64,000 nucleotides of DNA. Origin: Cliona cf. orientalis. Taxonomy: Eukaryota > Porifera > Demospongiae > Clionaida > Clionaidae. The notes under the pieces are model-generated. The model saw only the letters and a list, made by a program, of their open reading frames with translations, was not told where the DNA came from and searched no databases. The position numbers were made by a program, and so were the translations under genes. Positions 1 through 64,000 of the stretch are shown piece after piece. The DNA lies in contig OZ005689.1 in the NCBI GenBank assembly GCA_963930775.1, forward strand, positions 24,984,058 to 25,048,057, read 5' to 3'. Within the stretch, counting starts at the first letter, position 1. Each line of letters starts with the position of its first letter.

Positions 1-880
1 CATTGATCGTGTATGTTAATTGTATGCACCTTCAAACATATGACATTGTACACTACTAATGCACTTATACTATAGCTTCGGAAGTGGTGCCAGCAACTGT
101 TGTGTATCATTCTGATCTTAAAAGTCAATTTCCTGAACTACCAATACAGCGCACAAGGTAATAGACAAAACTGCTCACATAATCAATATTATGAAACTCT
201 GTTTGAGTGTGTATAATATTTTTATTGCCTCACATACTTATATAAATTAAATTAAATGTGGCAGTCCCATGTAGAAAATGAACATTATTCTGTTTTTAAT
301 TAGCTTAATTCAATTAGCTCTCCTAATATTATGCCTTTGACAGTTGAAGCTAGAAGTTGCCTCACCCCTAGCAGATAGATTGAAGTTACTAAAGCCTAAA
401 GTTGAGCTTTCTGGGAGGTTCCACAGCGGAGTTACAATCATGTAAAGTAGAAATAGTGGCCAAAATGTGATAGGAATAATGTTCGTTTTCTACACGGGAA
501 TGCCACTAATATAGATGGCAATGGATCGAAATCTTGGGTACAAGGTACAAACCTGGTGGCACTAGTTCTCTCAGTGGAGGAAGATTATAATTTTTGGTCT
601 CATTTCAGATATTGTGTTCAGTGTTGATGATTATTATTGTGTATGAAGAATTAAACACTGATTGTTTCAATTTACACCTTCATATGCATATAAAGTAATC
701 CATGACAGGGAGCCTTCATTTGTTTTAGTCAAGCAATGTGGTTTGGCAGATCATTCTGTTCTAGGTTTGTACAAAAAAGGAAATAAAATGTTGTATTATT
801 TGTATCGTGTCCTGTAAATGTCAATAAAAAAATTGTTCTCTTGCTACAGCTTGTATGACATTGTAATAATATTATGTGTG
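1..880. other. non-coding stretch, AT-rich
   Basis: No open frame, tRNA-like fold or clear repeat that I can support. It may be intron or intergenic sequence of a gene whose exons lie outside the window. Confidence 0.5.
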
Positions 881-1035
881 CACAAGTACCGAGAATCAAT
901 ATTGTGTGTGCAGCACACCAATTTTAAATGTGCTGAGCACACAAATTATGATTAATGTGTGCACAGCACACTAATGTGGTTTCACACAAGCGGTGTGCTA
1001 TCTGTTTTGTGTGCTGTGCACACACATATTCTTAC
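880..1035. repeat. cluster of palindromic GTGTGC/GCACAC motifs
   Basis: At least five copies of a short inverted motif (GTGTGC, a few bases, GCACAC or close variants) occur in about 150 bases, in both orientations. Such dense short motif clusters are typical of subterminal transposase-binding regions of DNA transposons, but no ends were recognised here. Confidence 0.5.
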
Positions 1036-1302
1036 AGTGTAGCATAGAGTTGACACTAATATCCGTTCATCCTGGATATTCAGGGTGTAACCTGCTAGTG
1101 ATGCTACTTCAGTTACTTTTTGCCACAGCTTATGTTTCCCTTGTCTGTCAGTACACAAGCATGCTGCAGAAGATCCCTGCTCATCATTACTGTCAATAAA
1201 GTAATTGTTAATGTTGACCATCCATTCCTGCTGAAAATAGGCGAAATGCTTCCCCTTTACGCACTCTTTATACGTATCTATAAAAGATAGAATCATACCC
1301 AT
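982..1302 (-). CDS. unassigned ORF or exon, 106 codons
   Basis: The frame starts with ATG at 1302 and runs 106 codons. The first ~80 residues look protein-like (mixed charged and aromatic residues, for example FAYFQQEWMVNINNYF and KHKLWQKVTEVASLAGY). The tail overlaps the GCACAC motif cluster and is probably not genuine, so the true 3' end may be a splice donor. I recognise no family. It could equally be a remnant of a repeat-encoded gene. Confidence 0.3.
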   Translation of the reverse strand: MGMILSFIDTYKECVKGKHFAYFQQEWMVNINNYFIDSNDEQGSSAACLCTDRQGKHKLWQKVTEVASLAGYTLNIQDERILVSTLCYTVRICVCTAHKTDSTPLV

Positions 1303-1319
1303 GATGCATGCTATCAGAT

Positions 1320-1803
1320 GCTATCTGATGGCTGGGTTTTCACGATGGCGTATCGCATAAAGAAACTTACGTCAAGGCTCTGATAATTCCAAATGTAACC
1401 CAGCTCGTAGTCAATCGAGAGCAGTTTCAACCACTGTACTGTAGTCACGCTTCTCTAAGTCATCGATCATTCCTTTGCGTTGCTTGACTGTGAAGGGAGC
1501 CTTGGTTTTCTTGGCTTTCTTTATCCATGGACGGCGCAGCTACACAATAGGTGTGGCCAATGCAGTCGCTTCGTGGGTCGCGGACAGTGCTATAGCGCTA
1601 GCTAGCTAGCTAGCGGCGCCCACGCACACGTGGAATGCATACATTGGTCTGCGTCATGGATCTCTATTATTAGTAACACGACTACCGTGGGAAAAATTTG
1701 AAGTTTCGATTATCTGCGTGGGTGCTTCACGTTCCTTCCCTTCCTCTCCTCTTCATTATTTATCATGCGCTCCTAGACAGTTAAGATTTATTATCACCCA
1801 TAG
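1320..1803. other. non-coding stretch
   Basis: It holds a self-complementary GCTAGCTAGCTAGC run near 1600 and GC-rich short segments. No gene is supported. Confidence 0.4.
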
Positions 1804-2024
1804 GTGTCCTTATCAAAGCATTTCAGTCCATTCTGAAGGATACGGAATTTGACCTACCTACACCACCAGCTGTTGCAGCAAGAAAGGGTGCAGAGTGTGT
1901 GCTGACTTGGTGCACTAAAAATGAAGATAGTGTGGAAGCATTTGCTGGGCAACTAGTGGCTACTTTGGAGGGGTGCTTCACAGAGTGTAAAAGAGAAACC
2001 TTGGGAGCACTATTATACACTTAG
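1804..2024 (+). CDS. terminal exon candidate, unknown protein
   Basis: An ATAG acceptor at 1800-1803 opens a frame that runs about 72 codons to TAG at 2022-2024. The composition is protein-like (KAFQSILKDTEFDLPTPP near the start, then ECVLTWCTKNEDSVEAFAG). I recognise no domain. Being flanked by an acceptor and ending in a stop, it looks like a last exon of a gene whose earlier exons were not identified upstream. Alternatively it is a relic of a repeat-encoded gene. Confidence 0.4.
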
Positions 2025-2215
2025 AGCCACTAAAGAGTTTGGCGATAACTTGGCCTCCTTTTTGAAAAATTTTGTGGTGCAGCACCTTCACGGACCCTAT
2101 ACCGCACATAACCGACATCGTATTTAACCACCTTATCAAAGAACATTATACCACAACTTCAGAGCCTACCCCAGACCCATGTACATCAACACTAGATTAT
2201 AACAAGCCACTTACA

Positions 2216-3700
2216 CAGATACTTCCACCATCACCATGCAATTTATTGTGGTGGAAGTACTTGTGAAAGTGGCTTGTCAGTCGACGACAGTCACAGACTG
2301 AAGACACAAAGCTGTCTCCATGCTACTTATCCTGATGGAAGTATCTGTGAATGTGGCTTGTCGGTCCACGACAGCCACAGACTGAAGGCACAGAGCTACC
2401 TCCATGCTACTTATCTCAGTGGAAGTATCTATGAAAGTGGCTTGCCGGTCCACGACAGCCACAGACTGAAGGCACAGAGTTACCTCCATACTACTTATTC
2501 CAGTGGAAGTATCTGTGTAAGTGGCTTGTTGGTCCACACAGGTACAGACTGCAGCCACAGAGCCATCACCATGCTACTTATCCTAGTGGAAGTACCTGTG
2601 AAAGTGGCTTGACAGTCCACAACAGTTACAGACTGCAGCCACAGAGCCATTCACCATGCAACTTATTCTGGTGGAAGTATCTCTAAGTGGCTTGTCGGTC
2701 CACGACAGCCACAGACTGAAGGCACAGAGCTATCTCCATGCTACTTATTCTGGTGGAAGTATCTGTGTAAGTGGCTTGTAGGTCCACACAGTTACAGACT
2801 GCAACCACAGAGCCATCACCATGCTACTTATCCTGGTGGGAAGTACCCGTGAAAGTGGCTTGTCTGTCCATGACAGTCACAGACTACAGCCAGAGCCATC
2901 ACCATGCAATTTATAGTGGTGAAAGTACTTGTGAAAGTGGCTTATCAGTCCACGACAGTCACAGACTGAAGACACAGAGCTATCCATGCTAACTGAAGGC
3001 TATCTCCATGTTACTTATTTTGGTGGAAGTATCTGTGTAAGTGGCTTGTCGGTCCACGACAGCCACAGACTGAAGGCACAGAGCTACCTCCATGCTACTT
3101 ATCTCAGTGGAAGTATCTGTAAAAGTGGCTTGTCGGTCCACAACAGCCACAGACTGAAGTCACAGAGTTACCTCCATGCTACTTATTCTGGTGGAAGTAT
3201 CTGTGTAAGTGGCTTGTCGGTCCACACAGTTACAGACTACAGCCACAGAGTGAAGTACTTGCTACTTATTCTGGTGGAAGTATCTACCTGTAGACTGTGA
3301 CTGTCATGGATTGACAAGCCACTTTCACACAGAGCTATCACCATGCTACTTATTCTGGTGGAAGTATCTCTGAAAGTTGGTGAAAGTGGCTTGTCAGTCC
3401 ACGTATTCCACCAGAATAAGTAGCAAGTACTTCAATCTGTGGCTGTAGTCTGAGCCTGTCATGACTGAGAAGCCACTTTCATTGACACTTGCACTGGAAT
3501 AAGAATTGCTTTTGCTACTTAATAAGGTGAATTGCTTTGAATGTTTGCAGCCAAGGAGCTAAATCCATGGTACTTATTCTGGTGGAAGTATCTGTGAAAG
3601 TGGCTTTTCGGTCCACTACATCAGACTGCAGACACAGAGCTAACTCCATGCTACTTATTCTGGTGGAAGTATCTGTGAAAGTAGCTTTTCAGTCCACTAC
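2216..3700 (+). repeat. 84-bp tandem repeat array, block 1
   Basis: About 17 imperfect units of ~84 bp, each carrying a GTCCACGACAGCCACAGACT core, CTCCATGCTACTTAT and a GTGGAAGTAT...GTGAAAGTGGCTTGTC segment. The unit is 28 codons long, so long open frames run through it on both strands. I regard these as by-products, since stops, indels and local inversions (about 3290-3330 and 3395-3480) break them. The same unit recurs at 7045-7162, 10248-11460, 13266-14120 and once at 42690-42730. Confidence 0.9.
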
Positions 3701-3705
3701 CACAG

Positions 3706-4300
3706 CATGAACAATGTCAGTTTCCAAGAGTTCTCAAACTTGTGCACTTCACATTCACAAGCCAGTGCACAAATTTGCGACAATGCCAAGTATGCAAGCT
3801 TGCAAACCACTTGCAAACTATTAAGCCAGACCACGAAACGTGTTTCCCATTTGCCCATGCGCTTGCGCATGTTCATTTTAATATGCGCATGCGCTTAAGC
3901 GCTAATGATATGTAGCACGTGCAGGTCAGGAGCCCAGACCAGAACGTGCGCGAGAAAACTCACCCAGCTAGCTACTAGTAGCTGTCATAGTCTGAGACAG
4001 GCGTGCTACCTTTGATTCCGTAGCCATACTTATCAGGCCAGGTGGAAAGGACCTTATAGGTGAGTATCTTAAATGTGTGTATATGAGGGGATCCAAATGG
4101 GGTAGCAGTATATCTACCGAAATCACCTTTCATACCTGATTTAATATTCTATTTCAAGTCAGTAATCTCAAGGACCACATTAATTTTAAATAGCCTACCG
4201 TACGTGGCCCACCATCGCAGACAGCATAAATGAAGCCTATTCAAAACGATCAGTAAGAGAACCGGCCACGCCAGCCTAAATCCTTATACTCGGGTATAAG
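3706..4300. other. non-coding spacer with TTGCA/GTGCA motif cluster
   Basis: At 3735-3835 there is a cluster of TTGCA, TGCAAG and GTGCAC words in both orientations. Further on are alternating GCGCATGCGC runs near 3855-3895. No gene is supported. Confidence 0.4.
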
Positions 4301-4319
4301 TGTGTTGCTATTGAGTAAG

Positions 4320-4935
4320 TTTAGTAGCATGAGTTTTAGCTTTGCGCGGACTCGGACTCTGTGTTCAGCTACATGTAAGTTGAGCCCGTCATGTGTTTTT
4401 GTTGTGCGCGGACTTCGTCAGTCACGGCTGACAATCTGTATTCAGCTAAATAGAGCCCCCCATGTGTTTTGGCTGTGCGCAGACTTCGTCAGTCACGGCT
4501 GACAGTCTGTTCAGCTAAATAGAGCCCACCATGTGTTTTGGCTGTGCGCGGACTTCGTCAGTCACGGCTGACAGTCTGTATTCAGCTAAATAGAGCCCAC
4601 CGTTTGAATTTGCTGTGCGCGGACTTCGTCAGTCACACGTCTGTGTTCAGCTAAATAGAGCCCACCATTTGAATTTGCTGTGCGCGGACTTTGTCAGTCA
4701 CGGCTGACAGTCTGTGTTCAGCTAAATAGAGCCCCCCATGTGTTTTGGCTGTGCGCGGACTTCGTCAGTCACGGCTGACAGTCTGTGTTCAGCTAAATAG
4801 AGCCCCTCATGTGTTTTGGCTGTGCGCGGACTTCGTCAGTCACGGCTGACAGTCTGTGTTCAGCTAAATAGAGCCCCCCATGTGTTTTGGCTGTGCGCGG
4901 ACTTCGTCAGTCACGGCTGACAGTCCGTATACATT
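4320..4935 (+). repeat. 71-bp tandem repeat array, about 9 copies
   Basis: The unit carries GCGCGGACTTCGTCAGTCAC, then GGCTGACAGTCTGT, then TTCAGCTAAATAGAGCCC. The copies starting at about 4341, 4409, 4477, 4547, 4617, 4682, 4752, 4823 and 4894 are nearly identical in the 3' half of the array and drift at the 5' edge. GTCAG and CTGAC arms in each unit could form a small hairpin. Confidence 0.9.
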
Positions 4936-5028
4936 TATCCAGACCCCTTCTCTTTCTGTGTGTGAAGGGGGCTGGGTACAAGACTAGTATTCTTGCTGTA
5001 TTATACTGTGGGGAGACTTACTGTGTGT

Positions 5029-5163
5029 ATGCAGCTGCAGGTTGTCAAAAATACGATAGTGTTTGATGACAGTGGAAAGCAGATAGATGACATGGAGGAA
5101 AGTGAGTCTAAGGTGGAAGATGCTAAGAGAAAGATGTTCAGACAGCACCTTTTTATGGGGTAG
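5029..5163 (+). CDS. small ORF or exon, 44 residues
   Basis: ATG at 5029 to TAG at 5161-5163. The peptide is strongly charged (IVFDDSGKQIDDMEESES, then KVEDAKRKMF) and looks coding, but it is short and has no recognised domain. It may be an exon that splices at GTGAGT near 5099 rather than reading to the stop. Confidence 0.3.
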   Translation: MQLQVVKNTIVFDDSGKQIDDMEESESKVEDAKRKMFRQHLFMG

Positions 5164-5501
5164 GAGTGCTATTAGAATCACACTGCCAGTGCTACTCAAA
5201 TATTTATTTCAACTTCAAAAATTTTGTAATTGTCGATCAGTGATATTGAATAAAAAAGAAAAGTGTTGGAATGACTCATCCTTGACTGAAGAGAGGCACC
5301 CAGGCCGTAATGATGACAGCTTGCTTGGTGAGCTACAATTAGAATTGCATGTTTACAGTGTGTACTATTTTCAATCTCCTGCTTGCTAATAAAATGTTAT
5401 GCCATATACATGTACATTTGTTTGTAGTAGTAATATTGACAATAGTGTTATTCTGTCATGTGCATTTATGCAGATTTGAATGAATGATAAACGTGCAATA
5501 G

Positions 5502-5613
5502 TTCAAGGAGGTCCCGAGGAAAGGGGGGACTATGCCAAAGACGGTATGGAGAAATGGAGCACCATCCACAAGGAACCCACCTAAGGATGCTCCTGATTGG
5601 ACTACTGATGCAG
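5502..5613 (+). CDS. internal exon candidate
   Basis: A CAATAG acceptor at 5496-5501 and a GTATGT donor at 5614 bound a frame with a protein-like sequence containing WRNGAPSTRNPPKDAPDW. No family is recognised. It may belong with the 44-residue frame at 5029-5163 as one gene, but I could not connect the phases. Confidence 0.3.
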
Positions 5614-7044
5614 GTATGTGCACCAAAATTAATGTAGTCATTAACCCTCAGTGCATGCATGAGGGTTATGGTAGTAGTTTTATGCGAGTGTTGTGTGTGT
5701 GTCTGTTACCATGCTACCTGCTAGCTACATACCTGGTCTATACATCGGAAACAAGGCTGCTGGCTTAGCTTACAAATTTGTAACATGATAGCTATAGCAG
5801 GAGTACATGGCTATAGTTATTGCAACACGCCCGGGAATTTACACTATTCAGTGCTTTATTATCGTATAATATATATAGTGGGCCTGAAATTTTATGGACT
5901 TGTGTAGTTTACATTGGCAGACCACACTGAGTGTCATTATCAATGCTAATGATATATTTTATATAGGACATATACAAAGGTCAAGATCTATGTTGAACTG
6001 GCGTAGATTAGATTCTCTATGGACCATGAATACCTTATATTATCTACATTGTACAATAATATTGTTATTATGGTGCTTATATGGTTATGAATTATTAATT
6101 ATCATTGTAATTATTAGAATCTAATGGCTGTGAACTAGCAGTATTCAATAGTGCTTGTGGAGTGGGCAAAAAGTGCAAAGGTGTACTAGCCTCAGAAGTG
6201 CACAAAGTAGTGTACACATGTCCAGAAATATGCACTATGACTAGGTCACCCATACATTTCTATTATAGATTGATAAGACTAGCTCCAATCAAGCAGTATA
6301 CAAGCATGGTACAAGCCACTTACAAGCGCTTTGCAGCAACCGTTACCGTGGTTACGGGCGTATTCTAAATAACGCACATCAAACGTGATAGAGAAATGAT
6401 TGAAAATCCCAAACTTGGTACCTGATTTGGAAAGCCCAAACATTCTTTTTGAGACTCCATTCGTGGATATTTTGAAACTTCAACCTTTCGGCTGTATAAA
6501 TAGATCGGTGCAATTTTGAAGTTTATCCGGTAAGTACTTGTAGGAGGGGTAGGAAGTGGGTTGCTCCATTCATTTTGTATGCGTATATATGGCGGTGAGG
6601 ACTCGAGAAGCAGCCGTAAAGACAGCCCAATTGGAAAGCCCTAACGAAGGTTTTAGTAGTGTTTATTGTCGTTTATAGTTAGTAAAAAGGATGATGATCA
6701 TGACTGAATCGGTGCATTTTTACTCCTTGAGGCTCTACTAAGTCGGTAAAAATTTATTCCCATAGTGGATAATACATTGAGGCCGCGCGCGTGACACGGA
6801 GCAATTTTATAGTATACGGACAAAAGCTGGCTCCGTGTCCGCCCATTTTTGGACATGAAGATGTGGCCAAAATGTGTGCAAATGTGCACAAGCTGTACAC
6901 TCCAAGTATGACAACCTTGGATACTCTCTTAGAAAATTGAGTTCATTTCCCAAGCAGTTTCCAAGTGGCACACAGGCAGTATTCAAATTTGTGCACCACT
7001 TGGATACGTACGTGCACAAGAGAGTTTCCAAGCTGCGCACGGCC
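5614..7044. other. non-coding stretch
   Basis: Several short open frames of poor composition are present and I do not support any as genes. A TATA-like TATAAATAG lies near 6494. At 6865-7035 GTGCA/TGCAC words are enriched, much as in 3735-3835, just before the 84-bp repeat resumes. Confidence 0.4.
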
Positions 7045-7162
7045 TACTTTTGTGCTGTGTACATCAACAGACTGCAGCCACAGAGCTAACTTCATTCACT
7101 GGATTCATAGATAGTTCTGCAGTCTGTGTATGTCGTGAACTGACAAGCCACTTTAACAGATA
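7045..7162 (-). repeat. 84-bp repeat, left part of block 2
   Basis: About 1.4 units in minus orientation, ending at AACAGATA where the transposon 7163-10245 starts. The repeat resumes with TACTTCCACC at 10246. Deleting the transposon and one TA restores the normal unit, as seen at about 10560-10610. Confidence 0.85.
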
Positions 7163-7294
7163 CAGCGGATTTCAGTTGCGTTCGAATTTTCCGTGGCGTA
7201 TGCGTGAGTACTCCACGGAGCGTGACCCGACGCCCCACACGTAATTTACAGCTATTAGTATAGCAAAACCGTGCAGTACGTGCTCGACTAAAGG

Positions 7295-8585
7295 ATGGCT
7301 ACTGGAGAATTGGAGTATGTGTCTGATGAGGAAGGAATTGCTACAGAGGGTAGTGATAGTCTGACAAATGATATCGCTGCTCTACTACATGATATGACTT
7401 CAGAGTTGTATGGGAATAGCTACCCTCCTGGCTTAGCTCTCCCAAGCCCCTACTGTGACTCTATTTGTCGCACTCAATTTTATGGATTTCAACCGTTTGG
7501 TGCTTCGATTGGCCATGGTCCTCTGCGATCTCGGTCTGGCCCATCTCAACCTCCTGTGGAGGTAGATGTAAGTGAAGTCAGGCTCTTTAGTGTGCATTAA
7601 ATAGAATAATTACACACGTGTTTATGTACATGTGACAGCTACTTTCACGCATGGTCACTGAGTTAATGAGTGTAGATCAGGAAACTGGATACTAGTTTGG
7701 CTTTTGATTCTGAGATAACCTTAAGATTCCTTTAATATTGTGCTCATTTCAATCAAGTAATTCAACCAAGGTGACTGTAACTCCGTCCCAATCACCCACT
7801 AAGACTTACACAGTCAAGCTTATCAACCAAGCAAAAAAGTCTGAATACACTGTGCTGAAGCAAGCTTATCAACCAAGCAAAAAAGTCTGAATACACTGTG
7901 CTGAAGCTTGTTACTACTCGTTTCAGTTCCGTTGAGGGTTTAAAGCAAAAATTACGCCAGCTGAACCCACATGTAAGGGAAATTTTTGGATACATTACTC
8001 CAGGACATAGACTCAAAGGGAAATTAAATTCAATCATAACTAAACAAGATCTGGTGGAAATGTACTATGTCTTCGAGAGCAGGCGTAACATCTTATTGTG
8101 GTGCTATGTGGGTACTGAGGATCCAAAACAGCGTAAACGACCAGCCACTAGAGTGGCCACTAGTACATCATAAAAGCACACACCAGCTGCTAAGCGCCCT
8201 ACTTGTGAGTCAACCATTGATGCTGTTCAATAACTCGTGGAGGAACTTAAAGAAAAGCATGGTTCGAAATACACTGTTGAACGCTTAAATGCGTGGGCCC
8301 ACATGATTAATATGGGCAAGCACAGCTCAAAGGATGATCCATCCGATCTACCCTTTTTCGGAAAAAAAAGCAAAAGCTGTGGAGTCAGTATCCGTGACAC
8401 CATCAACCTCTACCTCTTTTGCTGCTGACAGCCCTAGCAAGCGGGTTGGGGTGCACACTCAATGCATTGATCAGCTAACAAAGTGGCACGATTGGTTGAA
8501 AAGTGGTGCGATTTCTCCGAGCCAATTTGAGGAATTAAAGAGCACGATCTTAAAGGATATGTCACTGGATCCCAGAAAGGAATAA
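7295..8585 (+). pseudogene. transposon accessory gene with SHOCT-like C-terminus, decayed
   Basis: Exon 1 runs from ATG 7295 to a GTAAGT donor at 7568 and encodes an acidic, proline-containing start (YVSDEEGIATEGSDS). Exon 2 begins after CAAG at 7770. An exact 46-bp tandem duplication (7815-7860 and 7861-7906) shifts the frame and gives a TGA. Further on there are in-frame TAA codons near 8171 and 8230 and a slip in an A8 run near 8365. The last ~35 residues (QLTKWHDWLKSGAISPSQF..LKSTIL) resemble the SHOCT short C-terminal domain. A middle segment has LVEELKEKHGSKYTVERLNA, a pattern I associate with repetitive sponge gene families. The function is unknown. It lies inside the transposon and converges on the transposase. 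Confidence 0.7.
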
Positions 8586-8803
8586 AGCCATTCAATGGCA
8601 TGCAAGGTACAAATTAATTAAAATCTCCAAACAATCAATAATATGTACAAGGTGCAAATTCAAATCTTCAAACAATCAATACATACAGGATACAAATTTA
8701 AATCTCCACAATCGATACTTAGAGTACATGTAAATACATTTGGAATACTGACATTGTGTTTTTGTACATGTATTAATTTGTATTTTTGACTTTCTGTGGT
8801 GCA
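8586..8803. repeat. short imperfect tandem repeat between convergent genes
   Basis: Three copies of about 45 bases with the words ACAAGGTACAAATT and AATCTCCAAACAATC (8607-8716) fill the gap between the two gene ends. Confidence 0.55.
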
Positions 8804-10102
8804 TTATAGTACATATCCTGAGTGTGTAATCCATGATTGGCACTGGGTTGCAGTAATTGAATCAAATCCTGCTTGGATAACGTCCGTAAGGCTGACTCCA
8901 CACTGCAGTAGGGTATCGTGCTTTTTCAGGTAGCCCTTTATGTAACTGAATGCTTCTTCAGCAGGGTTGAGGTGAGGGCTATAATATTATGGTGGCAGGA
9001 AGAATAGAAGTATCCCAGACTGTTGGATTAGCATCAACAACTTCGTGGACATGATGCACTGAGCAGTTGTCCATCACTAGAATTGAGTTGGGATTTTGAC
9101 CATCATATGACATCATATTGGGGATGAGACTACCTCAAAGGAAGTAAAAAATTTCTCACCATTCACAGACCCTGATACTAAATCTACTGCAACGATTCCT
9201 CCTGCTGATAATGCTGCAATTGCATTCACTCTTGTCCTCTAGCTAACAATCTGTGCAACACTGGTGTTGTGCCTCGGATGATGTACATGTTGATTGATGA
9301 CCTCTGTGTTTAAGTAGATTTTTAGGGATAAGAGATAATCACAACCACTATACATCCCTACACTTGCTTTTTGCGTATATAGCATGAATCAATAATAATA
9401 TAAAATTACTGACAGGGAGAACATGAATTTCTCCCACATGCAAGTCAAGAACACTCCAAGGATAGCATGCCTTGAATAAGTTGGTCTGTAATTATAATCA
9501 AGAATAGCAAGCGTAGGGATGTATAGTGGTTGTGATTATCTCTTACACAAACAAGATTTTTAGGGATAAGAGATAATCACAACCACTATCTACTTCCTTA
9601 CGTGATCACGTTTATCACTACCTGTCTCATCCACCCAAACGAATTGATTATCATTCCTAGAAAAGACAGAGCACTGGGCCATAAAGGCACCACAAAGTGC
9701 ATTGCATCTTTGTAATGCGACCTGCCTGATACGCTTCCTTGTTATTCCATAGAGTCTCATTATTCTGCATACAGTTGATGGTGAAACTGTTATGCTTGTG
9801 AGATCAGCTACTTTCTGGCACAGTTCTTCAAGATAGACGCTTGTTTCATTTAAGATGATACCAATTAATATTAACTCACTGTGCTCATCTAACACTCTCA
9901 AATCTGGTCTCGAATCATGTCTAATAGCTTGTATTTCACCTGTACATTCAAATTGATGGTAAGTCCGGCATGCTGTACTTGTTGCTATATTCAAATTTTT
10001 GGCTATATCAGTGAAACACAATCCCGTAGCCATTCGCTGATAAACAATTCGCCATCTAATATCGGAAGTATACGCCTTCTTTCTGTATGGCTCGGCAGAC
10101 AT
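8804..10102 (-). pseudogene. IS630/Tc1-mariner DDE transposase, decayed
   Basis: ATG at 10102. The N-terminal ~65 residues form a helix-turn-helix (RWRIVYQRMATGLCFTDIAK). They are followed by a second DNA-binding part and VSPSTVCRIMRLYGITRKRI. The first catalytic Asp is in VWVDETGSD just before 9590, where an unrelated inverted-repeat element interrupts the gene. It resumes below 9309 with AIAALSAGGIVAVDLVSGSV. The second Asp is in SILVMDNCSVHHV and the acidic third residue is in HLNPAEEAFSYIKGYL, ending at TAA 8804-8806. Frameshifts near 9140 and a 6-base insertion with a stop before YSPHLNP make it non-functional. It is the transposase that would mobilise the 7163-10245 element. Confidence 0.85.
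9309..9598. mobile_element. inverted-repeat element (family M1), rearranged copy
   Basis: A segment GGGATAAGAGATAATCACAA...CATCCCTACACTTGCTTTT is repeated in inverse at the other end, and an extra direct copy of the first part follows. It splits the transposase gene. Homologous complete copies are at 45325-45700 and 54635-55045, which carry an outer GAAGTAGGGATGG arm that is reduced to AAGTAG here. Confidence 0.75.
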
Positions 10103-10247
10103 CAGTAGCAGTAGAATACGTACGTTGCTTTTCAAATCCACCGCCTCAAGATGAATGCGCATGCGTACAATGGGATTTTCCGTTCCGTAGCTATAGTACG
10201 CCGTGCGCACGCTATGGAAAATTTGAACGCAACTGAAATCCGCTGTA

Positions 10248-11460
10248 CTTCCACCCGAATAAGTAGCATGGAGAGAGTTCTGTGGCTGCAGTCTGTGGCT
10301 GTTGTGGACTGACAAGCCACTTTTACAGAGACTTCCATCAAAATAAGTAGCATGGAGGTAGCTCAGTGGCTGCAGTCTGTTGATATAGTGGACCGAGAAG
10401 CCACTTTCACGGATACTTCCACAAGAATAAGTATCATGGATGTATCATGGACGTAGCTCTGTGGCTGCAGTCTATGGCTGTCGAGGACTGACAAGTCACT
10501 TTCACAGACAGAATAAGTAGCGCGGAGATAGCTCTTTGGATGCAGTCTGTGGATGTCGTGAACTGACAAGCCACCTTAACAGATACTTCCACCAGAATAA
10601 GTAGCATGGAGGTATAAGTAGCATGGTGATAGCTCTGTGGCTGCAGTCTGTGTCTGTCATGGACCTACAAGCCACTTTTACAGATACTTCCACCAGAATA
10701 AGTAGCATGGAGGTATAAGTAGCATGGTGATAGCTCTGTGGCTGCAGTCTGTGTCTGTCATGGACCTACAAGCCACTTTTACAAATACTTCCACAAGAAT
10801 AAGTAACTTGTTGATAGCTCTGTGGCTGTCGTGGACCGACAAGACACTTTCACAGATAGTTCCACGAGAATAAGTAGCATGGAGGTATAAGTTGCATGAT
10901 GATAGCTCTGGCTGCAGTCTATGGCTGTCGAGGACTGACAAGTCACTTTCACAGATACTGCCACCAGAATAAGTAGCATTGAGATAGCTCTTTGGATGCA
11001 GTATGTGGATGTCGTGAACTGACAAGCCACCTTAACAGATACTTCCACCAGAATAACTAGCATAGAGGTATAAGTAGCATGATGTTAGCTCTGTGGCTGC
11101 AGTCTGTGTCTACAAGCCACTTTTACAGATACTTCCACCAGAATGAGTAGCTTGGTGATAGCTCTGTGGCTGTCGTGGACTGACAAGTCACTTTCATAGA
11201 GACTTCCATCAAAATAAGTAGCATGGAGGTAGCTCAGTGGCTGCAGTTTGTTGATATAGTGGACCAACAAGCCACCTTAACAGATACTTCCACCAGAATA
11301 AATAGCATGGGGACCGATAGGTCTGTGCCTGCAGTGTGTACTTCCACCAGAATAAGTAGCATAGAAATAGCTCTGTGGCTGCAGTCTGTGGCTGTAGTGG
11401 ACTGACAAGCCACAGATATTTACTTTAGGATACGTAGCATGGATATAGCTCTGTGGCTGC
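10248..11460 (-). repeat. 84-bp tandem repeat array, block 2
   Basis: About 14 imperfect units in minus orientation relative to block 1, with several partial units and small duplications (for example two near-identical stretches at 10600-10700). It ends directly upstream of the plus-strand hammerhead ribozyme at 11483. Confidence 0.9.
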
Positions 11461-11482
11461 AGTCATGAGTGCATGTTACTGT

Positions 11483-11564
11483 GGGACCAGCTGATGAGTC
11501 CTCCCACTCTAAAAATAATGGACGAAAAGCTCACTGTATCATATAGTGAACTTACTGGTTCTCC
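11483..11564 (+). ncRNA. type I hammerhead self-cleaving ribozyme
   Basis: All invariant core positions are present: CTGATGA (11491-11497), then stem II GTCC (11498-11501) with GGAC (11520-11523) around an 18-base loop, then GAAA (11524-11527). Stem III pairs 11527-11538 with 11542-11553, with one C/A mismatch and a 3-base loop. The cleavage position follows A11554 (TTA triplet). Stem I pairs ACCAG (11486-11490) with CTGGT (11555-11559) and extends by wobble pairs to 11483/11562. The layout with an open stem I is type I. The ribozyme would cut its own transcript and is likely part of a repeat-derived transcript of the adjacent 84-bp array. Confidence 0.85.
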
Positions 11565-11569
11565 AAGCA

Positions 11570-12946
11570 TGAGTATGATATTCGTATTAAATAAGTACAA
11601 GAGCATGATTTATTGCCATGATATGCGCATGATACTCACATGAAATAAATACAAGGTCATGATACCAATGATTTTATTGCCATGATATGGGGCATGATAC
11701 TCATATTCAATACTATAATTCAAGAACATGATGCCAATTGATACGGGGCATGACATTCATATAAATATTAATCAATATCATATATTTACCCATTATACCC
11801 ACCTTGTATTTTTCTTATATAAACTGCCCTGGTTGTGGCTGTAATTGGGCTACAACCAGGGAATCTCATACGAATGCTCTCGTCGTCCATCAGATCAGTG
11901 AACAATCCTCAGTGAGCGGCGATAAATTTGTGGGTGTGGCATGGAAGTAACCTGCACACCCATGTACGTCCACATGGCGCATGTGCAATATAGCAGATAG
12001 TACACAATCAAGCTAGTGTCAGTATCATGACTTACGTGGAACATGAAATGAAACATGAAACACCTACATGAAGTAGTGAGTTTATGTTAAAGTTTTGTTT
12101 CCTAATTTATGTATATTTTCTAGTTACGCAGTTCACGCCAAAGTCAGTGGCCAGTTACAAACATAAGTAAGCTATTAGTAACTGTTAACACGATCAATCA
12201 TAAGAAAAGTGTACAAGTTCATTAGTTCAAGAGCATTAAAGTGAAATAGGGTATACAAAGTAATGGTACTAGTAAGAGTTTACATACAGTGACTGAGATG
12301 GCTGAAATGAACAAATGCCTAGCAGGTGTTCTGCATTGACAATGTGCAATAATTAATGTTTGTGAGGAAATGATTGCGTTGCACTTACGATGAAGCCATT
12401 ATCAGTAACTGGACTGGTGACTGGTTCCTGTAAATATTAGCAGTGAGGATTAATCAATTGAATGTGATTGGAAAAAGATCGTTATGCCAGCGCACATGAT
12501 CTACGCATGGCTGTAACCTCGTGTTGAATTTCAATCAAAGGAGACTACTTACATGTGCAGTGGGTTGGACTGGGACAATGGATAGATCAAATTCTGATTC
12601 TGATGCTCATAATATTATTACTGAACGATACCCTATATCAACCATACTTCTATATTACTATAACACTAGGGATGCAGCCAAATACTATGCATTGTAGTTC
12701 ATTGTCAGCATTCCCACTGCAGACGCCACAGATACCCACCCCAATCACCTCCTCCTCCCCCACACCCTACCCCACCCCTAAAATACATCCCCCAACTCCC
12801 CAGTAAGTTCGTTCATTTATTGAGTGAAATATTACTGTATCACTTAATTCAAATTTACCACCAGCCCTTTAAAGACCACCACCACCACTACTCCTGTTGC
12901 TCACATGACCAGGGCAGTAAGTGAAACATACTTAGCATAACTGTAT

Positions 12947-12983
<37 letters not shown>

Positions 12984-13265
12984 ACACAGAGAATGAACAA
13001 GAACTGAGAAACGTGTTGATTGCATTGATCAAGTGACATTTGAAACATGTTTGGCTGTAGATGTAATGTGTACAAAGTAAAAAATTAATTGTTTGGCTCC
13101 TTTAATGTTTGTACATGTGCACAACTTAAAAAAGAATTTTTTGTCAAAGTGTAATCTAGTGAGGTCACAACGAGACATAATGGGTGTAGCCGAGCATACA
13201 TATCACTGGTATATCACTGGTATCAGTACATATTTCAATGGCTTATTGATATCCGGGTCAAACGG
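11570..13265. other. spacer between the two ribozyme-bearing blocks
   Basis: At 11575-11770 there are about three imperfect ~65-base repeats of GGCATGATACTCAT and ATTGCCATGATATG words. A TATATAAA sequence lies near 11817, just before an inverted pair (CCCTGGTTGTGGCTGTA and TACAACCAGGG). The rest has no supported gene. A CT/CA microsatellite is at 12950-12983. Confidence 0.5.
12950..12983. repeat. (CT)n(CA)n microsatellite
   Basis: A run of CT dinucleotides changes directly into CA dinucleotides. Confidence 0.9.
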
Positions 13266-14120
13266 ATATCAGTCTGTGGCTTGTCGGTCCACGACAGCCA
13301 CAGACTGAAGGCACAGAGCTACCTCCATGCTACCTGTCTCAGTGGAAGTATCTGTAAAAGTGGCTTGTCGGTCCACGACAGCCACAGACTGAAGGCACAG
13401 AGCTACCTCCATGCTAGTTATTCTGGTGGAAGTATGTGTGTAAGTGGCTTGTTGGTCCACACAGTTACAGACTGCAACCACAGAGCCATCACCATGCTAC
13501 TTATCCTGGTGGACGTATCTGTGAATGTGGCTTGTCAGTCCACAACAGTCACAGACTAAAGGCACAGAGCTATCTCCATGCTACTCATCCTGGTGGAAGT
13601 ATCTGTGTAAGTGGCTTGTTGGTCCACACAGTTACAGACTGCAGTCACAGAGCCATCACCATGCTACTTATCCTGGTGGAAGTATCTGTGAATGTTGCTT
13701 GTCAGTCCACAACAGTCACAGACTGAAGGCACAGAGCTACCTCCATGCTACTTATCTCAGTGGAAGTATCAGTAAAAGTGGCTTGCCGGTCCATGACAGC
13801 CACAGACTGAAGGCACAGAGCCATCACCATGCTACTTATCCTGGTGGAAGTACCTGTGAAAGTGGCTTGTCGGTCCAGAAAGACACAGACTGCAGCACAG
13901 AGCTACTTATTCTGGTGGAAGTATCTGTGAAAGTGGCTTGCCGGTCAACGACAGCTACAGACTGAAGGCACAGAGTTACCTCCATGCTATTTATCTCAGT
14001 GGAAGTATCTGTAAAAGTGGCTTGTTGGTCCACGACAGCCACAGACTGAAGGCTGGTGAAAGTATCGGTGAAAGTGGCTTGTCAGTCCATGACAGCCACA
14101 GACTGCAGCCAGGCACAGAT
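13266..14120 (+). repeat. 84-bp tandem repeat array, block 3
   Basis: About 10 units in plus orientation, the same orientation as block 1 and opposite to block 2. It is followed at once by the minus-strand hammerhead ribozyme. Confidence 0.9.
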
Positions 14121-14137
14121 GATACGTCCATACAGGT

Positions 14138-14218
14138 ATCCACCAATAAGTTCACTGTAGGATACAGTGAGCTTTTCGTCCATTATCTTTAGGGTGGGAG
14201 GACTCATCAGCTGGTCCC
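14138..14218 (-). ncRNA. type I hammerhead self-cleaving ribozyme
   Basis: Read on the minus strand: CTGATGA at 14210-14204, stem II GTCC (14203-14200) with GGAC (14181-14178), GAAA at 14177-14174. Stem III is 8 perfect pairs (TCACTGTA with TACAGTGA) plus an inner part with one mismatch and a TCC loop. Cleavage follows the A opposite T14147. Stem I pairs ACCAG (14215-14211) with TTGGT (14146-14142). The closing pair is G-U here but G-C in the plus-strand copy, and stem III has G-U in one copy and G-C in the other, so the fold is kept while the sequence changes. The orientation relative to the 84-bp unit is the same as in the other copy. Confidence 0.85.
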
Positions 14219-14896
14219 ACATCATGCAACAGTAAGTTCACTCAGTGCTGTTAAGGACTGTCTCATACTGAAATTTCATTCTTTCTCGTTGATATTCAGA
14301 TGCTTGTTGAGGAAAAGAGAATCAAGTAATGGACTCTATTCAAGTACCATATGAAACTTCAGTCCAACCTCTCTTGGAATAATAATTTATTAACCGCAAT
14401 TAATTTATTATTGTTAAGTTATTAAGTAATTAAACCACGCCCTCTCAAAGTATAAATGCAGATTTCCATCATTGTTCCACCAACTTTTTGTGAACCTTAA
14501 GTTGATTTATAGTAAATATAGTTTATGTTTAATTTCACCGAGGGTTATTCATCAACAACGAATAGATAGGATTTTATTCGCAGTAATGTTGGTTTCTTAA
14601 GCTTTGACGGCCAATATTCCCGCATATATCTCGGGCTTACGTTAATATCTTCGCTTATCCCTCGGTATATTCATTTAAACTTCTTCGTTACACTGTATTT
14701 CAGTATAGACGGGAGAGTATTAGGACTGGATCAATGTTGGTAAAGTTCGAGACACTTTTTGCTATGCTCAACTGCGACTGCGCGACCTTCGAGCTAACGA
14801 TTACATAACTATCACATGACCAGGTTCAAACAGCTAACCGCGCGAGAAACTGTGTCATCTAGGGAGCAGCTGAGCGTATGCATATGCATCTTATTC
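14219..14896. other. non-coding stretch
   Basis: It contains a possible TATAAATG box near 14452 and AT-rich sequence. No gene is supported. Confidence 0.4.
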
Positions 14897-15325
14897 AGTC
14901 GTTAAGCCAGCGGTCCAAAACACGTACAAGCGTTGCAGATACAGGAAGTGCATCCGGTGGCACATTCCAGTGCATGCAATTTTTGCTTTTTTATCTATTT
15001 TTCTTATTGTTCTATCTAGGCCATCTTTCACTTCTAGGACTCCAAACAAAGAACAGAAGACAGAAACTCTTCTACTTTCTGCTCGTTCAAGTCCTATAAC
15101 TCAGAGACATTCATGAGCTCCGCGGCAAGCGCTTTTGTGCATGCTACTAGCAAGCGTTCACAAAAAGTGCCTCGCGCAAAAAGTGGTACGTTTTGGTTCC
15201 CCTGGATGGATTCAAGCACCATTCAATAGCTCTTCTGTTGCTCTACAATATAAGACTGGAACGAAGTTTTTCCATCGAGCGGTTCCAAAATTACACGCTG
15301 TTAAAAATAGTACAAAAATTTCTAT
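14897..15325 (+). mobile_element. repeat family F1, long copy
   Basis: It begins with GTTAAGCCAGCGGTCCAA and GGAAGTGCATCCGGTG. The same sequence occurs in inverse at 29590-30060 and as a short element with both ends at 56337-56677. The non-coding character and terminal inverted repeat in the third copy point to a non-autonomous DNA element. Open frames inside are accidental. Confidence 0.7.
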
Positions 15326-15737
15326 TTTACTGTGTACGTCTACATACAAATCAATGACATTAAACATAGCACAAGCATAGCACAAGCTAGCTATGTTGCT
15401 GCTAGCTATCAAAGGCCATCTTGAAGTTTTGCTGAAGGTTATTGGAGCTTTCACAATCAGTCTCCTATTCCATCATCACAGCTATGGTTGACAGAAAGCA
15501 CCCCGGGTGAAAAATGTTGCGTGAGCACGCGTGCCTAACGTGGTGCAGCGCTATACCGCGCATGATAACACTCCTTTTTCCTCGCGATAGAATGCCAACG
15601 CGCGCACTTTACCCACGAATTAACGCCGCGTTACCGCGAGGTTGGAGGTACTTATCAGCTCTAACACTTCCGATGTGCTATAAACAATCTTGTCCTGTCG
15701 CTATTTAAACATTGCGACCACAGAGTCACGCGCGTTA

Positions 15738-15877
15738 GTGGCCCATTCATGCGTACTTATACCAGTATGCTAAATGCGCGCATGCACCAGCTGTGTGCAA
15801 GCGCACTGTGGCCCACTCATGCGTACTTCTACCAGTATGCCAAATGCGCGCATGCACCAGCTGTGTGCAAGCGCAGT
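15738..15877. repeat. 70-bp tandem duplication
   Basis: Two copies of a 70-base unit starting GTGGCCCA(T/C)TCATGCGTAC and containing GCGCGCATGCACCAGCTGTG differ at only a few positions. Confidence 0.85.
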
Positions 15878-15970
15878 GTGTACCTGCCTTACATAATGGG
15901 GATAGCATGATAAAGAAAACTACAATAGTATTATAGTACAGGTCAGTGGATGGATGCATGTATGAATAAA

Positions 15971-18900
15971 CTAGTCTAAGTCTTCTGGATCTTTGTATTC
16001 TGTCTCTTCATTTCGTTCTTCCTTGATAGCCTTCTCTTTCAATGCCTTTCGAGCATTACGACTCTTTCCATTCAGTTTCTTTTGCACGATTCTTGCCCAA
16101 CGTTCTTCTTCACCACTTTCACACGGATACTTATAGTTCAGTTGATCTGTGACCAAAGTTTAAATGATTAGCATTAGCACATCAAATGAAATTGAACTTA
16201 CATTTGATTGCATTCATCACTTTTTGATCCACCAGCTGCCGTCCCTTGGCAGGAGTACAATTTGAATTAGCCAGGACTTCATTTGAAAAGAACAGTGATA
16301 ACATTCGCTGGGCATATCTGTGAGGCTCGCTAGGTAGACAAGTATTCAGCTGGTGAAATTCAGCTAAGGCAGACTCATTGGGCAATTTGACAAAACATTT
16401 TAGAGCAGTGCCTGGATTCCCGCATAGTACTTCAAGTGGGTCTGCATATACGATCATATATGTTGACTTACATGAAAATCTGACATCATATAATAATATT
16501 ATTATTTGTACCAGGTCCTCTATGATGTTGAGGTTTATCTACTATTAGCACATCCTCTGAGGCCTGAGTCTCAAACTCACCACCTACCACCTATGATCAG
16601 TAAGAATATTATCATAACACTGTGATATGCATACACGTACAATCCCTCACCTTTCTGTCTTTCTTCTTTTGTAGTGCTAATCTTAAATTGTTGACTGCAT
16701 CCATATTCTTCTTCATCATTGATGTTAACTGTGAGAAATGGTCTTGCATCCACAGTTTGACCTGCTGAAGATCTGTGCTTGAAGTAGCTCCACACGGATA
16801 GTCATTCTATAATAATGGAATAGTAGTTAACCCATAGCACCTCACATTAATACAAAATTTCTAATCATAGTAAATTTTACCTTATGACTTGTGAGACCCA
16901 CATCAAGATCGTAAGTCATTGGAAAGACTGGATCATCACTAAGTGCATGTGTCTGTGAACTATATGGGAAATAATTTCGTAAGTTGGTCTGAGTGACCTA
17001 AATTAAAATATCATCAGAATTGACTATTACATCAGGGTTTCATCTAGTTGGGGGAGCTTCCCCCCCAAAAGAAAATATCAAGAGAGAAGAGAAGGGAGTA
17101 GAGAGGAAGAACATGCATATAACTTAGTGATACTAAACAACACAAAGTTTTGGCACTTGAGGTACATGGTGCGTGAAATTAATTGCCATGCCCCCTTCCA
17201 CACCAAACCAAACAATATATCATAGAGCCAGAAATTTTTTCAATCTTTATAGAATGGATATTAAAATGAAGTTTAATGAGTCATTAAAGTAGGTTAATTG
17301 AGAGGTACACATCATACACCTTGTAAGGGCTGCTGCCCTACAGGCAGCCCTTGCAAGGTTGTGAGAAACATGTAGCAGCCAGTCCAAACCAGTCTGGCAG
17401 GAAGTAGCCATGCACCTGCCAGGGCTGCATCCTCGCCTATTTATAGCTGACTCACGATGAGTTAGAGACACATGAGAGCAGCACTGAGAAGTAGCTATCG
17501 ATCAGCAGAACGTTCGTGAACAGAGGAGCAACTTTCAGATGGCACACCTTTCCAGATCGTCCCGCAGTGCTAGCAACACCACTAGTGGATCGGCTAGCGC
17601 GAGTAGCGGCGAAGCAGCTGGCTCGTCGGGGGATGGTGCTACAGAACAAATGGTGATAACCCCGCAAGCTCCAGGTGGTCCCGGCGGCGAAACCAGTGCT
17701 ACAGCGATAAGGACGGCCGTTCTGGAGGTTCTCGCGGACCCGGAAGTCATCCGGCAGTTTGGAACTGCGGTTGCTGCAGCATCAACTGTCCCATCCACTC
17801 CGGGTGGTACCACGGAGGCGGCGGCCGGTCCGGGAACCGTTTCGGGTGGAGCAACGGCTCAGGGGGAAGCAGCTTCCACCGCCCCTGGCCCGTCTGGATC
17901 TGGCGGCACCGCTGGTACCGGTAAGAGTTCATGGTTTTCATTTTCTTCAAGTTAGTTTATGTTTAGGCTTTAGCCATGTACTACGTAGCTTGGGGGGGGG
18001 GGGGGCTTCCAGCGCGGCTGGTGGCTGTTGTAGGAGTATCCTTCTCAAATGCCTCTTATACTTCTGTTTATGCTATACGCATGCAGTGGCAGCCTTATTT
18101 CACAAGTATTCCCCTACCCTACCCCACCCTCACTCTTCAGGAGCATGTTCTATAGTCTAACTTATCTCAACCAGAAGGTGGAAGCTAGAACATGCACAAA
18201 GTGCATGGCTCCAGACCACTCTCTGCATGAATGTGCACTAAATTCTCTGGATCAGCCCCAGCTGCTTACTCCTCCTTCGACTCCTTTGGCTTCCTATTCT
18301 CGTGTCCAGGAGCCTCGATTCCGACAACAGCAGTCGGGACAGAAGTCTGCCCCTCCAAGGAAGCGTGCGAAGAGAGAAGGCACCCCTAATCCCGTGCCGG
18401 GATCGGAGTCCTCGAGTTTCTGTTTCTCCTGGAATGAGGGACAGTGTTCGAGATATCCGAAGGAGTGCCCTCGTCGTCACCAATGTATCAGGTGTGGAGG
18501 CGAGCACCAGCTGAGTGGATGCACTGCAACTGTCACTCTCAAGGACTAGCACAGATCAACTGACTTGCTACAATGTGTAGAATCCTCACTGTGATTTTTC
18601 TTTTTTTTTTTTTTTTGCTAGTGGTGAGCTGCTCGGTCAGCCTTGCCTTGTTGGTAATAATTATGAGCTGCTCAGTCAGCCTTGCATGTTCTATCAAACA
18701 TATTCTTGCTTTATCTGAACATTATGGTTGTCTCTATGGATTTGCATACACAATCAATAGGGAATATCACTCCAGACGGGAGATATAGTTACACTAATGA
18801 TCTTCTGAGCCTTCGGGCAGCGGTTCCCTCATTGGTCTAGTTACCTGCTGAGTGCTCACGCATAGTGTCCCCTCTGCAAGCAGAGGTGTGGGAAAAGCAC

Positions 18901-21900
18901 CTTCAAGACCACCCGGATAGAGATTTTGTTGGGTATCTTCTTGATGGAATCCGCAATGGCTTCCGGATCGGTTGCCACAATTCAATGGGCCTTCGTTCAT
19001 CAGCCAGCAATATGTTGGGTGCAGAGAGGCACCCGAAGGTGGTCCAGGAATACCTCCAAAATGAATTGCAGGCAGGTCGCATAGTCCCGGTTCCTCCCAG
19101 GTGGCGCGCTAATGTACACCTCTCAAGATTTGGAGTCATTCCCAAGAAGCGTCAACCTGGAAAGTGGCGGCTGATCGTGGACTTATCTTCTCCAGACGGG
19201 GCAAGCGTCAATGACTTCATTGACACAAGTGTCTGCTCATTGAAGTATGCATCAGTGGATGATGCAGCAGAGTTTGTACTCAGATCTGGTCAAGGCACTC
19301 TGCTAGCAAAACTAGACATTAAAAGTGCCTATAGAAATATCCCAGTCCATCCAGAGGATAGACACTTGCTAGGAATGCGGTGGCAAGATTCCGTCTTTGT
19401 AGACGCTTGTCTTCCTTTCGGGTTGCGGTCAGCTCCCAAAATATTCAATGCGACAGCTGATGCACTTGAATGGATTATCGCTCATCAAGGGGTATCCTTT
19501 GTTGAGTTTATAATACATTACCTCGACGACTTCCTACTTGGAGGTAGCCCACATACAGAAGTATGCCAGAGGTCCTTGGACCTATCTCTGCAACTCTGCC
19601 AGGATGTCGGTTTTCCAGTAATGCGAGAGAAAGTCTTTGGCCCTACTACTGTCATAGACTTCCTTGGTATCCTCATTGATACTGATTCTATGGAGCTTCG
19701 ACTGCCTCGAGAGAAATTACTTCATCTAAGATCTCTCATTCAGGCGTGGCAAGGGAAGAAATCGTGTACCAAACGTCAGCTCCTTTCCCTCATTGGATAC
19801 CTTCAGCATGCAAGCACAGTGATCAAGCCAGGCCGTACCTTCCTCCGGCGTATGATAGATACATCAAAGAGGCAGGTACATCTGGATGCCCCACTTCGGC
19901 TCAATACAGAGTTCAGAAGCGATATTACATGGTGGGCCCTGTTTCTGGACAGGTGGAATGGAGTATCTCTTGTAGCCTCCCTTTTGCAGGCTTCCAGTTG
20001 ATCAGCATCTTACGACTGACGCTTCCGGATCGTGGGGATGTGGTGCTTTCTGTGGCAGTAAGTGGTTTAACCTGTCATGGAAATCATGCCCTGCAATAAG
20101 TGATGCTCACATCTCTGTTAGAGCTATTACCGATTATCATCTCTTGCGCTATCTGGGCAGAGTCTATGCAGCATAAACACATTCGTTGTCACTGTGACAA
20201 TGCAGCTGCAGTCGCAATGATCAACAGGAGATCGAGCTCTCATCCACTAGCAATGCATCTCCTGAGGTGTCTCTTCTTTATCTGTGCCAAGCACAGTATC
20301 ACTCTATCGGCAGTTCATCTAGCAGGATGGAAGAACACAGCAGCAGATACCCTCTCTCGGGATAATACCCAAGTGTTTATGAATGAGGTGAAGGAAGCGT
20401 CATCTGACTCTTCGACCATCTCTAGGGATCTCCTTGAAGTACTAGTCAGCCGCACCCCCAATTGGCTCTCAGCTGACTGGTCAAAAGCATTTGTCATGAC
20501 TGTGTAGTTATAAGTACAATGATTGTATACATGTAATAGTATCACGTGATCTAGATTATTATATATTTGTCTACCTTTATGATTCAAAGATAAGATGTGG
20601 CAGAGCCTGCAGATGGCAGCTGAGCATTATTTCTCAAGGGGGCTGGCGGCATCCTCTACAAGAACCTATACATCAGGAACGAAACGTTACATACAGTGCT
20701 GCAGCTTATGTAAGGTCACTCCTCTCCCTGTAACGGAAGCGAAGCTCTCAGCTTTTGTATCTATGTTGGCCAGAGATGGACTATCATTTTCAACCATCAG
20801 ATGCTATCTGGCAGCAGTACGGCATCATCAGATCGCTTGTGGCTTAGGCGACCCGGGCGTACCAGCAATGTCCCGGCTGGAGTACATCCTACAAGGAGTA
20901 AAGAGAGAAAAATCGGGTCAACATGGAGTTCAGAGGCAACCCATTACCCCGTCACTTCTGCTGAGGATGTTTTCATTCTGGAGTCACCTCAAGCCCACCG
21001 AGCTAGCAAAAGCTAAGATGTTTTGGGCGGCAGCATGCTTAGCTTTCTTCGGATTTCTAAGGGTGGGGGAATTCACTTCCCCCGGGGTGAATACCTTCGA
21101 TGACGACATCCACCTCTCTCCACGAGACATATCGGTAGACAATCCGCAACGTCCATCTGTTATGTACGTCACTCTGAGGCAGTCTAAGACAGACCAGTTG
21201 AGGAAAGGTGTGACCTTAGTTTTGGGAAAGACGGACAAAACATTATGTCCGGTTTCATCAATGATGAGTTACCTGGTTGTCAGAGGATCCTCAGCAGGAC
21301 CATTGTTCGTCTATCCGTTTCTGACACGTGATCGCTTCGTGGAGGAGGTCCGTAGGGCACTTGGCTCTGCAGGAGTAGACCCCGCATTATTTAATAGCCA
21401 CAGCTTCAGAATCGGGGCTGCGACCACGGCAGCGGCTAGAGGACTGGAAGACAGTCTCATCAAGACACTCGGGAGATGGGAGAGCTCAGCCTATCTTCGC
21501 TACGTCAGAATCCCGAGATCGGAGTTGGCCAACTACACAAGAGTTCTTGCCGTGGTTCCCGAATAATTTACGGACTCTATAGAGGGGAGCCCCACCCAAA
21601 TAAGGCGATGATGATATTATTGTGCTGTTAAAATTCATTATTGGATCTCCTTGAAAACTTGCTTGGGGCGCAGGACTCATGTCCTGGCATGGGGAATGGC
21701 GTCAGAGGTCGTGGTAGGCCCACCTCTGACGTATATTATGGGCCCCAAGCCGTAACTCACTCTGGTAACCGGCTAGCTGCATGCCTGTTACCAGGAGGAG
21801 GCTGGTGGATCCTGGGATTCTCCCCAACCTGGGACTTCCACCAAACAACTACTCTGGTCAGAGTACCAGCGGCATATAGACTGACGGTCCTCTGTGAAGC

Positions 21901-23957
21901 AGTTAGCAGGGGGTGCCGTAGTCAATTAAATGAAGTTTAATGAGTCATTAATTGAGAGGTACACATCATACACCTTGTAAGGGCTGCTGCCCTACAGGCA
22001 GCCCTTGCAAGGTTGTGAGAAACATGTAGCAGCCAGTCCAAACCAGTCTGGCAGGAAGTAGCCATGCACCTGCCAGGGCTGCATCCTCGCCTATTTATAG
22101 CTGACTCACGATGAGTTAGAGACACATGAGAGCAGCACTGAGAAGTAGCTATCGATCAGCAGAACGTTCGTGAACAGAGGAGCAACTTTCACCCTCCTTA
22201 CCCACCACATTTTTATTTTATTTTTGTTGTTTTTGTTTTTATATATTTTCTCCGTCAAGCTTGCCTTGACGTGATTAGTCTTATGGTTGGGGGAATGGCG
22301 TCAGATGTCGTGGTAGGCCCACCTCTGACGTATATTATGGGCCCCAAGCCGTAACTCACTCTGGTAACCGGCTAGCTGCATGCCTGTTACCAGGAGGAGG
22401 CTGGTGGATCCTAAAGAAAATATCAAGAGAGAAGAGAAGGGAGTAGAGAGAAAGAACATGCATATAACTTAGTGATACTAAACAACACAAAGTTTTGGCA
22501 CTTGAGGTACATGGTGCGTGAAATTAATTGCCATGCCCCCTTCCACACCAAACCAAACAATATATCGTAGAGCCAGAAATTTTTTCAATCTTTATAGAAT
22601 GGATATTAAATTTCTGTAATGCAAGGGCAGCTTGGTTGGGCAAAAATTTTGTCCAGTGAAAATTTTTGGCTGTATGGTATTATATCTGGATGAAACACTG
22701 CTCATTCACTCACTAACCTTCCACTAGTACTTGAGTTTAAGGTGTGCTTTGCACGTGCTGATAGATCATTCGGCTGCTGATGTCTTGAGAGAGTGGTACT
22801 GGCCGGTGCTGGTTGATTGTCAACTGCATTCTGATGATCACTTGAGTGAGTGACACTGGCACTGGAGGTAGAAATCTGCTTTGGGGTAACATCTTGTTGG
22901 TCAGCAGTTGCAGCAGATTTGCCAGGTGAATCACTGAGACCGGCTAGTAAGGATTGCGTGACCAATGCATTTTCGGCACTCCTTGCTTTTTCTTTTGCTC
23001 TCTTAGTGCTCTATGAGTATGCACACAAAATAGGTCATAGGAATGCAATAAAATTAATATGCAATAGGAATGCAATAAATATGGTATATATAAACTTACC
23101 ACAGGCCTTCCCTTATTCTTTGTACCAGCATCAGTGCCACTTCTTTTGTCCTAACATGAACATAACATGCATAGTGATTATTATTAAAAACAATTCTTTC
23201 CTAACTTACAGTATGTTTTGTTTTCTTTGGTACTGGCCTTTTGTCACTATTGTCATCATCACTACTATCACTTCCAGAACTCTGACAACTTTTTCTCCCC
23301 CTCTTAGAAGGTTGTCGTACTTTCTTTTTTGGCTCGTCACTTTCTTCGTATTCTGACCTGTCACTGATACTATCATTTCCATCTTCCACCTGTCGTATCT
23401 CCTCAAATAGCTCTAATTCATATTCCATTTCCGATTTGCTTCCTAAATTATCAAAATTTCCACATGCATGGCACTCACAACACCCAACAGGTAGCACACA
23501 CACAGTTGCATGCACGCATGCATACGTGCGTGCACACACACGCACGCACACATGCACATGCATATACATGCATACACACCTACACATATGTAAACGTACT
23601 AAATAAGTTGGTTATTTTGTGAGGCTTACCAGTCGCCAATAGTTTTGCATCATAATAGGTGGATTTGACACCTCGGCAAAGGCCAACACTACACATATCT
23701 CCAATCAACACATCCTCAACTCCTTTAACCTGTTTGTTCTCGACAACACTGTATGGCTTGCCAGGTTCATCCCATTCGACTAGACAATGCGATCCTGTGG
23801 TTTTATTTTAATGAAGAAATTGAACTGTTTATTACGTACATAAAAAAAACCACGTTTTACCACACACCACAAAGTATTTCTTAGCGCTCACCTTTGGACG
23901 CTTTTTGTGACTGAACTCTCACAGAAGACCTAGACAAGCCTGCTCTCTGCCTTGTAC
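15971..23957 (-). CDS. BEN-domain protein gene, ten exons
   Basis: Exons on the minus strand: 23957-23892 (first exon uncertain), 23794-23630, 23442-23210, 23150-23100, 23010-22714, 16997-16881, 16806-16651, 16590-16512, 16441-16202 and 16146-15971. All junctions are GT..AG, phases agree and no stop occurs in about 526 codons, so it looks functional. The N-terminal part has CLVEWDEPGKPYSVVE and YYDAKLLATG. Next comes a Lys/Ser/Asp-rich linker (KKKVRQPSKRGRK, SGSDSSDDDNSD; likely nuclear), then a coiled stretch near residues 330-360. A C-terminal BEN-like domain spans about residues 390-490 (CLPSEPHRYAQRMLSLFFSN, LANSNC, KGRQLVDQKVMNAIK). BEN domains bind DNA and proteins in chromatin regulation. 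A Ngaro retrotransposon lies antisense in the 5.7-kb intron. The start codon was not found; an upstream exon is probably missing. The gene is divergent from the tnp2 gene, with about 260 bases between them. Confidence 0.75.
17068..17265. repeat. 198-bp flanking duplication, left copy (C1)
   Basis: Nearly identical (two or three differences seen) to 22413-22610. It abuts the first base of the Ngaro element and lies in the intron of the BEN gene. Confidence 0.9.
17266..17537 (+). repeat. Ngaro split repeat A1
   Basis: Matches A2 at 21926-22191 almost base for base, including the hairpin GGGCTGCTGCCC and the word CTGCAGGGCAG in reverse, and a possible TATTTATAG promoter box at 17438. The gag ATG follows directly, so A1 probably holds the promoter and leader. 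Confidence 0.85.
17539..18549 (+). pseudogene. Ngaro gag, two parts
   Basis: The first part (17539-17955) starts with ATG and is rich in Ser, Gly, Ala and Thr (SASSGEAAGSSGDGATE, VLEVLADPEVIRQFG). The second part (about 18150-18549) has Cys/His clusters CTKCMAPDHSLHEC and CSRYPKECPRRHQCIRC, as in the C-terminal zinc-binding part of Ngaro gag, and ends at TAG. The central region usual in the family is missing, and the segment 17956-18145 with a G14 run reads as non-coding. It may be an intron (GTAAGA at about 17921, TTCAG at 18139) but the phases I tried give a stop, so I call it broken. Confidence 0.65.
18841..20507 (+). pseudogene. Ngaro reverse transcriptase and RNase H
   Basis: Open from 18841 in one frame to 20001. 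The RT has VIPKKRQPGKWRLIVDLS, KLDIKSAYRNIPVHP (first catalytic Asp), LPFGLRSAPKIF and HYLDDFLLGG (catalytic YLDDF). RNase H follows with TTDASGSWGCGAF in the next frame (20012 on). It then moves to a third frame with HCDNAAAVAMINRRSSSHP and HLAGWKNTAADTLSRD, ending at 20505-20507. The domain makes cDNA from element RNA. The two frame changes near 20000 and 20115 indicate decay or sequence errors. RT motifs are all intact. Confidence 0.8.
20595..21566 (+). CDS. Ngaro tyrosine recombinase
   Basis: 323 codons with no interruption, starting with ATG at 20595. An N-terminal SAM-like core-binding part (residues ~5-100; TYTSGTKRYIQC, FSTIRCYLAAVRHH) precedes the catalytic domain. Active-site residues can be seen: Arg in FFGFLRVGEF, Lys region in RQSKTDQLRKG, His-x-x-Arg in NSHSFRIGAATTAA, and Tyr in SSAYLRYVRI. 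The enzyme would join the circular cDNA to the chromosome by strand exchange. It lies 90 bases after the RNase H stop and before B1. The length is usual for the family and it seems functional. Confidence 0.9.
   Translation: MWQSLQMAAEHYFSRGLAASSTRTYTSGTKRYIQCCSLCKVTPLPVTEAKLSAFVSMLARDGLSFSTIRCYLAAVRHHQIACGLGDPGVPAMSRLEYILQGVKREKSGQHGVQRQPITPSLLLRMFSFWSHLKPTELAKAKMFWAAACLAFFGFLRVGEFTSPGVNTFDDDIHLSPRDISVDNPQRPSVMYVTLRQSKTDQLRKGVTLVLGKTDKTLCPVSSMMSYLVVRGSSAGPLFVYPFLTRDRFVEEVRRALGSAGVDPALFNSHSFRIGAATTAAARGLEDSLIKTLGRWESSAYLRYVRIPRSELANYTRVLAVVPE
21691..21813 (+). repeat. Ngaro split repeat B1
   Basis: 123 bp starting GGGGAATGGCGTCAGA, repeated as B2 at 22290-22412 with about one change. It contains inverted halves CAGAGGT...ACCTCTG and GGTAACCGG/CTGTTACC. 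Confidence 0.85.
21926..22191 (+). repeat. Ngaro split repeat A2
   Basis: Second copy of A1, ending in GAGCAACTTTCA where gag would begin after A1. Confidence 0.85.
22290..22412 (+). repeat. Ngaro split repeat B2
   Basis: Second copy of B1 but ending at GGTGGATCCT, where the duplicated 198-bp flank starts. Confidence 0.85.
22413..22610. repeat. 198-bp flanking duplication, right copy (C2)
   Basis: See C1 at 17068-17265. The copies have the same length and start and end at matching bases, and sit exactly outside the element. Confidence 0.9.
23490..23590. repeat. CA/TG-rich microsatellite
   Basis: Alternating purine-pyrimidine sequence with CACACA, GCATGC and CGTGCG words in an intron of the BEN gene. 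Confidence 0.8.
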
Positions 23958-24215
23958 CTGAATCTGTCACTCAACCTGCCAGAGAAATGAGGTGTGGAAA
24001 TCGCACGTGCTTGAGGCGGCTTTGGCGAGCTCGAGCGATATGCGCCGGTATACCGCGCATGTTGCGCGATCTCCCGCGTGCTCCAGCGCATGCGCGCGCA
24101 TAATGCCTACGCTTTTGCGTGGGATCCCCCCTTTCTGAGGTGCTAAACTACGTACGCTTTCGCGTGGGACCCCCCCTTTCTAAGGTGCTAAACTAAGGTC
24201 GAGGAGAAAGTGGCA
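23958..24215. promoter_or_regulatory. shared region between divergent BEN and tnp2 genes
   Basis: It is GC-richer than its surroundings and has GCGCATG words and a 44-bp tandem duplication (about 24107-24193; TGCGTGGGATCCCCCCTTTC and TTTCTAAGGTGCTAAACT variants). It is probably a bidirectional promoter or, if both genes belong to one transposon, an internal promoter. Confidence 0.4.
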
Positions 24216-27200
24216 ATGGACGATCACAGTGGTTATGATAGCGACTACAGTGTACTTAGCGATATTTTAGACCACCAGAGTTCATTTGACGAAGATGCTG
24301 GAAGTTGTGACTATAGTGATGCCTTCGAGCTCGGCAGCAATGAGAGCGGTGAGGAAGATGATAGTGACTACAGCATACAAAGCGAGGCTCTTGAACTTCA
24401 AAGCACGATTGATGGAAGCAGTGACGTCGACATTGAGAGTGACCTAGATTTGGACAGCTACAGGTCTAGGGAGTAGTGAAAGTGAGACGTCCCCCTCCTT
24501 TGTGAATCTCAGCCCGGACGATCGATTCTTGAAACCTCTGTATGATGGTGCAAAGTTGAGCGTATTCGAAAGCTACTCACTTCTCTTACAATACTCCCTT
24601 CGACATAGCCTTACAAAGCTAGCGTTTAGTGATCTACTACAGCTTGTAGGTCAACACCTTCCCACAGGATCTATGGCATCTCTATACAAGGTGAAGAAAT
24701 TTTTTCTCGAGCTCTATGGAGACATCACGTTCAAATTGTGTTACTGCTGCTCTTGCTGCCACTCCCTTCTGGAGGATAGTGAAACCACCTGTTGCAATAG
24801 CTGTGATGGAGCTGGTGTTGTTGAGTTTCTATCCATTCCAATATCAAATCAGCTGAAGAGAAGACTTGAAGGTATCATAATGATGCTAATCATTTTAAAA
24901 TACCACATGTTAAGGCTGTCTGCATTATGTCTTGTGTATTTGTGTTTATTAACTATTAATATACCATGTTGCTCAACTCCTCATAGATTCTTCTACATGG
25001 AGCAATTTGCAGAAGAGATTTGAGAACGTATCCGACTCTGATGAATTATGTGATGTGTATGATGGAAGAGAATACAGGCAACATCAGGATTTTCTCTCTA
25101 AGCCGGAGAATGTTTCTCTTTTACTAAATACTGATGGGGTGGGTGTCTTTCGATCATCGACTGTTAGTCTCTGGCCATTATGGTTGGTCATCAACGAGCT
25201 TCCTCCCAGTGTCAGGTTTGTATTATTAGAGTATACTGTCTCCATTCACAATACAACACAAGGGCCCATGTTGTGTTGCACTTTCATTGTGTCATAATTG
25301 TGAGCCAGCCTTAATTTAGCACTGAACATGATTGTGCATATCATGCTTAATTGTGTGTATGCATGCATGTTAAGATGTGCACACACACTAGGCATATTGG
25401 TTTGTTTGACCCCCTTTCAAAATAATTAGGCTGTTGCTAGGCAATTACCCACACGTGCAGATAGGTGTGTGCACACATGCATACACACTCTGTCTCCCCC
25501 CCCCCCCCCCACCTCTCTCTCTCTAACACACACACAAGTAGGTTTAGTAAGGAGAACATGTTGCTGGCTGGATTATGGTTTAGCAGGGAGAAGCCCACTA
25601 TGACCACATATATGTACCCATTGATGAAGGAGCTGAAGCAGCTAGCTAACATAGGTATGCGTTGAAGTTACTACTATCTACTCTACATGCACTATCACTG
25701 TTTAAATTCACAAAATGCAAGGTATTTCTGTGAAGTCTCCACATGGGACAGTGACATCCAAAGCGAGACTGCTTATGTGTACAGCAGACCTTCCTGCTCG
25801 TGCTCAGATCCTCAATATGAAGCAGTATAATGGAAAATAAGGATGTGCTTACTGTGAAGATGAAGGTACTCCACGACCATCAAGCCATCTCCAACAGAAT
25901 TGGCTGCATTCAGGTGATCATATACAGCGTACTCATGAGAAAATGAGAGGTGATGCCAAAAAAGCTGCCGAGGAAGGAAATGCGGTATGTGATGATTTCA
26001 CATCAGTGTGTTATGTAACTGGACTCATAGTGTGTCATGTATTATTTAATTTTTTTGTAGGTCAATGGTATTAAGGGAGCTAGCATCCTAAGTACTCATG
26101 AGTCATTCAAGCTGCCAACAGGTGTAGTGATAGATGTGATGCACTGTATCTTTCTTGGGGTTGTCAGTGCTTTAATGGGAATGTGGTTTGGAGTGGGGCA
26201 TAGAGGAAAACCGTTCAGCATCAGAAACAAGGTATGTACACACAATGTGCCTGCACATAAATAATTATAATATTACATGCACACACATGTAGATGAAGCT
26301 ATGCAGTGATCGTCTCTCTCTGATTCGAGTACCACATGACTTCAGCCGAATGGTCAGGGGGTTGGATGATCTCAAACACTGGAAAGGTAGTGTATGTATT
26401 ACTGTACAAGAAATGTTTAACTTTTACGCATGTTTGTATACATATTTAGCTTCGGAGTTCCGCTCTTGGCTCCTCTACTATTCACTACCAGTTATTCATG
26501 GAGTTCTCCCAGAGCCATTTTTTACTCATTACACACTCTTGGTAGCTGCACTACACATTCTTCTCAACACGTCTATCAGTCGCTCTGACCTTAGAAGAGC
26601 TACTTGTTATTTGGACCGATTCTATGAAAGTTTTTCAGCTCTCTATGGTCAGTAATAATAATTATAGATTTATGTCTCACCATGGATGATATGTGTGTAC
26701 TATATCTGTAGGAGAAAATGGGTGCACAATGAATGTTCATCTTCTTTGTCATTTGCCCGTCTGTGTTTCGGATTGGGGGCCCTTGTGGTGCTACTCCTGC
26801 TTCCCATTTGAATCTGTCAATGGAAGGCTGAAGACATACTACCATGGCACAAGGAGTATGAATAAACAGCTAGGCTTCTCGTACATTGTACTACAACTTT
26901 TACCAAGGAGTGCAGAGAAGGAGCCTAAGAGGTATGTACATAATATTATATACATAATAATATTATTATACCACAGACACTGGTTATTAAGCACATATGG
27001 TTTTGAGCAGGCTTTACCACTCTTTGTCAGTCACATATGGGATGATAAGTACTTATTACAAATAATTAGCTAGAAGTCGACTAGGGTGGTGAGACTTGTG
27101 CTCTCTGTTCACTTCTTGTCTGACATCATACATTGTAGCACATTTATTTGCTGCCCCACCTACAATAACATGGCATTGCCCTTTAAACTTGCTTCCGATT

Positions 27201-28445
27201 AAGTGTATGTTTTTCGGTAGGCACACATATTACCACAACCTATGCCTGCATTTAACAACCAGTGTATAGCGCCAAGGGCTTATCGAGCCGCCGTAGGCGG
27301 CGAGAGGGCATGTAACGTACGTAGACAGCGAAATCCAACATGTTACTAAAAATAGATTTTTGGACTAGCTATGAAATTTTGTTTGATGGCTTATCAGCCC
27401 GTTCTTTTTGAGATTTGACAAAGAAGAGAGGCTATCATGGTCCTTTCAGGTAGTTCTCAACGCTGCCAAGTGTCAGAAACAAAATCGAGCTGAGTCTGAG
27501 TCTCCAGCAGTGTAAAGCTCCCGTTCACTTTACCACTCAACGACAGAGACAGAAGCGATGGGGTAAGCTTCTGGTGTTGTTGTATTGAAGACTAGCTTAG
27601 AATGAAAGCCTTCGACGTCTCATGACCCCAGCTTAGTCTGATACAGCATGTGATGGCGTTTTGTCAGCTCAGAGCTGTTTTTCACCGCCACCGTCTCTGA
27701 TTGACTCGAGTGTAGCCTTATTTTCACTTGTCTCGACGATTGGTGTTGCCTTCTGGATCTTCGGTGCTATACCAACAAAGGCTTAGCGTGGAAGTAGGTC
27801 GCTAAAAACCAGGTACAAACATTGCCTATACTAGTTTATTCATTGAACGTTTTGCTATTTTTAGTAACAATTAGGATTTCGCCGTCTACGTTAGCACTAC
27901 GCGGGTTACATGCCCTCTCGCCGCCTACGGCGGCTCGATAAACCCTTGATAGCGCCTATGAATTGCTTTATTGTAGAATTCCTCTCACTGACTGTTGTGC
28001 ACTTGGGAAGATTCAAGTATTGTGGCTCAAAGCTGAAGTTCAAGATAAGTTAAAGGAGCTATTTGGAATGGACATGCAGACAGGCTGCAAGTTCTTAAGA
28101 GTCCATATCAGAGGAAAAGTGTATCACTCCTTGGAGTACTAGAGAACAAAGAAAAGAAACAGTCACACTGTATGTTATTCTGATGATGTGGAGAAGTTTG
28201 GTTTTATTAGGTATTTTATTAGCTTGTCAGGTAGCACGGTTGCTGTCCTTTATCGTCTGGTTCCATCCCCTCATCATTGTTACCCACCTGAGATTTCAGT
28301 TTTGCAATCTAGAATCATCCCTGTTACACCAACTGATGACATTGATATAGTTTGTGTTTCATTTATTGTAAACAAGTGTGTATGTATTGATCTTCATGGG
28401 TCTATGTATGTAGCTAGACTACCAAATAATCTCTATGCTGACTAA
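24216..28445 (+). pseudogene. tnp2/DUF4218 (EnSpm/CACTA-like) transposase, nine exons
   Basis: Exons: 24216-24871, 24987-25215, 25542-25654, 25722-25984, 26061-26231, 26293-26386, 26450-26647, 26712-26931 and 27977-28445, all GT..AG. The start is acidic (EESGEEDDSDYS-type repeats). A Cys-rich CYCCSCCHSLL follows, then the tnp2 core: LLLNTDGVGVFRSSTVSLWP, INELPPSVR, ENMLLAGLWFSREKPTM, CTADLPARAQILNMKQYNG and IDVMHCIFLGV. DUF4218 has NVHLLCHLPVCVSDWGPLWC and SCFPFESVNG. Lesions: a one-base shift near 24452, TAA in place of the residue after QYNGK near 25849, and TAG near 28140 before RTKKRNSHTV. The last intron carries a hAT-like element. The DDE enzyme would cut and paste a CACTA-type element. 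This copy looks inactive. Confidence 0.85.
27273..27948. mobile_element. hAT-like non-autonomous element, ~675 bp
   Basis: Long terminal inverted repeats start CAAGGGCTTATCGAG and end CTCGATAAACCCTTG. They extend about 45 bp through GCCGCCGTAGGCGGC. The flanks repeat ATAGCGCC (27266-27273 and 27949-27956), an 8-bp duplication typical of hAT insertions, though one base is shared with the end. It contains no gene and lies in the last intron of the tnp2 gene. Confidence 0.85.
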
Positions 28446-29107
28446 TACTTATATATACTTGATGCGCATGCAAGCCCGCGCTGGCGCGATTGTTTCAAGC
28501 GTGATGCCTATGGATAAAAGGCTTGTTCTTGAGAGGTGTCGACTTGTGTGCTCAATAAGCACCAACATCTACTGCTGGTTCATGTATTTCTTGTTACTGC
28601 TCACCTACAAGCAATCAGATCCACTTCTCCCAGATGATTCTATGAAGCAGAGGTATCTAAAGTTCTGATGAGTCGCTTTTTACAGCCATAAACTATCGTC
28701 TTCTGTTTCGGATATCGATCAGTAGCTTCTTGGCTGCTAGCTGCTTCACCGCTCAATACAAGCACGTTCGTTAATGATATGCAAATTAGATGCAAATGAT
28801 ATTCATGAGCGGAAACGGCCGATATACGCGAACGCGAAATTGTACTCCCTGAGTACAATAACGCGCGCTGCAATTATCACCCTAGATGTTAATTAATACC
28901 ACGCGGTTTTACGTGTGATGCCACCAAACCGCGTCAATGTGCAACAGGCGGAAACGAACGAGCTTCAGCGTGCGCGCGCTCGCACGTGAAGTCAGCGCCT
29001 ACACCGCGTTCTAACGCCAGCATTTTTACCCGGGACTCTCTTCATATACTTGGTAATCTGATCACAGTCGGGAACATCACTTATTGTGTACCTACATGGG
29101 GTCAGGG
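28446..29107. other. non-coding stretch
   Basis: CG-bearing words and a small palindrome (TTGTACTC CCT GAGTACAA) near 28839. No supported gene. Confidence 0.4.
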
Positions 29108-29218
29108 TGAGAGAGAGCGAGAGAGAGAGAGAGGGAGGGAGAGAGAGAGGGAGAGGGAGAGGGAGAGGGAAAGAGACAGAGAGAGTGGGAGAGAAGGAGG
29201 GAGGGAGAGACACAGATA
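29108..29218 (+). repeat. (GA)n/(GGGAGA)n purine microsatellite
   Basis: About 110 bases with only purines apart from a few C and T. Open frames across it are artefacts. Confidence 0.9.
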
Positions 29219-29589
29219 AACACTAGTAAACTACTAGCTACCTCCCAGTTGCAAGTATACGCTCAGGGTTTTCAGCTACTCTTGTCCCCAGCCTGGCACG
29301 CGAGACTAGTTTTCAGCTTTGATGTGAGCTGCTTTAACACAGGCTCATCCTCTGATGTACACTGGTAAGGCTCACCCCCATCCCTGGACTTCTGCTGATA
29401 CACTCGCCTCACACACGCTTTGTCATAATAATGTTATTCACTGTGGCCAACATTCAGATATGCTTCCTTGACTATAGAGAAGGAATCCTTCCATCTGGAT
29501 GACGATGCCTCCTCCCTAGAAGCTTGGCAGTACACAAGGAATACTCTTTTTCTTGTCATTTACGATTTATTCTTGGGCAGACTCTATAA

Positions 29590-30060
29590 ACCTTCGAGAA
29601 GATATGGAATATACCACGCCATTGTACTGAAATTTTCTGATTTTTGATGCCGTGTAACTCTGGAACCGCTCGATGGAAAAACTTCGTTCCAGTCTTATAT
29701 TGTAGAGCAACAGAAGAGCTATTGAATGGTGCTTGAATCATGGGAATCCATCCAGGGGAACCAAAACGTACCACGTTTTGCGCGAGGCACTTTTTGTGAG
29801 CGCTTGCGAGTAGCATGCACAAAAGCGCTTGCCGCGGAGCTTATGAATGTCTCCGGGTTATGGGACTTGAACGAGCAGAAAGTAGAAGAGTTCCTCTGTC
29901 TTCTGGTCTTTGTTTGGAGTCCTAGAAGTGAAAGATGGCCTAGATAGAACAAGTAAGAAAAATAGATAAAAAACGGCAAAAATTGCATGCACTGGAATGT
30001 GCCACCGGATGCACTTCCTGGATCTGCAACAATTGGACCGCTGGCTTAACGGCTGTATTG
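29590..30060 (-). mobile_element. repeat family F1, inverse copy
   Basis: Reverse complement of the 14897-15325 sequence, with ends CCGGATGCACTTCC and GGACCGCTGGCTTAAC. Slightly diverged. Confidence 0.7.
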
Positions 30061-30500
30061 CATTTTCAACCAGCTCGTACAGTGGCCACACAGTTCCTGG
30101 AAGCCAACATCCTTCAACCTAGTACTAGTAAGCGACCAACGGAAGTTGTAGTATACATAAAATTATGTGAATATTATTATCATAGAGAGTTACAGTAGTG
30201 TGTGTCTATAACAGAGAAGTACAATGCTAAAAAAATTTAATAATTATTATGCATGGCTGATTCAGGCTTTTTTCTTCACGGCTTGCAAAGTGACAGTGAT
30301 TCATACTAGGACTGCATTCTGTTCTCTGGCCAGGTAAGGACTCGAGTATTTCACCACTGCAGCTACTGTACACCTGAGGGGAGTGAAGGGGGGGGGGGAT
30401 GTGAGAGACGGAAAGAGAAAAGGCGGGGTGATGTATGTAGAGTGAGGGAGAGAGAGCATTAAGATCGATCATACATTATTAACTTTAATTTCCTTACAGT
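30061..30500. other. non-coding stretch before the 30501 ORF
   Basis: Contains a G10 run at about 30388 and purine-rich sequence. No gene is seen. Confidence 0.35.
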
Positions 30501-31226
30501 ATGTCAGCTATCAATTACGTCGGCCTTCAAGTGAATTGTGGGTATGCCTGCGTCGCCATCTATTCTAATTCACAGCAAACTAACGGGGGTTGCCTATCGC
30601 ATAAAGGCATAGGCAGAGAAATGAGAGCACTATCCTTCCGATCCCAATTTAGTGGGGTTACAAATTATGGCATACCGGAAGATTACTTCAAGGTAAACCC
30701 AACAAACAAGCTCAGTCCATTTGACAAAGCTTGTGACAAAATTCTAGATGGATTTAAGTCCAAATGGAGTAATGATCGTGGTATCAACAAAGACGCCTAC
30801 CTGAGCAGGTTCTCAGAAGCGAAATGGTCTGAGCTTACTAGCACTGACAAACGTCATACTCTAGGTAGTTGTGCACGATGTTTTGAAGTGCACCAAATGT
30901 ATCAGGAATGCTTTCCACTCACGCCTCTCTACCAGCCAGCATCAGTTGTATCTATCGATCGAGAAGCTTTGAAACGACAGGGAACAAGGAAGTTTACCAG
31001 AAAGGCTCTATCCGAACTCAATACGATTTATGAGGAGGAAGCAAGCACATCCTTTACTAATGCATTAGTGAAGGATAAATCAATAGGGTTGGAGGGGAAA
31101 AAGAGCCAATATGAGAAAAAGGAGAAGCGAAAAATCCAGCGCGAACTAGTACAAAAAGTGAATGAAAGCTTTGCTGAGAAAGCCACCATCACCTTATTGA
31201 CAGAAGGTGCACCCCAGCTAGAATAG
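30501..31226 (+). CDS. 241-codon ORF of unknown function
   Basis: ATG at 30501 to TAG at 31226, unbroken. The first ~50 residues are mixed. The middle holds a short Cys/His pattern (LGSCARCFEVHQMYQECFPL) that could bind metal, and WSELTSTDKRHTLG. The last 60 residues are a charged helix (KKSQYEKKEKRKIQRELVQK), likely coiled coil. I do not recognise the family. It converges on tnp2 remains at 31555-33190, and a dense TTGCA motif cluster lies just after its stop. It may therefore be an accessory gene of that element rather than a host gene. Confidence 0.55.
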   Translation: MSAINYVGLQVNCGYACVAIYSNSQQTNGGCLSHKGIGREMRALSFRSQFSGVTNYGIPEDYFKVNPTNKLSPFDKACDKILDGFKSKWSNDRGINKDAYLSRFSEAKWSELTSTDKRHTLGSCARCFEVHQMYQECFPLTPLYQPASVVSIDREALKRQGTRKFTRKALSELNTIYEEEASTSFTNALVKDKSIGLEGKKSQYEKKEKRKIQRELVQKVNESFAEKATITLLTEGAPQLE

Positions 31227-31229
31227 TCT

Positions 31230-31415
31230 TGCAAGTTCGTGCAAGATTCTTGCATTATGCACAAGATCTTGCACTTTTCTTGCAATTGCAAGGTTTGCAC
31301 CACGCATCTTGTGGAATCTGTGCATATTTCTTGCAAATGCAAGACACACCTTGCACAAAACTTGCACTTGTATGAATTTCTTGCAGTGTGCAAGGTACTC
31401 CTTGCACAATTTACA
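31230..31415. repeat. dense CTTGCA/TGCAAG motif cluster
   Basis: About 20 copies of TTGCA or its complement in 185 bases, both orientations, spaced roughly 8-15 bases (for example GTGCAAGATTCTTGCA and CTTGCAATTGCAAGG). The pattern resembles subterminal transposase-binding arrays of CACTA-type elements. Confidence 0.65.
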
Positions 31416-31554
31416 ATTATTCATATGTTGAGCTATAGCAACAAGTATTAATTTTAACACTAATACCATTAATAATTGATAACAATGCACACAATAGTAT
31501 ACAACATCAGTATGAGACAAATTTGTAGGTTCTCTATATCATTTATAGGGAGGG

Positions 31555-33190
31555 TTAATACTTTCCAGTTATTAGTTGTAAGGTAAGGTTGAAGCATTTA
31601 TGAATTATGTCAGCTGCAAAAATATAAGTTACTGCTCCTTCATCAAATGTAAGGTAGTCATTAAATAGTAATTGTTGACTATCAGCAGTTATTACAGAGT
31701 CAGATAAACGATGAGGTGGGCCAATAGTCTGTGTAGTGAAAGTTTTTACGACTGCCAATGGACAGACATTAGTGGATACCTGAATAAACTTCTCAACTAT
31801 TCCATAGCCCACAGTAGAATCTGTGCTGAACATCACTGTATAGCTATTTCGCTTCTTAACCTGTTTGTACCCACTACTGAAGTACATTTTCCCATTGATC
31901 ATGGCTTTATGATGAACAGATACATGGTTAATCGGTTTCCTGAGTGCCTGAAGACCATGCGTGATTAGCAGCTGGTCTATCTGGTGAATCTCATGGTCAC
32001 AGAGGATTGATAATTTGGCCATTCCAACTTAATGCACATCTGCTTGAGATCCTGTCCTAATTATATGTATGCATGTAATGTGGATGCATGCATGACCTAT
32101 TGTCATAGTACTAAGTCTAGAGTGACAAATGTATGTGTATTCAATCAATGCAATGCCATACAGGGTAATAAATACCCCCTATTATAATTAAATTTGTCAT
32201 ACAGGGTACAAAGCAACCACAAGAATATACAACACACTATGCAACATACCACCATGCCATGCATGGACATTGCATATAGATCAGAGCTTCATACAGGATA
32301 GTAGTGGACAATAATAGGGTCACATTACCAAGTGAACTCTGAATAATGGACACTTTCTTACTAGCCTGGTCCCATGGTGTTTGTAATTCTGAGGTGCCAC
32401 TCTACTGTAGTCTATAATTATATAGCCTCAGTAGGCTCCTAATCCAGATCAATGTCTAAATACCCAATCTGTGCATACTGTGGATTTCACCTCACTAGGA
32501 ACATTCAGTTTTACGAGTCTCAAATTGTACTTAGGTATAAACTCTACAACAAAAATGTTCCAAGCGAGCTGTAAAGCGCAGTACACATAAAATTATAATT
32601 AAAGTATGTCAGTCTCCCCTTTACCTTTGAAATGTGCTTAGATAGGACTTGACTTGAAAAGGACAAGCGGGAGATTCCATCAGAAGCTGTCTTTCTCTGC
32701 GGAGCTTGTTCCCAAGTAAAGCTGCTATAACAATCTAGTTAATATTGAACATATTATACCAGTCAATTAATTATGGATTTATATTGTACATATGGTGCAA
32801 TGTATATGCAAATCACTACTTAAGGATGGCATGCAAGCAATGGTGAACATCAAAGGATGCTTGTGATTTTTTTAGGGAGGCACTCTATTGCTCGTTAGAG
32901 ATTTCCCTGATGGGCACATATACTGGGTGCCAAGAAGTACTTTGATGCTATAGATACATAATTACAGACTAAGAGAACAATGGTATATAATATTATACTA
33001 CCTGCTTTGAGATTCCATGTGTAGCATGGGAATATTTTAACAAATTGCCCATTTGTCCTTCAAATGGGAAGGCCGAGTGAGTCCACAGTTGCCCATAACA
33101 CCTGACATAAAAAGGGAGATGCATTAGCATGTGAACATTGATGCCACAATTCTCCAATCCTAAAGGAATCACCGTGGTAAACACACAATC
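31555..33190 (-). pseudogene. tnp2/DUF4218 transposase, 3' part, copy 2
   Basis: The DUF4218 piece is at 33190-32993 (NCGINVHMLMHLPFYVRCYG, WTHSAFPFEGQMGNLLKYSH) and the C-terminal exon at about 32030-31555 (MYFSSGYKQVKKRNSYTVMF, then DECAY-free sequence to the stop). They match the same parts of the 24216-28445 gene. No tnp2 catalytic core is seen upstream, so it is truncated. The exon between them is not recognised. Confidence 0.7.
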
Positions 33191-33646
33191 AAATTAAAAT
33201 GGCATGAATACTAACCATAGTACTCTTCCACTAATTTGCAAAACTTCTTTAATAACTTTTCAGCTATCTCAACATCATCATTTGAAACTTTGCTACAACC
33301 TGATCGCCTTCACAAGTAGCAGGATATGGACGTAGAGCACATCCAGTAGTATACCATAGAGGGTCACAGGAATATAGTACAACAGGAAGTACTTCCACTC
33401 ACTTGCTGCATTGGAATGAAGTATGTTTCGTTCTTGCTTTCGTGTAGTCTCCTTCATGCCTGACTCCATTGTGCATATGCATGCCTTATTGTAGGCGGAG
33501 CTAATAATTATTAATTTTATTAGTACTGCCCTGGTACCGGAACGAGACTAAAGCCAACGGTATGGCGCCGCGCGCGCAATCACTTTCGAATTTCTGATTC
33601 CGCCGCGCGTGCGCGCGCAGGCTGTGCACATGGCGCATCCCTGCTG
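33191..33646. other. non-coding stretch
   Basis: Contains a CG-rich GCGCGCGC segment near 33570-33620. No supported gene. Confidence 0.35.
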
Positions 33647-33792
33647 TCGAATCCCATTGGTCAGTTTTACCAGGAAACATCACGCTACAATGGATTTGGA
33701 GCGTTACAAATCCCAGCCGTCGAATCCCATTGGTCAGTTTTACCAGGAAACATCACGCGACCATGGATTTGGCGCTCATTTTGCCCACAGAG
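33647..33792. repeat. 73-bp tandem duplication upstream of a gene
   Basis: Two copies beginning TCGAATCCCATTGGTCAG and ending near ATGGATTTGG. CCCATTGG is a CCAAT-box-like word, so this may be part of the promoter for the 33990 gene. Confidence 0.7.
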
Positions 33793-33989
33793 CTAACTAG
33801 CTAGCTAGCTAGAGTTAGCTTGATCTCCTGTCTATCTGTGCTAGTCCTGTACCCTCTGCTTGCCAGCTCAATAGTGAACGGCGAGGCCTACTGGATCTTC
33901 ATCTTCAACGAAGGTATAGCGAATTGATCTTCCTGTATATCTTGTCAGTATACATCATGTGCTCTTTTTTTTATTTCAGAGACTCAAAT

Positions 33990-36900
33990 ATGGCAGAAGA
34001 TGATATAGCTATACTGCTGCAAACTGCTATTTCTGAAATGCAAGAATCAAGGAGGCAGGCTGAGGTCTTAATGAGACACAATCAGCAACTGGTGGATCAA
34101 AACAATCAACTTGCGGACAAGATGAAAGAACTGGTGGCCACCAAACAACGAAAGCAACTTTCCAAAGTCCAGGTGTCTGTTCAGACAAAGGTATTGAAAC
34201 TGTGTGTACTAATTTAATAGTGCATAGGTACTAATTACGCTTTGTGTGATTGTGTATCGAATGGTACGTGTCCTCAGATTTTGCTGTAGGAAGGGAAACA
34301 AATTATTACATCATTACAGTGCATATTGACTTTATAGTGGTATATATGCAGTTACCACTCACAGTAGAGTAGTGATGTCGATCCAGTAGTAGCTAGCTAG
34401 TAATGTGTTGATATGGAGTTTACCCTATAGTCTGTTGTGCAATTGGGGATGGGACAAAAGGACTATTAGTCTGCAGTGATAGTATTCTCTAATACTTGAA
34501 AACTTCACAAGTGTTTAATTGTGCATGCATATGTATGTGGTCGTCCTGGTTCTGAGACGGTCCCTTCTAGGGAGCAATGTACTCAGTGTACCCCACTTAT
34601 TGTGGGAGTGACAACCTTATACATGTACAAGCACAATTTGCCTATTTCCAAAATCTGTGAGCATAATAAGATTATAAAGCAATTAAAAGAGCTTACTATA
34701 GTTGGTGCTCACCTTCTCCGGCAACCCTGGCTCTGAGACGGTTCTACGGAAGCAATGTACTCAGTGTACCCCATAATGGGAGTGGTTGTTGGTGAAGTGA
34801 AGCACAATTTTGCCTTTCATTAAGTGGAAATTGGCTTTCCCTATACTAAATATACCAATCCCCCCTCCCCCCCCCTGATTTCTATTTGCTCCTCCTTAAG
34901 TTTCCTGCTATGTGTTTGCCCCCTCTTGAGTGAAATCTACCCTGCAAGCTATATTTAGTTGATATTGTTGCAAGGAAGTTTATGATTTTGGGTTTGTGCA
35001 TGACTATGTCCAGCTTCTGGTGAAATATTCCTATAGGTTGTGAGGGATAGATCTCTCTATGGATTTTAGATTAAGGACCTGAGCTAGGGAGAAATTATTC
35101 AGCAGGGAATTAGTTAGCATTGATTTACCAGTGTATTAGATAATTATCTATATATTACATGTGTATATAATTATCGTACCCTCGCATAAGAGAGGGCCCA
35201 TGGGCGGTGCACCTTACATTGGGCCAAGATTGGAGGATGGGCCGATATTCGAGGTCTCATAGATCAGTATTGCATTTATACGTGAAAGAGCGCCCAGGTA
35301 AGTTACCCATGCTATCTTCAGAATTTGAATAGTAGCAGCGGCTACTATTGATTTCAGCCTTATTCAAGCACGGTTACCAATCGAGAGGAAGGGCGGCTGC
35401 GATACTTCACCATGTGTCGCTGATTGCAGCCGTATTAAGTGGGCATGGCTAACCGTGTACGATCGTTTATTTGTGCTGAAACGTGGCATAAACCTACATG
35501 TAGCTAGACTTAGTTGTACGGCTGTTTAGCACGCTATTTATTGATCTTACATTGACTATCCGAAGTTCAGTCCACATAAACCAGCCATTTGAGCTGCGTT
35601 TTCAGGGCAGCTACACATGGGTGCATATTTGAGTAAACACTAGACCTTAGCAGGAAAATGAGCCCAAAGTGGGGGGTACCGGCATTCTGTAGTGGGCCCT
35701 CTTTCACGAGGGTACAGTATGTGAACTTGATAATGATGAGATTTTTCTATCGTAAAATACTGCCCTAGAACTTGATCCACAGTGTGTACCGAAATTTTAG
35801 CACCGATGAAGAGGCTGAGAAGCATCAGTGGAACTTTAATGAAAGGTAATAAGCAAATTATTGCTACGTAGTGCCAAGCACTTAACTTAAACAAGCTTAA
35901 TACTCCAGGTTTGAATCACTATTCAACAAAGGAGTAACTAGGGAGATAATTCGTGAAATACAGACCGATGTTCCAAACACCAAAGAAGAAGAAATACTTT
36001 GTAAGCTAATTTTAATGACTAGCCATGTATATTATTACAGGGGGCACCCTGGGTCCTCCCCGCCCCCTCACTGGCATTCCTCCTGAAATTGCCAAGTATT
36101 ATAATTATCGTACTTGCTCTAGCTATCGAACATTCTAGTAACCCGAATGGCAAGTTTGAAATATTTTATTTCCATTCTAATTCATTGAATGTGCCGAATT
36201 TCAAATTTTCTCACTAATTGAATAATCACAAGGTATGCAATCATAGCAGGAGATGTACAGAGTTCAGCATCAACACATCTATTTGTGGCTTCCATGATTA
36301 TCGTAGAGTGTGGCACCTTATTCTTGCATGGATGGTGTCCATAAGCGGAAAAGGACTATGAATATCATTTTATGATTGCAGTCAGACACTAGAGCTAACA
36401 ATGATCGATAAATTTAAAGCTGGTCATCTACCAGAGAGATAGGTAAGCACGGCAATAGCTAGCGCTTCCTCCATTTTTCTATAGATCTATTCTATTTTTA
36501 CTCAAACAAGCTGCTGAATTTATTCATATAATATCGAAGGGCCATAATTATTAATTTTGGCCATAAAAGAGCAAGTACATACTAATACATGTTGTAGAGA
36601 AGCCACTAGATACCATTTCAGAGGTTGTAAAGTTCAGCCCCCCCCCCCCTTAGTTTGGGTATGCTAACTTGCATTAGCCCCTCTATCATTCCTGCAGGTG
36701 GATGTCGTGTGTATTTCAAATCTTTAAATGATGACAGGAAATGCCGAACATCTGGCGCATATAATCAGCACAGGACCAAGCAAAAAAGGATTGGATGTCT
36801 TAAACATGTAAGGTTGTATAATATGTAATCTAGCTTTCACTGACTGTAAGGTGGCTCACACAAAGTCATAAATTTCAAAATTTCCTGGGGGGGGGGGGGG

Positions 36901-37496
36901 GGGCGGGGGGAGCATGCCCCAGACCCCTAGTATGGGTATGCTGCCACATACTAGGTTTTACCCCCCACTACGAAACAAATTAAATCCCCAATCATTGCAT
37001 TAAATAGTACAGTAACAACAATTATTCACTTCCAAATTAATTTTGCAGAAACTTAAAATCCGAAGCTTAGGACTGGACACAGCTGCCTCAGAACACACGT
37101 GGAGTGCTACACACAAACAGCGTTTACGAAAACTCCTTACAACAGATTATGTCATCAGAATCCTCCGATGAAGAAGACACTGAATCTGGTGGGAGGTCTG
37201 TTTTGAAAGTAAAGAAGTTATTATGGCTCAAAAAGAAATATAGAAACGCCTTTCATCAAATCGATACAGCATATTACAACAGCCACAAAAAATCGAAAGA
37301 TAAACTTAAGCATCGTATTTCTGGACCTGATAGTGTTCGTCAACTGCCTGAGGATGCACCCAGATTTGTTATCAAATCTGAATACCACCGGGATAATCAG
37401 GAATCAGATCCAGGACTCAACTCGTCCATCAGTGATCCTACATCCCAAGATCCACAACTTAACTCCTCACTGTCCTCAGCTAATGATTCTGAGTAA
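33990..37496 (+). pseudogene. five-exon coiled-coil protein gene with one frameshift
   Basis: Exons: 33980-34190 (ATG 33990), 35783-35845, 35909-36000, 36698-36807 and 37049-37496, with GT..AG borders and agreeing phases up to the last exon. The N-terminal 66 residues form a coiled coil (MQESRRQAEVLMRHNQQLVD). Then come RNFSTDEEAEKHQWNFNER and GVTREIIREIQTDVP. A basic, Cys-containing CRVYFKSLNDDRKCR segment follows. In the last exon KQRLRKLLTTDY is one frame and SSESSDEEDTESGG the next, with the change near 37148 (an apparent 2-base loss). The tail has LKVKKLLWLKKKYRNAF. I recognise it only as a type of repetitive invertebrate gene, perhaps transposon-linked. If the shift is a sequence error the gene could be intact. 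Confidence 0.5.
34191..35782. other. long intron with a 180-bp direct repeat
   Basis: TCTGAGACGG...AGCAATGTACTCAGTGTACC occurs at about 34550 and again at about 34731. Otherwise non-coding. Confidence 0.5.
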
Positions 37497-38374
37497 TTAT
37501 TGTTGTCTTAAACTAGAGGAGGTTGGCCACGCATCATGATACATTGATAGCTTACTTGATTTTCATCCCCGCCCATCCCAATTTTTACTGGCCAACTCTA
37601 CGAATTTTATTGCTATTGTGCATATGCAGTAGAGCGACTCTACCCAAGTATATAGAAAATATAATCTAGATCTAGTCTAGTGTCCTGATGAGTAAGAAAT
37701 AAAGTGCCTCCTCCTGCCCCTACTTTTTGGAAAAGGGGATGAAAATTATTTTATGTCCTTAGCATTCCTGAACAAAATTTTTTATTGGTGATGTTTGATG
37801 ATGCATGTCCAACCTAGCCTCCTAGATCCTCTGGTCCTTAATAATCACCATTCATTATTGTTTAGAACAGGCTATTTTATTGTCATACTTATGGTCCAAG
37901 CCAATTATTCACGAGACTGTCTAACTTCAGATCATGATCAATCATCTGCAGCTTCATTTATTACAATTATTATAATTTTCAGCATAGTATCAGATTCTGA
38001 AAATTTACATAAATATGAAAAATAAGTGCACTTCAGTATCAGTGTATTAATTTATTTATGGTCTTTCAGCTTACATCAGCTAATGGTACTATGTGGAGTC
38101 ATGGATGTTAAGTATCTTGTAGCAGATAGATATATTCTGAAATATGATCTTTCTGTGGCAGTTTTTCCCAGATAATATGCTGAAACATGGCAATAAAGCA
38201 TATTTCTCTACTGACATAATATATGTGTAAATATGATGTTTCAATACCTTTATCCACATATTTTCTCATAGTGGAAAGGTGGCCAGTGTGCTCTGCTGAA
38301 ATATGATTAAACTTCCGCAAACATCATATTTCAGCTGCTGCTTAAACTTGGATAAACTGACAGGAACCTGGTCT
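37497..38374. other. non-coding stretch with CATATTTCAGC repeats
   Basis: Between 38120 and 38340 the word ATATGAT or ATCATATTTCAG occurs several times in both orientations. No supported gene. Confidence 0.35.
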
Positions 38375-39840
38375 TTACATATGTTTATCTGGCTTTCTAA
38401 CAGGGATAAATATACCATTTCGTCCAGTGCTCATGATGGCCATACTGTTTTTTTGACACACCCAGCACAAGTCTGTCATCGGCTTCATGACCATGATGTG
38501 TGGTGTCAGCTTCCTCCACATGATGCAGAAAGTGGAATAAGCTGCAGCTTTTAGATCAGCTTCATCTGCTGACAACTTGTACTCCACCCACACTGCCTAC
38601 AATACGAGGTATGTACTGAAAGGTGGGATCCATACTGCGATGTACATTGTGGTTGTTTCTTAAGTGGGGATACCTTTTTAGTTGTACTAGATGGAAGGAG
38701 CTGAAGGTTGTCCTTGTACCCTGGAATCCTACCAGGCAGCAGGATAGCATGCTTTTCGGCGTAGTTGTTGATAAAGGATAGGAGATTCTTTATCTCCTCA
38801 AACTTTAATGCATTCTTGGGTGCATGCTTGGTGTTCCCATGTACCCTGGTAGTCAACCCCAAGGCTGAATAGCTTGCTTTTAAGCTCACGAAGCGATCCT
38901 TTCCTGTATTAGTATGTTTCATTTTCCCATGTCAAAAAATGCTCACTTGTAGCTAACCTATTCCATGCAGCTTTTGAAACGTGTTCCTGCATACTCGTAC
39001 TCCCTTGTGATGGAAGGCCATGGAAGATCTCTGGCGTGATACAACTGGCCGGTGGGACTTGGTGTTGGGAGTGTCTGACAGCAAAGCTGAGATCTGACCC
39101 AGGATGACAAGGTCCAGTTCGTCCCTTGAGAGCTCAGCATACTGCATTCGCATGCTCTCATAGTGCTCCCTGAGGAATACTGTGCTGCAAGGTTTACCAC
39201 TAGCCCACTTGCAACCACATCCCTTCTCTAGGAACACCGTTAGGTCGGGATCTGGATCATCCTATCAAAAAATGAAAAGTAAGTTGGTTGGGCTGCATTT
39301 TGGACTTTTTTAAGGGGGGTGCACAAAAGTTACGTCAAGGCCACACTATACACATCTAGCACCACCCCCCCCCCCCCCCCAAAAAGATGGAAATAGTAGT
39401 GTTTGATATACCTCATTGACTGTACTGTTCTCAGTTGCAGGATTGTCTTGCAGAGTTGCTTGGGTGGTGTTCTCTGGGAGTTCCAAGAGGTCAGCTGGAA
39501 GACGGGAGACTGCATCATCTACATTGAATTGCAGGTCATTGATGAGTGGTTCATCTGCTCCAGTATCTTCATCGCAGCTGTCCTCTTCATAGCAAAAAGC
39601 TGTTTCAATAATATTTAGCTAGAATACTGTAATGATTATTATGATACACATAACCGTCACAGTGTATATCACTCTCCTCATCCTCAACTATAATGAATAA
39701 TGGTATGGGGTATGGTAAAGTATGGTTAATAAGGAAGTGTAGTGTTGATTACCTGGTGAATCATTGGCAGGGTCGTCCCCACAAAAATAATCTTCCAGGA
39801 AGTCGTCGAAGGCGGAGCTATCGGCACCACCTAGAAAGTG
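38375..39840 (-). pseudogene. recurrent invertebrate repeat-family protein, decayed
   Basis: Likely exons: 39838-39752 (SAFDDFLEDYFCGDDPAND), a short acidic exon near 39690-39654, 39590-39411 (VDDAVSRLPADLLELPENT), 39262-38945 (VFLEKGCGCKWASGKPCS, then RDELDLVILGQISAL and VCRNTFQKLHGIG), and 38922-38551 (NLLSFINNYAEKHAILLPGR, GYKDNLQLLPSS). A frame change near 38655 leads to AAYSTFCIMWRKLTPHIMVM and DLCWVCQKNS, down to 38375. I know this motif series from many uncharacterised cnidarian and sponge proteins that behave as repeats, probably transposon-encoded. I do not know the enzyme class. The Cys spacing suggests zinc binding. Confidence 0.6.
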
Positions 39841-40229
39841 TGATTCGCGAGCGAAGCGATTGAGGCTCGAGCGGCTTCTCTGTCCTTGGACATGGTGAAA
39901 AAAGTACACTACCTGTCTTAAAACGAGTGAACGCAGGTGAAACGGAGGAGCCCGCGCGCGCACTTTCTAATTAGCGTCCTTAGCAATGCACTCCGTATAC
40001 CAACGGCCAGGACAGCCTGTTCGTCGGACATGGTGGTGTGTTTGAGCGTTCTCTGCAGCTCTCGGTGCGATTCAACTCGTACAAACGCTGCATCATAGAG
40101 AGGGAAGGTCAGTTCGTTCATTGCTGTCATCTCGATTTTGGTCGAGTTGGACCTTAGTCACTAAAAATGCCTATAGCCACTATTACGCGTTGGTCCCGTA
40201 TGCCGGGTTTTCCCGTAGGCGGTCACATA
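39841..40229. other. CG-richer spacer, possible upstream exon
   Basis: A minus-strand frame at 40130-39918 includes AFVRVESHRELQRTLKHT, which could be the first exon or leader of the 39840-38375 gene. Not supported further. Confidence 0.3.
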
Positions 40230-40231
40230 TA

Positions 40232-40606
40232 CAGTCCAACCTCGATTATCCGAACCCCTTTGGCCAAGGGGAAATCTTGAACCGTTCGGATGAGCAAGGA
40301 GTTCGGATAACGTTGACCACGCCCAAGCCACACCCATGAAATCGATAATGCCTGCAAAAACGTATCTATGCCGAGCATTTCGACGATTTTAATCTCATCC
40401 TCGATTGATAGAACACTTACCTTGCGTTTGTTTTACTTCTTTGAGTGTTAGAACTACATTTGTTAGCAGTGCAGCAGCTGGTTCTCACGTGGCAACTACG
40501 AGGCATAGGTTTACTGCGCATGCGCAATTGGGTCACGTGGTCACAATGTGTACTTTGATCCTGCATTTTCTTTGGATATCGAGTTCGGATAATCAAGGTT
40601 GGACTG
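40232..40606. mobile_element. pogo/Tigger-like non-autonomous element
   Basis: Ends CAGTCCAACCTCGATTATCC and GGATAATCAAGGTTGGACTG are inverted repeats flanked by TA (40230-40231 and 40607-40608). The GATTATCCGAAC words are typical of pogo/Tigger-type ends. No gene inside. Confidence 0.85.
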
Positions 40607-40998
40607 TACCTTTATTTAAATATTGACAGTCTTTACTACCATATTATGCACAATGAGAACAACGGGGATGTGGTCAACCTTCATGTTATGAGAATTGGAT
40701 CATGCATACATTGTAATCGATTATCTATGGTATTACCCATCAATACAGCTGTGGATAGCAAAACCATATGGTACTAATTTTGTCATTTCCATCAATATGC
40801 CAGCAGTAGTTAGGTCCCTGTGATTTCTAATGAATACACTCAAGGCTGTTATACCTTTGAATGATACTGCCTTCTGTTTAGTCTCTTCTCCTCAATGCAA
40901 CACCCTCGGGATCTAATGAATTGAGAATCCGTCGAACCCCTTCTCTGCAATGATAATAGCTATAGTGATCATAGTGCATGGGGATAAGATATGCCGTA

Positions 40999-41373
40999 TA
41001 TAGACGACTTAAGGTGTGAACGTTTATCTCATTAAAAGGTGTGAATCGCACTATATCACACGTATGCATACGCCCACTGGTGGTCAAAAATACACTATGG
41101 GTATGGGAAGAAATGCTCTAAAATACTTACAAAATAGCAAGGACTCTTGCCATTCATCTATCACCACAATTATGGATACTTTAGTTCCCGATCTTACTGC
41201 ACTCAGGCTCTAGGGTGCTGCTCGATTTTTATCGTGTCGTAGCAACTGAGAGTATTTCTATTCCCAAATACGACTAATACATTTGAGGCTGCAGCAAAGG
41301 TGCAATTCGCGCCTGGTCACACCTCCTGGTGGTCATCTAATTGGCTATATGTTCACGCCTTAAGTCGTCTATA
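40999..41373. mobile_element. TA-flanked inverted-repeat element
   Basis: TATAGACGACTTAAGG at the left is matched by CTTAAGTCGTCTATA at the right, with further inner similarity (GGTGTGAA/TTCACGCC, CCACTGGTGGTC/CTGGTGGTCATC). About 375 bp, non-coding. Confidence 0.75.
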
Positions 41374-41639
41374 GCTACAAATTTAATACACATGGTAGTT
41401 AAAAATCAGGCATACCTTGAAATTCTAAGTCCATACAATTGCTGTAGGTAGTCTGAGGTGCATAGCTCGATATCCCAGGAGAGAACCAGACTCGCTGAGT
41501 TCTTCATATATACACTCAAAGGCTGACTAATCAGCCACAAAATTTGAATCATGCAGCTATGCAAAATGGGCTCTTCCATCTAATAGGCATACATCCCCTA
41601 TTGAGGAGTGATAATTACATCCTGAGGGGGCTTTTTTTG

Positions 41640-41935
41640 GCGAGTTTCTTGAGGATCCTTTTGGCAATTTAATTGGTTCTCATGGGCCTCTTTTGGCGAT
41701 TTTAATTAATCTTGTGGGGTATTTACTACCAAAAAGCAGATTCCGGAGGGGTCAAGCAACCATTTATTAATTTCCAGAGGGTATTTCAGATAAATTTAAT
41801 TGATCCTAGGGGGCTAAACTGTCCAAATTATTTCTTCTTGGGGGGGGGGGGGCATAACAAGTTAATTAGTTCCTGAGGGGTCATTTCACAATTTGCTTCT
41901 CAATAGGGGGTGTTTGCTTATTAAATGGAAAAGCC
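41640..41935. repeat. degenerate ~55-bp G-rich tandem repeat
   Basis: Five or six loose copies of AATTNNTTCTNGNGGGGNN followed by a T-rich CATTTTGGCNA part. It includes a G12 run near 41841. Confidence 0.5.
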
Positions 41936-42339
41936 CAATATTTAAAGTATATTATAGTAAATTTAAAAGCTTACCATTAAGCACCGAGTAACTATCCTAA
42001 GATCACTGGGAGCACCTCTTCTTCGAAGATTCATCCTTCATCAAAGACGTTTAAGTGTCCTCAGGGATATTATTGTACCATGAATACCAGCAAGGAAACA
42101 TAAAATCAAGTTGTAGGTGTATCCAACATCAAAATAGGCCTTCATAAGCCTCTGTCTAAATAGATCATTATCAAAAGCAACCACTGTTTCAAGATTCGAT
42201 ATACAGGCACACACTATCATATTAACACCAGCAAAGCCATGATCGCTGCTAGTACTTAGCTTAGCTTATTGCATCGGAGTCACGTGATTACCAAATATGG
42301 AAGGTCAAAGTCACGTGATTACCAAATATGGAAGGTCGA

Positions 42340-42660
42340 AGTAGAGTGATGGAAGCATTATTATAGAGTGGAAATACAATGGAAGTAGAATGGAAGTAGA
42401 GTGGAATTGGTAGTCACAGTGGAAATAAGATGGAATTAGAGTGGAAGTAAAGTGGAAGCAAGTGGGTACAATGGAATTACGATGGAAGTAGAGTGGAATT
42501 GGTAGCCACAGTGGAAATAAGGTGGAATTAAAGTGGAATTAGAGTGGAAGGAAGTGGGTGCAATGGAATTACGATGGAAGTGTGTGTCTAGAGTGGAAGT
42601 ATCTTGGAATTAGAATGGAACTAGAGTGGAAGTGAATTTCTAGAATGGAAATACGATTGA
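42340..42660 (+). repeat. degenerate GTGGAA-rich short tandem repeat
   Basis: More than 20 copies of (G/A)(T/A)GGAA(G/T)TA(G/A/C)(A/G), with a superimposed ~70-base period (GAATTGGTAGCCACAGTGG at about 42404 and 42495). Confidence 0.8.
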
Positions 42661-42689
42661 AGGAAGTGGCCCTTACAAGCTACCATACT

Positions 42690-42732
42690 TGTCGGTCCAA
42701 GACAGCCACAGACTGAAGGCACAGCCCACAAG
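42690..42732 (+). repeat. isolated fragment of the 84-bp repeat
   Basis: TTGTCGGTCCAAGACAGCCA plus CAGACTGAAGGCACAG matches the array core, far from the arrays. It follows directly on the GTGGAA repeat, whose word also occurs in the 84-bp unit. Confidence 0.7.
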
Positions 42733-42896
42733 CGACTCTCACAGAGCCATCATTATAGCATTTCCATCATAATATTCCATGCACTACGATTACACTTTGC
42801 GTATGCGCTATTAACATGAGGCCGCGCGTGCCACGCAGTACATACGCAGCAAGTACTAGTGCAGTGTGTGTCGATCACGATCCCTAGAAGTTCATC

Positions 42897-43051
42897 ATGT
42901 CTCGAGCGTAAGTAAACATGAAACTACCTATACATATTGTGGATGCTGCTTTATAAATAATTTTATAATTTAATAATATTCAATATAGCAGCAAAGATCG
43001 TCCACGTGCACGTGGCAACTCAGAGGCTAGTACCTCCTCTCAGAGGCGAGA
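42897..43051 (+). CDS. first two exons of an unknown gene
   Basis: ATG 42897 with a GTAAGT donor after 11 bases, then a TATAG acceptor at 42990 and an exon with KDRPRARGNSEASTSSQRRE to a GTAGGT donor near 43052. Phases agree. Short basic and Ser-rich N-termini like this begin many genes here, but I find no downstream exon. Confidence 0.35.
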
Positions 43052-43504
43052 AGGTAGGTTATAATAACACAGCAAATTAAATACTACTGTAAATGATTCA
43101 GTGATTGATATAAATTTTATCATGCGTGCACTGACAAAAATTATAATTATTAGGTGCTCAAGTTTGGCTTTGGCCCGTTTAAGTGAGCTAGTGCATTGCA
43201 TCCCAGTCACTTTACATAGTACGTGAAGCTCTCATTTCCCATTGATCTGCAGTGTTCGGCATGCAAGTGCATACATGAATATGCATGTTGTGTGACATGA
43301 CAGCATGTATGCACAGTTTGTCTTAGGATTCATATCATACCGTAACGGGCAGACAATAATATAATTGTACCAATATGCAACCTGACTCAATCCAGGTACT
43401 ACTATAGATTTGTACATCCTCTGAATAAGGGAGGGGACACTTTAATATTACTATAGCAATACAAAGGACATTGATCAAGTTGCAAAAGTCACATGATAAT
43501 AATT

Positions 43505-44385
43505 ATATATATACAACGAAAAATATTTTTCATAGCGACAATTTTCTTATATAGTCCGTGTCATCACATGAGGGCATGGATACGCCCGGTTGCTATGAAC
43601 GCGCGGCGCGGGCGGAGAGAAGTCCGCACTACAAGGCTCAGGATTGGTCAGAACTGTAGGGCCGTGTGCACAAAGAAGAGTGGCCTTAATGCCTCGGGCC
43701 ATAGCTACAGCTATAGACGCATTTTGTCGATCGAATGATCGGCGCGAAAGCGCTGCGCGTTTCGAGAGGCCGGCTTGCTGTGCAGGCGCTGGCGCTGGCG
43801 CTAGCCACAGAGCCTCGAGCGAAGCGAGAGGCAAGGTCTGTTCTTTATCATACCTGTCAGTAGTCCGGTAACAACGTTAGAGCAGAGCGAGAACGTCGCC
43901 ATTGTACACTTAGTTGGAGGGGTGTGGCCTCTGAAACCGCTTCAATCTGCGCATGCGCACGGTACTAATGGGATATGTTTGTGCATAGTGAGCATGTACT
44001 GTTATACATGATCATGCATGCTAGCCACATTATCCTATGATTGTGACATTAAACATACTTGTATAATATTATTAATATATTATAAATGACAAAATAGGAA
44101 TACTAAGTTCCATAGTTCCAGATTAATCTTAGTGACATATTATTATAGTATGTGTGTGCGAATCAGAGTTGCTGTGTAAGTGTTGCTGTGTGAATGTTAA
44201 GTTGTGCAGGAGTATTTTAGAGTATCATAATAATATTATTATTATGTTTTATCAGTGACTAAGTCTTGTGCAATCTATCATCTTCATGTTGCTACCATTA
44301 TAACTTAATCCTCACTGCATTGTCTTTTGAACACTCCACGCGCATATGGCGGATCCTTTATCATAGAGTCGGTAGACTCTATAAG
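43505..44385 (+). repeat. duplicated block, part A copy 1
   Basis: Similar in direct orientation to 53764-54600: ATACAACGAAAAATATTTT, then GATTGGTCAGAAC, GTAGGGCCGTGTGCA, GAGCGAGAACGTC, TCTGCGCATGCGCA and CATACTTG occur in the same order in both. Confidence 0.75.
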
Positions 44386-45300
44386 TAGGGATGGCCCGGA
44401 TATGCCATATATGTAATATATTACAAATACCCAAATATCTCAAAACAAGGTAATTTTGTGAAATTTCTAAGTGTGAAAATCAGAATCTCCAGCAAATTGT
44501 GCATCTAACAAGACCAAGATCGTTCATCAAAACAATTGTACACGTCAGAACCAGATGTTAAAAAAATAGGCCATTTCTCATTCTTTCTTCTTTCTTTCTT
44601 TCTTTCTTTCTTTCTCATTTCCAGGGCTAACTTAAGACTGTCTGGACCTCTCACCTTAGTTCTCATATAAATCCACTCTATTTTGTAGCGCGCAGTGCAG
44701 TGGCACGCTAGTTTGGCATTATCTCGACAGTTACGTAATAGTGGGTGTGTACGGCGCATTATCGAATGGGTGTGTCTGATACGCCATTTTTGTGATATAA
44801 TGCGCATGCTCGGAATGTGTTGCCATGGTGAAGTCATGTGACAGCGCCTGGCCCTAGGCGCGCGCGCCTAGGCGAGCTAGCTCAGATGATGTGCTAGCTC
44901 GTACATCGCTAGCGCGTACAACGGCGCGCTGGACCGATCATGGATATGAAGGTTCAAGGCTCGAGGAGCGGTAAGGCGCTAGATAGGCATAGACGAGCTA
45001 CTCGCTAGCGCTTGTAGCGCTAGTGCTACGCTGGATCGATCATAGATATCATCATACCTGATACGAAGGCACAAGGCTCGAACAACGGTATTAAACGTAC
45101 AGATCATAAAATTATGTCGGGTAGCTAGCTGCTGCCAACAGTAGAACTTAGAACTAGGTTTTCTTCCTCAGCGGAAAAGTCTTATCACTACTTGGGCCGC
45201 CTAAAGCAGCTTTCTGAACGCAAATTAATGAGGGGCCTGGCAAAAAATTTTGCACACCTCCCATCTTCCGCTTAATGAGCAAACCATGTAAGATGGCATT
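44386..45300 (+). repeat. duplicated block, part B copy 1
   Basis: Similar, in inverse orientation, to 55060-55945: starts AGTAGGGATGGCCCGG, includes AACCAGATGTTAAAAAAATA, a (CTTT)n run at 44579-44616, GCCATGGTGAAGTCATGTGA and TACTTGGGCCGCCT. Confidence 0.8.
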
Positions 45301-45324
45301 GATAAATTACAATAAAAAAGAACA

Positions 45325-45700
45325 GAAACAAGTATAAAAACAATTGAATAAAATTGAAGAATGAAGTAGGGATGGAAAGTACACAAACAAGGGATAATCG
45401 CATCTACTATACATTCCTACGATTGCTTTTTGAGGGGTGCAAAAATAGCCAGTAATAATGCGATTGAATCAAACTGATAAACCCGAACCATTGTGACAAC
45501 TAGGGAACAACCTGCACGAATATCTCCCACATACCGCACTCAACAAACACGTCAACCGTGATTAATAGGTGCACAATAGTCGAGAAAAGCAAGCGTAGGG
45601 ATGTATAGTAGATGCGATTATCCCTTGTTTGTGTACTTTTTATCCTGCCATCCCTACTTCATTCTTCAATTTTATTCAATTTTTATGCTTGTATAACTTG
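45325..45700. mobile_element. inverted-repeat element family M1, copy
   Basis: Arms of about 115 bp: AATTGAATAAAATTGAAGAA, GAAGTAGGGATGG, ACACAAACAAGGGATAATCG and their reverse complements. The inner part AAAAGCAAGCGTAGGGATGT is shared with the 9309 and 54635 copies. Confidence 0.85.
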
Positions 45701-46388
45701 CATGATGTCATGTATGATATTCATGATACTGCAACATCCTTTAATGCATGCATACGTCCACATGGAACTGTTTCTGTGTATGCATACGTAACAACATTGT
45801 TATGGTGGCTGACAATTTTAGCGAGTGCACACATCTATGCACATGACATTATAATATAAACTTACTGCATGGTGCTGCGTGTGTGTACACGTGTACACAT
45901 GCAGCTATCGCTACAAACATAATGTTGACCTTTGGGCATGTGGGAACTTTCATGCATGGTGCGTGTTATCAACATTAATTAATGATAACAGTCATAAAAC
46001 AATGTCGTACATAATTCGATTCACATGCATGCAAGAAGCAAGCATAAGGTGACCTTACAGTTACGTTGCAGCTATAGCTAGCTTTGGGAACTGTAAACAC
46101 ATGACTACAGCTGCAGCATGACGACTTAGATTTCAAAATCTGAACTAAAAATTAATATTATTACTTCTTAATCATAATTATTGCTTAGCTAGTGGAGTCA
46201 TGCACACAAACCCATTAATAAATCCATCCTCCCCATCCCCACACAATTCTAAAAACTTCCTAACTGCACTAGTTATCAATGTACAGTCATGGATATACTA
46301 TCTATGAATTGATGGGGCTTACTATAATAAATTATCAGTTACTGTAGTGTGTATATACATGAATTTTAGCCCTTGATGAGTATATAAT
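45701..46388. other. non-coding stretch
   Basis: No gene or repeat that I can support. Confidence 0.4.
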
Positions 46389-46389
46389 G

Positions 46390-46449
46390 GAAGCTGCTGT
46401 CAAACGAGGGAAGCGGATTGGCTCCAAACGGTCCTTGAAATCTACTCAG
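46390..46449 (+). CDS. first exon candidate
   Basis: ATG near 46389, a basic peptide (VKRGKRIGSKRSLKSTQ) and a CAG|GTAGCT donor. It may be the first exon of the kinase gene at 49569, whose first known exon starts in phase 0 with QLSEQL. The link is not proven. Confidence 0.35.
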
Positions 46450-46597
46450 GTAGCTATAGTACTTATGTATGCATCATTAGCATAACCCAAAGTCTGAGTG
46501 TTAAATCTATAGAATTTCTAGGTCAATGGCATCCCATTGCAATTTATTCACCCATGCAGGCCACCCCGCTATTGCACATCATAGGTTCATTCATAAA

Positions 46598-47267
46598 TTG
46601 TGACCGGATTTGGGAAAACCCTCCGTATGGGATTTTTTCAGAAAATTGAGTTTGATGCATGGTTGATAAGCTCTACCATAGAGCTAACCCGCGTTCAAGT
46701 ATTAGGCCGATCGTACGCTTGGTTGTGGAGATACAGCGCTTTGTTTGCGATCGCGCCACACCCCCCATAATCGAGAAATTACGGTCTAAAGGCGTTGCTA
46801 TGCACGCGTATGGCGTTTCCGCATACTAGCGTGACCCGGAAATCAATTAAATGGACCTGGGCGGAGCCGTTCGAAATGAACGTAAAGATCGAGCAAGAGT
46901 TGAATTTCGTTGTTGACAACGACAGACGATTGTTCTTAGATGCCCAAGAAGCTAAAAAGGTGAGCGAACGTACAGTAGATCGATGAATCTAGCTGTCTCT
47001 AGGTAGATTATTCTAATTACCGCCCATAGCAAAGGGCTCCGTGTACTGCGGCTGTGCCGACTAGGTGGGTCGAAATGGAGGCTTATTTCGCCTTCGTATA
47101 GCACGACTAGCCTCCGTAGAAGACGGCAACAGTTAGAAGAGGGGTTGTTCGACATGTATATGACAAAATCTGGACTTTGACAAATTTCTACCTGAGCTAC
47201 TAAAAACGCGTATTGCGCGAATCGCGCACGGATCCCTTACGGAGGGTTTTCCCAAATCCGGTCACAA
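46598..47267. mobile_element. inverted-repeat element, ~670 bp
   Basis: TTGTGACCGGATTTGGGAAA continues to ACCCTCCGTA at the left and is mirrored by TACGGAGGGT and TTTCCCAAATCCGGTCACAA at the right. No gene is supported inside. An open frame at 46795-46986 is likely accidental, though its end is followed by a GTGAGC donor. Confidence 0.85.
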
Positions 47268-47609
47268 TTAATAAGAGTTCCACACTATATCTACCACTCA
47301 AAAGTAGGATCTAAGTTGCAATAGAATCTTGACCTGGCCCCCGAAAAATAACTATTATGAGCTGGGAGTGGGAGCTTTGCCTGTGTAATAATGCATGCAA
47401 CTCAAAATAGGTTGGTATCGCCATTGGGATGATGAGACACGACTATAAAAAAATAAAGGAGTGTTGGTCCGGAGTTTTCCCAGTATAAAAATATATTTCC
47501 ATCCAGATTGCAAGTACAAGACGGTGTTATCCTTGACAAAGGACAGCGTCTTTTCTGGCGGAGAAGGTTTGGTCACTAGTATGATTTCTGGCTAAATTAT
47601 TATCATAGA

Positions 47610-47790
47610 TGGACACGAGTACTACTTGGCTGAAGGATCTGGGGCCCCCGTATGTAACAATGATACAGATATAACCCTGTATGAGGAAGGAGAATGCAAA
47701 TCTCTGCCTTGGACTGTGTCCAACTACCTATCTGTTAATAACATCTATTTGAGCAAGGCTAGGCTTTACTGTGTGGAGAAAATACCAAGT
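47610..47790 (+). CDS. internal exon candidate
   Basis: An ATAG acceptor at 47608 leads to a 60-residue frame (EYYLAEGSGAPVCNND, GECKSLPWTVSNYLSVNNIY, LYCVEKIPS) up to a GTAAGC donor. It is protein-like with four Cys, and may be part of the kinase gene or its neighbour. Confidence 0.4.
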
Positions 47791-48096
47791 AAGCTTTACT
47801 TTTCTGATCGCTCCAAAAGCGTGTAAATCTACATAGATCTATTATAATATTTAATATAGCTCAGTGGTATAAGAGCCAGGACTAGATGGATATCTACCCC
47901 GGTATTTAAAAGACTTGGGCATGCTTGATTAGGCATTGCACTATGCAATCCTGATTTTACCACACTGATTTTATCAATTCTCTGTGGCATAATGCACATG
48001 CACACATGCATATCATTATAATCTCAAATCTGTACACATGGATTTTATGCAAGGTCTGCCTCATTATCATATTATATAATATACCAATTTGAATAG

Positions 48097-48339
48097 ATTT
48101 ACTGTCAAAAGGTATGTGGAGTAATGTGCTCTATAGAGACGTGGTTTAGAACTTGCAACAATTTAGTTAACAGTACAAAGGAGTCTCCAAAAAATGAAAT
48201 TAAATTAATTTTGTGTGTGCCACTCAGAATTCACCAGAATCAATCCAACTTACCGTGGGAGGCACTAAAATCCCATTTCCCTGAGGGAACATGCCCCCAG
48301 ATTCCCCCTATTATAGTATTACTGTGGTGGGCATAGCCT
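48097..48339 (+). CDS. exon candidate ending in a stop
   Basis: After an ATAG acceptor the frame runs CSIETWFRTCNNLVNSTK, ILCVPLRIHQNQSNLPWEAL, to TAG at 48334-48336. Looks coding, family unknown, possibly the last exon of the gene that includes 47610-47790. Confidence 0.35.
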
Positions 48340-49568
48340 GGCATTACCACGTAGTACTCGAATCCCATTAATTTTCTCAGCCCCCTCAGTGACTACAAAA
48401 ATTCTCCTTACGCTAGCCTCGTCCCCAGACTTCCCAATCTTTTCTTCCATACAATAATAATAATACTATGAGTATGATTCATATATACTGAATCAGATGT
48501 TCTTAGCTACCGTCTTCTGTTCAAACTGACTCTGTTTTGATCCGATGGCATGCACCACATGCATATGCATGCCACACTTCAACTGTACATGTACATGATC
48601 CAATCCACTCCAGCCAGTGACCCACCCACCCAAGCAAGGCGAGCTGAGGCCCGCGAAAGGAGGTAGTCTTGTGCCCAGCCGCCTCATGCACGCGCGAGAG
48701 ACTTTAATGTTTATTAGGCCACTCTAATAATATTATGATTCACTGTTTCTGTTTCATCAGAAAGCCTGGGGCATGCGGGCGGGGGGTACCATAACGTATT
48801 AGAGCACCAGCAACATTGACGACCCATGCCAAAGCTACTGTTAGACAACGAGATAAGAGCGGGTATACTAATACACTATAATGAACAAAATCTGGAAATT
48901 GTGGAAGGATGTGGGAGGGAAATGGGAAACAACTAATCATACCTATTGGAGTGGCCTTGACACGTCTTAGAGGTACAGGTGTGGCCTCAGATTGCTATCT
49001 ATGCATGCGCACATGGATTATTACTTTTTCAAATGCACTATAGTAATATAACATGACCTTATAGCTATTTAATAGGATAACTCCGTGCCGATCATAGTAT
49101 GATGCTATAATAGATCCATACATTGCAGTAACTGTAACAGTTATGAAGGTACCGTACTGTTATGATACTGTAATTAATATTGAAGGCATGGCTAGTCTGA
49201 CAGCCACACCAAAGGAAGCTGGGCCAGGTAACTTCGGTGAGTATAATATGTCACGGAATACCAGAAACATCTGTTATGGACATGCATATAATATTATAAC
49301 TACCTACAGATGCCATAGGGGTGCTTGGGGGTACCATCACCACACCCATTATTGAGGCAAGGAAAGAGTTTCTCATACGAAGTACATAAATTTGAACTGT
49401 TACAATAAAAATTATTGTTATGTGTATAATAATAATATGTCTTCATTATTTAGTTGAATGAGGTAGGAAGGTGATCGTGGAGGGAGCAACCCACACAAAC
49501 TGGATTAGTTTAATGGATAGGGTTTTTGTCAATGTGGGACGTCATGAGTATTAATTTTTCTCTATTAG
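48340..49568. other. non-coding stretch
   Basis: No gene is supported. Several short frames have poor composition. Confidence 0.35.
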
Positions 49569-50706
49569 CAGCTATCTGAACAGTTGACAATGATATCAGA
49601 CTCTCAGGCCAAGGAGAAATTAGCTCCATTAAGGGAGAACCTCACTGGTCTCAGTGGTACATACATATAATTGACAATTAAGGCTATGACATTGTACACA
49701 TTTGCTGCTATTATTCTGCCTTAGATGGAAATGAGCCAATGATTATCAATGAAATTGGTAGGGGAAACTATGGTGTTATAAGCAAAGCCCTATGGCGGGG
49801 AGTGGTTATTGCTCTGAAGGAAGCAAACATTTTAAGGTTGGTAGGAATAATATTATCATTGTGTGATTGTGTATTATAGGTCACGAATACAGTATACCTG
49901 GTATTGTATTATGCAGCAAGCTCCATCATCACAACATAGTTGGGATTCTAGATGTCTCAGTGGCCAATGGCCAAGTGACCATTTTTATGCCATTGGTAGA
50001 AGGCTGCAGTCTGTATAGCATGATTTTTTATTTAAAATACCCCAGGGTATGTAATACATGAAGTATTCTTACCTGTATTATATTCTGCATGCATGCATGG
50101 TTGATAGTTGCAATTGTATAAAATCCATATCTCCTATTCAGATGGATGTAGTGCAGAAGCTGTATATCATTGTACAAATAGCTCAAGCGCTATTCTATCT
50201 GCACACATCTAGTCCGGCATTGGTACACTCGGATGTAAAGCCATGCAATATCTTGGTTAGCAATTATATAATAATAATAATAATATTATAGCCATTAATG
50301 TCTAATCATCTTATTAATGAAGGTGGAGGCAGCAACTGACAAGGCTTATCTGACTGATTTTGGCGTCAGCAAGCTAGCTATACCGACAGCAAGCCAAATG
50401 ATTCAGCAGGTGCAGGGCACCCCTGCATTCCTCTCACCGGAAAACTTAACGGCCCAAGACAATAGCCCAGCTGGGGACATTTATGCTTTAGGTGGGGTTT
50501 TAGTGGAGCTGTTTTCCGAAGTACCAATTTGGGAGGGGCTTACCCCCTTTCAAATCGTTACCGAAGTTGTGGTCCTTAAGGAGATCCCAGATATGAAAAA
50601 TCTACCCCCAGGGGTACAAACGATATGCACACAATGCTTTAAAAGTGTGGCAGATCACCCAGAAATTTCAGAGATCTTGCAGAGTTTGCTGAATATGAAT
50701 GGTTAG
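49569..50706 (+). CDS. protein kinase gene (TKL-like Ser/Thr kinase), five exons seen
   Basis: Exons: 49569-49656, 49725-49836, 49892-50046, 50142-50255 and 50323-50706, GT..AG, phases agree. The first holds a helix (QLSEQLTMISDSQAKEKLAP). The kinase domain has the glycine loop EIGRGNYGVI, the ATP-binding Lys in VVIALKEAN, then KLHHHNIVGILDV, and hinge-like FMPLVEGCSLYS. The catalytic loop is HSDVKPCNIL (Asp present, HRD Arg replaced by Ser), followed by LTDFGVSKL and GTPAFLSPENL, then DIYALGGVLVELFSE. It ends at TAG 50704-50706. I do not see the usual helix-C Glu, so either a small exon is missing between 49836 and 49892 or the kinase is atypical. It phosphorylates Ser/Thr in signalling, substrate unknown. 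Upstream exons probably exist. Confidence 0.75.
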
Positions 50707-51540
50707 CTCGGACTACATAATGTTATGTAGTATGACTCAAGATGTACTGTTTATGACATGAAGGCTATATTATGAGGTAGCCTGTACATGTCACAGTAGT
50801 AATAGTTATGATGATGATGACAATTCATTCTTAAGGAATTGCATGGGGTGCCTTGGGGATGCATGCATATAAATAATAACAATAATATAATATGCTTGAA
50901 CTGTAGTGGGGCATGCATGTGTAACCATGCATAATAATAAGAATGGAGATTATAACCTGCATGGATATAATTATGTAATTAATACTTTACCTGCAGAATC
51001 CTCTGCATGCTTAATGTTGATGATAGTTTCTACAATGTCATATTATATTATACAATACCGTACAAGTTAAGATGAGCAATTGTCATGACATTGTTAGTTA
51101 CTGTATTCTCCTATCCATGCACACACACACTCAATCACACCTTAACCATGTTACCACTGAATCAAAGGATCAATCTCACATACGTACCATGCTACAATCA
51201 CATGGTTGTGTGGCTATGCACATAACTTTGTGATGGTACTTGGTAGCGAATCATGCAATTGACAGATCATTCCATAATAAACATGGACATCGACATTATT
51301 ATGAAGACTTGACCAAAAATTAATGTTATACTATAGTGATTGACTACAGAACTTAAATAATTACTAGTATTAGTTTATTAGGTATGTATAATCTTTGTTA
51401 ACTAGTCATAGGTTGACTTGTGAATTACTATGGGCAGGGTTCTATCTATAGGGAGGGGGGGCAGAGGGAAGCTTCCCCCCCAGCATCCAGTTTTGGTGAA
51501 AGTGCCACGCCCCCTTCCAAAATTTCTGAATAGAACCCTT
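50707..51540. other. non-coding stretch
   Basis: AT-rich with ATAATAATAATATTAT words. No gene or clear repeat. Confidence 0.4.
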
Positions 51541-52640
51541 ATGGGAAATTTCTTCCAGATTCATCCAATATTCTTGCTCCCCTATACGGGTTATTGCAGG
51601 AGACCAAGTGGTCATGGGGTGATAAGGAGCAGCCAGCTTTCCAGGAAGTGAAGAAGCTCCTCACGTCTGAGTGTTTACTAGTCTACTTCGATCCTGACAA
51701 GGAGCTCATCCTGGCATGTGACGCATCACCTTATGGGATCGGAGCAGTTCTGTCACATCGTGGTGAGGACGGAAGAGAGCAGCCTGTTGCATTCATGTTC
51801 TGATCATTAGCCACAGCAGAGAAGAATTGAAGTACTCTCAATTAGAGAAGGAGGGCCTTGCCATAGTGTTTTGTGTGCACCAATTTTTATTCATCATCTC
51901 ACCAGATCATAAGCCATTTGATTACATTTTGTTTTGTGTGGACCGTATCCGAGTTTCTGGAGTGAACTGTCAGTGCAAGACAGGTGTTTGCTGAGAGGGA
52001 ATTGCATAGTTGTGCCACCAGAAGGGAGAGACAAGGTGATGGAGTTAATTGTTACACTTGGGATATCCTGGAAACTTGAGGATGAAATCACTGGCACATT
52101 CATTTGTCTGGTGGCCTGAAATTGATCATGATCTAGAGGAGAAGGTAAAGATGTGTGATGCATGCATGTCAGCGAGTGAGACATAATCCTGCACCAGCAC
52201 TTATGAGTTGCAAACATAGAATACAAATGCTCAATTGTAATGGCGGATGTGGCGGCAGTGAATGGTTTCACCTCTAGCCACTTGGAAGTAGGCATCAATA
52301 ACAATCAAAAACATCTTTTCCAGGAAAGGCCCAGCAAAATCAGTGTGTAAACATTCCCAAGGGTTCCTAGGAATTCCCACAGATATAAGGGCCTACCGAA
52401 GATGTTTGTTACTGACAACGGACCCAGTTCACTAGTGCAGAGTTTGAGTCGTTCATGAAGAACAACAGCATTCAACATGTCAAATCATTTCCATATCATC
52501 CATCTAGTAACGGACTTGCAGAGAAGAAGAAATGAAGAAGTCCTCTATGACAGAATCTTTGGAGACCAGAGTTTTGAGATTTCTATTCTGGTATCGTCTG
52601 ACTCCACATTCCACAACAGGTATCCGGGAAAATTTTGTTG
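51541..52640 (+). pseudogene. Ty3/gypsy pol remnant with internal inversion
   Basis: RT end and RNase H start at about 51560-51900 (KWSWGDKEQPAFQEVKKLL, ILACDASPYGIGAVLSH, REQPVAFMF then a stop). An integrase zinc-binding part follows at 51940-52170 (ELSVQDRCLLRGNCIVVP, SFVWWPEIDHDLEEKV). The integrase core start (HTDFAGPF and SKWLEVKPF, ATSAITIEHL) lies on the minus strand at about 52390-52205. The rest of the core is on the plus strand again at 52390-52640 (FVTDNGPSS, KSFPYHPSSNGLAEKK, RLTPHSTTG). Stops and frame changes throughout. No long terminal repeats found. Confidence 0.8.
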
Positions 52641-53763
52641 ACTTGTTCAGTGACAGAAGTGAGAGGTCCATTAGCTTTGTCATATCATGTTACTCTATTA
52701 GATGGACAAGTAGTTCTATGACACATCGATCATATTCATTTCTTACCTCATCAGCGACCGATGTGGTAATCATCTGAACCATGCATCTCACAGTGAAGAG
52801 CCAGCACAATCTGATACTAACCAATCGTAAGTTGAATAGCCCCACCTAGGCCTCCGTTGTTTCGAGTTGTTGTCAGAGTTGATCTTGATCTTTGATGCAC
52901 AATAGTATCATGTAATACAGTTAGCTATTATTATACTATAATTAATTGTACCTGATCTCAGCAATCGGAGAAGTGGTCTCAGCTCTGCATGAGTCAGTCT
53001 TGGTCTGCTACACAGTCGTGCACAAGCAGCAAATTAACACTGATCCAGAAATTTTGCATGGATGGTGGCTGATGGTATAGTAAACTATACTGGTGCAAGG
53101 AGGGTGGATGGTTGATAATAGTGAATGTAGTGGATAATAGTGGATGTCTCCAATACTACGTTGCATAAAACAACTAGTGAAGGGGGTGGCTATAGTTATT
53201 TTATGCAACGTAGTAAGCTAGCCACCCTATCCACGTGCACCCCGCTGGCCATGGATCAGCCCCTGAGCAGAGAATTTACGATTGTATGCTGCCATGAATA
53301 CAGATAATACTATGACATTGTACTGCCTTTGTGCACATGGGCACCAATGTAGTTGCATCTAAAAATTTGTGTTGTCTCTATCATCCTTTCTTGTTTCACA
53401 TAATTTATGTACCCTTTGCATTACATGACATTGTAGAGTACTTCATCCTAGCTGTCGATACCATAATACATGGATTTCTCTCTCTCTCTCTCTCTCTAGT
53501 TCAGAATTAGTGTAAATCATATTATTCAAGTACTAGTGTGTACGAATAAAGTTTCTGAAGGTGTGGGATAGTACAAAATTACTGGATCAGGGTAGCCCCT
53601 TATAATTTTGTTCAGCCCTCCAGCACCCCTATAGGTGGTTCTTATGCCAGTGGTTAATGCATAGCTGAGTTTTCCCACAAAATTGACAATAGGCATGATC
53701 ATCATCTACACATCTAGACATGCATGAGACTGATACTACAAAACAATTATAATCATATGTAAT
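52641..53763. other. non-coding stretch
   Basis: Contains the hairpin at 53154-53215 and a (CT)n run at 53474-53498. No gene. Confidence 0.4.
53154..53215. repeat. near-perfect 62-bp hairpin
   Basis: Arm TACTACGTTGCATAAAA then C and AACTA pairs with TAGTT, A and TTTTATGCAACGTAGTA: 22 of 23 bases, 16-base loop. Confidence 0.85.
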
Positions 53764-54600
53764 TATACTATATACAACGAAAAATATTTTCAGAAAGTGT
53801 CGTTTTGTGTCATAACGCACCCGATTGGTCAGAACGGTAGGGCCGTGTGCAAAAAACATGGTAACCATGGAGATGCACGAGGCGCAAAGCGCCGCGCGGC
53901 CGGCCGGCCGGCCATCGATCGCGAGTTCGAGTACTCGAGTACGTACGAGTACAGCCTTGGGGCCGGCCAGCCCTCGGCCTAGGCTGCAGTACAGCTAGCT
54001 AGCTATAGCCTAGCTAGCCTAGCCCTAATCTCTCGATCTTGCGCTGGCGCCAGCATCGACGCCGGTTTGAGCGGAGTGAGAACGTCATGACTCATCGTTG
54101 TACTCGCAAGCTGGGCCCACCAAAGTCTCCGACTTCTCGCATATCTATGCTTCTTGCAAAGCAAGACTGAAGAGGCGAGTTAACTATTTGCTGTCATACC
54201 GATACTATAGTGTCCATGCTGGAGTGGAACTAAGTCTCTTGGCTCACTAAATTCCACCTGCAGTGAGGGGTGTACATGTGGCCTACAGATCCGTTTGTCT
54301 GCGCATGCGCATACATTTTAGTGGCACTATGGGTGTTTCAAGCTTTAACAACATTGAGGAGCAACCCTGACTATCTGAGTTGAGATACCGACTTGAATGG
54401 GTTCATATACTAAAACATCATGACATTTATCCATTTCTGAATACTGTCATGCTGATCCAAATATAAATTATAGTCAGCCATGCATAATAATATCGTTATT
54501 GTAGTGCATAATTACATTGTTGTGACATTATACATACTTGTTACATTAAATTTTTATGATAGATCTTATATAAAATTCAATACGGTTGAAGCTGAATAAA
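53764..54600 (+). repeat. duplicated block, part A copy 2
   Basis: Direct counterpart of 43505-44385, diverged, with an added palindromic GGCCGGCCGGCCGGCC run near 53898. Confidence 0.7.
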
Positions 54601-54634
54601 GCACATTCCTAGCAATGTCACAGTCCCTTCATAA

Positions 54635-55045
54635 TAACAAGTATAAAAATAATTGAATAAAATTTAAGGATGAAGTAGGGATGGCAATGCCAAAAAGTAT
54701 GCAAACAAGATTTGTAGGGATAAGAGATAATCACAACCACTATAGCTACATCCCTACGCTTGCTTTTCTCGATTATTACAGACCTATTGATGTTGACTTG
54801 TTCAAGGCATGCTATCCTTGGAGTGTTCTTGACTTGCATGTGGAAGAAATTCACGTTCTTCCTATCAGTCTATTTATAATTCTCATGATACTCAAAGAGC
54901 CATGCTACTCAAAGAGCAAGCGTAGGGATGTATAGTGGTTGTGATTATCTCTTATCCCTACAAATCTTGTTTGTATACTTTTTGGCATTGCCATCCCTAC
55001 TTCATCCTTAAATTTTATTCAATTATTTTTTATACTTGTTTCAGC
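54635..55045. mobile_element. inverted-repeat element family M1, copy
   Basis: Arms of about 130 bp including GATGAAGTAGGGATGGCAAT, AAGTATGCAAACAAGATTTG and GGGATAAGAGATAATCACAA, mirrored at 54905-55040. Non-coding. Confidence 0.85.
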
Positions 55046-55059
55046 TCTTTTTTTATAGA

Positions 55060-55945
55060 AGATGGGAGGTAAGTTCGCGCGTGCGCAAAAGTAGTAGCCA
55101 CGCCCCTAGTTAACTCGATAAATGCCAAAGAAGGCTGTTTCAGGCGGCCAAGTAGCTATGAGACTCTAGTAGCTATCATTTATTTTATCGACTACCTGTT
55201 ACTGCTGAGCTGGCTGTTATACCGACTGCTGAGGGCCGTGCCACGCCCGTACGTTGAGGCCTCGAGTATCCATATCCCAGCAAAGCACTAGACTCTAGCT
55301 AGGTTCGCTCGAGGGTTCGCTATATCGCGCTCACACTGGCCTAGCAAGGTCGCGCGGGAGAGCCTGGCGCTTAGCTATGGCTAAGCTATAGGCGCTAGCT
55401 TGGCTAGGCTTGAGGCCTAGCGCTATAGCTATACTGGTACGGTACGGGTATACGCGTACGGTAGTGCTAGCGGCGGTGGCGCGCGCCACTGACTACAGTC
55501 ACATGACTTCACCATGGCAACGTATTATGAGCATGTGCATTATATGACAAAAATGGCGTATCAGACACACCCTTTTCATTAAAGCGCCGTACACACCCAC
55601 CATTACGTAACTGTACAGATAACGCAAAACTAGCGTGTCATGGACCTGCGCGCTACAAAATGGAGTGTATTTATACTCAAACTAAGATGAGAGGTCAAGG
55701 CAGTCTTGAGCTAGCCCTGGTAATGAAAAAGAAAGAAAAAAAGATAGACAAATGGCCTATTTTTTGAACATCTGGTTCTAGCGTGTACAATTGTTTTGAT
55801 GAATGAGTTTGGTCTTGTTAGATGCACAATTTGCTGGATATTCTGATTTTGACACTTAGAAATTTCACAAAGTTACCTGTTTTGAGATATTTGGGTATTT
55901 GTAATGTATTATGTATATGGAGTGTTCGGGCCATCCCTACTTATA
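55060..55945 (-). repeat. duplicated block, part B copy 2, inverted
   Basis: Reverse complement of 44386-45300, ending CGGGCCATCCCTACTTATAG. The internal CG-rich palindromic part differs most. Confidence 0.8.
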
Positions 55946-56336
55946 GAGTCTACTGACTATGATAATAGTTACTGTAGATAATAATTATTGTCCTAGACCC
56001 TAAGCACAGTGTTTTGTATTCAATCTAATAATACTATTATGAAAAACTTGACCACATCCCCAGTAGCTACATAGTTCTAATTGTGCATGTGGTAAAAGGT
56101 CGTCAATATACACATCGAATGTCGGTGCCTAGATGGAGTCTAAGACTGACTCTCGACTTCGAGTTTTGATGCTTCAATCAAAGGAGATGAACTCGACAGC
56201 ACAGTACAGCTTCCGAACTTCAGATCGGTCGTGGCATGATACGTGCTATATATAGCGCAAGGCTAGCTTTATTTATCCACAGGATTACGTCAGCCAAGAG
56301 AACGCATGAAGTTCAGCCAGCATTACTTGTCCAGCC

Positions 56337-56677
56337 GTTAAGCCAGCGGTCCAATTGTTGCAGATCCAGGAAGTGCATCCGGTGTCACATTCCAGTGCAT
56401 GCAATTTTTGTGAGCGCTTGAGAGTAGCATACACAAAAGCGCTTGCCGCGAAGCTCATGAATGTCTCCGGGTGATGGAACTTGAACGAGCAGAAAGTAGA
56501 AGAGTTGCACTGTCTTCTGGTCTTTGTTTGGAGTCCTAGAAGTGAAAGATGACCTAGATAGAACAGGTAAGAATAATAGATAAAAAACGGTAAAATTTGC
56601 ATGCACTGGAATGTGCCACCAGATGCACTTCCTGGATCTGCAACGCTTGTACGTGTTTTGGACCGCTGGCTTAACGA
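56337..56677. mobile_element. repeat family F1, short copy with both ends
   Basis: GTTAAGCCAGCGGTCCAA and GGAAGTGCATCCGGTG at the left are mirrored at the right (TTGGACCGCTGGCTTAAC preceded by CACTTCCTGG). The arms are about 75-85 bp. The middle matches the minus orientation of the long copies. Confidence 0.8.
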
Positions 56678-57231
56678 CCGGGAGAAAGTAGCACTCAGCT
56701 TTTAATGTATTCGCTGGATATGTATGTAAGTTAATGTGGATTTTCAGGTCTCAGAAGTGTTCTGTAAAGGCTCTGAATTTTAGCACTATGACGACATAGG
56801 TTACATCATAATTACAACATAATTACCTAATAACCGCAAAAAAAGTAAATTTATACTGGGGATGTAATAATAGCCAACAATATGATTCTACAAGAAGATA
56901 ATAATAAAAAAGGAGTAGCATACATAGATATAATATACAGCCTTATAAAGTTATATCAATAATCTCTAGTCCAACATGCTAGATATGGAGTAAGATGCAT
57001 GTACAAGTCATATGCTTGCAAGGGTGTTGTGGGCATGCGCAGGCTATCTTCATCCATGATAACCTCAATTAAATTAAGAAACTGTGGTGAGAAATGTGGC
57101 TCCACATCAACATTCGATCTAGCAGTGGCAAAATCCAGGCTATCATACCTGCACTTTTGATCAGAAACTCCTATAAATTTTAATATTGTACAGATGAATA
57201 TGTAGCACAAACCATACTATGTATTCAAGTA
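56678..57231. other. non-coding stretch
   Basis: No gene or repeat supported. Confidence 0.35.
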
Positions 57232-57668
57232 TGGTGGCTGAGAAGGACACTTCTTTGATGACCCTCGCTGGATATTGATCTAACGCTGTAGAATGGCGAG
57301 AGTTGTCAAAATTAATGAGGCCTCTTTCTACAACCTGGTGACATACAATAGTAGAACCAGTGCTGAGGCTCGTACAACGATGGGCAGCCCTTTGGTGGCC
57401 AACGGCGGCTTTCGGGCGGCCCCAGTGCGGCTTGAGCCGCCGTGGCAGTGTCCCTCTCGGCCACCATAACAACGAGAGTGAAGTGTGGTGACCTTCATTT
57501 GACAATACTTGCTCTACTGAGAACAATGGTAGAACCATAGTCTAAGACCTATGGTGGGGCCAGCACTGAGGGTCATAGAAAGAGGGTGGTGACCCTCGTT
57601 TGACGACCCTCACTGCTCTATAGCGTTAGATCAAATACCAGTGAAAAAGGTGTCCTTATTGGCCACCG
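57232..57668. mobile_element. TA-flanked inverted-repeat element
   Basis: TGGTGGCTGAGAAGGACAC at the left pairs with GTGTCCTTATTGGCCACCG at the right, with inner TTGATCTAACGCT(G/A)TAGA repeated in inverse. TA flanks at 57230-57231 and 57669-57670. Confidence 0.8.
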
Positions 57669-57693
57669 TAAGTAGTCCCATCATATTATTATA

Positions 57694-58172
57694 CAGTGGA
57701 ACCCCTCTAAAGCGGACACCATTGGGAACAAAAATTTTGTCCGCTGTAGCAAGGTGTCCTTAGCTCATGAGCTAAAGACACCTGATCAGAGGAAAGTGGT
57801 TGACCACGCTCCTCCCATAATCGCGGCCAGCTATGAGCACTACTGTGGATGAAAAAGGCCGTATTGATGAGAGATCTGTCAACTGACAGCTCCTAAGCAA
57901 GAATTTGACACATATTTAGGCTTTGCTGTAGTTACTGGTCACTGAAACCGACCGTTATTAGTGGTAGGTGCAGCCTAACTGTCTGTTATGCGAGGTTATT
58001 TATTATTGTGTAGGCTGAACGGGATGTCCATTATACTTGATAGCGGGGTGTCCGCTGTTGAGTGGGTTCGAACATATTGAAGTCTATGGAAATACAATCT
58101 GGACATTCAGAATTGTCCGTTATATCGCAGGTGTCTACCGTTGAGAGGTGTCCGTTAAACGAAGTTCCACTG
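57694..58172. mobile_element. pogo-like non-autonomous element
   Basis: CAGTGGAACCCCTCTAAAGC at the left and AACGAAGTTCCACTG at the right, with GGTGTCC words inside each arm. TA flanks at 57692-57693 and 58173-58174. Confidence 0.85.
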
Positions 58173-58174
58173 TA

Positions 58175-59515
58175 TACCGTAGGGTATCACCCAGCTGCAT
58201 ACCAAAATAATATTATGGTGGAAAACATACCCTAATGTCTGGTTTGTGGCATCATAGTACAAGTCAGCTGTACTATGGTTTTCTAAGGTGTATAGGGCTG
58301 TAATACCTACCGTATTATACAAACCAAGTACATTATGCAACTATTATGAATAATAATACCATGGCAATGTTATTGCAGTGGTATACAGTGTACCCTGCAG
58401 CTGTGGAATGAAGTACAATTGGTCAGGTATTCCACCAGGACACTCGGCCATACGGCTTTTATGAATCACGTGATAGTTGCATTCTATAGCAATTTTATCT
58501 AATTCTTCTTGTAACAACTTTAAGAAACAAAATCGTAAGCAGTCACTGCAAAATAAAATGAATGCACTTGAGTGCAGAATCCTCACCGCTACATGCATGT
58601 ATGAGTCATGTGTATATAGCTCACTGTGTATGCTTGTTTAATGAATGCACAGGAGTGCTGAACTCTCACCGCTACATGCATGCATATAGCATGGGTCACT
58701 GTGTATACTACTGTGCATGTTCAATATCAGGAGTATTGAACTACACACCCTATGCATTATGCCTAGCTGAACAGGGTACTGGTACTATTGACTACAATGT
58801 CATACCCTGCACCTAAACAGGGTCCTGGTATTATTCTCTTCAGACTCAGTGATCTAAGAGTTGGGGAAGGGCACCTGGCTATGCCACTATATAAACTGAA
58901 AGCCTCTGTGGCATACTTCAACTAAATTACGCACTTGAGAGCCACTGCCTGTTTACACCGTGACTGTATTGATAACTGACCAGCAAAGCACAGAATGACA
59001 ATCAGTCATGTAGTTGAGGTAGGTGCCATGTAAACACAGACTGGCAAGTTGCAACAGCTGCACACTTCTACTCCACTGGGCAGAACTTAACATGACCACT
59101 CTTCCTTTATGCCACATATATATACCTAGAATGCGTACTTGTTCTATGACGACCCTTACCATTTAGCGAAAGAGGGTTGCGACGGATGGACGGACAGACA
59201 GACGGACAAAAATCGCCAAATAAATGCAGTAACCCTCCGCCTACGCTTTGCGGCAAGGGTTACACTGTTAAAAATAGGGTGTTGTAGTAATACCCCATGC
59301 ATACGAAAAAGGTGGTGGGGTGCTGTTGCAACACCCCATGCATGAGAGGGGTGCTGACAGTACACCATCAAGGGGTGCTGGACATCAGTTTGTGCGATAG
59401 GGGTGGGGCTACCACTCGATTACGTCATCTAAAGTAGCGCGCGCATGCGCACTATTTGAGCAGCTGCTTTTCTGGTTTGAAAATTTCACAAGTCTCTTTT
59501 GCGTTGTCGACTGTC
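58175..59515. other. non-coding stretch with short repeats
   Basis: A near-duplicate GAATGCAC..GAGTGC(A/T)GAA.CTCACCGCTACATG occurs at about 58560 and 58643. At 59150-59400 are AACCCTCCGCCTACGC-type and GGGGTGCTG words in inverse pairs. No gene. Confidence 0.4.
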
Positions 59516-59566
59516 ATGGCCATCATGGCTATCTCAGATGAGCTGGGTGTCTCTTCAACAGTTACA
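59516..59566 (+). CDS. first exon candidate
   Basis: ATG 59516, short peptide with AISDELGVSSTVT and a GTAAGT donor at 59567. Possible later exons: about 60555-60580 (unsure) and 60931-60981 (KLRYDGYLKLLRSSHR, ACAG acceptor, GTAAGC donor). Family unknown. Confidence 0.35.
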
Positions 59567-60140
59567 GTAAGTGAAGTAAGTACTTATTAGCATCAGCATA
59601 AGTTTAATAGGTAGGTGCCTTTTAGTACACTCTTGCATGAAGTGTAAATATTCGAGTGTGTTCACTGTAATAAAAGCCTGTAAGCCTTACACATTAGTCC
59701 ATACTTAATCTAGTTACCTTGCCTATGCTCTTTGTGGTTGCTGTACAGACTGTACTAGCTACTTCAATCCTAGCTCGTGCCTATGAGTGTGTACTACATG
59801 CTCCAATTAATGCACACCCGCTATTTGTTCTTAATTGTTGGTTCTCTTTCCAGCCTCTCTCTCACTACCTTTCTAACAAGACTTAATTTGATGCCATAGT
59901 CACTACACCACTGAGATGGTAAATAGTCTGTCTAATAGTTGTAGGCTTCTCACTCATTTTCTCTCTCCCTCCATCCCACAAAAAATAATTACTCCTTACT
60001 CTGATAATATGTCTACTGCATAGTGATCATCTATGTATTTACTCATAGTTGTTACTACAGCTGCTGATAATGACTTCACATGATACTTCACTGTATTGGT
60101 AAGCTGTTAAGTACCACTGAGTGTTTCTCTATCTTCTTCT

Positions 60141-60159
60141 CCCCCCCCCCCCCCCCCCC
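60141..60159 (+). repeat. poly-C run, 19 bases
   Basis: Homopolymer, part of a set of long C or G runs in the window. Confidence 0.9.
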
Positions 60160-60822
60160 ACACACTCACACACAAATTACACCTTACCGGCATGCATCAC
60201 GGGTCAAAGGAGCTTGAGGGCATGCTGCTATCTAGCCGAACAAAATTAATATGTCCACTGGCAGTCATCTATGTATTTACTCATAGTTGTTGTCGTCATT
60301 TATATTTTTCCACTACAGCTGCTGCTGACTAGTAATGATTTCACATGATAGCTATTTCACTTCACCGTATTGGTAAGCTGTGTATAGTGTTTCTCTATCT
60401 CTTCTCTATCTCTTCTCTCTCTCTCTCTCTCTCTCTCCCTCTCTCTCTTCTCTATCTCTCTCTGCCATGTATCATTGTCGTTATTATGCACAGAATTATT
60501 TGTGGACCAAGTCAAGTTCTCTCGATACTAGCGGACCGGTGTTTCTCTTGGAGTCCCTTCTCTGTCACTCACATCAAATTGGTAAGCACCCACCTAATGC
60601 AAATAGGGTATTCCCATTGTCTAAACAAGCCCGAGGATGTGGTGAGACTGGCTTGCACGCACACACTACAAGGTCCAAATTACACAGCTACTTAGTGGTT
60701 TACACTAGTACAATCATGGTACTGTGGAGCTTAGCCCATGATGATGTCACATGTGGTGCATGTACCACCTTGAACACATGGTACTATCACTACTATGCGA
60801 TATTGATGTCTTAAGTATCTGC

Positions 60823-60823
<1 letters not shown>

Positions 60824-60854
<31 letters not shown>
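60824..60854 (+). repeat. poly-C run, 31 bases
   Basis: Longest homopolymer in the window. True length in the genome is uncertain because such runs are hard to read. Confidence 0.9.
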
Positions 60855-61020
60855 AGAGTAAGGTGTACCACTCAGGGGTGCTTACTACGGTATTTTTATA
60901 CACTCTAATTCTCTCTTTCTGATCACAGATGCAAAACTGCGATATGATGGCTACCTCAAGCTGCTTCGATCATCACATAGGTAAGCAACTGATTATGATA
61001 GCTAAATAATTATGAAGGTA

Positions 61021-61470
61021 CCGTAGGGTGGGTAATTTTCGTGGGGTGCTAATTATCGTGATTGACTTGGCAGTCACGAAATTTTCCCACCCACGAAAAT
61101 TAATGCCTACGGCGATAATATTATTATGGTATGCGAGTCCATGATGATGGGCGTGGCCACAAACATCGTGGCAGCGCGGCCAACACTTTCCAGTATTAGC
61201 AAGCAACAGTAGCCACTCATCCAGCTGCGGATAGCGTCTTCGACACTGATGTTCTTCTATCTCATGCTTTTTGTCCAATTCTCTGTAGATATGGCTTAGT
61301 AACAAAGAAGATCGCGAGTGCGTGTATTGATTACATCATCGCTTGTGCAGCAGTGCCACGCTACCTAGACTGGTTGCTATCATGAGATTTAAAACCACGA
61401 AAATTAAATTTGAGGGACTTTTCGGACTTTCCACGAAAATTAGACCCCACGAAAATTACCCGCCATACGG
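61021..61470. mobile_element. TA-flanked inverted-repeat element with CCGTA ends
   Basis: CCGTAGGGTGGGTAATTTTC at the left and AAAATTACCCGCCATACGG at the right. TTTTCGTGG words are repeated in both arms and inside. TA flanks at 61019-61020 and 61471-61472. Non-coding. Confidence 0.85.
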
Positions 61471-61472
61471 TA

Positions 61473-62113
61473 TTATGCATGACGTCACACTGACCTTTAA
61501 CCCAGCCAGCTGTCTGTATACAACATCAATAATATGAGAAAATGCCCAGATTATGATCCAAATGGCATACGTCCTCATCTTTGCTTCGCTCGATAGTAGT
61601 TCTGATTTGCCCCCAGTTCATGGACATGCCCACAATATTAATTACTTCTGTGCGACCCTTCTATTCCTTTCCTCACCCCTTCTTCTCACTAATGCATGAA
61701 CATGACATTGTACATTAATTTTATGTCTCTGCCATTACTGCCTTTCTTTCTCTTTTGGTGTTGATCACCATCAATCTTTTTCTAGAGATATACCGTGACT
61801 CAAGTTTCTGTTCTGATTTTGGAGAAAGACAGTATCGTACTACCTAGCTTTTGAATCTATGTCAATTTACCTGATACAGCGTTACATTGCTATGAATTTT
61901 GTATGCGAGTGCTATATATGCTATAGTTGAGATTTCTAGCCTCATCCATATTTGCAATGTTACGCACTCCCAGCCTGCTTCCCCCCTCTCTCCCTTTCTC
62001 TGTGTGTGTGTGTGTGTGTGGGGGGGGGGGGGGGTTGGCTCATCCCACCCCACTGGATGAAACCTTTTAATTATTGAGAATAGTAATAATAATTATTATT
62101 GTGTATACTTTAG
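61473..62113. other. non-coding stretch
   Basis: Contains a (TG)n-G14 run near 61999-62034. No gene. Confidence 0.4.
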
Positions 62114-62758
62114 ATGGCATTTAGCTGTTGCGAGCCAAAACCTTGGGCCTTTGATGGCAAAACTACAAGAATCAACGCCTCGTGTTCATTCTTTGGGACG
62201 TACTTTGTTTGGAAATAAAGGGTAAGAATGGTGTTCTTTTAACTGCTACAATCACTGGTATATTTACAACCACTGACAGACAGTACTGCCATAGTGGGTG
62301 GTACTACACTCCTATTTATTGACCCCACAGTTATTGAGCGTGTAAATGAGTTTCTTGGTCACTTAGATACTGGTGGCTCGTCTTGTAATCCTGCAAGAAG
62401 AGTACGGGTTTTATATCGTGTAGAAATATCAAGACAGCTATACTCTTCTGCTCATTACAATTGAGTGAAACGCAGAAATACCTACACAGTTATGTATATG
62501 AACAATGATGGAATTGATACATTTGGTTTGATCCAGTACTACATATTGGTAGCAGAGAAAATAGTCCTAGCTATCATTAAGAGATTAGAGAGGCTCTCTA
62601 TTTCTTGTGTGGAGCACTTTCAGCTAACTTCAGCTGCATTGGACAGTGTTTCCTGTCTTGGATGTTTTCCAGTGAGCTCATCTGGCAGTTTGGATGTTGT
62701 GGGACTGTCTGATATTAAAGAGAAGTGCCTTCACGTTGAACTGTCTCCATCTATTTAG
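62114..62758 (+). pseudogene. tnp2/DUF4218 transposase, 3' end, copy 3
   Basis: An exon at 62114-62221 (WHLAVASQNLGPLMAKLQES, HSLGRTLFGNKG) has an ATAG-type acceptor and GTAAGA donor. A last exon at about 62278-62758 contains IDPTVIERVNEFLGHL, then SSAHYN, TGA at 62464-62466, then VKRRNTYTVMYMNNDG. The latter aligns with VKKRNSYTVMF of copy 2 and TKKRNSHTV of copy 1. No catalytic core is nearby, so it is a fragment. Some of it may belong to a host gene begun at 59516. Confidence 0.55.
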
Positions 62759-63394
62759 TATATTTCTCGCATTCCTCCTTGTTTTCATGATTGAAAGTCT
62801 GTCTGTGCAAAATGTATCCAGTATTAATATTCGCGTGATTATTGTGTTACTATAGGACGCTTTATTTTCATGACAAATGTTTCGGAGTTCAAAGTTCAAT
62901 TGACCCGTACAACCCCCCCATAATCGGTTAAGACGGTAAGTTAATGATCTAAGTACAAAATCAGTATGTATTATAGTTCATGAATGTATAATAATATACT
63001 ATGCATCGATGGCCATATGGCACTAACGCGCGATTCGGCTAGTCTACAAAGTTTAACGCACTGGAATGACGCGTTAATCTATGCTCATGCACCTTTTAGG
63101 CTTAAATGCGAGACCAACATTATCTTGCGCAACAACGCACTATTGTCGTGTTTTAGCGCACGTCCTTTTGCCCGGCTCCTGTAGTTTCACATGCGAGTCA
63201 TTTTAATTATAATTTCAAGAAGTGTCATCAGGGGTATTATATTAATTGTCTATCAGCTGAGGGCCTTAGGCTATAGTAGATCTGGTGTTTGGGGGGGGGG
63301 GGAGGTAGTTCCCCCTTGCCTTCCACTGACTGTATAATTATGCAAAAGATGTAATGGCTTATCATAATGATGATTTAACATAATAATATTATAG
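62759..63394. other. non-coding stretch
   Basis: A G13 run near 63290. Short frames only. Confidence 0.35.
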
Positions 63395-63627
63395 GATGTC
63401 CTGCAATATTGCGTACTGATCTAGGAACTGAGAACACAAAGCTTTCCTACCTTCAACCATTTATGCGAAGACATGGCAGTGATTCTTTGGTTGACTCCTG
63501 CTTCTTTTATGGAAAATCGACTTCAAACCAGGTAAGTACATGGCTGAACCATTATAGTAAAATTATTGAAGATGCGTGGGGAATTCTCCGCAGGTGGTCA
63601 ATGGAATGGTGGATTAATGTTTTCAAG
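63395..63627 (+). CDS. integrase-core (DDE) family protein, partial
   Basis: Exon 63395-63531 has LRTDLGTENTKLSYLQPFMR, with the Asp and Glu-Asn typical of this integrase-like core, and CFFYGKSTSNQ ending at a GTAAGT donor. A second exon at about 63557-63627 has EDAWGILRRWSMEWWINVFK and a GTATCA donor. The family is a DDE-type core found in uncharacterised animal proteins, probably of transposon origin. Phase between the two exons does not fit with the acceptors I tried, so it may be damaged. The gene starts and ends outside what I can see. Confidence 0.6.
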
Positions 63628-64000
63628 GTATCATAATTCTTAAAGAGAGACGTGTATGTCCCAGTGTATAACAGCTTTTGTATGTGACTAAGCTAATTTT
63701 CACGTAGGTATCACATGATAATCCTTATCATAATGGTATGAATCGAATTGGCACACCAAAATTCAAAATCCCCAGAAAGTGCTCAATATAATATTATGCT
63801 AGATTTTCTCTGAACAAAGTATTAAGTAGTAATCTTAATAAACATTACCCACCATAATATGGTAGAACCACAGTGACAGGGTTATGTAAGAATACACCAC
63901 ATTCTCCACCGTTTTATAATATGTGGGCTTGCTTCACTTGCACCCCAATTAATAAAAATTATATCTTGTGATGTCAGACGATGAGGGATTATGGTGTATA
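63628..64000. other. non-coding end of window
   Basis: No exon of the integrase-core gene is recognised here. Confidence 0.35.

Follow-up and report, generated by a model that had tools for sequence, protein, structure and literature searches.

The window, a 64,000-nucleotide stretch of the Cliona cf. orientalis genome, contains two complete hammerhead motifs on opposite strands, each beside a tandem array of 84-bp units (Table 1). Both had been recognised by eye in a first-pass annotation. They were recovered by a scan of both strands for CTGANGA, a 4-bp stem II, GAAA, three stem III pairs, the triplet NTH and a 5-bp stem I, which found exactly these two motifs in the window and none in 150 dinucleotide shuffles of it. 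A stricter first scan, demanding four unbroken stem III pairs, had returned no motif, because a C-A mismatch occupies the fourth stem III pair of both copies; the rule was relaxed afterwards and applied alike to the shuffles. The scan predicts the same cleavage site for copy A (position 11554) as had been read by eye. The reported differences between the copies are likewise present: the pair closing stem I is G-C in copy A and G-U in copy B, and one pair of stem III is G-U in copy A and G-C in copy B. The conserved core CUGANGA...GAAA with A15.1-U16.1 is found in both copies, and stem III comprises nine or more pairs in each. Moreover, GTGGG, which immediately precedes stem I on its 5' side, is complementary to CCCAC in loop II, and the two could form a pseudoknot within the hammerhead fold, a candidate pairing that is an addition to the earlier description.

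Table 1. Ribozyme parts and adjoining repeats in the window (positions counted from its first letter)
Feature	Position	Strand	Remarks
Third 84-bp tandem array	2228..3706	-	Mostly reverse, some forward pieces; no ribozyme
84-bp tandem array	10246..11487	+	Unit in the ribozyme's direction; ends at the 5' edge of copy A
Hammerhead copy A	11481..11559	+	Motif scan; covariance model, 98.4 bits
Copy A, pseudoknot strand	11481-11485	+	GTGGG
Copy A, stem I	11486-11490 with 11555-11559	+	ACCAG with CTGGT
Copy A, core	11491-11497; 11524-11527	+	CTGATGA; GAAA
Copy A, stem II	11498-11501 with 11520-11523	+	GTCC with GGAC; 18-nt loop II at 11502-11519
Copy A, stem III	11527-11553	+	One C-A mismatch
Copy A, predicted cut	after A11554	+
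TGATAC/GTATCA-rich degenerate repeats	11565..11780	+	Directly 3' of copy A; read by eye
84-bp tandem array	13276..14133	-	Unit in the direction of copy B; begins just 3' of copy B
Hammerhead copy B	14142..14220	-	Motif scan; covariance model, 97.8 bits
Copy B, predicted cut	after A14147	-
Copy B, stem I	14215-14211 with 14146-14142	-	ACCAG with TTGGT
Copy B, stem III	14174-14148	-	C-A mismatch present
Copy B, core	14210-14204; 14177-14174	-	CTGATGA; GAAA
Copy B, stem II	14203-14200 with 14181-14178	-	Loop II at 14199-14182
Copy B, pseudoknot strand	14220-14216	-

The limits of the arrays were set with Tandem Repeats Finder and an iterated profile of the unit. This tracing agrees with the annotation in that both ribozymes adjoin an 84-bp array and point the same way relative to its unit; copy A stands between the array and the TGATAC-rich repeats. 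The length of the unit, a multiple of three (28 codons), led to no recognised protein. Another tandem array, with a 71-bp unit in about 7.8 copies that are 91% alike, lies at 4382-4925, and a transposase-like open reading frame (ORF) with an HTH_23 domain, at 9590-10315 on the reverse strand, has its start running into the 84-bp array. Further along, on the forward strand, 18049-21566 holds a reverse transcriptase ORF (RVT_1, 18865-20001) and an ORF with a weak, below-cut-off match to the SAM-like domain of phage integrases (20595-21566); we take this stretch to be a DIRS-like element.

A dispersed family with a conserved core and fold

Searching the genome with copy A returned 31 matches, which reduce to 28 places (family 1) once three short secondary matches are set aside. 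A second family emerged from a core pattern; one of its members, used as the query, gave seven places (family 2). Complete motifs are present at 16 of the 28 family-1 places and five of the seven family-2 places; the other 12 family-1 copies are broken, a sign of partial decay of the family. The gapped pattern CTGANGAGTCC-N8..28-GGACGAAA occurs at 25 places in the genome, with none for its reversed control, and the spacing between the stem II strands is 18 nt at all 25, though 8 to 28 were permitted; one copy with a shorter loop II (L047) falls outside the pattern. Searches for relatives beyond the genome gave no family-1 pattern in prokaryote contigs, and from viral contigs two records, which have CAGATGA in place of the core.

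An alignment of 24 copies was assembled without filtering by the motif scan, from 19 of the 28 family-1 and five of the seven family-2 copies. It omits near-identical copies (L007, L037 and L038), copies found later (L059 and L061) and copies that are truncated or have one half replaced (L040, L045, L046, L048, L049 and L050). Departures from the commonest base make up 1.9% of cells in the eleven core columns vs 15.2% in the 66 others, a comparison somewhat biased toward apparent core conservation, since the pattern that first revealed family 2 prescribes some of the core letters. The only exceptions in the core are a deletion of three core bases (L033), a G12A change (L032) and a changed A14 (L047). 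Position 7 is T in 20 copies and C in four, and the base at the cut site is C in 15, A in eight, T in one and G in none; a hammerhead tolerates changes at both positions.

Pairing was assessed on the same 24 copies. Standard pairs fill 89.1% of pair cells against a shuffle mean of 84.8%, and the covariation score is 0.096 against 0.036 in shuffles, with none of 500 shuffles as high in either measure. Five pairs show changes on both sides, and pairing falls to 30-47% when the partners are slid; further pair types are not clearly above shuffles (80 of 500). The pair counts support three helices, of which II and III end in loops and I is open, and the C-A mismatch in helix III is conserved in family 1. 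The two families differ by paired changes in stem I, stem III and the pseudoknot that joins loop II to the 5' flank; as much of the covariation separates family 1 from family 2, it reflects few events. For the pseudoknot, 93.8% of cells are paired vs 84.9% in shuffles (none of 500 as high), including one G-C to C-G exchange carried by four rows, while its counts of changed pairs and pair types, taken alone, are not above shuffles (279 of 500). Comparison of the copies thus supports the core, the three stems and a CCCAC in loop II that could pair with the 5' flank.

Predicted energies favour the hammerhead fold in some copies and a rival in others. It is the energy minimum in all five family-2 rows and in two of family 1 (L003 and L035). 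The minimum-energy fold of most family-1 copies, the window copies included, is a rival hairpin formed by the pseudoknot strands; the hammerhead fold lies 1.9 kcal/mol (copy A) and 6.2 kcal/mol (copy B) above it, and across the 17 family-1 rows other than L003 and L035 it lies 0.2 to 17 kcal/mol above, the pseudoknot being uncounted in these values and the 17 kcal/mol extreme belonging to the broken L047.

Between subfamilies, alignment extends over only about 96 to 106 bp, namely the ribozyme and a few adjoining bases. Over six pairs of copies, chosen post hoc from 17 compared, one per subfamily, substitutions number 6 in 497 ribozyme positions vs 58 in 1539 flanking positions (p 0.003). The omitted pairs include some with no slower change in the ribozyme: L039/L043 (1 in 83 vs 6 in 2709), L019/L026 (2 in 83 vs 4 in 187) and L005/L031 (6 in 83 vs 7 in 98). 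Because such pairs exist, the support is modest for the suggestion that the ribozyme changes more slowly than its flanks.

Standard models score these ribozymes below their cut-offs. Rfam reported nothing at its cut-offs over the whole window, and no Rfam hammerhead was found at E up to 5 in the 2.9 kb searched. A 111-base slice containing copy A scored 15.7 bits with RF00163 (Hammerhead_1, cut-off 34) and 12.3 with RF03152 (cut-off 56.3), and a family-2 copy (L019) scored 19.5 and 19.2 bits with two other hammerhead models, both under cut-off. These thresholds are model cut-offs and no defining feature of the hammerhead fold; with all Rfam scores below them, the case for a hammerhead rests on comparison. 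A covariance model built from the 24 aligned copies does recover both window ribozymes at the scores given in Table 1, by construction since both are among its training copies, and it finds no third full-length match in the window. The Rfam type I model matches ten other places in the genome, four of them above its cut-off, and ordinary type I hammerheads occur at L064-L068 (contigs C16, C14, C2 and C1); L068 has two of them in one orientation, separated by about 440 bp, an arrangement like that of retrozymes or pseudo-LTRs. The family model, trained without such classical hammerheads, retrieved two of these five stretches at E up to 1 (L065 at 25.7 bits and L067 at 19.7 bits) and did not find the other three at that limit.

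Arrays, flanking repeats and chromosomal setting

The annotation had proposed that array and ribozyme form one element. Other 84-bp arrays with an adjacent hammerhead do exist, the outcome that the annotation's own genomic test required: units lie within 100 bp of nine of the 28 family-1 copies, in all nine with the unit in the ribozyme's direction. Six of these nine junctions share one common linker and two are the arms of one inverted repeat, so that the nine represent few events. Past the immediate junction the orientation of the arrays is mixed, and one locus (L031) has an additional reverse unit on the other side of its ribozyme. Units occur within 1.5 kb of 17 of the 28 family-1 copies and are absent from the other 11, and none was found within 1.5 kb of the five family-2 loci tested. 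A query of two units gave at least 430 matches in the genome; among the matches listed, 12 clusters were distinguished by eye, of which nine hold a family-1 ribozyme or half of one within them or at most about 6 kb away and three lack a family-1 ribozyme. The proposal thus stands for one lineage, and the copies without units, the mixed orientation and the ribozyme-free clusters speak against it as a general description; the joint element is one lineage of a wider ribozyme family.

A further idea, that the 84-bp unit is itself a decayed hammerhead and the array a dead ribozyme satellite with one live unit, draws on the similar lengths (84 vs about 80) and on a short same-strand resemblance seen by eye. 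It appears very improbable: the best local alignment between unit and ribozyme scores 23, a value reached by 195 of 1000 shuffled ribozymes, which leaves no detectable relation, and the ribozyme model finds nothing inside the arrays apart from copies A and B themselves and the reverse reading of their hairpins.

Degenerate TGATAC repeats similar to those beside copy A flank many other family-1 copies: in the 300 bp around the copies, TGATAC or GTATCA has a density of 4.39 per kb vs 0.84 per kb in the window. The palindrome GTATSATAC is absent from the window; near family-1 ribozymes (up to 300 bp away, the ribozyme itself excluded) it reaches 1.05 per kb against 0.06 per kb at 300 to about 1500 bp, densities in which related loci are counted separately. 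The hairpin of stem III (for example 11533-11548 in the window; CTGTATCATACAG in several copies) is a palindrome that is repeated in the flanks of many copies.

Seventeen of the 28 family-1 ribozymes lie in contig C1 beyond 19.4 Mb (19.5 to 37.3 Mb), the last part of that contig, a part amounting to 8.3% of the genome. Off C1, the ribozymes and arrays listed form seven clusters (on C2, C3, C4, C5, C12 and C15) at relative contig positions of 0.48 to 0.67; in an examination made post hoc, 46 of 200000 uniform placements were as central. The ribozyme and array clusters might be pericentromeric.

Mode of spread and comparison with known hammerheads

From these comparisons, copies A and B are probably type I hammerheads of a dispersed repeat family that is passively copied along with satellite-rich repeats, a reading to which a probability of roughly three in four is given. 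Most likely these are ribozymes, carried by satellite-rich DNA, whose self-cutting is still active or was so until recently. Once transcribed in its own direction, the ribozyme would fold, with the pseudoknot docking stem II against stem I. Self-cleavage would follow after A11554 (+) or A14147 (-) and give an upstream product that ends in a 2',3'-cyclic phosphate and a downstream product that begins with a 5'-OH. The ribozyme would have been copied passively with its satellite-rich surroundings, and its junction with the 84-bp satellite would have arisen in the lineage whose cut site is TTA; a satellite transcript would therefore be cut at the edge of the array, the 3' edge for copy A and the 5' edge for copy B.

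The inverted arrangement of the window copies, 2.7 kb apart, could instead suggest that the ribozyme processes the transcript of a larger mobile element to which it belongs, be this Penelope-like or of a DNA type with long inverted repeats. Two loci on contig C1 are in keeping with this: a 207-bp perfect inverted repeat ends at the ribozyme's 3' end at C1:20253000-20262600, and at C1:27327170-27342254 (L046, L063 and L045) each arm of a large inverted repeat carries a broken ribozyme and a short array. The arms of the latter exceed 6 kb, are 99.6-99.9% identical around a 3-kb centre, and have one P-loop ORF each. Against such an element, the five ORFs of at least 100 aa at the first of these loci match no Pfam family, and nearby genes were rejected as belonging to it: a nuclease-like ORF stands beside arrays at three loci and, in diverged form, at four others, and the P-loop ORF is confined to a single inverted repeat, in both of its arms, which rules both ORFs out as general partners. 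A Penelope-like element would have a reverse transcriptase, with a GIY-YIG nuclease, between pseudo-LTRs that contain the ribozyme. No reverse transcriptase was found in the ORFs tested of L054, L055 and L063, and no host element was identified, with most loci read to 1.5 kb per side, so that an element further out could be missed. A mobile element of this kind is judged unlikely. A homologue of the nuclease-like ORF matches a TnsA-like endonuclease weakly, under the cut-off. A multi-copy ORF with an EVKN motif occurs on the reverse strand in L054 (3365-4000) and L055 (2659-3279), and each copy is followed by an 84-bp array some 210 bp further downstream; the motif resembles that of PD-(D/E)XK nucleases.

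Spread through RNA is another alternative, in which the family would multiply by way of self-cleaved, perhaps circular RNA copied back to DNA, and the copies would have arisen as ribozyme multimers that were truncated on insertion. Animal retrozymes are characterised by circular RNA of unit length. According to PMC7229834, retrozymes are the typical setting of type I hammerheads in animals. Half a ribozyme (stem III and the cut site) lies just upstream of several copies of the TTA lineage (L002, L004, L005 and L031), and in L033 at most 1 nt separates the start of the shared sequence from the cut site of the upstream half; at 12574-12849 the window has a flank related to that of L033, which diverges at this same border. 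The border fits in L033 only, however, those at the 5' side of other copies being different, and no target-site duplication was established. Nor is there a tandem of 150-450 bp ribozyme units: same-strand copies among the 28 places are at least 3 to 13 kb apart, and only half-ribozyme remnants lie close. Such a route seems improbable for the family, and the single case of L033 keeps it open. L034 was considered as a solo insertion of the ribozyme and dismissed; as the sequence flanking it on the 5' side is the terminal part of an unrelated, abundant repeat with at least 39 more copies, that border is uninformative on ribozyme mobility. Matches to the flanks of L016 proved to be local repeats on one side, and no empty site was shown there.

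Passive copying with satellite-rich DNA remains the preferred account of the family. In a more specific proposal, a pseudoknotted hammerhead fused to the 84-bp satellite, which is concentrated near chromosome middles, would trim the satellite's transcripts at the edge of the array. The ribozyme would then be a dispersed repeat belonging to neither retrozymes nor Penelope elements and would act on the length or release of satellite RNA; this is a speculative extension, and distinctly doubtful. If cutting is real, single, dispersed hammerheads would exist beside a satellite not made of ribozyme units, and a role of the ribozyme in satellite RNA would become directly testable. Real cutting would also imply that standard models miss a pseudoknotted form of hammerhead whose loop II is long and constant, so that hammerhead counts in such genomes would be too low.

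In the open literature, no paper was found on a hammerhead ribozyme with a terminal inverted repeat and a minisatellite, no relevant one on a hammerhead ribozyme in Amphimedon, and none linking Crinklers with a transposon nuclease in a sponge. The closest structural parallel is with the pseudoknotted hammerheads of Perreault et al. 2011 (PMC3088659), which are described as having base pairing between the regions of stems I and II; that source puts stem I/stem II pseudoknots in about 40% of hammerheads of types I-III, the human intronic type included. In the present repeat family it would be the 5' flank of stem I that meets an unusually constant 18-nt loop II. The animal (non-LTR) retrozymes and the satellite hammerheads of newt, schistosome and coral (PMC7229834, PMC6155905, PMC7761336) resemble the sponge copies, on the accounts given there, in being of type I and located in multicopy repetitive DNA. 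PMC7229834 depicts animal retrozymes as tandem repeats of 150-450 bp in which every unit has one ribozyme, whereas the copies here are single and dispersed, and the adjoining 84-bp tandem unit is not the ribozyme's own unit. The minimal hammerheads of Penelope-like elements and Terminons (PMC7761336) are alike in being of type I and dispersed in non-coding DNA. As portrayed there, they lack a real stem III or a contact between stems I and II; the sponge copies depart from this minimal form, with a stem III of nine or more predicted pairs and a conserved putative pseudoknot. Finally, the W-elements of Schistosoma mansoni, as presented in PMC8490949, are similarly satellite-like repeats with hammerheads in some families, but there the motif lies inside the element families, whereas in Cliona cf. 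orientalis it stands beside an array of unrelated units.
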